NCBI GenBank assembly: GCA_021234155.1
Contig: JAJEKV010000070.1
Span: 7,055,889-7,119,888, forward strand
Reading direction: 5' to 3'
From: Isoetes taiwanensis
Taxonomy: Eukaryota; Streptophyta; Lycopodiopsida; Isoetales; Isoetaceae
Length of the DNA stretch: 64,000 bases
In this document: in pieces, positions 1-64,000 of the stretch
How positions within the stretch are numbered: the first letter of the stretch is position 1
Layout: every line of letters begins with the position of its first letter
Translations under genes and position numbers: made by a program
Notes under the pieces: model-generated
Seen by the model: the letters and a program-made list of their open reading frames with translations, nothing else
Told to the model about the DNA's origin: nothing
Databases searched by the model: none

Positions 1-985
1 TTCATGTTATAATGGCACCAAATACCATCAAATGGTAAATGTCAAATGTTCTTAGTAACATGTATGCAAAATGTGGAGCCATGAACGATGTTCTATTCTC
101 TCCTGTTCCAAAAGCAGAAGTTTGTTCTTTCCCTTACCATTTTAACTTATGGATTACATTTTTTGAATTGAAACCATTAGTTCTAATTTTTTTATTTCCT
201 TGAGTACTTTTGCTAACTGATCTTTATTGATTGGGAGAACATGCTTGCATTCAACCCTACAGAAAGATGTCATTTGAAAGTTAAAGTACATCACTACTTT
301 TTCATGCCTATACTGAAGCTTAAATAAAGTCGGGCAAAGATATAACCGCTTTTGAATATTACCAAACAAATTCCCATTGCACATGCAAAAAATCCTAATT
401 CCCATTGCGCATGCAAAAAATGCTAATTTTAAAAGAAACTTACCAATGTCTTTTATAGGGTTTCACCCTACACCTCTCATGCATCTTGGTTGCTCAATGT
501 TCCAGTACCTTTCAGTTTGGCACCCCAGGGTTCACAACTTACAATTTGTCTAATGGTGTCCACCTTTGGCTTTGACTCCCCAAGGTGTATAACTTAAGGT
601 CTATAGATTCCCCTTAGCCTCAAATGTCCTCAAGTCAACTGTGGCCACTAATCCCCATGGAGCAGAAGAAAAAGTAAAATCCACAGATACTTTAGCAGCA
701 CGTTACGTCTAGGCTTCATTTGTCATGGTAGAATAGACATTTTATCTTATCTTATCTTCGACATGCTAAGATAAGGTCAAACCCATGAAATCCCCAATAG
801 ATCCTACAAAATGGTCGATTTGTCTTCCCTCCAGTGGAGTCTACAAAATGTGTAGTTCTATGATGGAATCTTTCAAACAACATCCTTTACTAGTAAAAGA
901 AATCAATGCTTTGACTCTACGATCATTTCGAATGAAATATTTGAGAACCTAGGAAATTTAATAGAATCTAAGGGAATCTTCATGA
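1..985. other. non-coding stretch, no gene seen
   Basis: No open frame here has coding character. The last 60 bases carry the degenerate GAATCT motif that resumes after 2610, so the composite repeat at 986-2609 appears to have inserted into that motif-rich DNA. Confidence 0.5.
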
Positions 986-2609
986 ATATGTAGCATAATA
1001 ACAGGGGGCTTTCTTTGTGTTTTTGTACGCTTTTCACTAAGGTTTTCCTATGATTTCGTGATGTATTCAAATGGATGTACTAATGCGTACATCTAGAGTG
1101 CACCATTTCTGAGCCATTGATTTTAGCCTTTTTTTTTCCAATAGTCAACAACCAATGGCTCCCAACAAAAGCCCTTTTTTTGTGTGTGTGGTGCATAATG
1201 GTCAACAACCAATGGCTCACGACAAAAGCCCTCTTTTTGTGCGTGTGGTGCATGATGGTCAACAACCAATGGCTCACAACAAAAGTCCTCTTTTTGTGTG
1301 TGTGGTGCATAATGGGCACATGAAGGGCTTGAAGGGCGCATGTAGTGCGCTTTCCTCACGACAACACATTTCTTATCATAACTTTTGATCCGTAGCTCGC
1401 TTTGAGATGATTTTTATTATGCTGGAAAGCTCTCTCTCCGAGATCTTTTGATAGTGTATGATATGGATATGTTTGGTTAAGTTATCAATGCTAAAACAGC
1501 AATTTTTCGGCCGGGTTTGGTAGGCTTTCACATCCTACCAGCTGATTAATACAGGATTACGCTATTGGATATTGTTTTATGGCTCATTCCGAATGAAGGT
1601 TGCAAAAAATTACTATGCATTTTTAGATTTTGAGGCAGTTATTAAGCAAATTCCAAGGCTTCTAGATCCTTGAGCTAACAAGCAGAAAAGTTTTCCACTT
1701 TGGTTTCTCACCACAAGAATCCATGGAGGCCAAAGGCTACTGTTGAATTCCAGTTGAAAAATGTTTGTGTATGGGTGTTGCAAACTTTATGACTTTCAGA
1801 ATAATGGGATCAATCCCCTCTATCTTTATGGTAACTTTTACTTATGTTCTATTTGTTTTATTGTGATGAAATTCAAAAGCTATCGTGATGAAAGCCTCAA
1901 ATGAATTCTAGTTTTTTTCTGGTTTGAATTCTAAAATTTTTGTCACACCGAGGGGAGGGGGATCGTTCCTAAGGCCCCCTCGAATTTTTTTTTGCAACAC
2001 AAACCATTAACATCCAACATATAAAAACCAACAATATAACAACCAACACATAACAACCATTGATATTAACAACAAACACATAACTACCATTGACATTAAT
2101 TAACACAACCATTGGGTCCAACACATTTAAATTAAAATCCCCCTTAAACCCCCTTTGGTTTGGGTGCATATTCACACGGGGTGACGAGGGGCAGCGAGAG
2201 CCCTCATAATTGTATTTTGCACGCATAAAAAATCAACACCATATAGTATTCTCGCTTGAAATCTTATAGTATTTTTGCGAATCTTGTTATACAGTATAGC
2301 AAATTTTGTACTTGCATACCCCACAAACGAGGAACTTTACGTACGGTGTAGATTAAGGAATAAGGGGTGAATATGCCGATCCAACAGCTCTCGTTGCCCG
2401 GAGTCACCCCCCGTGTGAATATGCACCCAAACCAAAGGGGGTTTAAGGGGGATTTTAATTTAAATGTGTTGGACCCAATGGTTGTGTTAATTAATGTCAA
2501 TGGTAGTTATGTGTTTGTTGTTAATATCAATGGTTGTTATGTGTTGGTTGTTATATTGTTGGTTTTTATATGTTGGATGTTAATGGTTTGTGTTGCAAAA
2601 AAAAAAATC
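986..2609 (+). mobile_element. composite foldback repeat, copy 1
   Basis: An outer module of about 950 bp begins ATATGTAGCATAATAACAGG, contains a 57-bp tandem repeat, and is followed by a foldback module (1942-2609). The foldback arms (about 1990-2180 and 2405-2605) are inverted copies that share the motif GGTTTGGGTGCATATTCAC. Further copies lie at 16338-18052 (same strand) and 58895-60324 (inverted). All three start at exactly the same outer base, so this is a real element end. The right arm is cut short in this copy. No protein is encoded, and the short frames in the arms mirror each other. It looks like a non-autonomous DNA element; the superfamily is unknown. Confidence 0.75.
1142..1320. 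repeat. 57-bp tandem repeat, 3 copies
   Basis: The phrase AACCAATGGCTCACAACAAA and its near variants recur at 1150, 1207 and 1264, an exact 57-bp period. Because 57 is divisible by 3, frames stay open on both strands; these are artefacts of the repeat. Confidence 0.9.
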
Positions 2610-3060
2610 TAAGGTTGATGTTCAGAGAATCTAAAAGAATTTAGAGAATCTTGGAATATGCACCGACACTCAAGAGAATCTTGGGGAATCTAGAGAAATT
2701 GGACAAAAATTCTTGGGAATCTAAGCGAATCTCAAAAAAATCTTGGGAAATCTATAGGTATCTCAAGATAATCTAAAGAAATGTTTAAAAATATTAGAAT
2801 ATGCATCGACTGGAACTTGCATCATAAGCTCTGACGAAATCTTGAAGAAGCAAAAAAATCTTCATAGAATCTAAATGAATTGCATGAAATGTAACAGAAT
2901 CTAAGGCAATATCATAAAATATAAGCAAACCTAGAAGAATCTACATGAATGTCATAGAATTTAAGGAGAACCTAAAGGAATCTTCATAACATCATGGACA
3001 ATCTAGAAGAATCTTATTAAAATCTAAGAGATTCTCAACCTGCACCATGGGAACATTCTA
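2610..3060. repeat. degenerate GAATCT-motif satellite
   Basis: The hexamer GAATCT and variants (AGAATCTT, GAATCTAA) occur every 10-25 bases, without a strict period. The same motif appears just left of 986. Confidence 0.55.
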
Positions 3061-3157
3061 AAATTGGAACTTGCACCATAGGAACATGCACCGTAGGACG
3101 TGCTAAATTTCTTGTATATATTATATATTTATATAATATACACATATATATATCTTT

Positions 3158-3393
3158 GGTATAAATTTATACCGAGAAAACTCTTGCGGTATAAATTTAT
3201 ACCGCTCGGGTCCTCTTGCGGTATAAATTTATACCGCTCGAATCCTCTTGCTGTATAAATTTATACCGCTCGAGTCCTCTTGTTGTATAAATCTATACCG
3301 CTCGAGTCCTCTTGCGGTATAAATTTATACCGTGCGAACTCTCTAGCATACTATGTCCACACATTACTATCTATTGAGGTATAAATTTATACC
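3158..3393. repeat. palindromic minisatellite, about 33-bp period
   Basis: The 16-base perfect palindrome GGTATAAATTTATACC, or a one- or two-base variant, recurs about every 32-33 bp. It is separated by CTCGAGTCCTCTTG-like spacers, and an outlying copy ends at 3393. Each unit can form a cruciform or hairpin. Confidence 0.9.
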
Positions 3394-4077
3394 ATCTTGA
3401 AATTTATTTGGAAGAAACTAAGGACTACAGAGACAAATAAATTACAAAGTCTAAAAAAGTCCAGATTGGATACATACATCGCCATCGCGGTATACAGAAG
3501 TCTATAGCAAGCTGGAGGAACAAATAAGAGCAAGTGTATAAGGCAAAGCGCAAGCATCTTCGACTTCAACTCGCGTGTGAGGCACACTTTAAGGTGAAAA
3601 TATTTGCTTCATTGAGGCAATATCAAAATGTGTTGCATTTTTGGCAATTTTGTTCATAATTTTGTAGTGAATTCATAAACTTTGAACTAAATACGTTTTT
3701 GGGCACTCTTAGCGCTTGCTGTTATTTTATTTTGTCCTTAAAAATATTACTATTTCTCAAACCAAACTAGGGGGCCAAAAAATGGTACCAAACAAATTTG
3801 AATGGAAGCTGAGTTCAAATTCCCCTCCAAAAATGGTGCCTAAAATATTCAAATTGTCACACTTGTCACAAATATACCAAGAAAAGAGCATTTTTTGGGG
3901 AGATTTTAGGGAATCTTTCAAAGATTCCTTTTAAAGTGCGTTTGGAGCAAATTAGTGCGTTTCATTTTAAACTTTGTTGAAGATGAAGAACTTGTATGAT
4001 CATTGATTTTGGGCAACATATGGAGTAACATAATTTTTTAAATTGCTCATAGACTATATCACATGCAATGCCCATCA
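3394..4077. other. non-coding stretch, no gene seen
   Basis: Short chance frames only. The AT-rich text has no recognisable motif. Confidence 0.4.
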
Positions 4078-4200
4078 TTATAACCCCAAAATTTGCTCAA
4101 CGTGTAGTTTTTTTGTATCTTTTTTGCAAAAAAACAACACTTAAAAATCACCCATAGTTTTGTTCCGAAAATGCTAGAAACAACGTGTAGTTTTTTGGCT
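4078..4200 (-). repeat. dispersed repeat, inverted copy of 18430-18545
   Basis: Read on the minus strand, this segment matches 18430-18545 nearly base for base: it shares TTTCTAGCATTTTCGGAACA and a terminus like CACTATAACCCCAAAAT. A related terminus, CACTACAACCCCAACAT, is read on the minus strand near 12978. The body is rich in ACAACACG and AAAACCAC motifs, like the subterminal repeats of small CACTA- or hAT-type elements. Confidence 0.7.
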
Positions 4201-4260
4201 AAAAAGTCTATGCATAGAAAATTGACAGTCTTTTAAAAATAATTCAATCCGTTGTTTTTA

Positions 4261-4420
4261 GGCGTTGTTTTTCTGTTTTTAATGAAAAAAATAACATGTG
4301 GTTTTACAAAATATCCACATGTTATTTTTAAAATAGTAGTTGTTTCTAAGTGTTGTTTTTATTAAAGCAATATGTGGTTTAACAGAATATCAACATGTGG
4401 TTTTTAAACTAGTAGTTGTT
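4261..4420. repeat. AT-rich tandem repeat, left part
   Basis: Diverged units of about 70 bp contain TGTGGTTTAACAGAATAT and TAGTAGTTGTTT. They continue beyond the retro-insertion at 6074-6240, so the insertion split one repeat block. Confidence 0.65.
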
Positions 4421-6073
4421 GGAGATGGGGTTAGGGTTTGGCAGCGGCTAGGGCGGCGGCAGGCGGCCGCCCGATCTCGTGGAGAAGTGTTCTCATAGCT
4501 CTGTATGCTGGAAGAGTAGCCAGTGGCGAATCCCTGCTTATTGGTTTCTGCCTCCTCTGTTTTCGTTGCAGATTTAGAGAAGATGAACGAAGCTTGAACG
4601 GTTGTCTTGTAGGAAAGGTTTCTTTGGTGTTAGCCTAGACTCTCGAAGGGACCCTTAGCGCAGGACCTCAAGGTAGAAAGACGTCTTGCCCTCTCTTTCT
4701 GTGATTAAATCAGCACTAGGTGAAGCCCATTTTGCATCAATGAGGTTGTGTTTTTGGCTTTGTTGGTGCTATTGAAGAAGTTCAGTTTTATGGCATGCTT
4801 TGTCCCTCTCTCCTTTGTGGGTTACTTGACCAGGTTATTTCGTCAGATTTGGCTGCACTCATTGTGGCTAATGGTGGCTGCTGCACTCCTTGCAGTAAGG
4901 AACTCTACTGCACTCACTGCAGTTGGGGCTCTGAGGTACTTCTAGGTTTGGTTTCTGTATTGGGGAGGTGATTATGCCCATAATAACTGGGTTGAATCTT
5001 CTTCAATTTATTAACATGGAAGAAGTATCCTTCCTTCTAAGGTGATATCTAAGTCATTTAAGATTAGTTGGAGCAGGCAATGAACTTGAACTCTGCAGTT
5101 CCTCTATCAGATGTTTGCTGATGCACTGGTGGCCATGGCTTGGGGTATGCCACAGATCTTATTAACAACAGAATGGTTATTGTGAGAAGAGTGTTCGAGA
5201 TTTATTCAGCCGGCATCTTTGGCACTACTTTTTGCGGTGATTTTCTGGTGTTGTGCAGACCTGTGTTGTATTTAGCATCTTGATTCTTATGTTGTCCCAT
5301 TGTATGAAATTTTCCGGTGAATGGTGAAGGTGTACAATGATGACTCACAAGGAATGGATCGCTTTAGCTCGAGTGTTCTACTAATGGTTTGGTGGGCGTT
5401 TGGGGGTGTGACTGCACTATTTTTGATCAGTGTTGTTTCTAACAGATTTTGTATGGTTAAGATGTTATCTTGGAAGGTGTTTCGCTTTTTCCATGTTGGC
5501 CCTCTTCCATCCCAGCCGGAAGAATGGTGTGTTTGTTACAGACAGTATTGTGAAAGGAGGTCAAAATAAGGTAAAGATTCAGGTGGCATTTGGATCGGGA
5601 GGACCAAATCTCACCTAGTACAATGATTATGAAGCCCAAACTGGTGACTAAAAGTAGATGCAGAAGCAGTAGACCACCCTTTGGGGAGGCCTCTAGAAGG
5701 CATTGGCATCTTGAGAAGATGGTGAGACAATTTGTCTCTTAGTACAGTGGGAAACGAGCAAGTAGTCTCCTTGTAGTACCTTTTTGCAGATGTGCAGCTT
5801 CGGGTCAAGTTAATGCGCGGGAAGACACTGCTTCACTTCTACCTTTGTCTATCAGTATCTTCGGGAGGCGTTTTAGGGTGGCATCATCGTCATGCAGGGA
5901 TTTTTTTCTTTTGATGATTTCCTCAAATGGTGTTTGTATCTACCTTCACACTTGGGGTTTGAGTATTTGTTCTGATACGGTTAGGCTATCTGGCTACTAT
6001 GGAGCCATCAATAAATGTATTTATTACATATTATTAATAAAAAATAAAATATCTTGCCTTCAAAAAAAAAAAA
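4421..6073 (+). mobile_element. polyadenylated retro-inserted transcript
   Basis: The segment ends in about 12 A residues, with AATAAA-type signals about 20-30 bases upstream (near 6030-6050). It is flanked by the perfect 15-bp direct repeat AAACTAGTAGTTGTT (4406-4420 and 6074-6088). Its 5' end, GGAGATGGGGTTAGGGTTT, resembles a plant 5' leader. There are no introns and no long ORF, only frames of 82 codons or fewer, with no recognisable reverse transcriptase. These are the marks of LINE-type retrotransposition of a Pol II transcript: a processed pseudogene, a long non-coding RNA copy or an unknown non-autonomous retroposon. The parent transcript was not identified. Confidence 0.85.
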
Positions 6074-6240
6074 AAACTAGTAGTTGTTTTTAAGTGTTAT
6101 TTTTCTAAAAAAACAACACGTGATTTAACAAAATATCCACATGGATAGTAGTTTTCAAGTGTCGTTTTTATTAAATAATAATATGTGATTTAACAGAATA
6201 ATCACATGTGGTTTTTTAAAATAATAGTTGTTTTCAAATG
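6074..6240. repeat. AT-rich tandem repeat, right part
   Basis: This continues the 4261-4420 block after the retro-insertion, with the same TGTGATTTAACA and TAGTTGTTTTCAA words. Its first 15 bases are the right target-site copy. Confidence 0.6.
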
Positions 6241-6840
6241 TTGATTCGTCATTTAAATCCATGCTTTTTGTTTACTTGTGCTTTGCTTATGTTTTAAATA
6301 GCCTTTTGGGAATCGAACCCAAATAGATCCAATCAGGATATGATACTATAACAATCTTACATGATATGCATTACAAACACATGTTAACAAATTATTTTTC
6401 AAAAGCAAGATAAAAGTTATTCATCCATCTAGAGTGTTCATCCAACTAGAGCACTTCCATATGTTATCAAGCATTAAGAACTTTTCCTACGTAAGTAAAA
6501 AAAACATTTAACTCTGGACTATTTCCACCTAGTGAATAATGTTATGCTAGACCTAGTTTTACTTAAAAAAAAAAAAAATTGCAGATACTAATAGTGTTAC
6601 AAGAACAGAAAAAAAAAAAAAAGTTTTTGCAGAAACTAATGGTGTTACAGAAAAGAAAATTTTTGAACAAACCTAACAGAACAAAAAAAATAGAAGACTA
6701 TGCAGAGGCAGAACTAGAAGGCAAAACTCTGCCAAATCTGGTTGCAGAGCAGCCCCAACGCATCAATCAAGGAGCTCAGCCCCAACGCATCAATCAAGGA
6801 GCTCCTCTGCTTCAAACGAAGAAAAAAACAATGCTTCAAT
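6241..6840. other. non-coding stretch with short duplication
   Basis: No credible gene. An 18-base direct duplication, CAACGCATCAATCAAGGAGC-like, lies at 6755-6800. Two runs of A (6565-6577 and 6607-6621) precede similar AGTGTTACAGAA-like words, suggesting another small duplication. Confidence 0.4.
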
Positions 6841-7105
6841 CCCGGGGGGTGCACACAATGTGAAGTCTATATGGCATGTGCGTGCATAGGGTCAAGAGAA
6901 ATTATCCCTTATACGGGATTTTCCTACAAAAATATCCCTTATATTTCATATACCCCTACCATATTTCCTTACAAATATATACGGAATTAAAGCAAAAAAA
7001 ATCCCCTCCCATACTTATACGGTACGGTACGGTTTTGGCCCAAAAAAAACCCCCTACCGTACACGCACATGTTTTGTACGGTTTTTTCTGTGTGCACCCC
7101 CCGGG
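6841..7105. mobile_element. MITE with 8-bp target duplication (hAT-like), copy 1
   Basis: The 265-bp element has perfect 17-bp terminal inverted repeats, CCCGGGGGGTGCACACA. They are flanked directly by the 8-bp repeat GCTTCAAT (6833-6840 and 7106-7113). The interior contains CATGTGCGTGCATAGGGT, shared with the second copy at 10291-10526. The 8-bp duplication suggests the hAT superfamily. No coding capacity. Confidence 0.9.
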
Positions 7106-7113
7106 GCTTCAAT

Positions 7114-9177
7114 GTATGAAATAGAGAAAATCAGTGTAAGACTTTAAATTTTAAGAACTACAAAGTAAATATCAGGAAGAGTAGTCTACCTTGGAAGCTC
7201 AGAACTAAATATCCAGCAAGAGATGCCAGGTAGCCGTTTTTACAGGACAAAGCATGCAGAAAAAAAATAAGAAGAAAAAGGAAAGGTCGAATATGCTGCA
7301 TCTGCCACGGTCCCCATCATAGAGTACTCCATCATAGGAATACTCCATCATATAAATGATCTAAGTGTCGGATGTATAGCTGGTTCAAACCTGCCATTCG
7401 CACTTTATAAGACAATCTGGTTAAGCTGGAAAATAAACCAAGGGCGCTAGCATTAACTTGGACATGATTAAAAAAGCTGGATAGTCGTCCAGGTAACTGC
7501 ATCAACTTCATTACTCCTTCTGCGTCTCTGCTCACAATCTGCAAAAAAAATTTAAACCTTATCGATTGTAGAAGAAGGATGATGGATGGCAGAGATCGAA
7601 GAATACCTGCAAGTCTTGTGCCACCCAGCTCCTTGTCAACAAAAAATTAGAAAGGAATCTCCCAATAAGAACTCTGGTGATGCCGGATAGTTGCACAGCA
7701 AAAATCATCAGCAAAATAATCATCAGCAGAAATAATCATCAGCAGAAAGGAATTAGCAAAATAATCAGGCCTGGACGGCAAGGAAATGGAAAACCAGGGG
7801 AGCCGAAAGGAGAAGAGGGCCGGAATTGGACTTTTGGAGCCGCTGGATTCAAGGAGCCGGAGTTGGATCAGCCATTGCGGCAGAGTTGGAGCCAGGCCGC
7901 CGGAGTCGGATCCGCCAGAGGCATTTCTTTTCAAATAGGGTTTCGTTTCGAAATAGGGCAGATAAGATAAAAGAAATAAAGACAATTTTCAAATTTATCC
8001 CGCCCATTGGATGGGAGGGCGGGATAATAATTTGAACTAAGGCCTATTGGTATTTGTGGGAATCTATCACGGAATAGGCCTATTTGTGGGAATCTATCAC
8101 GGTTTGAAAATAGCAGTCTAAGTAACTAGAGAAAATGCCACATGGCATTTAAGACGACCGAGAAAAATTGTTGATAGGGCATTTTGTAGTGTATTTTGCT
8201 GGATTTTTTTGCTTTTAAAGTTGGAAAATTGTCGAAAATCTTTTGACTTGTCTAGAATTTCCAAAAATGGCTGGATTTCTCAGGGTCAAACCTCTATTTT
8301 AGAACCATAACCTCAATATGCTTTCCAAATTTCATTTTGTTATTCAAAACTTTGTCAGCGTGATATGTATGGTTAGTGGCATTACATAATTTTATCTAGT
8401 TAGAATTTTAAATGCATTTCAATTCTACATGCTATGAGTTTTGGATATACTTATATACCTAAACTTTATGTGCTTAGGGTGTTTCCCCATTAGGCCTTTA
8501 TCCCGGCCTGACTTTGCCACATGGCAAACCCAGTTAGAAAATTAGCATTCCCATTATCTTCAACGCACCAGAGTTGTCCAGGGCAGCTTCCTTTTCTTCG
8601 AAAGGAAGCAAAGACTTCGTATTTGCCCAATTTCGGACTGGGTTTATCTTCTAGCAATGATGCTTTTGTCTTCTTGCCATCAAGACAAATCTTGGGGGTT
8701 TGAAGACAAATCTTGATGAAATGGGGAATTGGGTTGCAATGGGAACGTGCATCGTTCATGCAAAAAATCCAGCTCTTTCCTGATGGGGATGCACCCTTAT
8801 AATACTTGACTTATAGTACTCAAAGGAAACAAATAAAGACAAAGGCATTTTTGAACTTTTCAAAAAAAAATCAAGGAATTGTAAAAATGAGATGTGTGCC
8901 AATGAGTTGCCATATATCTTGTGTGCCACTATTCTATTCTGCATTGCCACTCTGCACCAATGAAGCAAATTTTGACGACAACCTGCAAAAACCTAAGGTA
9001 TCGTCAAATTTGACTGTCATTACGTGTGGGTGTATGGGTGTTGGGGGGAGCATTAGCATACAACATTACAGATCCTCCTCCAATGTGGCAATTAGAAGTC
9101 AAGAGCGCCTTTTGCAGTAGCAAGGTTATTTGGGATTATTCGGGAAGCGAAGCAACTGGAACTCACGGAGCTGGAAC
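7114..9177. other. non-coding stretch, no gene seen
   Basis: Only chance frames. One local duplication, GTGGGAATCTATCACGG, occurs twice at 8041-8102, each time after GGCCTATT. A short CATCAGCAGAAAT-type repeat lies at 7705-7750. Confidence 0.4.
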
Positions 9178-10290
9178 TAGCATGTTGGAGCTAAGGTGGC
9201 ATCTTGGAGCATGCGTGGCATGTTTGAGCCCCCTTGGCATGTTTGAGCCACCTTGGCGCATGATGGAGCCTAGATGGCATGTTGGAGCCCACATCGCACG
9301 TTTGAGCTTCCTTGGCATATTGGAGCCTAGGTGGCATATTGGAGGCTGTGTGGCATGTTTGAACCGCTTTGGCATGTTGGAGCTAGGTGGATGTTGGAGC
9401 CTAGGTGGCATGTTTGAGCCACCTTGGCATGTTGGCGCCTAGATGGCATGTTAGAGCCTGCGTGGCATGTTTGAGCCACCTTGGCATATTGGAGCCAAGG
9501 TGGCATCTTGGAGCGCGCTTGGCATGTTTGAGCCACCTTGGCATGTTTGGCGTGGGTGGATGTTGGACCCTCATTGGCATGTTTGAGCCACCTTGGCATG
9601 TTGGAGCCGAGGTGGTGCCCACGTGGCATGTTTGAGCCAACTTGACATGTTTGAGGCTAGGTGTATGTCGGAGCCTAGGTGGCATGTTTGAGCCACCTTG
9701 GCATGTAGGAGCTTAGGTGGCATGTTGGAGCCCACATGGCATGTTTCAGCCACCTTGGCATGTTTGAGCCTAGTTGGCATGTTCGAGTTCGCATGGCATG
9801 TTTGAGCCTAGGTGGATGTTGGAGCCTAGGTGGCATGTTGGAGCCAGTGGCATGTTTGAGCCTGCGTTGCATGTTTGAGGCACCTTGGCATGTTGCAACC
9901 TAGGCGGCATGTTGGAGCCACCTTGGCATGTTGGAGCCTAGGTGGCATGTTGGAGCCCGCATGGCATGTTTGAGCCACCTTGGTCCACCTTGGCATGTTT
10001 CAGCCTAGGTGGCATGTTAAAGCCCACGTGGCATGTTTGAGCCACCTTGTCATGGTTGAGCCGCCTTTTCATGGTTGAGCCACCTTGTCATGGTTGAGCC
10101 GCCTTAGCATGTTTGAGCCTAGGTGGATTTTGGAGCCTAGGTGGCATGTTTGAGCCACCTTAGCATGTTGGAGCCTAGGTGGCATGTTGGAGCCCATGTG
10201 GCATGTTTGAGCCACCTTGGCACATGTTGGAGCCAAGGTGGCATCTTGGAGCGCGCGTGGCATGTTTGAGCCACCTTGGCATGTTGCAGC
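9178..10290. repeat. 19-bp/57-bp minisatellite, block 1
   Basis: The basic unit is GGCATGTTGGAGCCTAGGT (19 bp), with alternating 3' halves (CACCTT, TAGGT, CACGT, CGCGT). Triplets of it make a 57-bp higher-order unit. Because 57 bp equals 19 codons, several frames on both strands stay open for 60-170 codons with 19-residue periodicity. I regard those frames as a by-product, not genes. Confidence 0.95.
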
Positions 10291-10526
10291 CCCGGGGGGT
10301 TCACTTATAGTAAGGGGGGTATGCCATGTGCGTGCATAGGGTGATCAAAAACACCCCCGTATACGATTTCTTGAAAGGCAAATTCGACCCCTTCCGTACA
10401 AAGTTTACCCCAAGTAGTGGCAAAAAACCCCCCTACCTCTTACGTATACGTATTGAAATGGGTCGAAAAAACCCCCCTACAAGTCACTCAGGCACATTGT
10501 ATGGCACTTACAGTGAATCCCCCTTG
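10291..10526. mobile_element. MITE with 8-bp target duplication (hAT-like), copy 2
   Basis: The 236-bp element interrupts the minisatellite. The ends are CCCGGGGGGTTCACT and, inverted, CAAGGGGGATTCACT. The flanking 8-bp direct repeat is GTTGCAGC (10283-10290 and 10527-10534). It shares its interior word CATGTGCGTGCATAGGGT with the copy at 6841-7105. Confidence 0.88.
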
Positions 10527-11889
10527 GTTGCAGCCTAGGTGGCATGTTAAGCCCACGTGGCATGTTTGAGCCACCTCGGCATGTTTGATCCACCTTGGCA
10601 TGTTTGAGCCTAGGTGGCATGTTGGAGCTCGCGTGGCACGTTTGAGCCACCTTGGCATGTTGGAGCCTAGGTGGCATGTTTGAGCCACCTTGGCATGATG
10701 GAGCCTAGGTGGCATATTGCAGTCTAGGTGGCATGTTGGAGCCTACGTGGCATGTTTGAGCCATCTTGGCATGTTTGAGCCTAGGTGGATGCTGGAGCCT
10801 AGTTGGCATGTTTGAGCCACTTTGGCACATGTTGGAGTCAAGGTGGCATCTTGGAGCGCACATGGCATCTTCAAGATGGCATGTTAAGCCCACGTAGCAT
10901 GTTTGAGCCACCTTGGCATGTTTGAGCTACCTTGGCATGTTTGATCCACCTTGGCATGTTTGAGCCTAGGTGGCATGTTGGAGCTCGCGTGGCATGTTTG
11001 ATCCACCTTGGCATGTTTGAGCCTGCGTGACGTGTTTGAGCCACCTTGGCCTGTTGGAGCCTAGGTAGAATGTTTGAGCCACCTTGGCATGATGGAGCCT
11101 AGGTGGCATGTTTGACCCACCTTGGCATGTTGGAGCCTAGGTGGCGTGTTGGAGCCTGCTAGCATGTTTGAGCCACCTTGGCATGTTTGATCCTAGGTGG
11201 CATGTTGGAGTCGAGATGGCATGTTTCAGCCTAGGTGGATGTTGGAGCCTAGGTGGCATGTTTGAGCCACCTTAGCATGTTGGAGCCCACGTGGCGTGTT
11301 TGTGCCACCTTGGCATGTTGGAGCCAAGGTGGCATCTTCCATGTGGCATGTTTGAGCCACCTCGGCATGTTGGAGCCTAGATGGCATGTTGGAGCCTACA
11401 TGGCATGTTTGAGCCACCTTGGCATGTCTGAGCCTAGGTGGCATGTTTGAGCCACCTTGGCATGTTGGAGCCTAGGTGGAATGTTGGAGACCACGTGGCA
11501 TGTTTGAGCCACCGTGGCATGTTGGAGAGAAGGTGGCATCTTGGAGCGCGCGTGGCATGTTTGAGCCATCTTGGCATGTTGGAGCCTATGTGGCACGTTG
11601 GAGCTTGTGTGGCATGTTTGAGCCACCTCGGCATGTTTGAGCCGAGGTGGATGTTGGAGCCTAGGTGGCATGTTGGAGCCGAGTGGACGTTTGAGCCACC
11701 TTGGCATGTTGGAGCCTAGGTGGCATCTTTGAGCTACCTTGGCATGATGGAGCCTAGGTCGCATGTTGGAGCCCACGTGACATGTTTGAGCCACCTTGAA
11801 TGTTGGAGCCAGCGTGGCATGTTTGAGCCACCTTGGCATGTTGGAGCCCACGTGGCATGTTTGAGCCACCTTGGCATGTTTGAGCCTGA
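10527..11889. repeat. 19-bp/57-bp minisatellite, block 2
   Basis: Continuation of the array after the MITE, ending abruptly at GAGCCTGAACAAAATTGG. From 11240 onward it belongs to the 2.5-kb tandem duplication and recurs at 13778-14427. Confidence 0.95.
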
Positions 11890-12293
11890 ACAAAATTGGA
11901 TGAAATTTTAGCAATTTTTCATAGGTGATGGATGAATCGTGTGCTTTTGATTAGGAAAAATGGTCTTGCTAACTTTGGTCTCGACAAATGGCAATGGCGT
12001 ATGAAAGGGAAGAAAAGGATGTATAAAGAAATGATTTTTTGGGTGGAATGGTAGTGAAGACCTTGGGAAATAGCAAATCATGCCTTAAGAAGTAATATCA
12101 TGGCTCATGCAAAGTACCGCTTGAAATTCGAAAGTGGTCTTCCAACTTTGGGGTCTTGACCTTTGACTTCAAGTGTTCAAGATTCTTAGGTGATCAAATA
12201 TTCTTCAAGAAATGCCTATATGATGCTAAACTAGTGTCCATCTTTTGGTTCTTCGCTACAAGTTGCGAAGTGATGGATGTCTTTAAGTTTCAT

Positions 12294-12539
<246 letters not shown>

Positions 12540-12679
12540 TGCCTTGCGACGCGCCGCTTTTACACATACATCATTATGCTAGTGAAGTGTGTCAAGCATG
12601 CATATAGCTTTTTATCTTTGCCATTTTGTGGCATTAATGACATATGGACAACTTGGTCATACATGGATTCTTAGAAAAC

Positions 12680-12978
12680 CATAAAAACCACACCTCAAAA
12701 AAAATATTACCTTAAAAAACACCTTAGAAAAAAAACATCCTGTCAAGAAACTATACAGCCGGAGAAAACAACACATCCTTAAAAATGAAACTACACCTTC
12801 TTAAAAACCACACATTCTTATTCAAAAAAACTATGGCTCCATAAAAACTACAGCATATCCTTGAAAAACCACACCTCTGTATAACTACGTGTAGGTTTTT
12901 TTCAAATCTTCAAAAAAACAACCCGTATTGTGTTTTTACTGTTGTTTTCAGCTGTGGACCAAATGTTGGGGTTGTAGT
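12680..12978. repeat. A-rich subterminal-repeat element
   Basis: Repeated AAAACCACAC, AAAACTACA and AACAACAC words end in TTGGGGTTGTAGTG, whose inverse, CACTACAACCCCAA, resembles the terminus at 18545 and near 4078. It is probably a diverged member of that small element family, duplicated again at about 15185-15488. Confidence 0.5.
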
Positions 12979-13777
12979 GCATCGAAGGTGGAAAATTTCC
13001 TAGTCATTTATAAACAAGTAGTTTTTTTATAGCAACGGACATGTGATATTACTTTGTTCAATGCCTCATATGCATTGCATCTGTATCAGACATGTTTCTC
13101 ATCCTCTATCTCTGCCATGTTGCATAACGTGTATTGTCTCTTCTCCCTGACTATCTTCAACCCTTGATTTTTGGATGTATACTACATTGGCCTAGTCTAT
13201 TCGATCATGGGGGATTCACCTATAAGTATGTCGGATATGCCATCTTGCGAAGATGGGATCACGTAAAAATCTCTTATTTACCACTTTTGTAACAGATTTA
13301 TTTTTTCATACTCCTATCCATCCGTCTGCATGCATACCCTATAAAATATTTCTACAGAGAAAGTAGTAAACTTCTGTATGTATTCCATGGTAAGAGGTCC
13401 TCCAGCGCCAGACGTGGGCTGGGAAGGGTATGTGCATACGAGGTTCACCCCACCAACTCCGCCAACGGGGCTCGGAATGTGAGCTGGCCGGGCATTTCTC
13501 TGCTAACAGGGCCTGCATGTAGGCTGGCTGAGCTTCCCATTGTCCCGGAGCTTTGTTATGTTCTTTTGGTACTCTGACTTTGTGTTTTCGCTCCCGTTGC
13601 TTATGATGTTTCTTTCCTTATCATTGTCTAGCACTGCACCATAGGATCTTGTGTTTGAATTGTCTATGTTTTTGTTATCCAAGATGCCCGAGTGTTTCCA
13701 TGCATGCAGTGGCAGCCAGGGATCCCCACTTAGTCATGAGGACTAACCCCAGTGAATGCATGTGCAGTGAGTAAGCA

Positions 13778-14830
13778 TGTTGGAGCCTAGGTGGCATGTT
13801 TGAGCCACCTTAGCATGTTGGAGCCCACGTGGCGTGTTTGTGCCACCTTGGCATGTTGGAGCCAAGGTGGCATCTTCCATGTGGCATGTTTGAGCCACCT
13901 CGGCATGTTGGAGCCTAGATGGCATGTTGGAGCCTACATGGCATGTTTGAGCCACCTTGGCATGTCTGAGCCTAGGTGGCATGTTTGAGCCACCTTGGCA
14001 TGTTGGAGCCTAGGTGGAATGTTGGAGACCACGTGGCATGTTTGAGCCACCGTGGCATGTTGGAGAGAAGGTGGCATCTTGGAGCGCGCGTGGCATGTTT
14101 GAGCCATCTTGGCATGTTTGAGCCTATGTGGCACGTTGGAGCTTGTGTGGCATGTTTGAGCCACCTCGGCATGTTTGAGCCGAGGTGGATGTTGGAGCCT
14201 AGGTGGCATGTTGGAGCCGAGTGGACGTTTGAGCCACCTTGGCATGTTGGAGCCTAGGTGGCATCTTTGAGCTACCTTGGCATGATGGAGCCTAGGTCGC
14301 ATGTTGGAGCCCACGTGACATGTTTGAGCCACCTTGGAATGTTGGAGCCCGCGTGGCATGTTTGAGCCACCTTGGCATGTTGGAGCCCACGTGGCATGTT
14401 TGAGCCACCTTGGCATGTTTGAGCCTGAACAAAATTGGATGAAATTTTAGCAATTTTTCATAGGTGATGGATGAATCGTGTGCTTTTGATTAGGAAAAAT
14501 GGTCTTGCTAACTTTGGTCTCGACAAATGGCAATGGCGTATGAAAGGGAAGAAAAGGATGTATAAAGAAATGATTTTTTGGGTGGAATGGTAGTGAAGAC
14601 CTTGGGAAATAGCAAATCATGCCTTAAGAAGTAATATCATGGCTCATGCAAAGTACCGTTGAAATTCGAGTGGTCTTCCAACTTTGGGGTCTTCAGCCTT
14701 TGACTTCAAGTGTTCAAGATTCTTAGGTGATCAAATATTCTTCAAGAAATGCCTATATGATGCTAAACTAGTGTCCATCTTTTGGTTCTTCGCTACAAGT
14801 TGCGAAGTGATGGATGTCTTTAAGTTTCAT

Positions 14831-14926
<96 letters not shown>

Positions 14927-14952
14927 GAGTGATGGATGTCTTTAAGTTTCAT

Positions 14953-15044
<92 letters not shown>

Positions 15045-16283
15045 GCACGCACGCACGCACGCACGCACACACATACATACGTATGCTAGTGAAGTGTGTC
15101 AAGCATGCATATAGCTTTTGTATGCTGCCATTTTGTGGCATTAATGACATATGGACAACTTGGTCATACATGGATTCTTAGAAAACCATAAAAAACCACA
15201 CCTCAAAAAAATATTACCTTAAAAAACACCTTAGAAAAAAAACATCCTGTCAAGAAACTATACAGCCGGAGAAAACAACACATCCTTAAAAATGAAACTA
15301 CACCTTCTTAAAAACCACACATTCTTATTCAAAAAAACTATGGCTCCATAAAAACTACAGCATATCCTTGAAAAACCACACCTCTGTATAACTACGTGTA
15401 GGTTTTTTTCAAATCTTCAAAAAAACAACCCGTATTGTGTTTTTACTGTTGTTTTCAGCTGTGGACCAAATGTTGGGGTTGTAGTGCATCGAAGGTGGAA
15501 AATTTCCTAGTCATTTATAAACAAGTAGTTTTTTTATAGCAACGGACATGTGATATTACTTTGTTCAATGCCTCATATGCATTGCATCTGTATCAGACAT
15601 GTTTCTCATCCTCTATCTCTGCCATGTTGCATAACGTGTATTGTCTCTTCTCCCTGACTATCTTCAACCCTTGATTTTTGGATGTATACTACATTGGCCT
15701 AGTCTATTCGATCATGGGGGATTCACCTATAAGTATATGTCCTGATATGCCATCTTGCGAAGATGGGATCACGTAAAATCTCTTATTTACCACTTTTGTA
15801 ACAGATTTATTTTTTCATACTCCTATCCATCCGTCTGCATGCATACCCTATAAAATATTTCTACAGAGAAAGTAGTAAACTTCTCAGATGTATTCCATGG
15901 TAAGAGGTCCTCCAAATACGACGTGGGTCGGGAAGGTATGTGCATACGAGGTTCAATCTCACCACCTCGCCAACGGCTCTTAATGAGCCGGCCGCATTTC
16001 TCTCAAGCTAACGTGGCTCAAGATGTAGGGTCACCGAGCTTCCCATTGTCCCTTGAGCTGTTATGTGTTCTTTTGGTAATTGACTTTGTGTTGGCCCCGC
16101 TGTTTATGATGTTTTTTCCTTATCATTGTCTAGCGAATCGCACTATAGGATCTTTGTGTTTGAATCTGTCTATGTTTTTGTTATCCAAGATGCCCGAGTG
16201 TTTCCATGCATGCAGTGGCAGCCAGGGATCCCCACTTAGTCATGAGGACTAACCCCAGTGAATGCATGTGCAGTGAGTAAGCA
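13778..16283. repeat. 2.5-kb tandem duplication, unit B
   Basis: Second copy of 11240-13777. It differs by shorter CT tracts and by small indels and substitutions that concentrate where one copy has CAG or CTG (for example 13440-13660 against 15950-16150). Confidence 0.95.
14832..15067. repeat. two (CT)n microsatellites plus (ACGC)n
   Basis: CT runs at 14832-14924 and 14954-15042, again each behind GATGTCTTTAAGTTTCATG. The second runs into an ACGC repeat that unit A lacks. Confidence 0.97.
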
Positions 16284-16337
16284 AGGGATGGCAGCGGTGC
16301 AGCTGAGGATCGTGGTGGAGCGAAGCTCTAGGGATGA

Positions 16338-18052
16338 ATATGTAGCATAATAACAGGGGGTTTTCTTTGTGTTTTTGTACGCTTTTCACTAAAGGTTTTC
16401 CTATGATTTCGTGATGTATTCAAATGGATGTACTAATGCGTACATCTAGAGTGCACCATTTCTGAGCCATTGATTTTAGCCTTTTTTTTCAATGGTCAAC
16501 AACCAATGGCTCACAACAAAAGCCCTTTTTTTGTGCGTGTGGTGCATAATGGGCACATGAAGGGCCATTGATTTTAGCCCAACAACCAATGGCTCACAAC
16601 AAAAGCCCTTTTTTTGTGCGTGTGGTGCATAATGGGCACATGAAGGACCGTTGATTTTAGCCCAACAACCAATGGCTCACAACAAAAGCCCTTTTTTTGT
16701 GCGTGTGGTGCATAATGGGCACATGAAGTGCTTGAAGGGCGCATGTAGTGCAGTTTCCCCTTCGGCAACACATTTCTTATCATAACTTTTGATCCAGAGC
16801 TCTGTTTGAGATGATTTTTATTGCGTTGGAAAGCTCTCTCCAAGATCTTTTTGGTAGTGTATGATATGGATATGTTTGAGTTAATTATCTATGCTAAAAC
16901 AGCAATTTTTCGGCCGGGTTTGGTAGGCTAACACATCCTACCAGCTGATTAATACAGGATTGTGCTATTGGATATTGTTTTATGGCTCATTCCGAATGAA
17001 GCTTGCAAAAATTACCATGTATTTTTAGATTTTGAGGCGCTTATTAAGCAAATTCCAAGGCTTCTAGATCCTTGTGCTAACAAGCGTAAAAGTTTCCCAC
17101 TTTGGTTTCTCACCACAAGAATCCATGGAGGCCAAAGGCTGCTGTTAAATTCCAGTTGAAAAATGTTTGTGTATGAGTGTTGCAAACTTTATGACTTTAA
17201 TAATGGGATCAATCTGCTCTATTTTTATAGTAACTTTTACTTATGTTCTATTTGTTTTATTGTGATCAAATTCAAAAGCTACAATGATGAAAGCCTCAAA
17301 TGAATTCTAGTTTTTTTGGTTTGAATTCTAAAATTTTTTGTCACTGGAAGGTCCCTAAGGCCTCGAAGGGGCCAAAAATTTTTAGCAACACAAACCATTA
17401 ACATCAACATATAAAAATTAAATCCCCAACACATAACAACCAACACATAACAACCATTTACATTAATAACCAACACATAACTACCATTGACATTAATTAA
17501 CACAACTATTGGGTCCAACACATTTAAATTAAAATCCCCTTAAACCCCCTTTGGTTTGGGTGCATATTCACACGGGGGTGGCGTAGGGGCGAGAGCCCTC
17601 ATAATTGTATTTTACTGCATTAAAAATCAACACCATATAGTATTCCGCTTGAAATCTTATAGTATTTTGCGAATCTTGTTATACAGTATAGCAAATTTTG
17701 TACTTGCATACCCCACAAACGAGGAACTTTACGTACGGTGTAGATTAAGGAATAAGGGGTGAATATGCCTATCCAACAGCTCTCGTTGCACGGAGTCACC
17801 CCCCGTGTGAATATGCACCCAAACCAAAGGGGGTTTAAGGGGGATTTTAATTTAAATGTGTTGGACCCAATAGTTGTGTTAATTAATGTCAATGGTAGTT
17901 ATGTGTTGGTTATTAATGTAAATGGTTGTTATGTGTTGGTTGTTATGTGTTGGGGGATTTAATTTTTATATGTTGGATGTTAATGGTTTGTGTTGCTAAA
18001 AAAAATTTTTTGGCCCCTTCGAGGCCGTAGGGACGCCCCCCCTCCGGGTGAC
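16338..18052 (+). mobile_element. composite foldback repeat, copy 2
   Basis: The same outer start as copy 1 is followed by an 83-bp tandem repeat (16501, 16584, 16667). The foldback module (17340-18052, 713 bp) is complete here: it starts GTCAC and ends GTGAC, and near both ends carries GGCCTCGAAGGGGCC-type sequence in opposite orientation. This is the best copy for defining the module's limits. No clear target duplication is visible around the foldback, so it may be part of the larger element rather than a separate insertion. Confidence 0.8.
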
Positions 18053-18299
18053 AATTAGATGTTATATTTGTTGAGAATATGGATTCTTTTGCTGTTAATA
18101 TTTTCTGATTATATTGAGATCTTAAGTATTTGCTCATTGAGTTTTGAGCGTGTAATTTAAGTGTGCAAGAGGAAGATTCAATTCTTCACCATATTCTATT
18201 GTTTGTCACACCAACCTAGAACTAGCACAGTATTGACAGATCCCGAGTTGCCTAGAGGGTCAACTCGGCAGGCTCGTCACATTTTTGAGCAAAAACTAT

Positions 18300-18545
18300 A
18301 CATAAAATTTACACATTGTTTTTCTTAAAAACCACGCGAAAACAACACATAAAAATTACAGGTTGTTTTTGTCTAAAAACCACGCATGAAAACTACACGT
18401 TCTTTGTGTATGAAAAAATACACTAAAAAAACTACGCGTTGTTTCTAGCATTTTCGGAACATTACTATGGGTGGCTTTTAAGTGTTGTTTTTTTGCAAAA
18501 AAGACAGCAAAAAACTACACGTAGATCAGATTTTGGGGTTATAGT
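18300..18545 (+). repeat. dispersed repeat with ACAACAC motifs
   Basis: Repeats of AAAACCACGC, AACAACACAT and ACTACACGTT end in GGGGTTATAGTGC. The stretch 18430-18545 is the inverted partner of 4078-4200. Confidence 0.7.
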
Positions 18546-20160
18546 GCTGCTGAAAGCCATTGGCACTGCATTTTGGAGTGCATGGAAGAAGCAAATGGAA
18601 AAGAGAGAAGAAGATGAGGCAAAGATATCCAAAGAAAAGGTGATGTAACCTGAGAGCAATTTGTAAGATGTAAAAGAGGCCAACAGACCATGCCTTTGAG
18701 GTGAAAATGCAGTGGCCAAAGGAATTGTTTATGCTTCAAGTTTCGAAGCTAGATGCATGTTTCTAAGAATCGTAAGTATTTTAATTATTTTTGTTGTCTT
18801 TTTTTTTTTTTTTTTTTAATTAATTCAGACTTTCTTATTTTGCAGCTTCTAAGTAAGAAGATTTGGATGCATGATTTTACGTGAGAAGAAGAGTCAAACT
18901 GTATACTCTAATATTGAAGATTATATCCATTTAATTTAAAAACTTATGTCCGTTTAAGAGAAACAAGATGACGGATTAAATCCATTAATGACCTGCGTTT
19001 GCACTAATGAAACAAAACCTTTCAAGGATTCCCTAAAATACCTTGCCACTTTTGGGCTATGAAATTTTAAGAATGCCTTCCATTTCAAATTCGAAGTGCC
19101 ATTTTAGGGTTGTCAATGCCGGTAAACATTCTTGATTTCAATATGCATATTTAGGGTCTAATGACTTAAGTTGTAATTAGGTTTTGTTCTTTCTTTACAA
19201 ACTTATATAACTAGTAACGGGTCCCCGACTTTGCTGGACATAAGTATACATTCTATAACACCTTGCAAAATTTCAAAGGTGGCCAAGAGAACTGAATTGA
19301 ATTGAATTGATTTTTATCGTCCGCGGAGACCAATTGACCTAGGGGACCCAAAAGGTAAGAGGTCCCACAAAATTCTCCTAAGATATCTGATTTGAACTCG
19401 TTTATGAACCTGGCTATTTTTGATGAATCTTAATTAATGTTTTGCATTCAATACATGACTTTTCCTTTATGTCATTTTGTTCTTTCTCTTTCTGTCAGAG
19501 ATTAATTATTAAATTGTATAGTGACCATTGAATGAGCTAGCCAAGAGAGAGGGATGAGCTAGCTAAGAGATAGGGACGAGCTATCTAAGAGATTGAAGGC
19601 TCTTAATTGAATTGCTTGACTTTCATTTTGTCATTTTGTCCTTTCATTTTGTCCTGATTGAATCGCTTGACAATCATTTTGTCCTTTCAGGCTGCCGTCT
19701 TAGATCAACCATCCTTTTTCTGCTTCCAGGGTAAAATCATCTTGATCCTCTAGTTTGGTTCGGGAATTTTTTTAAGCATAAAAGTCAAATTTCCAGCTGG
19801 ATCTAGCCAACCTACCACCTCCATGCTCCCACTCAGTTCCTACCGGAAGTAACAAGAGAAAGCACTATTTTTAGCAGGAAATTTTCCTGCTATCTCAAAA
19901 TCGTAGTGTGAATTTTCAGATTTACAGGGTAGCTTACAAGGGCTCCGGAGAATTTCCCGAACCAAGCCCTCTAGGATGGGCCCTAGAAACCTTACGAAAC
20001 ATTTTGCAAGTAGCAACATCATTTAAGATGTGCCAGCCTGGAACCAATAAGATATGATACCATAACACCATAAGCAATTTGTAACACCATTTTGCGTAGT
20101 GTTATACTAACCATACACAACGAAGCTGGCTATGGCATCCTTTTTCAAGGCCGGCAAGGC
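18546..20160. other. non-coding stretch, no gene seen
   Basis: A lysine/glutamate-rich frame at 18540-18648, a splice-like GTAAGT near 18770 and a 19-T run (18798 region) might be a remnant of an exon-intron unit, but no homolog is recognisable. GAGCTAGCTAAGAGA-like words repeat near 19530-19590. Confidence 0.35.
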
Positions 20161-20164
20161 TAAT

Positions 20165-20233
20165 CAAGGTATACAAGGGCTTGCCCTTGTATACCTTGTA
20201 AATTTTAGAGTTGCCATTCATGTTGAATGGCAA
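20165..20233. repeat. two adjacent perfect hairpins
   Basis: CAAGGTATACAAGGGC and its exact complement are separated by only 2 bases (20165-20198). They are followed by TTGCCATTCA, TGT and its exact complement (about 20211-20233). The second hairpin overlaps the start of the ORF beginning at 20220. The role is unknown. Confidence 0.85.
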
Positions 20234-20570
20234 TTTTGTCATGATGCCGTTCACAGATGGTGATGGTGTAGATCCTCAAAATATAGGATTTGAAAATGGT
20301 TCGCAAGATCTAGGAATACTTGGGCAATTCAAAAAGCTTTTAATAAATCAAGGAAAAAAGCTCAATCTTTCCCTTGGGATTGGCGTTACTGGCAAATATA
20401 CGTCAGACCAAATTATGTTTATAGTATATTTTCTGAAGATCTACCCAATCTTTAACGGCATTTACATTCACGTACATAAAGAAAATCCTGTTGGGGAATA
20501 TGAAGTGGAGCAGCTGTTGCAAGAACTCCGGCAAGAAATAGAGGCGCAGGGGCAAGCCCTTCTGTCATGA
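20220..20570 (+). CDS. unrecognised ORF, first tandem copy
   Basis: From ATG at 20220 the frame gives about 116 residues. It holds a hydrophilic N-terminal stretch (TDGDGVDPQNIGFENGSQDL), a basic segment (FKKLLINQGKKLNLSL), an aromatic/hydrophobic core (IMFIVYFLKIYPIFNGIYIHVHK), here described by position rather than function, and a Gln/Glu-rich tail (EQLLQELRQ). Its stop codon overlaps the next copy's ATG (20567). I do not recognise a family. It could be a transposon-derived fragment, but the pattern of indels against the second copy favours coding constraint. Confidence 0.45.
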   Translation: MLNGNFVMMPFTDGDGVDPQNIGFENGSQDLGILGQFKKLLINQGKKLNLSLGIGVTGKYTSDQIMFIVYFLKIYPIFNGIYIHVHKENPVGEYEVEQLLQELRQEIEAQGQALLS

Positions 20571-21064
20571 TGCCAGTAAAGAGGCCGTTCACAGATGGTG
20601 ATGGTGTAGATCCTCAAAATATAGGATTTGAAAATGGTTCGCAAGATCTAGGAATACTTGGGCAATTCAAAAAGCTTTTAATAAATCAAGGAAAAAAGCT
20701 CAATCTTTCCCTTGGGATTGGCGTTACTGGCAAATATACGTCAGACCAAATTATGTTTATAGTATATTTTCTGAAGATCTACCCAATCTTTAACGGCATT
20801 TACATCCACGTACATAAAAGAAATCCTGTTGGGGATGAAGTGGAGCAACTGTTGCAAGAACTCCGGCAAGTGGAGCAGCTGTTGCAAGAACTCCGGCAAG
20901 CACTGCCTGGCTTTAACGTTGCTGTAGATATGGCGTTGGTCCATATGAAGTTGGTCAATCCTTCCTCATATGATGTAATCTTTCTAACATATGATGTATC
21001 ATATGATCTAACATATCTCCCAACATATCAAGGCCGGGGTAGGCCGGTCATGGAAGTCATTTAG
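20567..21064 (+). CDS. unrecognised ORF, second tandem copy
   Basis: 165 codons, nearly identical to the first copy through the core. It differs by a 12-bp insertion after the start, a 3-bp deletion near 20835 and an internal 30-bp duplication encoding EQLLQELRQ twice; all three keep frame. The C-terminus continues with LPGFNVAVDMALVHMKL and then a stretch with repeated YDV/TY words encoded by ACATATGATG-like DNA. No signal peptide is seen and no domain is recognised. Promoter and terminator are not visible. Confidence 0.45.
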   Translation: MMPVKRPFTDGDGVDPQNIGFENGSQDLGILGQFKKLLINQGKKLNLSLGIGVTGKYTSDQIMFIVYFLKIYPIFNGIYIHVHKRNPVGDEVEQLLQELRQVEQLLQELRQALPGFNVAVDMALVHMKLVNPSSYDVIFLTYDVSYDLTYLPTYQGRGRPVMEVI

Positions 21065-21159
21065 GCGGAATGGATAGTCATTTAGGCGGCATCATGGTAT
21101 GGCACAAGGTTTAAAGTTGTTGGTTGTGTTATTGAAAAAAAAGAAAAAGAAAAAGAAAA

Positions 21160-21245
21160 AACAAGGTGCTGCGCAGGGAGGGTTGCCCTCCATGGCCGGA
21201 AGATGAGGTGGCTTAAATCATACTTCAAAGTCATGTTTTCACAAT
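21160..21245 (+). repeat. dispersed repeat, inverted at 63626-63705
   Basis: ACAAGGTGCTGCGCA followed by GGAGGGTTGCCCTCC, and GGCTTAAATCATACTTCAAA further on, recur with few changes on the opposite strand at 63626-63705. Confidence 0.8.
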
Positions 21246-22107
21246 CAATCAAAATTGCTACTTCAAAACAATAGAATACTTGATATCATGACTTTATGGG
21301 AATTGCAGGGAATTGGCGTAAAGAAATCCTTAGTGCTCGGCATGGAATAAATATTGCAGAAGCAAAAGGACAAGTCTAATAGAGCAGAGAATGGAAATAC
21401 ATGTTTTGTTAGCATAGGAATGAGAGCAACTCCTTGAAGACCTGCGATCTGTTTTTTGTGCTCGGGAGGAGGAAAACATGGAGCATTGTTATATGAAGAT
21501 GCTTATGCAAATGAAGTTAAGAAATAGTGTATGAATCACTCTCCCTTTATAATTATGACTAGAAACGTGTGCCCGGCGATGCCGAACCTTAATCGCAGAC
21601 ATGTGGAAAGGGTGTTTGTGTGGAGTTTGTAGGTGAATAAAGAGTTTGTAGGAGCCTCTATATCTTTAAGGGCGTTGACACTGTAGATGGGATTCTTCAG
21701 TGGATGCATGATAAAAAATTTTATAGCAGGGGAAGAAGGTACTGATTTGGGAAGTTTATATATGTGGTTAGGCTCAGTTGGATCATTTTATCCACCTTAC
21801 TTGGATCAACACCTTACTTGGGATTTTTTCAGTGTGAACGAGAGTCCATGTTAAGGAGCGTGGTGTAGCTGATTTGGAGGTAAGAGACAATAATGATTCT
21901 AATTGTGTCTTTGTCTACCAGCTAGAAAGCTTGTACTCCTATTTAGATATCTATGTTTTCCTTCTATGTGAAGATAATTATCTAAGTAAACATCAAGTTA
22001 TCTTTATCTAAATATAAACCATTGAACAGGTTAAAAACAATGTCAAGCTCTGATACTAGTGGCAATGTGAGGGGCATTTGCTTGCCACGTCGATCCTTAG
22101 CAAAACC
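21246..22107. other. non-coding stretch, no gene seen
   Basis: Only chance frames. No recognisable repeat inside the window. Confidence 0.4.
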
Positions 22108-24978
22108 TCCTTCTTCTTCTTCTTCTCCTTCTTCTTCTTCTTGTTTACAATCACACCCAGATTTACACTATACAATGTACTACTTACAGAGCACAGTTCC
22201 ATTCAAGGTGCAAACACTCCCCATAATATCCATCCTGGTTGTTATCCCAGGCCACAGCATTTTAATCTATACAATTTCATTATTTGAAAGTCATGTATAA
22301 TATTTGTAAATTTGTATTACCAAAGCACAGACAACTTTTCATTTAGCCATTCCATTAAGACTGTTACATCCCAGTAAATTTTAGTATATACAATTTCAGA
22401 AAATCTAAAGATATGTATTTAACATCTTAGATACGTTTCCAACAAGAAGTATAGTCAATAAAGCTTGAAATCTCTATAAGTGTAGTCCTAGTATGTAAAG
22501 ATCTCACCACTTTGTACAATATTTCATGGAAATGCATAAATTATGCATCCTATGTTGTCTTCATACTCAGCCAAAGTACTTTGACAGAAAGAGTAGGAGG
22601 TGAAGTCTTGGTTACCTGTAACCAAACAATACAAACATTAGCCTTATGAGGGTAACGATGTAAGGGTCAACAGGTAAGCTATAAGACATCACGGCTCTTC
22701 GCCCTTCACCTACTTTAAGCAAAATAGGGCTGATTTTTTCATGTTAATCATCTGAGGTGCAATAATGTAAATCAACAAGCTCTATGCTGCTTACCTCAGC
22801 ATATAAGTAACCAAATATTTGAACATACTAGAGCTAAAAACATGTCCATGTATACAAACATCAATGGCCATGTATGTTATCTTCCATGTTATCCATGTTT
22901 TCTGTAGCTCAGAATATTAAATGTAAATGTTTATTTAATCAAGCTAACTCAATCAACTTAGAAATATGAAGTATTCTAAGCAAGGATAACCACAAATCTG
23001 AGCTAGATCATGTAAAAAACAGAAATATAAACTAAGATCATATTTTTCAGGCCCTTAGCAATGCCAAGTTAAGAGCTCAACATCATGTAAAAACATGGCC
23101 AGCATATCTGCTCAGATGTGTAGCAACAGAAAGGGACCATGCTTAATATCCGCTTCACTCAGTCAGCATACAATATTGTACAATACTTTCTAGAGTTTGC
23201 AATTCATTTCAGCTTATGTTCTATATGTCTGAGCAAAGGCCTTAACCCAGACAAACCATATTTGTATCAAGTCCCCTGTCTCCTAGAGCTCAACTCATGA
23301 GCTTTCAATTACTCTGCATTAATTGGAGGACAAAACTTAACATTCAACAGAAATTTGAGCAACAATCATTATCAACTTATCTATGTAAAACTCTGCTCTA
23401 GTAATTTTAAGCTAAGAGAAAGACCTGTTATATCCTTAGATCATCTCCATATCCAAGCTTAAGTACCACAAATCAAATCAAACCTGATATGAGACGCTCC
23501 TATTATGATCTTTTGGAGTTTTGTTCAGTGGCATCGCACCATAGCTCAGCCTTGAAAACTTTGTTGAATGGTGCCTTCCAGCTAGCAAAGTCTTGTTTTC
23601 TTCCCGTCCAGGGGCGCATTAATCCCTGCCTGTTAGCATAACGTTCAAGCAAAAGAGATTTGGACCCCTAGAATATATATGCCATATTGGCGAATCTGTG
23701 ATCTTAATAACTCACCAGAATACTCGGTGCAAAGCAGACAAAACTTTGCCACAATACTATTTCGGCAAGGCAAAATCGATGTTTGTGGAGTATTTCTAAC
23801 CTTCCGGGCCTTGCTATTCTTCCCAGAAAAATGGCCATAGATCCCTATTTGGCATTATGCAGGTGTAAAATAGAGCAAGAACAAGAGGTAGAGCCCTCTA
23901 GGCGCAGGCTATCTCATTCCCGCCAAAGCACAAAGATGCACTAAGGCATCTATTATCTATTTAATATGAAGTTAGAATATTATCCTTTACCTCATTACGA
24001 AAGACGGTTATCCTCTGGCAACATCACGGCCTGCTACACAAAAGTATCCGCCTCCACCATTAATGGATCTACGAATCAATATTTGGTATTCATTTTTAGG
24101 CTAAGCCTATCCAACCTTTGCCTCGAAAAACTCAAACGTCATTTAGTTAGACCACAATACGGCATTTTTCAACCCAATTTAACCATTGACAAAATGCAAA
24201 TGATAAACCTCAATTGGTAAAAAGCTCTTTATACAGGTCTTCCCCTTTCTTTTCTTTAAAGAGCATGCACCTATTGCACCATTAAACATGGTACTTTATG
24301 TACTTTGAAAGATCTTTGGTCGTCACCTCCATAGCTAAAAAGGAACATATCTTAAAGTGGAGGCTCACCTTTCGTGAGCACTTTTGTGCCTATTTTAAAT
24401 CCCAAATATGTAGTCATGCAAAGCACTTTTGCATGTAGCACCACTTGTCATGCTTGCATAAAATAAAAGTGCATGCATAAGAAAATAAAATGCATGCATA
24501 AGTTTTATATGGGTAAAGCTTATTCTAAGCCATATGTCAAAAGGTAATACATGTGACGAATAGAAATTCACTTTGTAAACAATGTTTTGATGTATCCATT
24601 GTACTTTTGGTCATGCCCAAAATATCATTTCAGCAATATTGTAGGCAGAATGGTTACAAACACCATCAACTCAAAGGCACTATGACATTTTCAAGTTTAA
24701 TTATCATTTCCCGTGTATAGTTTCCAAGCAGGAAGCTAACCCAAGGACTTGATATGAAAATTCTAGAAGATTCAATTAAGAAGATTTAAAGAGAGGGAAA
24801 ATACCATGGTTTATTTAGAGGGAAAATAGAATTCAACATTGAAACATACCTTAATAGAGAGTACGTCTCCAAAGCATATCAGCACAAGTGGGACTTGGTG
24901 TTGCCCATCTATAATGCCTTCAATCAAAATAACAAAACAAACATTCAGAAATTCAGAAGATAGAACTATTAGATTCTT
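22108..24978 (+). repeat. TTC-bounded repeat unit 1 (diverged)
   Basis: The unit starts with an interrupted TTC run. About 110 bp on comes a CATCCTGG...CCAGGCCACA dyad, then a GGTTACCTG...GACAGGTAAGCT...CGCCCTTCACCT-type block (22610-22720). The unit ends just before the next TTC run. The same landmarks recur at matching offsets in units 2, 5 and 6, and more weakly in 3 and 4. No protein is encoded. Confidence 0.7.
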
Positions 24979-27595
24979 CTTCTTCTTCTTCTTCTTCTTC
25001 TTCTTCGATGATGTTCTCACAAAGACTATGTACAATTTAAAGTTCAAAAACATTTAAAAGACTTCGTTCAAAGTGAGCACACACTTCCCAATACCTATCC
25101 TGGGTTTTTAAGCCAGGCCACATCAGGTACTCCTACTTCCATGTATAAGTAACTATTTAGAAAGTACTCCATGAACTTGAATAAAGGTCACAATATTGTA
25201 TTTCATTTCTCAATAACTTATTTAACATTGATGTAAGAACCTTTAGCCTTTTTAACATATCCATATCAGTGTACAACATATTCTTTTTTCACACGATTCA
25301 TATTTTCAATGTCATGATCATAATAACTTCAGCTTTTACTTCTATTACCAATGTAACTTTCCACTGTTTTTATCTTTTTCATAATATTACATCCTCAGCA
25401 TAGTAGTTCAGACCGTTAACATGAATACAACACTTAGGAATATATTTAAACCTGTAACCATCGAGTTTTTCAAGACAAACTTAATCATCATAAAATTCCA
25501 AAGATTAAACTATATATTTATTGAAGACCATCTTGAGGTCATAGAGTGCATATGATGTACATATCATCACCCAATCTTTATCTTCTTGATTCCCTAACAT
25601 ACAAAAAGGGAGGATCTCACCAAGCATAAGCGCACCATGTAGTCTTGGTCACGTTCTTCTCGTGACCTTTCCATGGCCAAATAGCAACCGAAAATAATTC
25701 AGAGAGAATGTTCGGTTACACGCACCCAAACAATGCATAAGTTAGCAAGTTTTATGGTAACTATACAAGGGGCGTCAGGTAAGCTATAGAACATTCCGGC
25801 TCTTCGCCCTTCACCTATTATTTTCAGTAAATAGATGCCTCTAGATTAAAACTAGAGTTATAAGACTTGGAGCTTTAATTAACAGAAATAGATACAACCA
25901 CTACTGGCTGTTTATTCTAGCCCAATGGATAACCAGTGGCAAAGGCATAGATAAAGTGCCAGATTCTTGCTTAATAGGGTATTACCAAGTCGGCACAAGA
26001 ATATCTGTCTGCTGTCTTACCAACCAGCAAGGTATCAGCTTGATATACTTCATATTTTCCCTAAAAATACCAGAGAAAGTGAATCATTAACTCAAACTAA
26101 CCTACCACAGCTTTGTCTTTATTGTAACAGGACTCTTTGTTTGAGCAATCACATATCCTAAATACAAACAAGTGTCAAACATTTGTGCATAAAATTAGTT
26201 CAGTAGTATGCACTATTCTTAGATAGACTAAGGCTGCTTAAACCATTGGTTTGCATCCTGTACTCATTATATTAGTGCTATCTCCAAATGCTCCAAGTTG
26301 ACTCAGTCTGAAGCTTAGCAAATATAGGACCCCCTTTTGCACAAAAGAATAAATCATTACCATAAGGGATCATAGCATACAGAACGTTTGCCTTGTTTTA
26401 TGGAACCTGCTTAAGTCCATTTATCTAAAGAAATAGGAAAGCTCAGTATTTTGCAGACCTGATTAGAAGCCCTTTGTACTTCATTCTTGTTGCCTTGCAT
26501 TGTCTCCTTTTGTCTTGAAAATATCCACCAGCTTGGCCATCAATATTCATGTCGTGGCAACTGGAAGACCGGCCTTAAGAAATGCAGGATCAATATTTAG
26601 AACATGGCTCTAGCTAGTGATTAAACACCAGTAATATCAACCCAACATAGTATTTTTAGCTCACACAGCTCAGAGTTCTGGAATGCAAACCTGACATTGT
26701 GAGAAGGATGGAATTCATGCAACTGTCATAGTTATCATGAATCTATAAAAGCCTGGGAAAGCATCGAAGCCGGCAAAGCCAATAATAGAGACAAATATAG
26801 AGCGGTTTGGACCCTTCCTAAGATTTTGGATCCGGCCACGATCTCTACAACAAGCCGCTCTTCCAGAAACAAAACTGGTTGCAAAATAAAGGGATCGCAT
26901 GCCCTAATAAAATTTTTCCTTATCAAGGCTTTAGGTTAGCCGCTTTTGGCTAGGGCTACTTTCTTGCCCTATATCGATATACCCAATAAGCAAAAATATC
27001 CAAATTCTTACCTTTGTAACTTCACTATAAGGATTTACCATATCCTTTACCGTAAATCCCTTTATATACTAAGGCCACATCTATTACTAGATAGTTGTTT
27101 TAGGCTCCATCATTACCGTATCTTCACATAGCATGGAATCCACCATACTCTCTAAGTCTTAATCACCATAAATGCTGGCTTAAATAGTGGCATGCCTTGC
27201 CACCATAAATAAATATTCAAACTTTGACTTTGGCATTTGCCATAATGCCATCACAATTAAATGTATTTGGAGGACCTCAAAATACTTTTTACGAATCTAT
27301 GCACATCCTACATATGACCTTTGTGAAAGCCAAAGGCCACTTTATTTTTAAAGGTAAACTAGTCATATATGTGACTTTTATGAAAGCACAAGGCCATTTT
27401 ATTTTTAATGGTGCAATGTGCTCCCTAACGGGTATAACCACAATGCAACACATGTTAAGCCCAAGATCAAAAATATTCATCAAACATAGCCAAAATAGGA
27501 TCATGCCTCAAAAATGCACGCTTGCCCATTAAAAAACTTTTTTTGGGGAAGCCCTAGTCAAGGCCCATCCACTGTAAAATCTTTCTGAAGAAAAT
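24979..27595 (+). repeat. TTC-bounded repeat unit 2 (diverged)
   Basis: A short TTC run (24975-25006), the CCTGG...CCAGG dyad near 25100, and the GGTTAC...CAGGTAAGCTATAGAAC...CGCCCTTCACCTA block at 25705-25820. It ends at GAAGAAAATTCTTC before the long TTC tract. Confidence 0.7.
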
Positions 27596-30486
27596 TCTTC
27601 TTCTTCTTCTTCTTCTTCTTCTTCTTCTTCTTCTTCTTCTTCTTCTTCTTCTTCTTCTTCTTCTTCTTCTTCTTCTTCGTACATGTTCTTGCCAAGACTA
27701 CAGTCACAGTTATGCAAACAGTTACATTAAAAGAACCTTGTTCAAGGCAAGATCACTTATCCCAATATCCACCCTGGTTTTTTAGGCCAGGCCACATCAG
27801 GCACTCTACAAACCTTAGCCCATATAATTTACTATATTGAAAAATATATATCCAAAAATAAAGATCTTGAGTAAAATAATTCATATCATCATTTCTATAT
27901 TAGCATATCCAATTTGTACATAACGTTTTTGAATTTGAAAGTATAAGGTAATCAATCTTACAACTATAAATTTAAATCTTAACTTAAATCTTACAACGTT
28001 TTAAATTTGATAAACTTTGAATCTTGATGTAGCATATTCCATCCTCTTCCGCGTTAACGCCAACTCTAACAGCAAAATGGAGACAATTAGAGGAGAGAAC
28101 CCGTACCTGCAGCCAATCAATACACAATTAGCGTGAAAACGGTAAATGTGCAAGGGCCAAAAGGTACATTGGGTCTCTCAGTTTATCACTGATCACCAAT
28201 TGTATCCTTTTGCCCCCGAGGTGACGTTAGCAAGACAGAATAATGGAATCTTAGTTTCAAAACTTCCCATAAAGTTTAGACCTTAAAGCTTAGATTAGTT
28301 GTATGGCATAAAGTTTAAGATCTCTCATAATATGTTTTACAAAATATATCCGTCAAAATTGAAATCATTTTTCCTTCTATGTAGATCATGTATAATGATA
28401 CAGTTTCCAGCAAATAGAGTAGAACTAGTATTAAAACAGTTTATCATTTAACATCTACAATCTTAAGGCTTAAGATCTCTAGATTCAAGGAAGAAATGTG
28501 CAATTTGAACATAAGCAGGAACCTGAATAATTTCGCCTCAAGTTTCTGTGCGTATTTTTTTTGATGCACGCAAAGAGCTACTCTTATAAAATTTAAAGAA
28601 TAAGCACCAAAGAACATTATGTGGAAAGCTCTCCACGGGACATCCGAAGACTTCTTGCCTTCTTGCCTATTACATGATGTGCATATATCGGATGGCTTTT
28701 TCTTTGTTGTAAGGAACGATTATCCAAAATCTAGCGTATACATTTCAAATGGATTTTCTAATGCTATGAGAAAAGCATTTTTCAAAATATTATGCATGAA
28801 ATCAAATATTATTTTGTCCGACCTGATTATTGCATTCATATTTTAGCTTGCATTTGCATTTGCCCCCACCATTATGATGAAGTGGCCTAGCTTGTTCCCG
28901 ATCTTCCATAAAAGGCTGAATGGAGAAATGCCAAAAGCATGCTTGTAATGCAAAAGCATATTTGCACTATCTACAAACATTTTCAACCTTGTTTTTTGCA
29001 AAAGTTCGAGCAACTAGTGTTCTCAATCATAACAAGGCATAACAACGATCTCTTAAATTTCTTTTCCAAAAATCAAGATTTTTACCGGCAAGCTATGGCG
29101 ATCCCGGCAAGCACGAATTTTTTAAAAGCAAGCAATGACATTCTTTTCTATACTTCTCCTGTAGAATCCATCTAAGAGCAACAACATGCCACGATTTTGC
29201 CAAAAGGCATATCAAGTTATTTATACATAACCATTTAGGCAAAGATTGCACCTTTGTCTCGGATCAAAAAGTCAGTATGTAAGCATTTGGCGAAAGCCAT
29301 TTAAAGCAGAAGTGCTTATCGGCTACATGCTATCACAAGGCACGATCCATGTGCATGGAACATCTGCATAATGGCCACGAACTACAGTCACGATCCTTGC
29401 TCTATTATCTTACCTAGAAGCAAGCAAATAAGCCCTTTTGGGCGGTAAAACTATGTCATGCGGCCCGTCTTTAGCTGCCACAAAAGTTACAAGGAAAAGC
29501 CCCAAATGCTTCTATTACTCAAACATATTTGCTCAAAGTCGGAAAAAGGTATATGGAGCTCTTTATTTGCTCAAAGTCAGAAAAAGATAGGCCCTTTCAT
29601 GGCGATGTCGGCCATGGTTATTATGCCACAACGTCCATAAAAAGGACAATAGGCAACAAATCATTTTTAAGCAAACCCAAACTTATTCCTTACGATGAAC
29701 CTAAACCCAAACTTATTCCTTACGATGAACCTAAGGCAAAGTGTGCCTTCTAATGTTTGCCATAATTTCAATTTGTTAAAAAGTCAACATAGATAGTACA
29801 TTATTTTTTGAAAGCATCAAAAATCATTTAATGTGCTATACATTTGAGTGTACGTCCAAAGATAGCTATCCAAGTTGCATATTTACCTTTTTGTACATTG
29901 AAGGTACACATCCCTTCCAATAAGTACTATAGTCATCTCCATGGAATTAATCCAACATTTACATGCTAAAATTCACAAGCAAGATGCACATGAAATCTTT
30001 TGTATGAATTTCCATCTCGAATGTCTATCTTAGGCTTAGGCTTTTGGCGAGTGCCCTTTTGCATGGCTTTTCCAAAAGGTGAAAAATAAAGCTTAGATTA
30101 ATTTCATGGCACCCATTGAGGATGCTAAAGCAATCTAAATAAACATACCTCGAAATTTACCATTTGTAGACTCACATTATATGGAGAACAAAGAACTCCC
30201 AATATTGAGCAGCAAATAAACTATCATATTACTAGAGATGCCTTCCACATCTGTATTTCCATGAAAATTCATAACGTCTTTACACCGTTAAACTATTTAG
30301 AGACAACCAAGTCACTTAGAAAATTATAGTTTTCAACTATTTGAAGATCTAAGAGAATATTCTTCTTGCAAGAAAACTATTTCAATATGATATTTTAGCA
30401 ACATCTTCTAAGGCAATATGCCCCTTCTAAATATCATAACCATGTATAGATTATGTATAGATCATGAAAATTCGAAGAGAATATTC
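27596..30486 (+). repeat. TTC-bounded repeat unit 3 (pair X, first copy)
   Basis: It opens with an 83-bp pure TTC tract (27596-27678), followed by 2.8 kb that recurs almost unchanged in unit 4 at an offset of about 3306 bp. It contains an internal duplicated AAACTTATTCCTTACGATG motif (29670-29730). All frames here are chance. It behaves like one of a pair of long direct repeats flanking spacer S1. Confidence 0.85.
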
Positions 30487-30978
30487 TCTTCTTCTTCTTC
30501 TTCTTCTTCTTCTCCCACAATCCCTCCCTCGGGATGTAGGACTCCTCTTTTATAAGGAAGCGGGACCCCCCTATAAAAAAAAAGGGTCCTACTTCCTTAC
30601 ACCAAGAAAAATAGATTCAAAGAATCTTTCAATCAAAGATCAAATTATTATATCATCTTTATCTTATAAGGTGCATTGGACCAAATACTATATCCAATAG
30701 CGAGATAATTCAAGAACTAGTACAATAGACTAGTTCAAGACCCAACAAAATGTCAGGATTTTAAAATCTTGAAGTACATGAGGCACAGTGGGCCTTAAGT
30801 ACCATGGACAGCCTGATATAGTATAAAACACTATATCATAATAGGCTATGGGCCATTTACCATAGCATATGGTAGCAGAACCTATTTTACTGTCCAAAAG
30901 CAATAATATTCAAACTAACCTGGTTTGTAGAAGTGATGCGTTTGCCAGATATCTCCAGCAAGTGGAAGTCACAATTTC
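30487..30978 (+). repeat. spacer S1 between paired units
   Basis: 492 bp between units 3 and 4. It starts CTTCTCCCACAATCCCTCCC, contains a hairpin built on GTAGGACTCC...GGGTCCTAC-type arms, the words GGTGCATTGGACC and GGCACAGTGGGCC, and ends GCAAGTGGAAGTCAC. The second spacer at 36381-36692 has all the same landmarks. It may be the internal region of a non-autonomous LTR element or the stub of a further repeat unit. Confidence 0.7.
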
Positions 30979-33787
30979 TTCTTCGTACATGTTCTTGCCA
31001 AGACTACAGTCACAGTTATGCAAACAGTTACATTAAAAGAACCTTGTTCAAGGCAAGATCACTTATCCCAATATCCACCCTGGTTTTTTAGGCCAGGCCA
31101 CATCAGGCACTCTACAAACCTTAGCCCATATAATTTACTATATTGAAAAATATATATCCAAAAATAAAGATCTTGAGTAAAATAATTCATATCATCATTT
31201 CTATATTAGCATATCCAATTTGTACATAACGTTTTTGAATTTGAAAGTATAAGGTAATCAATCTTACAACTATAAATTTAAATCTTAACTTAAATCTTAC
31301 AACGTTTTAAATTTGATAAACTTTGAATCTTGATGTAGCATATTCCATCCTCTTCCGCGTTAACGCCAACTCTAACAGCAAAATGGAGACAATTAGAGGA
31401 GAGAACCCGTACCTGCAGCCAATCAATACACAATTAGCGTGAAAAACTAGAATGTGCAAGGGCCAAAAGGTACATTGGGTCTCTCAGTTTATCACTGATC
31501 ACCAATTGTATCCTTTTGCCCTGAGGTGACGTTAGCAAGACAGAATAATGGAATCTTAGTTTCAAAACTTCCCATAAAGTTTAGACCTTAAAGCTTAGAT
31601 TAGTTGTATGGCATAAAGTTTAAGATCTCTCATAATATGTTTTACAAAATATATCCGTCAAAATTGAAATCATTTTTCCTTCTATGTAGATCATGTATAA
31701 TGATACAGTTTCCAGCAAATAGAGTAGAACTAGTATTAAAACAGTTTATCATTTAACATCTACAATCTTAAGGCTTAAGATCTCTAGATTCAAGGAAGAA
31801 ATGTGCAATTTGAACATAAGCAGGAACCTGAATAATTTCGCCTCAAGTTTCTGTGCGTATTTTCGCTTGATGCACGCAGTAGCTACTCTTATAAAATTTA
31901 AAGAATAAGCACCAGCAACATTATGTGGAAAGCTCTCCACGGGACATCCGAAGACTTCTTGCCTTCTTGCCTATTACATGATGTGCATATATCAGATGGC
32001 TTTTTCTTTGTTGTAAGGAACGCATTATCCAAAACTGCGTATACATTTCAAATGGATTTTCTAATGCTATGAGAAAAGCATTTTTCAAAATATTATGCAT
32101 GAAATCAAATATTATTTTGTCTGACCTGATTATTGCATTCATACTGCAACAGTTTGCATTTGCCCAGCCACCATTATGATGAAGTGGCCTAGCTCGTTTC
32201 CGATCTTCCATAAAAGGCTGAATGGAGAAATGCCAAAAGCATGCTTGTAATGCAAAAAGCATATTTGCACTATCTACAAACATTTTCAACCTGTTTTTTT
32301 GCAAAAGTTCAGAGCAACTAGTGTTCTCAATCATAACAAGGCATAACAACGATCTCTTAAATTTCTTTTCTGAAAAATCAAGATTTTTACCTGGCAAGCT
32401 ATGGCGATCCTGGCAAGCACCAATTTTTTAAGTGGCAAGCAATGACATTCTTTTCTATACTTCTGTAGAATCCATCTAAGAGCAGCTTAACATGCCACGA
32501 TTTTGCCAAAAGGCATATCAAGTTATTTATACATAACCATTTAGGCAAAGATTGCACCTTTGTCTCCGGATCAAAAAGTCAGTATGTAAGCATTTGGCGA
32601 AGCCATTTAAGGCAGAAGTGCTTATCGGCTACATGCTATCACAAGGCACGATCCATGTGCATGGAACATCTGCATAATGGCCACGAACTACAGTCACGAT
32701 CCTTGCTCTATTATCTTACCTAGAAGCAAGCAAATAAGCCCTTTTGGGCGGTAAAACTATGTCATGCGGCCCGTCTTTAGCTGCCACAAAGTTACAAGGA
32801 AAAGCCCCAAATGCTTCTATTACTCAAACATATTTGCTCAAAGTCGGAAAAAGGTATATGGAGCTCTTTATTTGCTCAAAGTCAGAAAAAGATAGGCCCT
32901 TTCATGGCGATGTCGGCCATGGTTATTATGCCACAACGTCCATAAAAGGACAATAGGCAACAAATCATTTTTAAGCAAACCCAAACTTATTCCTTACGAT
33001 GAACCTAAACCCAAACTTATTCCTTACGATGAACCTAAGGCAAAGTGTGCCTTCTAATGTTTGCCATAATTTCAATTTGTTAAAAAGTCAACATAGATAG
33101 TACATTATTTTTTGAAAGCATCAAAAATCATTTAATGTGCTATACATTTGAGTGTACGTCCAAAGATAGCTATCCAAGTTGCATATTTACCTTTTTGTAC
33201 ATTGAAGGTACACATCCCTTCCAATAAGTACTATAGTCATCTCCATGGAATTAATCCAACATTTACATGCTAAAATTCACAAGCAAGATGCACATGAAAT
33301 CTTTTGTATGAATTTCCATCTCGAATGTCTATCTTAGGCTTAGGCTTTTGGCGAGTGCCCTTTTGCATGGCTTTTCCAAAAGGTGAAAAATAAAGCTTAG
33401 ATTAATTTCATGGCACCCATTGAGGATGCTAAAGCAATCTAAATAAACATACCTCGAAATTTACCATTTGTAGACTCACATTATATGGAGAACAAAGAAC
33501 TCCCAATATTGAGCAGCAAATAAACTATCATATTACTAGAGATGCCTTCCACATCTGTATTTCCATGAAAATTCATAACGTCTTTACACCGTTAAACTAT
33601 TTAGAGACAACCAAGTCACTTAGAAAATTATAGTTTTCAACTATTTGAAGATCTAAGAGAATATTCTTCTTGCAAGAAAACTATTTCAATATGATATTTT
33701 AGCAACATCTTCTAAGGCAATATGCCCCTTCTAAATATCATAACCATGTATAGATTATGTATAGATCATGAAAATTCGAAGAGAATA
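30979..33787 (+). repeat. TTC-bounded repeat unit 4 (pair X, second copy)
   Basis: A near-identical partner of unit 3. The differences are mostly small clusters where this copy reads CAG or CTG (32020-32160, 32290-32420). It ends ATGAAAATTCGAAGAGAATA before a long TTC tract, as unit 3 does. Confidence 0.85.
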
Positions 33788-36380
33788 TTCTTCTTCTTCT
33801 TCTTCTTCTTCTTCTTCTTCTTCTTCTTCTTCTTCTTCTTCTTCTTCTTCTTCTTCTTCTTCTTCTTCTTCTTCTTCTTCTTCTTCTTCTTCTTCTTCTT
33901 CTTCTTCTTCTTCTTCTTCTTCTTCTTCTTCTTCTTCTTCTTCTTCTTCGATTTATCTTCACAAAGATTACTTTCCACAACATACAAAACTAGTTTATAT
34001 GAATGGATTTCATTCAATGCAAAGACGACAGACACACATATCCACCCCCGGTGTTACCGGGCCACAACCACACCAAACCGCATAAATTCATATCTTATTG
34101 TAGATAATCAAATATAACGATATAATGTAAAAACATAGTATTCAAGATTAAGTTCAAATATACAGAGCATACTCAATATATCGTTTCAAATATTCATATT
34201 CCTTTAGAAATATCCATCTACATTATGCCAGTAACATATTTCCATACTTAATATATCGTTTTTCAATTATAAATTTCGAATCTGTTCCAAATATTCAACA
34301 TAATAATCTCATATTCATTATAAGTAACTCACAAGTGTTTGTCCTTTTCAGTTCTTGTATCATTCCCATTGGAAACATCCCTCAATATCAGCTCAAATAT
34401 TGTTGTACAAATAGGTAGCAGTCCCACGTCCCGGTGCTTTATATGTCCAAGATATGACAAAAACATCTAGGAGATGTAGTCTTGGTTACCTGCACCCAAA
34501 CAGGACCAACATTAGCATATTAATGGTAACGAGGAGAGGGGTGACAGGTAAGTCAGTAAAACTACATGGCTCATCGCCCTTCACCTAAAGTTTAGTCATA
34601 TTCAATGTAGAATATGATCTATTGCTATTCTTGTATTCTTAATCAAGCTAAAATATAAGTTAAAGATATGTCTTTGCCTATGTAAGCATCCTCACAAGTA
34701 TAACATTTCAAAGATATTATCATACAACATATTATATCCAAGTCACTAAACATGACCAAATCAGATTTAAAGCCAAAATATTTTAACAAACAAGGTGCTT
34801 TTTAGCAACCCCTCCATGTGCTAATGAACTAAACATTAATTCAGTACTAAAAATCAGAAAATAGAACTGCTATAACTGTTTCAAACGGATATAGATGTGA
34901 TATTTTCACATACAATCAGCATTTGAGCATGGAAATGGAAGTAACATTATAATGTTAGCATTCTTTTATCTCTCATAAGCACATTCAAAGTACTTGAGCT
35001 GCAATATGAAGATCATGCACAAAGCCATAAAATTATGCAAATCCATGTGCGGCACTATAAAAACAAGAGCAAGAAGAAAGCAAATGCAACCAACTAACAA
35101 TTCCTATTACAAAAGCCATCGCAAAACAAGCAACACCTAGGACATGTCTAAGCACCCAAATCTAGCTGCAGCAAGAAACTACTCTATAACCCTTAACCTA
35201 CCAAAGCAAATGCTAAGATAGAGCATATTAATAATCTAAAAACCAAGGCTTGACACTGCCATAAATTCCCTATAACATTAGGAAAAGCCTAGACTAAACC
35301 ACTCCTATAATGCAACCCCCTGAAATAAGCTCCTATGGGCAGACCTAAGCAAATGCATACAACACCCCTTTCAGCAATTTCATAATGCAGGATTAACTCC
35401 CAAATGTTTATTTTTCGCAAAAGAGTAGTTCAGAGCATAATAAAAACCTGATATTTGTCGCTCCTTCCATATCTTAGGAACTTCTGTCTCCTTGAAATAG
35501 ATCTTAAACAAATGAAACCGGTCTATTTATCTTTGTTGCATTGCTAAAATGCATTGTGGAATGGAAACGGCAGCCCAATATACCATATCCGGCTACCTAC
35601 AGACTGGTATAGAATCGGCAACTCTTCATGCCATTTTCGGTTGCATACAGACGATATTTCTGCTATTAAGATCGGCTCCTCCTTATGAACGGATAAGCAA
35701 CATTTGCCTTTTTGTATTTGGAAGCGCTGGACACATTCGGCTAGATGCCATATCCTCCGCTCCACTTTTTGGTTTTGCAAAACCTAACCTTATGTTTTAC
35801 GGAAAAACTCCTTACCTAGTCATATAACATGACATTTTCGAAACTATTCTTATGCTCCAATGTAACCATGTGGACACGTAGAAAACTATTCCATCTTGAA
35901 TAATAAATGGGGTGCCATTGCCATAATAACAAATAGGTACCATCACCTAATAATAATTAATAGGTACCATCACCTTTAAATGATATTGGTCCCATCATCT
36001 TTAAAAAGTATAGGTGCCATCATCTTTAAATAAACTAGGTAGAATCATATATAAGAGCAATACAAATTTCCCAATCACATCCTCAAGATACATGTGGCCC
36101 ACATGCCATTGCCTTTGAACATCTCATAGTAATTGTCTAGATATTACCTTAGACAATTGGACTCTAGAAAATCCCAAGCAGTCAATCCCTTAGGGCTTGT
36201 TTACGCATAAACATTCACTGACAGTTCCATTGTGGCACATGCATGCCCCCAAGAAAATGCTATGTTTTTTGCAATCTATATAACATGCAAAAATCAATCT
36301 TTTTCTTAAAAAATTATTCATGTAACCAATTTCAAGCCCATAATACTATATAGGCATTAAGAGTCTAAGAAAAAATCAAT
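33788..36380 (+). repeat. TTC-bounded repeat unit 5 (pair Y, first copy)
   Basis: It opens with a 162-bp TTC tract (33788-33949), the longest in the window. The rest recurs in unit 6 almost unchanged. The dyad near 34045 reads CCCGGTGTTACCGGG here and CCTGGTGTTACCCAGG in unit 6. Frames over the TTC tract (poly-Ser, poly-Phe, poly-Lys, poly-Arg) are not genes. Confidence 0.85.
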
Positions 36381-36692
36381 CTTCTTCTTCTTCTTCTTCT
36401 TCTTCTTCTCCCACAACCCTCCCTCGGGTAGTAGGAACCAACTTTTCACAGGATAAAGGATGTAGGACCCCTCCTATGAAAAGAAGGGTCCTACTATCCT
36501 ACACGACAAGTAAGAAATGACATCAATTTTAGATGTCTCAGCATTTGTATAATCATTACTCTATAAGTATAGAAGTATTTTCAACATATGTAAAGGGTGC
36601 AGTGGACCCAATACGAAGGAATAGGCACAGTGGGCCATAATCCTATAGTGTAGTTGTGTTTGCCAGATAGCTCTAGCAAGTGGAAGTCACTT
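36381..36692 (+). repeat. spacer S2 between paired units
   Basis: 312 bp related to S1. It contains the perfect hairpin GTAGGACCC...GGGTCCTAC at about 36461-36495, the word GGTGCAGTGGACCC, GGCACAGTGGGCC, and the end word GCAAGTGGAAGTCAC immediately before the next TTC run. Confidence 0.7.
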
Positions 36693-39116
36693 CTTCTTCT
36701 TCGATTTATCTTCACAAAGATTACTTTCCACAACATACAAAACTAGTTTATATGAATGGATTTCATTCAATGCAAAGACGACAGACACACATATCCACCC
36801 TGGTGTTACCCAGGCCACAACCACACCAACTGCATAAATTCATCTTATTGTAGATAATCAAATATAACGTATAATGTAAAAACATAGTATTCAAGATTAA
36901 GTTCAAATATACAGAGCATACTCAATATATCGTTTCAAATATTCATATTCCTTTAGAAATATCCATCTACATTATGCCAGTAACATATTTCCATACTTAA
37001 TATATCGTTTCGAATTATAAATTTCGAATCTGTTCCAAATATTCAGCATAATAATCTCATATTCATTATAAGTAACTCACAAGTGTTTGTCCTTTTCAGT
37101 TCTTGTATCATTCCCATTGGAAACATCCCCTCAATATCAGCTCCAAATATTGTTGTACAAATAGGTAGCAGTCCACGTCTGGCTGCTTTATATGTCCAAG
37201 ATATGACAAAAACATCTAGGAGATGTAGTCTTGGTTACCTGCACCCAAACAGACCAACATTAGCATATTAATGGTAACGAGGAGAGGGGTGACAGGTAAG
37301 CTGTAAAACTACATGGCTCATCGCCCTTCACCTAAAGTTTAGTCATATTCAATGTAGAATATGATCTATTGCTATTCTTGTATTCTTAATCAAGCTAAAA
37401 TATAAGTTAAAGATATGCTGCCTATGTAAGCATCCTCACAAGTATAACATTTCAGCATATTATCATACAACATATTATATCCAAGTCACTAAACATGACC
37501 AAATCAGATTTAAAGCCAAAATATTTTAACAAACAAGGTGCTTTTAGCAGCTGCCCTCCATGTGCTAATGAACTAAACATTAATTCAGTACTAAAAATCA
37601 GAAAATAGAACTGCTATAACTGTTTCAAACGGATATAGATGTGATATTTTCACATACAATCAGCATTTGAGCATGGAAATGGAAGTAACATTATAATGTT
37701 AGCATTCTTTTATCTCTCATAAGCACATTCAAAGTACTTGAGCTGCAATATGAAGATCATGCACAAAGCCATAAAATTATGCAAATCCATGTGCGGCACT
37801 ATAAAAACAAGAGCAAGAAGAAAGCAAATGCAACCAACTAACAATTCCTATTACAAAAGCCATCGCAAAACAAGCAACACCTAGGACATGTCTAAGCACC
37901 CAAATCTAGCTGCAGCAAGAAACTACTCTATAACCCTTAACCTACCAAAGCAAATGCTAAGATAGAGCATATTAATAATCTAAAACCAAGGCTTGACACT
38001 GCCATAAATTCCTATAACATTAGGAAAAACCTAGACTAAACCACTCCTATAATGCAACCCCCTGAAATAAGCTCCTATGGGCAGACCTAAGCAAATGCAT
38101 ACAACACCCCTTTCAGCAATTTCATAATGCAGGATTAACTCCCAAATGTTTATTTTTCGCAAAAGAGTAGTTCAGAGCATAATAAAAACCTGATATTTGT
38201 CGCTCCTTCCATATCTTAGGAACTTCTGTCTCCTTGAAATAGATCTTAAACAAATGAAACCGGTCTATTTATCTTTGTTGCATTGCTAAAATGCATTGTG
38301 GAATGGAAACGGCAGCCCAATATACCATATCCGGCTACCTACAGACTGGTATAGAATCGGCAACTCTTCATGCCATTTTCGGTTGCATACAGACGATATT
38401 TCTGCTATTAAGATCGGCTCCTCCTTATGAACGGATAAGCAACATTTGCCTTTTTGTATTTGGAAGCGCTGGACACATTCGGCTAGATGCCATATCCTCC
38501 GCTCCACTTTTTGGTTTTGCAAAACCTAACCTTATGTTTTACGGAAAAACTCCTTACCTAGTCATATAACATGACATTTTCGAAACTATTCTTATGCTCC
38601 AATGTAACCATGTGGACACGTAGAAAACTATTCCATCTTGAATAATAAATGGGGTGCCATTGCCATAATAACAAATAGGTACCATCACCTAATAATAATT
38701 AATAGGTACCACCACCTTTAAATGATATTGGTCCCATCATCTTTAAAAAGTATAGGTGCCATCATCTTTAAATAAACTAGGTAGAATCATATATAAGAGC
38801 AATACAAATTTCCCAATCACATCCTCAAGATACATGTGGCCCACATGCCATTGCCTTTGAACATCTCATAGTAATTGTCTAGATATTACCTTAGACAATT
38901 GGACTCTAGAAAATCCCAAGCAGTCAATCCCTTAGGGCTTGTTTACGCATAAACATTCACTGACAGTAATGGCACATGCATGCCCCCAAGAAAATGCTAT
39001 GTTTTTTGCAATCTATATAACATGCAAAAATCAATCTTTTTCTTAAAAAATTATTCATGTAACCAATTTCAAGCCCATAATACTATATAGGCATTAAGAG
39101 TCTAAGAAAAAATCAA
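36693..39116 (+). repeat. TTC-bounded repeat unit 6 (pair Y, second copy)
   Basis: Partner of unit 5, with the same order of landmarks and the same end (AAAAAATCAATC) before the final TTC tract. CAG/CTG sites are kept here where unit 5 differs (for example 37167, 37303, 37416, 37454, 37548). Confidence 0.85.
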
Positions 39117-39253
39117 TCTTCTTCTTCTTCTTCTTCTTCTTCTTCTTCTTCTTCTTCTTCTTCTTCTTCTTCTTCTTCTTCTTCTTCTTCTTCTTCTTCT
39201 TCTTCTTCTTCTTCTTCTTCTTCTTCTTCTTCTTCTTCTTCTTCTTCTTCTTC
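39117..39253 (+). repeat. (TTC)n tract abutting the CACTA ORF
   Basis: About 45 TTC repeats run directly into the first CACTA exon. In that exon's frame the tract reads TCT (Ser) and meets no stop, so a poly-serine extension is formally possible. Confidence 0.95.
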
Positions 39254-39905
39254 ACATGGAGTCTTGTCAAATTCATCGTCCTCGTTGTCTTCATCATCTC
39301 ATCAACCAAGTAGGAAAAGAGCAAGACGAGACCCAAGCATAGCTTTCTATCTTCAACGGCGAACTTGTTGGTGCAACAAATGCAAAGGCAAGATTAGTCG
39401 TTCCTATCAGATTCGTCAACAACACGAAGCAAGATTTGGTCTTTGTCGAACTCGGCCAAGCCAACTTCATGAAGGACGCGACCTTGAACAAGATGAAAAA
39501 TGTGTAAGTTGGCTCCTTTAAATGATTTCATTTTACTACCTATTTGCTTAGATATATATTATAAATGTTTGCCTATCTTCTAAGTATTTGCATCATAATT
39601 TAATATTTGCTTTATATTATGTAAATTAGATCTACGATGAAATATGTCCTTTTTCTTTTGTTATCATTATTTGTAGAATAGAATAAGAATAAAATAGATT
39701 TTTCTCATTTTTTATTCTATTCTATTTGGTGCATGTAGTCCTCACATGAAGCACCTAGCTCACACGATGCATTCATTGGTGAGGATGTGATTAATGATAC
39801 CATCAAAAATTTCTTTCCAATAAATGACCAAGCCAATGATAGCAAAAAAGATGATGGTGCACATGCTGGCAATGTAAATGACAACTGTATTGTATTGTAT
39901 TGATC
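39254..39905 (+). pseudogene. CACTA transposase, N-terminal exons
   Basis: Exon A (to 39503) has a Ser-rich start, then a basic patch (RKRARR) and a Cys motif CWCNKCKGK followed by RSYQIRQQH, typical of the N-terminus of TNP2-like transposases. It ends at a good donor, TGT|GTAAGT. Exon B (39739 onward, after a GCATGTAG acceptor) continues in frame with an acidic stretch beginning SSHEAPSSHDAF. It is cut by the LINE 3' end near 39905. The remaining transposase resumes at 50730, so in its present form the gene is disrupted. Confidence 0.75.
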
Positions 39906-40744
39906 ATGCTCCGTCGAACCTTGAAGGTTATGGAGCCATAATTACAGAGTATTTACTTTTATCAATAAATCTCGGTGTGATTCTACCGATTTAAGATATG
40001 GACCTAAACTTGATGGATCTATATCGAACAGCATATATAGATTGTTTGCATCTATGTGAAATTTTGCTCTAATGTCTTGGTATGCTGAACAATCCAATAA
40101 GACGTGCTGCTCATCTTCAACCTCGTGCCAGTCACATAAGGTACATATTCTTTCTTCTCATGCCACAGAAGCCCATCTCCCTGTCTCAATATTTAAATGA
40201 TGTGAGCATGTTCTATAGCGTGCTATTATTTTTCTCAAGAACAAGGGAATGTGCGATCTTACATACTGCTGATCCGTATATGTGAGCATCGGATTTATTT
40301 CAGTGGAATAAAAGGTCATTCTGGTACCTTTTTTTAGCCATATTCGTTCCAGTGCCTTTTGTTGTATGACATCTCTAGCACCAGGCTTCGGTGTCGAGCC
40401 AATTTCGCTAGATCTATCCCCCAAATCCCGCCCAATTCAAGACATCCTTATACCACCACGAGTCCATAGAATGCAGCAATGCTTGTTTTGAAAGCCTCTC
40501 ATCATTCTGCTGCCACACCCGATTTACAAAGTTTATAGTCTGGAAGAGGGCTTCTGCTTCTAGCGGAATTAACCCTGTTTCTGCCAATAAGATTGCATAT
40601 GGTGTTTGCGCCTTAACGCCCAGCTCCTCCCTTATGAATAGCTTCAATACTTGCTCTATCTGTTGCCAATGCTTGCTTGTTGTGCCAGGCCCCCAAATCG
40701 GTGCTCCATAGAGCACTACTGTCTGCACCAAAGTTTTAAATAAG
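39905..40744 (-). pseudogene. LINE ORF2, C-terminal part
   Basis: Read from 40744 downward the frame opens LFKTLVQTVVLYGAPIWGP, the thumb-region signature after the LINE reverse-transcriptase domain, and continues to 40414. The frame then shifts (40424-40158). Near 40130-40085 it carries CDWHEVEDEQHVLLDC, the C-terminal Cys/His motif of plant LINEs. The 3' end is a short AATAC repeat (about 39890-39905) lying against CACTA exon B. The N-terminal part is at 48941-50625; the two were separated by the 8.2-kb element. Confidence 0.85.
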
Positions 40745-41318
40745 CATTAGAAAAAAAGTGGGGTCTCGTGGTGTCCCCATAAGAAATGACTTATTTTATT
40801 TTTACCTCATCTTACTTTTTTTTTAGTTGGTGTTTTCAAGGGGCAACCAAAATTAATTCGAATTTGGAGATATCTATATGTCCAATGTATTTTTGCCACG
40901 TTGCCACATAAAATCCTTAAGCAAATCCACGGGAAATTCTCACGAAGAACGAAACCCTTCCTGCTCGTGTGCTTAGATTGTGCATTCGTGTTGCAGATTC
41001 AGGCTCCCCTTTGCCTTCGAATTTATTGCTACCAAGATACAAAGGTTCGTGATCCAAGGAATGCGGTTATTTCTCTCCAGGTATCATTCTTTAGGTAAGT
41101 CAGATTTGCCCTCCGGTTCTAGTTTGGGGATTGATCTCTAAGTTTGAATTTCATTTCCCACACACAAGAATTTGAATTTTTGAATATGTTTTGAGCCCTA
41201 AGATTTGAATTCAAATCTCCCACATTGAGCCCTAAGATTTGAATTCAAATTTCCCACAAATCATCAGATATATAACAGTGATGGATCCCAATTGTAAGAT
41301 TTTTGGCCTGTTCTTACC

Positions 41319-43803
41319 ATGGTTCAACTTAGAATTATCCTTCCTTCAGCAGAATATGGAAAAGCAAGCACTTCTACAGCTGGGCAGCAAGGAAAGAAGA
41401 TCGATTTGAATGCTTTGCGAATGAGTGGAGCTAAAAATTATGACATTTGGGCTGTAGGAGAACTGTACCCACGAAATCCTGCGACAGGAAAGCATCCTGT
41501 TTTCACTTGTTTAATAGGGCTTGTCAAATTCGTGTGTGAAGGGCGGGCAGGGCTACTTGGCTACTGCGAGAGCATGGCATTCCATAACATGGAATTGACC
41601 ATTCACATTAATAGACTTTCATATTCTTTGCAGCAGAAAGAAGTGGAGTCTTGTAATTTGAAAAAGGAAATTGAAGAAAAGGGAAAGTTAATTCATCAAT
41701 TGAAAAAGAGAGCTTTACAATTGGAACAAGATGTTGGAATGCTGGAGACTGTTGTCAAACAAGCAGAGAATGACAGGAATTCAGCAGCAAATAATGCCAA
41801 GCAAAATAAGGCACAGGTCTGCATGCTACAAAGGAGGTTAGATAGATTAAAAAAAAACAGCTTTTGGGCTTAGAGAAAGGAAGAGGAAGGTGAAGCCAAT
41901 CAATGAGTTAAATATTCGATGTGGGGCTTATCGTAGGAGAATATATGCCATCAAGCAAGTATTGGAGACAAAGAAAAGCAATGATGGTGTACGAGATAAT
42001 GTTGTAAAATTGTAAGGAGCATTGCTTCAAAGGAGGAGATTTTAGCGATGCTAAATGCACCAGGAAACAATGACTTAAGAAAGTCTGTTATTAACATGGT
42101 TGTTAGTGAAGTATGCTCTACAATAGATGTTGACAAGGTGCAAAGTATTTGTGATTCGGCTGGAATAAGCAATGCAGCTTATAGATTGCTATGCAAGCCA
42201 TTTTATGATGCATTAAAAACATTTGGAACCAATAAAGTAATTGTTCCAAGGCCACATTATGTGAATAAAGTAAGAACAAGAAGGAACATTATGATCGGAG
42301 AAATTTTAGGAGGAATGCACTCCATAAATTGTAGTCCACCGAGCTCAAGCGAGCTGCAAGGACCTCAAATAGGTACGAAGACAACTAGATCTAAAAATGG
42401 TAAGAGTACTAGATCTAGAAAAATTTATGATAACACTAATAATTCTGTTATGATCAGTCTTAATGAAAAAAATAACTTATGGTTTGACCTTGAAAATGTC
42501 TTGAAATTTATGGTGGTGTTTTACAATTTACATGAGGATGATGTTGATGGGCAGCTGCAAGTGTGCTTGAAGCTTGATGAAATGGAGCTTACACACAAAG
42601 TCAAGTATGAGAGAGTATCATTGACGTTAATGAACATGGCATTCTCCCCCGATTATGAAAAGCAAAAGCTGTTGAAGAAGAAAAAGAGAGAGGCTGATTG
42701 GTTTTCCGTCCAATCGGAAGACCATACGTGGTGGTTAGGGCTTTTCCAAGTTCGAAAAGAGAATTTTGAAGTGTTAAAGTGGGTGTTTGATCAAACGAAC
42801 ATTCCCACGCTAATTGACAGCTATAATCATGGTGAGAAATTGATTGTTGAAGGGTTTGGGTCATTTTGTGTTCACTTCCATATGGCTTCCGATCTGAAAA
42901 CAGAGAAGGCCATGTATGGAATTGCTTCCTCAGGGGCAAAGACTACCAAGATGTGCTTATATTGCTACGAGACATTGAAAGACACAAGCACTGGTCGTGC
43001 AAAAAGTACTTTGAGGTGTGACCAAGGTCTTCCACCTACTCGGCATACAAAAGATACAGAATTCAGGCCAATACTACCAATTCCATTGGACAGGGTACAT
43101 TTTTGTACACTTCATGCTTTAGTTAGGATAGTTGAAAAAATGATTTTTCATTCAATTATTTGTTTGGAACATTAGGGATGAGAAAAGAACGAAAACAAGG
43201 AATCGAAATGTGTTGAGAAAGTTTTATCCATTCTTGGGTTTACATGGCGGATGTGTTACATTAGAAGTAGACACCAAAAGGTCAGTTGATGGAAGAAGTT
43301 CTATTCCAGCAAAGGTATCCATTGGAGGTGAGAAGGCAAAGCGTTTCTTATGCCAAAGTGATGATAAGAAAGGCTTGTATGATTTTGGTAAGAAGTTGAT
43401 AGATGCAGAATTAGACAAGACCAACAATGCATCCACAAGAAAACGGATTGCATGGAATACTTTGTCCGACCTAAACGTGCTGCTACAAAAGAGCTATTTT
43501 ACAGCAGAGGACAAGCGTAATTTTCGAAAGGATCACCGCATGCATTCACAAAGGCATACATTGATGCATGGGGAGAAAGCGAAGTTACTCATTACATACA
43601 TATAATTTATGCTCATGGACCTTGGTTTGCGGATAAATATGGAAGCTTAGCCATATGGAACACCCAAGGCATGGAAAAGTCGCACAAGCAGGCTAAGATG
43701 GCTTTCAATCGGAAAACTCAAATGTGGTGGAGGCTATGATTCTCGCCAATCCAATCCATTGCCGCAAATGGGACAATGGTTTTATCGAGGAGTGCTTAAG
43801 TAG
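41319..43803 (+). pseudogene. DDE-type transposase with frameshifts
   Basis: Four frame segments read as one protein of about 800 residues. The N-terminal part (41319-41873) has a Lys/Glu/Gln-rich coiled coil. A shift leads to an Arg-rich segment with CGAYRRRIYAIKQVL (41880-42017). The main segment (42048-43175) has a candidate first acidic residue in HMASDLKTEKAMYG, a CLYC zinc-type pair just after it, and a second in PLDRVHFCTLHALVRI. After a one-base shift near 43150, 43176-43605 continues. The last parts hold WNTQGMEKSHKQAK, a candidate catalytic Glu, then GGGYDSRQSNPLPQMGQW before TAG at 43801. This layout (D, CxxC, D-x-LHA, QGxEK, NPL) is that of RNase H-fold transposases, but I cannot name the family. 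An internal TAA lies at about 42015. Confidence 0.65.
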
Positions 43804-44887
43804 ACACGAGGAGAATTTGGCAAGGCGCATCTCCAACAGTTCATAATGCACTTGCGTAAGCTATGAAGAAACGAAGACAAAGAGCTTGGAGAAATTCAAA
43901 GCTAACAACAAAGATGATAGAATGGAGAAGGAAACGACGAAGGATTGGAAGCAAATACTCTTCCATTATTCGATCATGCCAACACCTTCAATGGGTAAGC
44001 ACTTGTTAGTTTGAGTTTGAATTTACTTTAGTTGCATGTGTAAAGTGTAATGACATAGCAGAGTAAAGTATATTTGCAAAAATATAGAAGAGTTAACACG
44101 CTGGTACATTTTTGCAGAGATAGTAAAGAAGCAAGGATGTGCGTGTTCAAAGGCATGGCACGCTTCTTGTAATATATGATATATAATGGTCTGTAATATA
44201 TATATATGTAACTAGTAGAGGTCCTGTAATATATGAGCAGAGGTCTATGAAACCTCCTCAGAAGCTATAAGCGAGGTCTCAGAGTAAACGTTTTGTATTG
44301 AGCTTGAACCGCTTTCAACTATTATGCCTCCGGATTTTCGAGAGAATCACTACTATTTTCAATGAGGTCTCTTCCAACTATATGCAGAGAATCACAAAAA
44401 CAAAGAATACTTTTTTTTTCTCAATTGGAAAGAATTTGAAAGAATTTGAAGCTTAGTGCTTAGTGTGCAGGTTCAGTGCTTGGCACGTTGATTAACAGGG
44501 CTTAGTGCCCTGTTAATTTCAAGCTTAGTGCTTAGTGTGCTTGAATGTGCAGGTTTAGTGCTTGGCACGTTAATTGTATTGGGTTTAAAAATTTTGAAGC
44601 CATTGATGTCTTCGAGTCTTATGTGACCGCCGTATTACACGACATTCTTTACAAACTTGCTCCACCTTCAATTTAAACGTGTTCCTCTTTTGCCCTTCAC
44701 AAAAAACAGCAATACTTTTCTTTTCTCATAGTGGAAAGAATTTGAAAGAATTTGAAGCTTAGAACTTGAGGGAAAGTTGCGCCTTTTATGAGCTTTTTAT
44801 GAGCATTTGTGAGCCTTCTATGATCTCGTACTAAATTTGATAGATAAATATGAGCTTGTGAATCCTGAAGTTTACACAGAATAATAC
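43804..44887. other. non-coding interior of the 8.2-kb element
   Basis: No gene is seen. The word GCTTAGTGCTTAGTGTGC and its neighbour GTGCTTGGCACGTT recur at 44450-44575, and GAAAGAATTTGAAAGAATTT recurs at 44428 and 44738. Confidence 0.45.
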
Positions 44888-45200
44888 AATACATTGTGAA
44901 TCTGGTTTTTACAGAAAAATACCATACATAGTCTATTATATTATATTGGAAGCCTGTTTTTACAAAAAGTCGTGCATGCATAAGCCTTGCACTCTTGTGA
45001 GTCTGGATCTTACAGAAAGATACCATACATAGCCTATTATATTATATTGGAAGCCTGTTTTTACAAAAAGTCGTGCATGCATAAGCCTTGCACTCTTGTG
45101 AATCTGGTTCTTACAGAAACTACCATACATAGCCTACTACATTAAGTTGGAAGACTGTTTTTACAAGAAACCTCGTGCATGCAAAAGCCCTACACGTTTT
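44888..45200. repeat. 100-bp tandem repeat, 3 copies
   Basis: AAGCCTGTTTTTACAAAAAG recurs at about 44950, 45051 and 45151, with CGTGCATGCATAAGCCTTGC between copies. It lies inside the 8.2-kb element, downstream of the 91-codon ORF. Confidence 0.9.
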
Positions 45201-45259
45201 TACACCTGTTTTTTTAAGAAACATCAAAACAGAATACATAGAGCCAAATCTGCAGCCAA

Positions 45260-45535
45260 TTATCTTTGCATGTTATAGCCTGGAGGGGGCATCTGAAGAT
45301 GGACTCGAAGGAGGATGCCATCTGCCTCCATGTCCATCCATAGAAGACGTTGATCACTAGGATTCACCCGATCAAGCCAGTTTTGAACTTTTTCACTAAC
45401 ACTTGCTCCTTGCTCTTTCAGTCGATTCACCTCGTAACAGCTAAAGGTCGCCACGAAAGTCATCTCCATGCCTGGATGGCTGGAAGCTGATGATTCTGCC
45501 TGAGCCCTTCGGGCAGTGACCTTGGTCCTGGCCAT
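45260..45535 (-). CDS. 91-codon ORF, N-terminus resembles a histone tail
   Basis: From an ATG in good context (ACAAATGGCC, at 45535) the frame encodes 91 residues beginning MARTKVTARRAQAES, then a Ser-rich linker, then a compact segment with CYEVNRLKEQG, KVQNWLDRV and RLLWMDMEADG. The frame stays open upstream, but that part is low-complexity (repeated GGAAGAAGCCGAGGGG). The first ten residues resemble the histone H3 tail; nothing after them does. It lies between the transposase and the three-exon gene in the 8.2-kb element. Function is unknown, and it could be one exon of a longer gene. Confidence 0.4.
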   Translation of the reverse strand: MARTKVTARRAQAESSASSHPGMEMTFVATFSCYEVNRLKEQGASVSEKVQNWLDRVNPSDQRLLWMDMEADGILLRVHLQMPPPGYNMQR

Positions 45536-45659
45536 TTGTTTGCAGGGAGGAAAAGAAGCCGAGGGGAAGAAAGGATGAAGGAAGTCGGAATGGATGAAGT
45601 CGGAAAGGAAGAAGCCGAGGGGAAGAATGGATGAAGGAAGCAACGCAAGCAACGCCCAA

Positions 45660-47064
45660 TATAAAGTGATTTCATAGTCCCATAATTTCGTCGTCCCATA
45701 ATTTCGTCATCCCTGAAATTTTCGTCATCCCATGATCATGAGGTATGATAATCTTCCATTAGGTATGATAAGGAGGTATGATAAGCTTCCATTAGACCAT
45801 GCACTTGTAGTTTTTAATCTTAGAGAACCTTACCTCACGTTTTCAAAGTTATTGTTTGTTTGGGGAAGACTTGTTTGTGATTGCAAATTTTGGGATAGAA
45901 TTGTTGCGAAATTTTATGTGGACCATGGTGTTGAACTTGGGAAAAATTGTTCATAATTGCAATTGAGGATATGGATTGCTGCAGACCTTTATGGTGGCGA
46001 AAACTAAAGTGGTTGGACATCCTAAACACAAAGAGAAAACATTGGCCCTAAGCCAAATACAATAACATTTCTAATGAAATGTCTTTGGAATGCAATGGTT
46101 GCCTGGAATTATAGGACATAAAAAGGACCTACGAGCTATTGAACTATTTAAGAATTATATTGATCCAAACAAAATCACTTCATGTCAATCATTGTCAGCA
46201 TGTTATATTCAAACGACATTACCATGCTTCCAGATTTGGCATATAAATCAATAATGCACTTTTAAAATTAAGAATCTTCTTGTTTCCAAATAAAAACTTA
46301 CCCATGATGTTGTACTAGGAAATGTCCCTTTACACCCGAGAATTTGATAACCATGAGTAAATACATTATGATGGAAAGTATGAGAACTTAGATTATACAT
46401 TAGGTTTTGTTCTGAGATTTTATACCAAGGGCTTACCATGTGCTTACAAAGTGCTTACCAAGTGGTTACCAAGTGGTAATATATGATTAAAAACTAAGCC
46501 TCAATAAGCCCTCTAATATGTTGGTATATCAACCATTATAAGCAAAGCCTTACCTAAGTATATCAACCATTATAAGCAAGGCTACATGGAGGAATATCAG
46601 ATGTTTCGTATTCTCTTCTATTTAATTCTTTACCTGAATCTTGAACACTATTTGATGCTATGCAATCTGGAAATGTGACCCCAAATAATGTTTCATGGTT
46701 CTGAATTCATGTTTCTCTTTCAATAATTATCATGCTGAAAATGGTCACTGCTGTGGCTGTTCTTCAACTGGGAACAGATAAATTTTCATCTCTTTTCATA
46801 TCTCTATTACATTTTAAATTAGCCGACTATTAGACTGAAAAGATGCCAGAGTGTTATTGCAGTAGCCGTGAACCATAGGGTTAGAATACATATTGCTGTT
46901 GTGTTCTCTTTTAATGCTGAAAATCCAATTAAAGGCCAATGTCGCACAAAGGACCTGCCTGAGATATTTCCTTATAGACAGATTGCCCCTCGAAGGGCCA
47001 CATTGCATGCAAAATAGGTTCAATTAATAACCAGATCCAATCTGCATGCAAAAGACACTGAATT
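45660..47064. other. non-coding interior of the 8.2-kb element
   Basis: No gene is seen. Short local repeats include GGTATGATAA (45740-45790), TTACCAAGTGG (46440-46470) and TATCAACCATTATAAGCAA (46527 and 46560). Confidence 0.45.
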
Positions 47065-48834
47065 CTAAAGTGTGAAAAGTAAAGGACAAAACCAATTTAA
47101 ACAAATGAATGAGACACCAGAGATTGAACCTGACAAAACCAAAAGCTCTCCTTTTTTTTTAACTTCTAACATTCTTATGCTTAACTTCTGCTGAGGTTTA
47201 CATTCCTTACATAGAACAGAGCATTCCCTACGATAGCCAACCTTTCTATCATCCAAATAAAATTGGAAGTCACCATAAATTTTAAAAGTGTTGAGATATT
47301 CTCTGCATTCAAGTAGCGACCAATCCTCTTCCACATTTAGCACCCTGTTAGGAGCATTGTCACAAAAAATAGTTAGTTCCATAAGTGGCGAGCTATTGCC
47401 ATGGTCTTCTACTACTCTCCACTGCCAATGGCCTTTCTCCTTTACTAGCTTCCTCCTCTCAACAAAAAAATTGCAATATAAAAGTTGTTTCGACAATCTG
47501 TACCTGCAAAAGAATGATTTATAAATATGTAACATCTACAAGTTATGAAAGAAAAATCAGAAAACTACCTGAAGACAAATGTATTTGTTGAAGGTGCACA
47601 TTCAGTGAGTTGCTCTCCTGTTTCGTGCTCCCTTCGCTTCCATATGCCAGAAAATATTTTTTCTAGGCTGGGGATTGGAACATCACGGACTGTATACGTT
47701 TGTGGAGCAACCTTAATTGATTTTTCAAACTGAAACAAATAGGAAAAAATATTGATTGGCAGAAACAACTTAAATGCACATCTAATTCCTCCACGTTCCC
47801 TCAGATTTCTATAAACTTCCCTTCCTAATTGCTCTTGATAGGCAGTGAGCAATTTTTGATCAGAGAACTCAGCTGCCATTGTTGTCAAAGCTGGTAAATC
47901 AATTTCTGCCAGCTTCCCTACACCTTTTGAAGATAAACTATAATGATATGTATGAAACCAGATGCCCCTGTCTCTCAAGCTCCTCTTGGAAGAGTCTCCA
48001 AATAACAAGTCACCTACTTTGAAATGGTAGACTTCAAGCACACCTGTTATACTCTTGGCTGAAACAACATCTATAAAATCTGAGGAACAAAGGCAATTAC
48101 ATGAGAGTGTAGGAAAAGACCATTTCTTTGCAATGCCCTCCTTTGCAATCGCTTGTGAATCGTATGCATGCTCCACAAGAATTTCCAATACTGTCTTACA
48201 GCCAGGACCAAATATAAATTCTTTCACACGTCCCTTCCAATGATTTGAACTGTCTTTTATTTTATGCTTTGATACACCATGATAACCAGAGGTTTTAGGC
48301 ATCATAGTTACCCAAGATCCAATTGAGACATCAAGCTCTTCCCATTCATCTTCATCGTTCTTCTTATTGCACAAAAATACTGTCTTTGCTCCAGATCTTA
48401 CATCTGCAACACAAAATCAAATACACTCAAGACTAAATAAGAACCCAGAAGATGATTCAAAAAGAACCTGGCAATACAATTCATTCCAGAAAACCTATTT
48501 CATCAAACTCACCGCTGTTGCAAAGAACACTAATCAAGCAGGTCTCTTCTGAGCAATTTGGATGCCGCCCAAGACCAGGCCGACTACGAAAATCAGTATG
48601 TTCAAAGTGGGAAAATCCAAACCTAAACCGAATGTTAGGTTGATTATCGTAGTGATTCGAGTTGTGTGTCTTTCGAGAATGGTATTTTCGAGCACAATTA
48701 CTTCCCACAACTATAATAAATGAAAGAGGCTCGATGTGGTGTTTCCAATTTGAAGTAAATGAGAAGTATCTTGAGAAAATATTAAACGTATCTTCATAGG
48801 AGATTTTTGGCTCGATATGGTGCCACATAGACAT
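47065..48834 (-). CDS. three-exon gene of unknown function inside the 8.2-kb element
   Basis: The exons are 48834-48513, 48403-47569 and 47503-47065, 531 codons plus stop. Both introns have canonical ends (G|GTGAGT...TTGCAG, then CAG|GTAGTT...TTGCAG). The phases agree exactly: exon 1 ends in phase 1, exon 2 in phase 2, and joining them keeps an open frame through CNSDVRSGAKTVF and STNTFVFRYRLSKQ. The protein has Cys/His-rich patches in exon 1 (HPNCSEETC, SNCARKYHSRK) and scattered Cys in exon 3 (ECSVLCKEC). I see no transmembrane segment or signal peptide. I recognise no family. ATG at 48834 is the first in frame, 86 bp inside the element's right TIR. The correct splicing frame argues for a real gene, either captured cargo or a second transposon gene. 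Confidence 0.6.
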
Positions 48835-48940
48835 GCCTTTTTAACACACAACTTGTTTCTTATTGGTGAAAAGGAAAAGCTGATGTGGAATTTTTGAATT
48901 TTTGAATGGGATGCAAGATGACTCCATTTTTTCTCTAATG

Positions 48941-50625
48941 AGTTTTTTGAGCCCCCATTGCTGAAGAGATGCATTATGACACTTCGAAAGCATGCTGAAA
49001 AGAGCCGCCTTGCCTCCTGTTACACGTCTTTTGATGCATTCTGTCCATGAGTACTTGGCTGAAAAATCAATGCCCAAATACTTAAAGCATTCTACTGTCT
49101 CGAGCTCTTCTCCTTGATAGAAGAAAGTTGGCCTGTCATAAATGCCTACAACCATGATTTTTGATTTTGTCAAATTAACCTGCATATGCCTTGCTTTGCA
49201 AAAGAGTGCCACTCTGTCGAGATGTGCCTACAGCCCTTCCTTTTTATCCACAATGGGGTAGAAGCATGTTAGGGTGTCCCTTAAAAAGTATTATTTAGTG
49301 ACTAAAAAAGTACCTAAAAAGGTACCCAGGACTGGGTACTGGGTACCTGTGTAATATCTCAATAAAAGTACATTCTAGAACTTTTATATATATTTTACTC
49401 TCCGGTAGCATTATTTTTATCTTAACTTTGAATATTAATGCGTCCTTGACTTTTATTTTGGACTTTTGTACTAGTTTTAATGAAAATAAAAATGAGAAAG
49501 TACCCAGTTCTGAAGTACCTAGTGTATGTACTTTTGCAGGTTCCAAAAGTGGTACACCCTAACATGCTTTTACCCAATGAGTACTACGTCATCAGCATAT
49601 AGTAGTAACTGGACTACATAATCTCCCAACCGGGTACCTACCCTGTTATTCTCTTTTAGCCATGCATCAAGTTCATCAATATACAATCCGAAGAGAGTAG
49701 GAGATAATGGACATCCTTGACGGACTCCTATGGTGCTGTGAATTTCCAAGTCCATATCCCTGGATAGTTTCACTTTTACTTCCGCATATAGTTTGGATAC
49801 TGCCCCTCTGATTGATTGAGGGATATTCAACTGCTCCATTCTTTCTCCTAAATCTTTTCTGGGCACTTTATCGAATGCTTTTGTAAAATCTATGAATCCC
49901 AGAAACAATGCATTCCTTGGCCTTTTAGCCCTTTCAATCAAGACCCTCAATGCAAGAGCATGGTCTAATGTGCTATGGTTCTGCCTGAAACCAGCCTGGT
50001 ACAGTGATCTCAAGCCATGTTCTTCTGTATATGCGCTCAACTTTTTCTCCAAGAGTGATCCTAACAACTTGGAAAAAGTGCTTCCTATTAGGATGGTCCT
50101 ATAATTACTTGCATTCATTTTGTCTCCTGATTTATGGATCGGGTGGACCCTATTTAGTTTCCAAGCCTCTGGAAGACCATTCTTTACTGCCTGATTCAGC
50201 ATGTCTGTTACTATTTGCAATGTCTTCTTGCTGCTCCATTTCAATAACTCTATACATAGGCCCTCCAGATCGGGTGCCTTCCCATTAGCCATGTGTTTAA
50301 GATCAAAACTGATATCTTCTACTGTGAAGATGTCCTCTTTACATTCTACTGCTGCCATGCTGTTTGCTTCTGGGCAATTATATACTGAATTAACTAGTTG
50401 TGCAAGGTCATCCATATTTAGACTATGTTGAGCTGGTTTCTTCTGGATCGTATTCCAAAAGGCTTTGGGATTTTCCGATAGCCTTTTACTTAAATCTTCC
50501 TGTTTCTTATGCATCATAAGAAACATATAGGGAAAAGGCATCATATCTCCAAGATGAGGCAAGCACGCCATTATTCCCAAATGCTCGTGTTTCTCGCCTT
50601 GCCACTTGTATACTTATTCTAAATC
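48941..50625 (-). pseudogene. LINE ORF2, reverse-transcriptase part, 5'-truncated
   Basis: The frame runs from about 50620 (YKWQGEKHEHLGIMACL) through NPKAFWNTI, the palm motif FIDFTKAFDKVPR, GVRQGCPLSPTLFGLYIDEL and the catalytic YADDVVLIG. A 310-bp MITE follows; downstream of it the frame resumes with AHLDRVALFCKARHMQVNL, FKYLGIDFSAKYSWTECIKR and LQQWGLKKL, which ends at the 8.2-kb element. One in-frame TAG remains just after the MITE. The endonuclease domain is missing, as in most LINE copies. It inserted into the CACTA element, and the rest is at 39905-40744. Confidence 0.9.
49261..49570. mobile_element. 310-bp MITE with TA target site, inside the LINE
   Basis: The ends are GAAGCATGTTAGGGTGT and, inverted, AAAGCATGTTAGGGTGT, flanked by TA on each side (49259-49260 and 49571-49572). 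The TA duplication and short TIR point to the Tc1/mariner (Stowaway-like) group. Leaving one TA makes the LINE frame continuous from VVLIGY to PIVDKKEG. The interior is AT-rich with repeated GTACCCAG-type words and no ORF. Confidence 0.92.
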
Positions 50626-50729
50626 TCCAACACAAAGTTGGTTGGAGCAACAACAGCGTCTCTGAACTTTTCATGTAAATGCTTAAATTTTATGTTTAAT
50701 GTATATGTGCTTATTCTCTTTTTCTGTAG

Positions 50730-53700
50730 TTTACTTGATAAGATCTTGCCAGATGGGCATTGTCTCCCCAAGTCTAGGAAGGAGGCTAGAGAGTTATTGC
50801 GTTCATTTGGACTCGAGTATAATGTCATTCATGCATGTGTTAATGATTGCGTTCTATTTCGCAACGAGTATGCAAATGATCAATCATGTCTAAAATGCGG
50901 GGAAGCTCGTTATGAGGAAGGTAGAAAGACAAAAGGTGGCAAGGAAGGTCTTGCGGCATATGCCTATAATCCCTCGTCTTCGACATATTTTTCGATCAGC
51001 AACACTAGCAGATTTCATGGATCACCATGCACGGCATCGTAGCAAGGATGGAAAAATGAGAACTCCTGCAGACGGGGCTTTATGGAAACATATAGAAGAA
51101 AAGTGGCCCATTTTTGAAGTGGAACCCCGCAACATAAGGCTTGGGTTAGGGATTGATGGTGTTTGCCCATGGGGGACTCAGTCATCCTCACATAGTGTGT
51201 GGCCTGTAGCGGTTATAAATTATAATATTCCACCTTTTGGATGGCCACAAAACCGGGCCATATTATGTTGACTTTAATCATTCCAGGTATGTAGTATAAT
51301 TTCATTTATACTTTGTATTATTTGATTATTCCACGTATGTATATGTACATATTTTCATTTATACTTTCTATTAAGCATAAAATGGCTATTACAGGAAAAG
51401 ATAAAGTGAAAAACATGGATGTTTATTTAGAACCTTTAGTAGAAGAACTGGAAATTTTGTGGAAGGGGGTGCATATGTACGACATTTCTAAAACTCCACA
51501 TGACTTTACATTTCATGGGATGTTATGCTTTACTCTTCATGACTATCCAGGTTTTTCTGAGGCTTCAGGTATGATATAATAGATATGGTGCAAAATCTAT
51601 CAAAGGGGCAAAAGTATGCTGGTGGGGTGCAAAAGCACGCGTCCGGACGCATGCTTTTAGCACCCCTGCTGGAAAGTGCTGAAAACTGCTGGAAAGTGCT
51701 GGGTGCAAAGTGCTGGAAAGTGCTGGGTGCTGGAAAGTGCTGGAAAGTGCTGGGTGCTGGGTGCTGCGTCGCGTTTATTTGTAACCCACCAGCATACTTT
51801 TGCCCAAAGTTCAATTATTATTTTAATAGTTTACCTTTTATTCTCATTGCAGGTCTACAAACAAGTGGTGCATATGGATGCCCATCTTGTGGGACTAGCT
51901 TAACCTCTTACAGGTCAAAACATCTGAAAAAGCAAATATATTTGGGGCATAAAAAGTACTTGGCATATGGCCATTCTGCACGTGGCTCTGATGAAACGCC
52001 GAAGCCAAAGAGATGGACACCCAAGGATTGGTTGGATGCTTGGCAGGAGAAGAATCCAAATGTGGATTACTTGACTGGTTATAGAGATGCCAATGCAAAA
52101 TCTCCTCTTGGAATGAAGAGGTTATCTATTTTTTATAGGTTGGAGTATTGGACTGACTTGGAGTTGGTCCACTTACTTGATCCTATGCACATTTTCAAGA
52201 ATGTTGCTCATTCTCTTTGGCAGCATTTAACAGGGCAATGGGAAACATTGGCTGCTAGGTTGGATCTGAAAGAGCACAAAATGAAAAAGAAATATTGGCC
52301 CATTGAGAGGAAAGGCAAAAAGACTCTAACATGGAAACAAGGTGCATGGGTTTTAGGAAAGAAACAACAGGTTGAAGTGAATAAGAGGATAGCAAAGGTG
52401 CGCACACCAACTGGTTATGGAGCTTCTTTGAGGAAGGCGTTTACAAAAAAAGGCAGCCTCACTGGATTAAAGACACATGATTGGCACAAGTTTCTTCAGG
52501 TACACTTTGATTATTGTACTCTTGTTTCTTGTGATAATTTATATTGCAACATATGAAATGATACTATGCGTACTTTACAGCACATACTTCCTTGTGTGAT
52601 AGGGGACTTCTTGACCCCACAAGTAAGGAGCATTATATTTCGATTGGGAAAATTTGCAAGGTGGGTCTCCTCCAAAGAAATTGAAGTCTCCGAGATATCA
52701 AAAGTGGAGGAGGAAGTGATAGTACTGCTTTGTGATATTGAAAAGGAGTTTCCCACCAGTTTTTTTGACCTACAGGTATCATTAAACTCATTATATGCAA
52801 TTACGTATTCTAATAGCTATACTATAAGTACAATCACAATGTGCTTATATACACAGGTACATTTGTTGATACATATTCCAAATGAGATAAGATTGGCAGG
52901 ACCTGCTCCTAGTAGATGGATGTTTTTTCTAGAGCGTTACACGAAGGTGCTCAAAAGTTTTGTTTGCCAAATGGCAAAACCAGAGGGTTGCATGGCTGAA
53001 GGCCATCTTGTACAAGAAACGCTTTTTTATCTAAACGATGTCACTATCTCATGCCATCCTGATGGTCCTAAGTTATGGGAGAAAGAAGAACTCAAGGAAA
53101 TTACATCAGAAGTATTACAGGGTAATGGAGTGGAACGAAGTCTGGTTGATGACATGCTTCTTGCAGTAAATACATTTGTTCTAAATAATACTGCAAGTTT
53201 ACAACCATGGAGAGACTTGTATCAATCTGCTAAGGAGAACACACGCAGAAAGTCAACAGGACGATCAATAGGACAATCTGTTCCAGATGTTATGGATAAT
53301 GCATGGTTGTTGGCTCGTATGGATGAAGCTAAAGATTCTGGTCAAGTTATTCCAGAGGATGATTACGAGCTTGCTCTTGGATGTAGTAGGAAGGTATTAT
53401 AAATCCTTGATCCTAAGTTTCATTCCTTTTATATTATATTACTCATCACTATTATTAATTTGTTCTAGGCGCGATTTTATACTTCGATGTGGGCATATGG
53501 GCAACATTTTCGGATCAACAGTGTTGATAGATGTAGGGTAACATTTGATTCAGGAATCAGCTCAGAATTTGAACAAAAAAGTCAATCTAGCAACAGGGAT
53601 CAAAACCTTCTGGAGAGTAGTCTAAATTACATGGGAATCTTGACAGACATTATTGAGTTGGATTATCGTAGCTTTCATGTAAATGTTTTGAAGGCACGAT

Positions 53701-54503
53701 GGTTCAAAGTTGTATACAGAGGTCGTGGCAAGACAGTTAGAACTCATCCATCAGGATTTCCAGAAGTTGATTCTTCGAAGGTATTGCCTGAGATGAAAGA
53801 ACCTTTTGTTTTTCCAAGTCAGGTTGAGCAGATATTTATCCATGAGAATCCTAATGATACAAACTGGTGGATTGTCGTACATTGTCAACCAAGGGCTCGA
53901 CGTGTAATTGCTTTATCTTCAACTGAAAATAATATGGAAGAGCTCTCTCAAGACGTTCAGGTTGATGCTGATGATTATTTTGATGACGATGGTGGTGGTG
54001 ATGGTGGTGGTGGTGGTGACGTTCATGCTGATGCTACTGCTGTTGATGATTTTGATGATGGTAGTAGAGGTTGTGATGGTGATGATGACGGTGGTGGTAG
54101 TTACAAGGGCGTTATGGGTATATCTAATGATGTTGATGACCCATTGTTGCATGATGCAGAAGAAGGAGAATTGGAAGATATTGGCATCAACTTTGAAAAG
54201 GAGGGCGTGTATTTGGGAGAAGGTTTGCTTGAGGATGATACCGATGAACATGTTCCTTTAGATTCACCATTGGCACTTACACAGGAGGTTGATAAAGAAA
54301 CAACTTATCTGCTCCGGTCTCCATGTAATTCGCCAATAGCCATTCCTGGTCATGATGAGGATTATATTGAAGATGAAGAGATTACCGGACATGTACATGA
54401 TCATTCTGAAGCAATTAGAGGTTTGGCTCTTCATTTATATCTAGATGATGATGAGATAGAGGACATTGAGCATGATCTAAGTGAGCATGTATCATATGAT
54501 TAA
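50730..54503 (+). pseudogene. CACTA transposase, main exons
   Basis: Exons at 50730-51286, 51395-51568, 51853-52500, 52581-52775, 52857-53393 and 53469-54503 are joined by GT-AG introns. Exon 1 starts LDKILPDGHCLPKSRKEA. A one-base shift near 50930-50955 leads to RHMPIIPRLRHIF and RLGLGIDGVCPWG (Transposase_21, first Asp), and a second shift near 51250 leads to MLTLIIPG. Later come DVYLEPLVEEL, LHDYPGF, GAYGCPSCG and LLDPMHIFKNVAHSLW. DUF4218 is represented by LPCVIGDFL and HLLIHIPNEI, and DUF4216 by ARWFKVVYRGRG. The C-terminal tail is Asp/Gly-rich, with a GATGGTGGTGG repeat. Apart from the two shifts in exon 1 and the LINE upstream, it is well preserved. Confidence 0.85.
51606..51805. mobile_element. 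200-bp MITE in a CACTA intron
   Basis: Perfect 21-bp terminal inverted repeats begin GGGCAAAAGTATGCTGGTGG, flanked by the direct repeat AAAG (51602-51605 and 51806-51809). The interior is a run of GCTGGAAAGT and GCTGGGT words. It lies within the intron between 51568 and 51853, so splicing could still remove it. Confidence 0.9.
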
Positions 54504-54959
54504 TCAGCATTGTTAATCTTATTGCTATAACTACTATGGTACACATAACTTTATGTTGAGCATTGTCTTATCTTCTTTATCGCTTTGCTCCCTTCTTCAT
54601 TTTGCCAGGTACCCTTTACCACTACATATTTTCCTTCGTCTGACTAGTTCTTGGGTATTCAGATCATTCTTGGATTATTCCAAGTAATAACCCTTGCTGC
54701 AATATTATAGGTTTAATGACATATAAAAGTAATGGGCAAGTTGTAGTGACTTAGTTATAATATTGCTTAAAAAATGATGCAACAACCCACTTCAATTGAG
54801 ATATAAAGTTGACAAATGCTCCACAAAATTTCGTTGAAATGTTAGATGAAATTTCGGATAACAATTTGTTATAAGTTTTAAGAAAAGATTGTCACAACTT
54901 AGCTATAATATTGTATAGAAGTTGTTGCAATAACTTGCTCAAATAGTGCTAAAATTTTG

Positions 54960-55125
54960 ACAAAGGGAAGTCATTGCTTTGACGAAAAATTTGACGCTAT
55001 GCATTAGACACATTTTTGACACAACACAAACAGTTTGTGTCAAGATAGTAGCATTTGACACAAAATTGACACAAGATCTGTGGCTTGTCAAAGGTTGACA
55101 CTATATTCACCATCCTCTTGTAGTG
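54960..55125 (+). repeat. CACTA 3' subterminal repeats and terminus
   Basis: TTTGACAC/TTGACAC words occur in both orientations at about 55005-55105, the usual transposase-binding arrangement in CACTA ends. The sequence ends CTTGTAGTG at 55125; the adjoining host triplet is GTC. Confidence 0.75.
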
Positions 55126-57331
55126 GTCTTAGTGCAAAACACACGATGAAATCTTCTTATTTTTTACTATCATAAACTTAGTACACGTGTTTGCTGCTTA
55201 AGAGTTCCTACTTTAGGTATAATAATAGTAACTTTAGTTTGTCTTTCATGATAGACTATAATTTTTATGGGTTCAAGCTTCATTGGCAACATAGATCTCC
55301 AATTTGATGTTAAAAATAACATACTACTATATGTAAGATTTGAATATAAATGGGCATGGACCATTATGGTCCACAATTAACGAATTGGGTATAGAATTAA
55401 ATCTCTCTAATTATGATTACCAATTTTATTTATTGCTCATTTGTCACTTATACAATGATATGGTGATTTTCTACCTTCTCTACATAATTTTTGGAAGGAT
55501 GAGTGGAGATTCATATAGGTTCAGTTTGCTTGTGCTTCAACTTTACCATTAAATAATGCAATTCTAGCAACCAACTAATTAAGATGAGGATGTTCTGGCT
55601 TCTTGAATGATCATAAGCCATGTGGACCAGCAATGGAAGGAAGGAAGGAAGGAAGGAAGAAAATTTTAACGTCCACGGAACCCAATCGGGTTATGGGAAA
55701 CAGACATAGCAGTCTATCTCTATTTTTCATAGTTCTAGCTTTTTATATTTGTTTTTCATTCTTTTGCATTGCTTCCACAACTTGAGAAGATAAAAAATAC
55801 AAGTTTTGAGTTCACCATTCAATACATAGGTTTATGAAATCCATGGAACGCGTACTCTAACAGATAACTTGGAATGAACACTAGAAAGTTTATGCTAAAC
55901 TTCAAGATCAGGAGCATTGATTATTTTTAATGAATAGAGTAGGTCATGAGGTGCTTATATCCCGCAATTGAAACTGAAATTGATTAAGATGAGGGAGTTC
56001 TTAATTTTAAAAAGAAGGTGGACCGGTAATGGTCTCAGGTAATACGAACCTTTCTTGATTTCTTGAAAACAAACGCTATGCTTTTTTTACGTGTTTGTTT
56101 TTGGGGTGATTCCATATCGTGGTAACCTTTCATAATGTGATTTTTTTGAGGATGACTTTGAATCATTTTACTCCTATATAGACATAAGTTATCATTCACT
56201 TGTAATTGGAAAAATAAAAGAAAATCAAAACCTCATCATCAAGGCTAATGGACATTTTTCTTAGATAAAGCAAGTTGTCTAATACTTATATTCAAAATTT
56301 TGGGTCAAAATTCATTTTCCTACAAAAGTTATAGATTTGATTTGGGAAACGACTTTAAAACCAAGATGTTGGTTCGCAGAAGACAAGCAAGCGGCGCTTT
56401 TGACCCCTCATGTTCAAACAACCCTATCTCCCTTCTCAGACCTCGGATTGAGGTGCAGTTTTTTGTGTCTTACTCTCTAACTCGTGTAGAAAAATACAAA
56501 AATAATGAAAAAAATCATAAAAATTGTCTTGTCGAGACAGTTTTACTTTATCTAAACATGTAGCGAAACAGACTTGACCCCTTGGGTTTACCTAAGTGTA
56601 ACTCTCATGAATGGGGACCAATAGATTTTTAGGTATTTTTCCCATGCAACATGACTGCCATATATTAACATATAAGAAGGGTTTGACTGATTATTGAACC
56701 CCTGATTTTATGTGAATTTTAATGCGAACAGTGCAAATGCACATTTTCTGGTACATCATGTGACGACTCTAGTGTTAAGTATTGAGAAGGGACAAAGTTG
56801 GAGAGTAAAAGGCAGAGAAAGCAATGTAGAAAGAATGTAGCTGCTTTAATTAATTTGTTCTTCCCATTGTTTAATATAATCTTGCCACTTCCAAAGCAGC
56901 AATAGTGTTTAGATATTATCATGGAGAAGTTTATTATGTAATTTGCTTTCCTCCACTACAAAGTGTCCAGTGAAGCTATAAATATGTCCCAGCTAGTATT
57001 ATGGGCCAAAAAGTTCGTTGGATCAGGATCAGAGATAATCTAATCTATAGAACCTCAAATTGTGGGAATGAATAGAAATACTCTTAGATTTGCCAGTGCA
57101 AGGGGCGAGGAGAAAGTAAATTATGAGCACTAAAATGTTCAACGTGCACGATTCAGATGCTTGGCAGCATAAGTATATCTAAAGAACACATTAAGAGATG
57201 GACAGAAACTCAAATCCAAGGAAAAGCTGAATACTTACCATCCAGGTTTTCCACTCAGATTGCCATGATTGTTGATGAAGGTAAGGATGAGCTTGATGCC
57301 ATTGATCCAAGCCTTGATCAATGTCAGGGTC
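55126..57331. other. non-coding stretch, no gene seen
   Basis: Chance frames only. A (GGAA)n run lies at 55636-55660. The frame at 56300-56563 is open for 87 codons but has no recognisable motif. Confidence 0.4.
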
Positions 57332-57715
57332 AAATCCAAGTTACCTAAGTTAGTAAATGTTCATAAAGTCCAAACCTATTACTTCTTTGTTTCTGGAAGC
57401 AGGAAACAGACTTGCAAGGCTCATTCATCATAGACTCCCAAGGAGCTTTGCATTGCATTGTAGCCTCTATCTTTGATAAGAATGAAATTGATGCCATTGT
57501 TTGAAGCTTCAGATTCAAGAAAATCCAAGCCTTGTACAACGTCAAATCCAAGTTACCTAAGTTTGTAAAAATGTTCAGAAAGTGTAAAAAACCATTATTT
57601 CTTTGATTCTAAAAGCAAGAAACAGACCTGCAAGGCTCATAAATCATAGAATCCTCGTTCCTCATAGGTTGCCAAGGAGCTCTGCATGGCATTGTAGCCT
57701 CCATCTTTAAAGGCC
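57332..57715. repeat. 210-bp tandem duplication, two diverged copies
   Basis: CAAATCCAAGTTACCTAAGT, TTTCTTTG...AAGCA(A/G)GAAACAGAC, GCAAGGCTCAT and CCAAGGAGCT all recur in order about 210 bp apart (first copy from 57332, second from 57541). It directly precedes the first CTR9-like exon. Confidence 0.8.
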
Positions 57716-57791
57716 CATGCCTTGCTACATTGACACCTGCAGCTTGTTTTATAAACTTTCTCACCGTAAACTTGCTTATTTCTCAATGTAG

Positions 57792-60700
57792 CATCCCAGT
57801 TATGTTGACTCATACCTTCGACTTGCGGCAATGGCAAATGCGAGAAATGATTTAACCTTGAGCATGGAGCTCGTAAGTATTTAATTGTGAATCAGATGTA
57901 TGATTTCTGTTTATGTGTCTCTATATGACAAAAATGAACCTGATAACGTGCATTTCATGCCAAAATATGTCACTTATGTAAGGTCATCTTGTTGCAGGTG
58001 GAAAGGGCATTGCAGGAAGAGCCAACTTCTACTGATGCTTTGTTTCTTCGGGGTAGCTTAGAGTTGAAGTGTGATGACTGGCTCAAAGCAAAGGAAACTT
58101 TGAAGAATATACAAATTTTATCTGATGGGAAGGACAGCTACTCAACCTTAGTTCTGGTGATTTTTTTTTTCTTTTTCCGCATTTAAATACATTCATTTAT
58201 CAAGTTACAGTGCTAATTCGTATTTTGGACCACTTAAATTGTTAGGTCAATGGTAGGGTTATCTTTCAAAATACATCCATTTATTCCTCACATGATCAGA
58301 GTAGAAAAGCTTTCTGCTGATGTGCCCCACTCCCGTCCAAAGTTTTCAACTAATGTGCAGCCTAAAATTGGTGGTACTCTTGTTAGGGAAACTGGAATTA
58401 CTATGCTGGAACACGTGGAGAAAAGAAGGACCCAAAGCTGGAAGCAACGCATTTAGAAAAGGCCAGAGAGATTTATCATAAGGTTTGCTTTAGACATGTG
58501 CTTCTGTATTCTCTGCAAAAAGTTCAAACTGTGACATATTATTTGGTTTTCCGATGAAGATATTGCAGCAGAAACCAAATAACATGTATGCTGCAAATGG
58601 GGTTGGCATTGTGCTTTCTGAAAAAGGTCTCTTTGATCTGTCAAAAAAGATTTTTGCACAGGTATAGAGATAAACAGAGCAATTTGATGTTTTCATATTT
58701 ATGAGAGGTGTCACATTTAACTTGTTCAAGACATAGGTGCAAGAGGCTGCAGTGGGAAATGTGGCAGTGGAAATGCCTGATGTTTGGATAAATCTTGCAC
58801 ATGTCTATCTGGCACAAGGCCAGTTTGGCCTTGCTGTTAAGATGGTAAGTTAAGGAAGTTTGTGAGCTTGAAATTCCACATAATTTGGACTTTATGCATA
58901 TTCACACGGGGGGTGACTCCGGGCAACGAGAGCTGTTGGATCGGCATATTCACCCCTTATTCCTTAATCTACACCGTACGTAAAGTTCCTCGTTTGTGGG
59001 GTATGCAAGTACAAAATTTGCTATACTGTATAACAAGATTCGCAAAATACTATAAGATTTCAAGCAGAATACTATATGGTGTTGATTTTGTACGTGCAAA
59101 ATACAATTATGAGGGCTCTCGCTGCCCTACGTCACCCCCCGTGTGAATATGCACCCAAACCAAAGGGGGTTTAAGGGGGATTTTAATTTAAATGTGTTGG
59201 ACACAATGGTTGTGTTAATTAATGTCAATGGTAGTTATGTGTTTGTTGTTAATATCAATGGTTGTTATGTGTTGGTTGTTATATTGTTGGTTTTTATATG
59301 TTGGATGTTAATGGTTTGTGTTGCAAAAAAAAAAAATTTGGCCCCTTCGGGGCCTTAGGGACGTCGACAAAAATTTTAGAATTCAAACCAGAAAAAAACT
59401 AGAATTCATTTGAGGCTTTCATCACAGATAGCTTTTGAATTTCATCACAATAAAACAAATAGAACATAAGTAAAAGTTACCATAAAGATAGAGGGGATTG
59501 ATCCCATTATTCTGAAAGTCATAAAGTTTGCAACACCCATACACAAACATTTTTCAACTGGAATTCAACAGTAGCCTTTGGCCTCCATGGATTCTTGTGG
59601 TGAGAAACCAAAGTGGAAAACTTTTCTGCTTGTTAGCTCAAGGATCTAGAAGCCTTGGAATTTGCTTAATAACTGCCTCAAAATCTAAAAATGCATAGTA
59701 ATTTTTTGCAACCTTCATTCGGAATGAGCCATAAAACAATATCCAATAGCGTAATCCTCAGATTAATCACCGGTAGGATGTGAAAGCCTACCAAACCCGG
59801 CCGAAAAAATTGCTGTTTTAGCATAGATAACTTAACCAAACATATCCATATCATACACTATCAAAAAGATCTCGGAGAGAGCTTTCCAACGCAATAAAAA
59901 TCATCTCAAACAGAGCTCTGGATCAAAAGTTATGATAAGAAATGTGTTGTCGGCGGGAAACTGCACTACATGCGCCCTTCAAGCCCTTCATGTGCCCATT
60001 ATGCACCACACACACAAAAAGAGGACTTTTGTTGTGAGCCATTGGTTGTTGACCATCATGCACCACACGCACAAAAAGAGGGCTTTTGTCGTGAGCCATT
60101 GGTTGTTGACCATTATGCACCACACACACAAAAAAAGGGCTTTTGTTGTGAGCCATTGGTTGTTGACTATTGGAAAAAAAAGGCTAAAATCAATGGCTCA
60201 GAAATGGTGCACTCTAGATGTACGCATTAGTACATCCATTTGAATACATCACGAAATCATAGGAAAACCTTAGTGAAAAGCGTACAAAAACACAAAGAAA
60301 ACCCCCTGTTATTATGCTACATATTTGTGGCTTTTCTTTCAGTATCAGAATTGTCTCAGAAGATTTTACCACAATACTGAGACCAATATTCTTTTATATC
60401 TTGCACGAACCCATTATGAAGCCGAACAATGCCAAGAATGTAAGCGTGTGCTCCTGCGGGCAATACATTTGGCGCCATCAAATTATATGCTACGTTTTTT
60501 GATGCAGCAATAGCTATGCAGAAATTTTCAACAGCTACTCTGCAGAAAGCGAAAAGAACTGCTGACAAGGTTTGCTCTAGTACAGCAAGAAAAATGCAAT
60601 GTGTGTCAATATCATTGCAGTTTTAGGAAGTTACTTTGGGAAGACTTCAAACTCTTAATTGTGTTTTAAAAGTCTTTTTCAGAGTGCATTAAGAATTATG

Positions 60701-61057
60701 AGTTGAACTCTAATAAAGCAAATTTGTGAAGCTTAAGATGCTCCATGCATCCTAGTTTAGGATGGTAAAAAAAACGAGGCCTAGTTGCATTGTTGGTTTA
60801 TAATTTATGGTTAGGAAAACAGTCTCTGAACAGAAAAGGCCATTAGTAGCCACTTCTCACTATTTTCTTATTTCGAAGGTTTGAAAAAGTAATCATCATG
60901 AAGTAATTTCATGTATTTGGTTGCTATTTAGGTCCGGCAATCTGTTGCAGAACTAAAAAATGCCATTTGGCTGTTCAGCCAGTTGTCAAATATTGAAGCA
61001 CACCATATGCATGGTTTTGATGAAAAGAAGATCAAAATACATGTGCAACAATTCTGA
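57792..61057 (+). pseudogene. CTR9: CTR9-like fragment (Paf1 complex subunit), internal TPR exons
   Basis: Seven exons lie in order: 57792-57872, 57998-58156, 58387-58482, 58560-58661, 58737-58844, 60343-60569 and 60932-61057. The first five are whole numbers of codons. Telling words are YLRLAAMANARNDLTLS, LRGSLELKCDDWLKAKETL, GNWNYYAG, NMYAANGVGIVLSEKG, MPDVWINLAHVYLAQGQF, LYLARTHYEAEQCQECK, RAIHLAPSNY and HGFDEKKIKIHVQ, which match the tetratricopeptide region of plant CTR9 (VIP6/ELF8), a chromatin-bound elongation factor subunit. The N-terminal part and the charged C-terminus are absent from the window. A six-T run at about 60495-60500 shifts the frame after NYMLRF, and the last exon stops at HVQQF. 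Introns are kept, so this arose by DNA duplication or is part of a very long gene with errors. I call it a pseudogene or partial gene. Confidence 0.8.
58895..60324 (-). mobile_element. composite foldback repeat, copy 3, in a CTR9 intron
   Basis: This is the minus-strand copy of the 986-2609 element. Its outer end (inverted ATATGTAGCATAATAACAGG) falls at 60324, only 18 bp before the next exon. The other end stops inside the foldback arm at TGCATATTCACAC (58895), 50 bp after the donor site. It carries the 57-bp tandem repeat (60005-60170) as copy 1 does. It leaves both splice sites intact. Confidence 0.85.
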
Positions 61058-62544
61058 TATTTTGAGCAGAAAATTATGACTGTAATTTTTTGTTTACACC
61101 TATTTAAATTCATTCTACCAGATGGGGTTATATGCACATTGACAGATACGGCCTTCAACATTTGTACAGTGGTGGATGCCATTGGCTATTCTATGTCCAG
61201 AGAAATTCAATCTCGTTCAAAAACCAGGAGTTGCATGGTCGGCTAAGCACCGATTGCATACATGGATAGTTAGCTTCCATGCGAAGATCTATATGATATG
61301 ATGGAGCTGCAAAACTATGACCAGGTATTGAGGTCTGTTCCGTTACAATCTCGTTAATAAATGCATTTATGTGCTTTCCTTTCTTATAGAAATGCATTTG
61401 AAGAATACGAAGTAGGTGGCTGATGCCTAGATTTGTTAGTGATGTTTGATTTGCCATCTGATGTTCTTCCTACCAGTGCAAAGGGATGCCAATGATGCTA
61501 AATTGTGGGTTTTAGAATCAATTATGTCATAAGGCGGTAGCTTCAAATGTGATAATTCTGAAATTTTGCCTTGAGAGATGTTAGTTCATGATGATCTACA
61601 TTTTAAAAGGGCATTAATGCTATCTGGCTGATTCTTTACTTGTTCCTCTAACTCTCGCCTACAAGCCACTCCCTGCATCTAGTTCATCTGCAAATTTCTA
61701 GATGAGAACTTGTGACTGTAGCGTATGTGCACAAGATTTTACTGCCGTGTCCCAATATAGGGAAGTTGAAGACATGTAACTTTTGTTTATGGGGAATGAA
61801 TTGATAACAATTTAGGAAGCATATGCTATATTAACTTAGAAGAAACTTTCGAAGTGGTTTGCCATATCTTTCCAAACTTGCTATGTCCCATGCTTTAATT
61901 GTTCCCCCTTCACATGGGAACTTGTGATATCGTTATGCTATCTATTTATTCTGTGGTTCGGTTACAATTCATTCTTTAGACTACAACATCTCACATGTTT
62001 GAGCCCTAACAGGTCGAAGATTCTAGCAATGCTTTGTGAAATGCAGAAGGCTTCCTTTGGGACCTAATGGTGCAACTTTTAAGGTGAAATCATGTTTTGG
62101 GTATATTTTTATTACATTCCTCTACGTTATTTAAACTATTTGCGGGTTTTATAGTCCCTAGGCTCGTGAGTTGGCGGAAAACAGATACATGATTCAATGG
62201 TTTCTAACATTTCCTTTTGAATGCGGAAAATTCCCAGCTGGTGAATTTGGTACTACTGGATCTGCCCTATAGCAGGGACAGTGTAGCAGGGACAGTGTGG
62301 GTTTATTGTCTCTCAATACGGTGACATTCAGGGATCCAGATTGGGGGGGTTCCTCCCCAGAATTTCCGGTTGAAGTTGTTAAAATCCGGTTTCTTTAATA
62401 GATGCCGGAAAATTTCCGGCCAAAATTTTGTAAAATGCTTGTTAAATCCGGCATATTAGAGGATATTTTCTGAAAAATCCGGTAAGTAGCAACAAAGCAC
62501 GGCATTTTTCCGGTTTGAGCCAAATCTAATCTGGAGGCCTGGGT
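61058..62544. other. non-coding stretch, no gene seen
   Basis: I looked for further CTR9 exons and found none. A GTAGCAGGGACAGTGT duplication lies near 62272-62300, and several AAATCCGG words occur at 62360-62520. Confidence 0.45.
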
Positions 62545-62758
62545 GACATCCATGTGAAAAAACAAGCTTTAAATGTGTCATTAATAATAGGACATTGCTT
62601 TTGAAACCATTCTGCATTCTAGAATACAGCAATGGGACATGCATTATGAATGACATCCATGTGAAAAAACAAGCTTTAAATGCGTGTCATTAATAATACG
62701 GCATTGTTTTTGAAACCGTTCTGCATTCTAGAATACAACAATGGGACGTGTATTATGA
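62545..62758. repeat. 107-bp tandem duplication
   Basis: TGACATCCATGTGAAAAAAC recurs exactly 107 bp apart, and both copies end GGGACATGCATTATGAA or a two-base variant. Confidence 0.9.
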
Positions 62759-63625
62759 ATGTCCAAATGTAGAAGCTTTTTTTTTTTGCTTTGCCATAAG
62801 GCAAACTATAATAGAATATTATTCAGTTGGTATTGTGAGGCTTAGTGATATGTGAGAACAAGGATTACATGCACACACAGAAAGTCAACATGAGGAGGCT
62901 ACATGTGTTTTTGCACAAGCTCTATGTGAATAGAGTGAACTCCTTGCTATGGCAACTTTCTAATAATTATATTCTAAGTTAAACTCCACTTTTGGTTAAG
63001 AGTAGAGTTTGAGATGCTCAAATATTGACATGGAGGTAAATACATCGAGTTTTGAGGACAATTCGGGCTTATTTTAGTGACAATTTAATAATTCGTGTAA
63101 GATGAATTTTATTAACATCCATTCGTCATTATTAGTTGTGATTATTAAAATCACCTTGACAATATAAAGCTATTGTTTTTGGACATTGGGTTGGACCTTC
63201 ACTTCTACACATTCATCTTGACTTGTGAAATTGATTTTGATTTTTTGAGTTGTGGGTCACTTTGAGTTGCAATGCATCTTGAAGTAATTATGTCCAAATT
63301 CTATGTATAGCAAGCATCATATTTAAACTATACTGAGACAACATTCATATTTTGATTTGAACATGGTTATTATTAAAGAAGCATATTTTGCTATCATTAT
63401 GGAGAGAGATTGGCAGGACCAATTGCTTTTATCTCCGTCTTTCCTTTTGGCTCAGATGGGCAACATTCAATTTGTGAGTTATTAGCGTATTTGAATGCCT
63501 TGCCTTATTCCACTGATATGTTTGAGTTCAGTTTTTTGGGTTGCCCCTAAGGGGAAAACCCTCATCCATGTGGGTTTGTGGCATATTCCAAGTATATGTC
63601 AGTATATGCTCGAAAACATGACTTT
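62759..63625. other. non-coding stretch, no gene seen
   Basis: Chance frames only; a T-run lies at 62778-62788. Confidence 0.4.
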
Positions 63626-63705
63626 GAAGTGTGATTTAAGCCATTTCACTCTCGCGTCACGGAGGGCAACCCTCCGTGCGCAGCACCTTGTTTTCCTTCG
63701 CAATG
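63626..63705 (-). repeat. dispersed repeat, inverted copy of 21160-21245
   Basis: On the minus strand it reads ACAAGGTGCTGCGCA, then GGAGGGTTGCCCTCC, then GGCTTAAATCACACTTCAAA, as at 21160-21245. The inner GGAGGGTTGCCCTCC is itself nearly palindromic. Confidence 0.8.
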
Positions 63706-64000
63706 GTTCGTGGCCCCGTATTTAGCATTCTCTTTCGTATTTATACGAGGGTGTGAGGTGTATATTTGTGGACTCTAGATCTGGCATATTTCTAGGAATA
63801 TGCCAAAATTCAATGAACCTAAAACAAACAATAAGGATAGTGCAATAATAGAAGAATTTCTAGATAATGCATCTACATGTATTTGTAGCGGATATCTTAT
63901 GATCCAATTGCATTATGCCAGGCTACATGCGTCACGAGGCAAAAGCCAGAGCTCTTATCAAACTTGACGTTGCAGTGACAGCTTAGAGACGTTGACACAG
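63706..64000. other. non-coding right edge
   Basis: No gene is recognised. Confidence 0.35.

Follow-up and report, generated by a model that had tools for sequence, protein, structure and literature searches.

A terminal-inverted-repeat transposon family of Isoetes taiwanensis without a fixed target-site duplication, probably a remote relative of RAG1/Transib

CACTA/EnSpm (CMC) elements have CACTA-type ends and a short fixed duplication, Transib termini generally begin with CAC (an RSS-like heptamer), and RAG1 residues have assigned roles, among them the zinc histidines and the catalytic glutamate. Spy, of the PHIS superfamily, is presented in published excerpts as a DNA transposon without target-site duplication; its insertions lie within AAATTT, and the single transposase that it encodes has PIF/Harbinger and ISL2EU as relatives. 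Excerpts on other groups, including Kolobok, MuDR, hAT and P, place a C/DxxH signature between the second D and the last E, and give duplications of TTAA for Kolobok, 4–10 bp for MuDR and about 8 bp for hAT and P. Among Transib/RAG-like elements, published accounts give the terminus of one described element as CACACCCAAACCT and a 5-bp target-site duplication for an Aureococcus element. An excerpted figure legend names Transib proteins under the plant names Juglans sigillata, Capsicum chinense and Hordeum vulgare (PMC9435367), so that a plant host alone is no difference from Transib.

The window analysed here, a stretch of 64,000 nucleotides from Isoetes taiwanensis, contains an element that, taken as a whole, we explain with good confidence as a decayed member of a large family of TIR DNA transposons (Table 1). 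A first-pass annotation had described 21-bp inverted termini matching at 18 positions, and positions 40745-40765 are indeed identical to the reverse complement of 48920-48940 at 18 of 21. The left 301 bp of the element has 33 genome matches among those listed, the window counted, and 29 of these begin at query base 1. Twenty copies were retrieved as 10-kb stretches for comparison of their ends. CATTAG opens the left end at the expected place in 18 (L017 and L026 being the exceptions), and both exact ends occur in the expected orientation in nine copies at eight sites, L011 and L022 having common flanks and being counted as one site. The right end is inverted in L020 and is truncated, diverged or outside the fetched stretch in the other ten. 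The annotation had proposed looking for copies with the same ends or with different ones; copies having both ends stop exactly at the predicted termini, and none of them ends elsewhere. Genome-wide, the terminus pattern with up to two mismatches gives 276 + 257 matches (533) vs 10 + 8 (18) for the reversed control. Termini and copy number alike are direct observations. Internal termini of this family were not found in copy L025, which itself carries insertions.

Table 1 Features of the element and its target within the window
Feature	Position	Strand	Basis
Whole TIR element, 8196 bp, inside LINE	40745..48940	+	Exact ends common to 9/20 fetched copies, 8 sites
Left terminal inverted repeat CATTAGAAAAAAAGTGGGGTC	40745..40765	+	18/21 vs right end; genome pattern count 533 vs 18 control
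Right terminal inverted repeat, reverse complement CATTAGAGAAAAAATGGAGTC	48920..48940	-	Comparison with left end, fetched copies, genome pattern count
LINE target, downstream portion in LINE sense	40414..40744	-	Frame joins 48941-49227
LINE target, upstream portion in LINE sense	48941..49227	-	Frame joins 40414-40744
Transposase gene, broken in window; open pieces 41298-41873, 42000-43175, 43144-43605, 43521-43739; similarity to ~43961	41319..43961	+	
Catalytic half, first part: LDEMEL (proposed D1), ASDLKTEK (proposed D2), CLYC, RVHxCTLHA	42000..43175	+	Conserved in 8 relatives; residue roles putative
RAG1-like block: HIIYAH (H-x4-H) and GSLAIWNTQGMEKSHK (proposed catalytic E)	43521..43739	+	Pfam RAG1 match below cut-off; phmmer, hhalign with relatives
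ORF2 predicted exon 1, donor GT at 48512	48513..48840	-	tblastn matches in 10/20 fetched copies, some decayed
ORF2 predicted exon 2	47569..48403	-	Matches in 12/20 fetched copies; 42% identical, stop-free in distant family L066
ORF2 predicted exon 3	47065..47503	-	Matches in 11/20 fetched copies; 40% identical in L066
ORF3, 91 aa, begins MARTKVTARRAQ	45260..45535	-	Matches in 10/20 fetched copies, some decayed; 64% identical relative in L065

Fusing the LINE flanks with zero bases added or lost yields a single open LINE frame over the junction, which agrees with the annotated placement of the element exactly at a break in that frame. Reading the target sites of other copies, as the annotation had also suggested, revealed no fixed duplication among 21 independent insertion sites. 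Repeats of 1–3 and 5–12 bp flush with the element (6, 2, 1 and 0 sites) are about as frequent as in mismatched pairs or less so, a flush 5-bp match occurs at 0/21 sites, and no position within 10 bases of the 21 junctions exceeds 0.15 bits as a target motif. The empty site for L013 is 397/400 identical and gap-free, and the L037/L038 junction is spanned by five window repeats, likewise gap-free at the junction. L037 has a flush match of 4 bp, where 0.05 would be expected across the 21 sites; its empty sites account for this match as native sequence. The exception to the missing duplication is copy L016, both of whose ends directly abut a direct repeat of 84 bp (83/84). The two empty sites and the LINE frame of the window fit precise insertion without duplication. 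Empty sites could in principle stem from precise excision.

The annotated transposase-like protein is present in the window with frameshifts and stops, and long stop-free relatives of it are under purifying selection: frames of 816–931 codons are uninterrupted in 13 relatives among those listed, and Ka/Ks is 0.09–0.16 in six of eight pairs, those with unsaturated Ks, ratios that are rough because Ks exceeds 1 in all six. Its series of ordered motifs holds in part. QGMEK is kept in 7/8 members reaching that region (L029 has V for E), but 'NPL' reads KPL or RPL in 6/8 members reaching it, and at the 'D' of D-x-LHA (LDRVHFCTLHA) six of nine aligned members have E, one has Q and two have D, so that this is probably not the catalytic D. 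CTLH is invariant among the eight relatives compared. The RNase H fold and our choice of catalytic acidic residues are putative.

The element also carries the two minus-strand genes that had been annotated, and has a two-gene layout of transposase and convergent ORF2. The splice sites of ORF2 and its frame continuity across both introns were read by eye. Exon 2 gives Ka/Ks of 0.19 vs L010 and 0.67 vs L015, with few changes, and for ORF3 the ratios spread between 0.06 and 1.58. In the distant L066 family, for which a left end was not found and the right end is tentative, the transposase is only 53% identical, and ORF2 is present and convergent; the supposed cargo therefore looks like the element's own genes. 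The start of ORF3 resembles the histone H3 tail. A BAH-like identity of ORF2, suspected by eye, was dropped, Pfam and PDB support being absent, and the top match from NCBIfam and PHROGs, one of ORF2 in NCBIfam (E 0.0023, 18.6 bits vs a cut-off of 96), was read as chance.

The HMM search against Pfam that the annotation had called for matched the transposase to no standard superfamily, no Pfam transposase family being above cut-off among the matches listed. PF13842 (zf-Tnp_2) was hit by 3/8 members (best E 0.0018) and taken as a chance match because no transposase domain accompanied it. NCBIfam and PHROGs yielded no convincing match, and 14 stretches of a viral collection and 33 of a prokaryote collection fitted peptide patterns, with 0 confirmed relatives in either. 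Nearly all of the 60 listed PDB matches of the whole-protein profile fell on a coiled-coil region, and the catalytic half was therefore used alone; RAG1 was not among the matches then listed, and a Cas12j match (E 0.09) was set aside.

The C-terminal region points to RAG1. The window piece 43521..43739 matches Pfam RAG1 at E 0.016 (13.8 bits, cut-off 25), as does 1/8 members (E 0.007), and in a single-sequence phmmer search of PDB with the C-terminal piece RAG1 constructs make up 15 of 16 matches (E 0.04–0.29), these 15 being variants of few proteins and hence non-independent. By hhalign, the block from H-x4-H to E aligns with RAG1 at P = 2e-5, reached by 0/60 shuffles, and the whole catalytic profile at P = 1.7e-4 (0/200). 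For scale, RAG1 itself finds 6pqn, recorded only as a DNA-mediated transposase and which we take to be the Helicoverpa zea Transib, with E = 0.0056 over that region. The link lies in a single block of 42–47 residues: in hhalign the D1, D2-CxxC, RVH-CTLH and middle blocks score no better than shuffles, the D1 and D2-CxxC regions stand by eye in the same order as in Transib/RAG-like transposons, and the first 700 residues of L010 give no RAG1 match. Distant shared descent with RAG1/Transib is probable from these alignments.

Judged on Pfam and published descriptions rather than on Repbase or Dfam, the family is, in our reading, a new TIR transposon at superfamily level that is probably related, remotely, to RAG1/Transib and integrates bluntly. 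The annotation's suggestion of a poorly described plant family with extra genes thus stands as regards the TIR transposon, the missing Pfam transposase match and the additional genes, and is amended as regards cargo and, through the C-terminal block, a tie to RAG1/Transib. Tentatively, we can go further and picture an amplified land-plant superfamily, a sister lineage of RAG1/Transib that retained the zinc and catalytic block of RAG1 together with the convergent two-gene layout and evolved zero-stagger integration.

Assignment to a superfamily that is in the catalogues already (Transib, Chapaev/CACTA, Kolobok, hAT or similar), the member having diverged past Pfam detection, would suit the RAG1-like H-x4-H to E block; we consider it unlikely, given that CATTAG termini and a missing duplication fit no group as excerpted descriptions have it, Spy excepted for the missing duplication, and that no Pfam transposase model rises above cut-off among the matches listed. 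It is improbable, too, that the transposase only excises and that host end joining then captures the blunt molecule where a chromosome is broken, with duplications absent or rarely long: this would account for 21 sites without target motif or fixed duplication and for the one long flush repeat of L016, yet small deletions or filler are the usual outcome of end joining, and such capture is disfavoured by the base-exact junctions, two with empty sites gaining or losing zero bases and the third keeping the LINE frame in the window. The missing duplication would also be accounted for if this were a non-DDE mobile element (Helitron, Crypton or similar), but that reading is scarcely credible beside the terminal inverted repeats found exactly at either end, a RAG1-like block in the transposase and the lack of a Pfam rolling-circle or tyrosine-recombinase domain among the matches listed, or of a Rep/helicase or tyrosine-recombinase gene among the proteins scanned in part of the copies.

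For a DDE-type transposon with blunt integration, we propose the following mechanism. The family transposase of ~880 aa, with a putative RNase H-type DDE catalytic half bearing a C-x2-C / C-x2-H / H-x4-H / E signature, probably recognises the CATTAG termini and would then cut the element out, in a cut-and-paste reaction. Both ends would be joined to target phosphates that lie directly across from each other, and this zero-bp stagger would leave no target-site duplication and cost no target base. ORF2, and perhaps ORF3, may be element-encoded helper proteins.

A second, unrelated transposase without duplication would mean more than one origin for such integration. Should the likeness to RAG1 reflect descent, the lineage of the antibody-gene-assembly enzyme gains an abundant plant branch, and if the sister-lineage reading is true, that branch of the RAG-type recombinases is large and has many stop-free copies. 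Such long copies make bench testing possible, both of duplication-free integration and of RAG1 descent.

Compared with known systems, neither CACTA-type ends nor the short fixed duplication of CACTA/EnSpm (CMC) is seen here. The invariant CTLH recalls the C/DxxH signature of Kolobok, MuDR, hAT and P, whereas their duplications, including the TTAA of Kolobok, are absent at the 21 sites, and there is no Pfam match. The missing duplication is common to Spy/PHIS and this element (L016 excepted), which differs in having no AAATTT or other motif at 21 junctions, at least two genes, and a different transposase with no Pfam transposase above cut-off among the matches listed. Against Transib/RAG-like elements, with CAC-type termini and a 5-bp duplication, it has CATTAG in 18/20 fetched left ends and no duplication (0/21 sites, two empty sites), and ORF2, the candidate counterpart of a RAG2-like partner gene, has no Pfam match to RAG2-type repeats and no PDB match in support of RAG2. 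With RAG1, Transib and RAG-like proteins it shares H-x4-H, followed at equal spacing by GS-x2-W and the catalytic E, with C-x2-C upstream, and the convergent second gene has the same layout as that of ProtoRAG in the excerpted account.

The element in the window belongs to a real and abundant family of plant TIR transposons that encodes an unusual transposase of its own together with a conserved partner gene. The inverted termini reported in the first-pass annotation are identical, left against right, at 18 of 21 positions, and the further copies it called for exist in the assembly. Searching 1,658,258,908 bases in 1110 contigs, we obtained a list of 33 matches to the left 301 bp (window included), 29 of which start exactly at base 1 of the element. 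Twenty copies were taken as 10-kb stretches for comparison of the ends: 18 start with CATTAG at the expected place, and in nine both ends are exact and correctly oriented. These nine amount to eight sites because copies L011 and L022 have common flanks. The right end is inverted in one copy and truncated, diverged or beyond the fetched stretch in ten. With up to two mismatches, the 21-base terminus pattern occurs 533 times in the genome vs 18 times for the reversed pattern. Tandem units of ~101 bp lie within the element. Three elements of ~2.87 kb are possibly non-autonomous relatives; the two on contig C35 have common flanks.

Coordinates of the element's genes and of neighboring or related features (bare numbers are window positions)
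Feature	Position	Strand	Description
ORF2, exon 1	48513-48840	-	predicted
ORF2, exon 2	47569-48403	-	predicted
ORF2, exon 3	47065-47503	-	predicted
ORF3	45260-45535	-	91 aa, begins MARTKVTARRAQ
Tandem units	44894-45169		within element
Facing repeats	1995-2200/2297-2595		foldback-like
Facing repeats	17386-17571/17689-17995		foldback-like
Facing repeats	58895-59023/59116-59323		foldback-like
Serine-codon run	39081-39521	+	open frame
Copy L016	C745:259166-269165		fetched stretch
~2.87-kb element	C35:292181-295050		ends CATTAGAGAAAATATGGGGTC
~2.87-kb element	C35:306754-309629		ends CATTAGAGAAAATATGGGGTC
~2.87-kb element	C152:90257-93135		ends CATTAGAGAAAATATGGGGTC

The family inserts without a fixed target-site duplication. 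Flanks were compared at 24 elements, from which copies L022, L047 and L057 were removed as duplicate sites to leave 21 independent ones; each exact length of flush direct repeat was scored separately, with the expectation drawn from mismatched flank pairs. Repeats of 1, 2, 3 and 4 bases were found at 6, 2, 1 and 1 of the 21 sites vs 5.3, 1.85, 0.5 and 0.05 expected, those of 5-12 bases at none, and no target motif is visible across these sites (at most 0.15 bits). The joined flanks of copies L037/L038 align to five window repeats with a gapless junction, and the 4-bp ATTA match there is therefore native sequence. An empty site is likewise available for copy L013, whose joined flanks align without gaps, at 397/400 positions, elsewhere within that locus. 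In the window, the interruption of the LINE frame holds up, the joined LINE halves forming one open frame. In contrast, both element ends of copy L016 directly abut an 84-bp direct repeat (83/84) which, as read by eye, lies outside any longer tandem array; we read it as an exceptional event. A repeat of this kind is absent from the compared flanks of the other 20 independent sites. One repeat occurs in the window as three facing, foldback-like pairs, related to the target of the element on contig C601. Adjoining the LINE is an open frame with a long serine-codon run, probably a microsatellite.

The transposase gene of the window copy is indeed disrupted, by stops as well as frameshifts, and the protein of copy L010 (700 aa ahead of its single stop) served as tblastn query. 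Of 3984 candidates 64 were scored, and these yielded a list of 84 matches, with at least 13 places holding frames of 816-931 codons that are stop-free in the listed matches. Eight of these 13 relatives were fetched for alignment. Ka/Ks is 0.09-0.16 in six of eight transposase pairs, values that are rough because Ks exceeds 1 in all six and is saturated in the other two. Across the catalytic half, LDEMEL, D-LKTEK, C-x2-C, RVH-x-CTLHA and H-x4-H are invariant in the eight relatives, as is QGMEKSH except in L029. There, V replaces the proposed catalytic E within a long open frame, which suggests a recently inactivated or non-catalytic copy. The D before RVH singled out earlier is not retained: nine aligned members read D in two, E in six and Q in one. 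Since this position varies, we propose from the alignment that the aspartates of LDEMEL and ASD and the glutamate of GMEK would be the catalytic residues.

Both minus-strand genes originally annotated have tblastn matches in other fetched copies. ORF2, convergent with the transposase, has three predicted exons whose GT-AG introns and unbroken phase were read by eye; exons 1, 2 and 3 match in 10, 12 and 11 of the 20 copies, some decayed. L066 is a distant relative with 53% identity in the transposase; there, exon 2 shares 42% identity over 286 stop-free columns and exon 3 40% over 110. ORF2 Ka/Ks is 0.19 for window-L010 and 0.67 for window-L015, with few changes, and searches of Pfam, NCBIfam, PHROGs and PDB gave no convincing match. 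ORF3 has matches in 10 of the 20 copies; its N-terminus, MARTKVTARR (MARTKVTARKS in L018; a different start in L012), resembles the histone H3 tail, the L018 version being nearly identical to it. This likeness may be chance. L065 holds a relative with 64% identity that starts MARLKYTAQR.

The transposase is probably a remote RAG1/Transib relative, as judged from sequence comparison. When the C-terminal piece of L010 was searched as a single sequence against PDB, 15 of 16 matches were RAG1 constructs (E 0.04-0.29 over ~42 ungapped residues; not independent), with no RAG1 match for the first 700 residues. Pfam RAG1 scores below its cut-off of 25 bits with the window piece (E 0.016, 13.8 bits) and L010 (E 0.056, 12 bits), and appears in one of the eight relatives (E 0.007). 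In hhalign, the catalytic profile aligns to the RAG1 core at P = 1.7e-4, exceeding all 200 shuffles. By block, the segment from H-x4-H to E gives P = 2e-5, a score reached by 0/60 shuffles; none of the D1, D2-CxxC, RVH and middle blocks rises above shuffles, and the extreme C-terminal block is marginally above its 60 shuffles (17.5 vs 16.9) at a non-corresponding RAG1 place. RAG1 is absent from the list of the PDB profile search. As a yardstick, a search with RAG1 itself reaches transposase 6pqn, which we take to be the Transib of Helicoverpa zea, in that same region with an E-value no better than 0.0056.

No such family was found in titles and abstract openings of the papers listed on RAG1/Transib in plants, lycophyte DNA transposons and Isoetes transposases, a comparison made outside Repbase/Dfam. 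Plant records with a RAG/Transib-type protein are in themselves nothing new, since PMC9435367 records Transib proteins under plant names including Juglans sigillata, Capsicum chinense and Hordeum vulgare. According to the same paper (PMC9435367), the RAG1-like and RAG2-like genes of ProtoRAG are convergent, as ORF2 is with the transposase here, whereas an Aureococcus element makes 5-bp duplications, seen at 0/21 of our sites. Spy, as described in PMC4482050, inserts without duplications but into AAATTT, in contrast to the motif-free sites of the present family. Compared with these groups by their descriptions, the element, as tested, fits the full definition of no single one.
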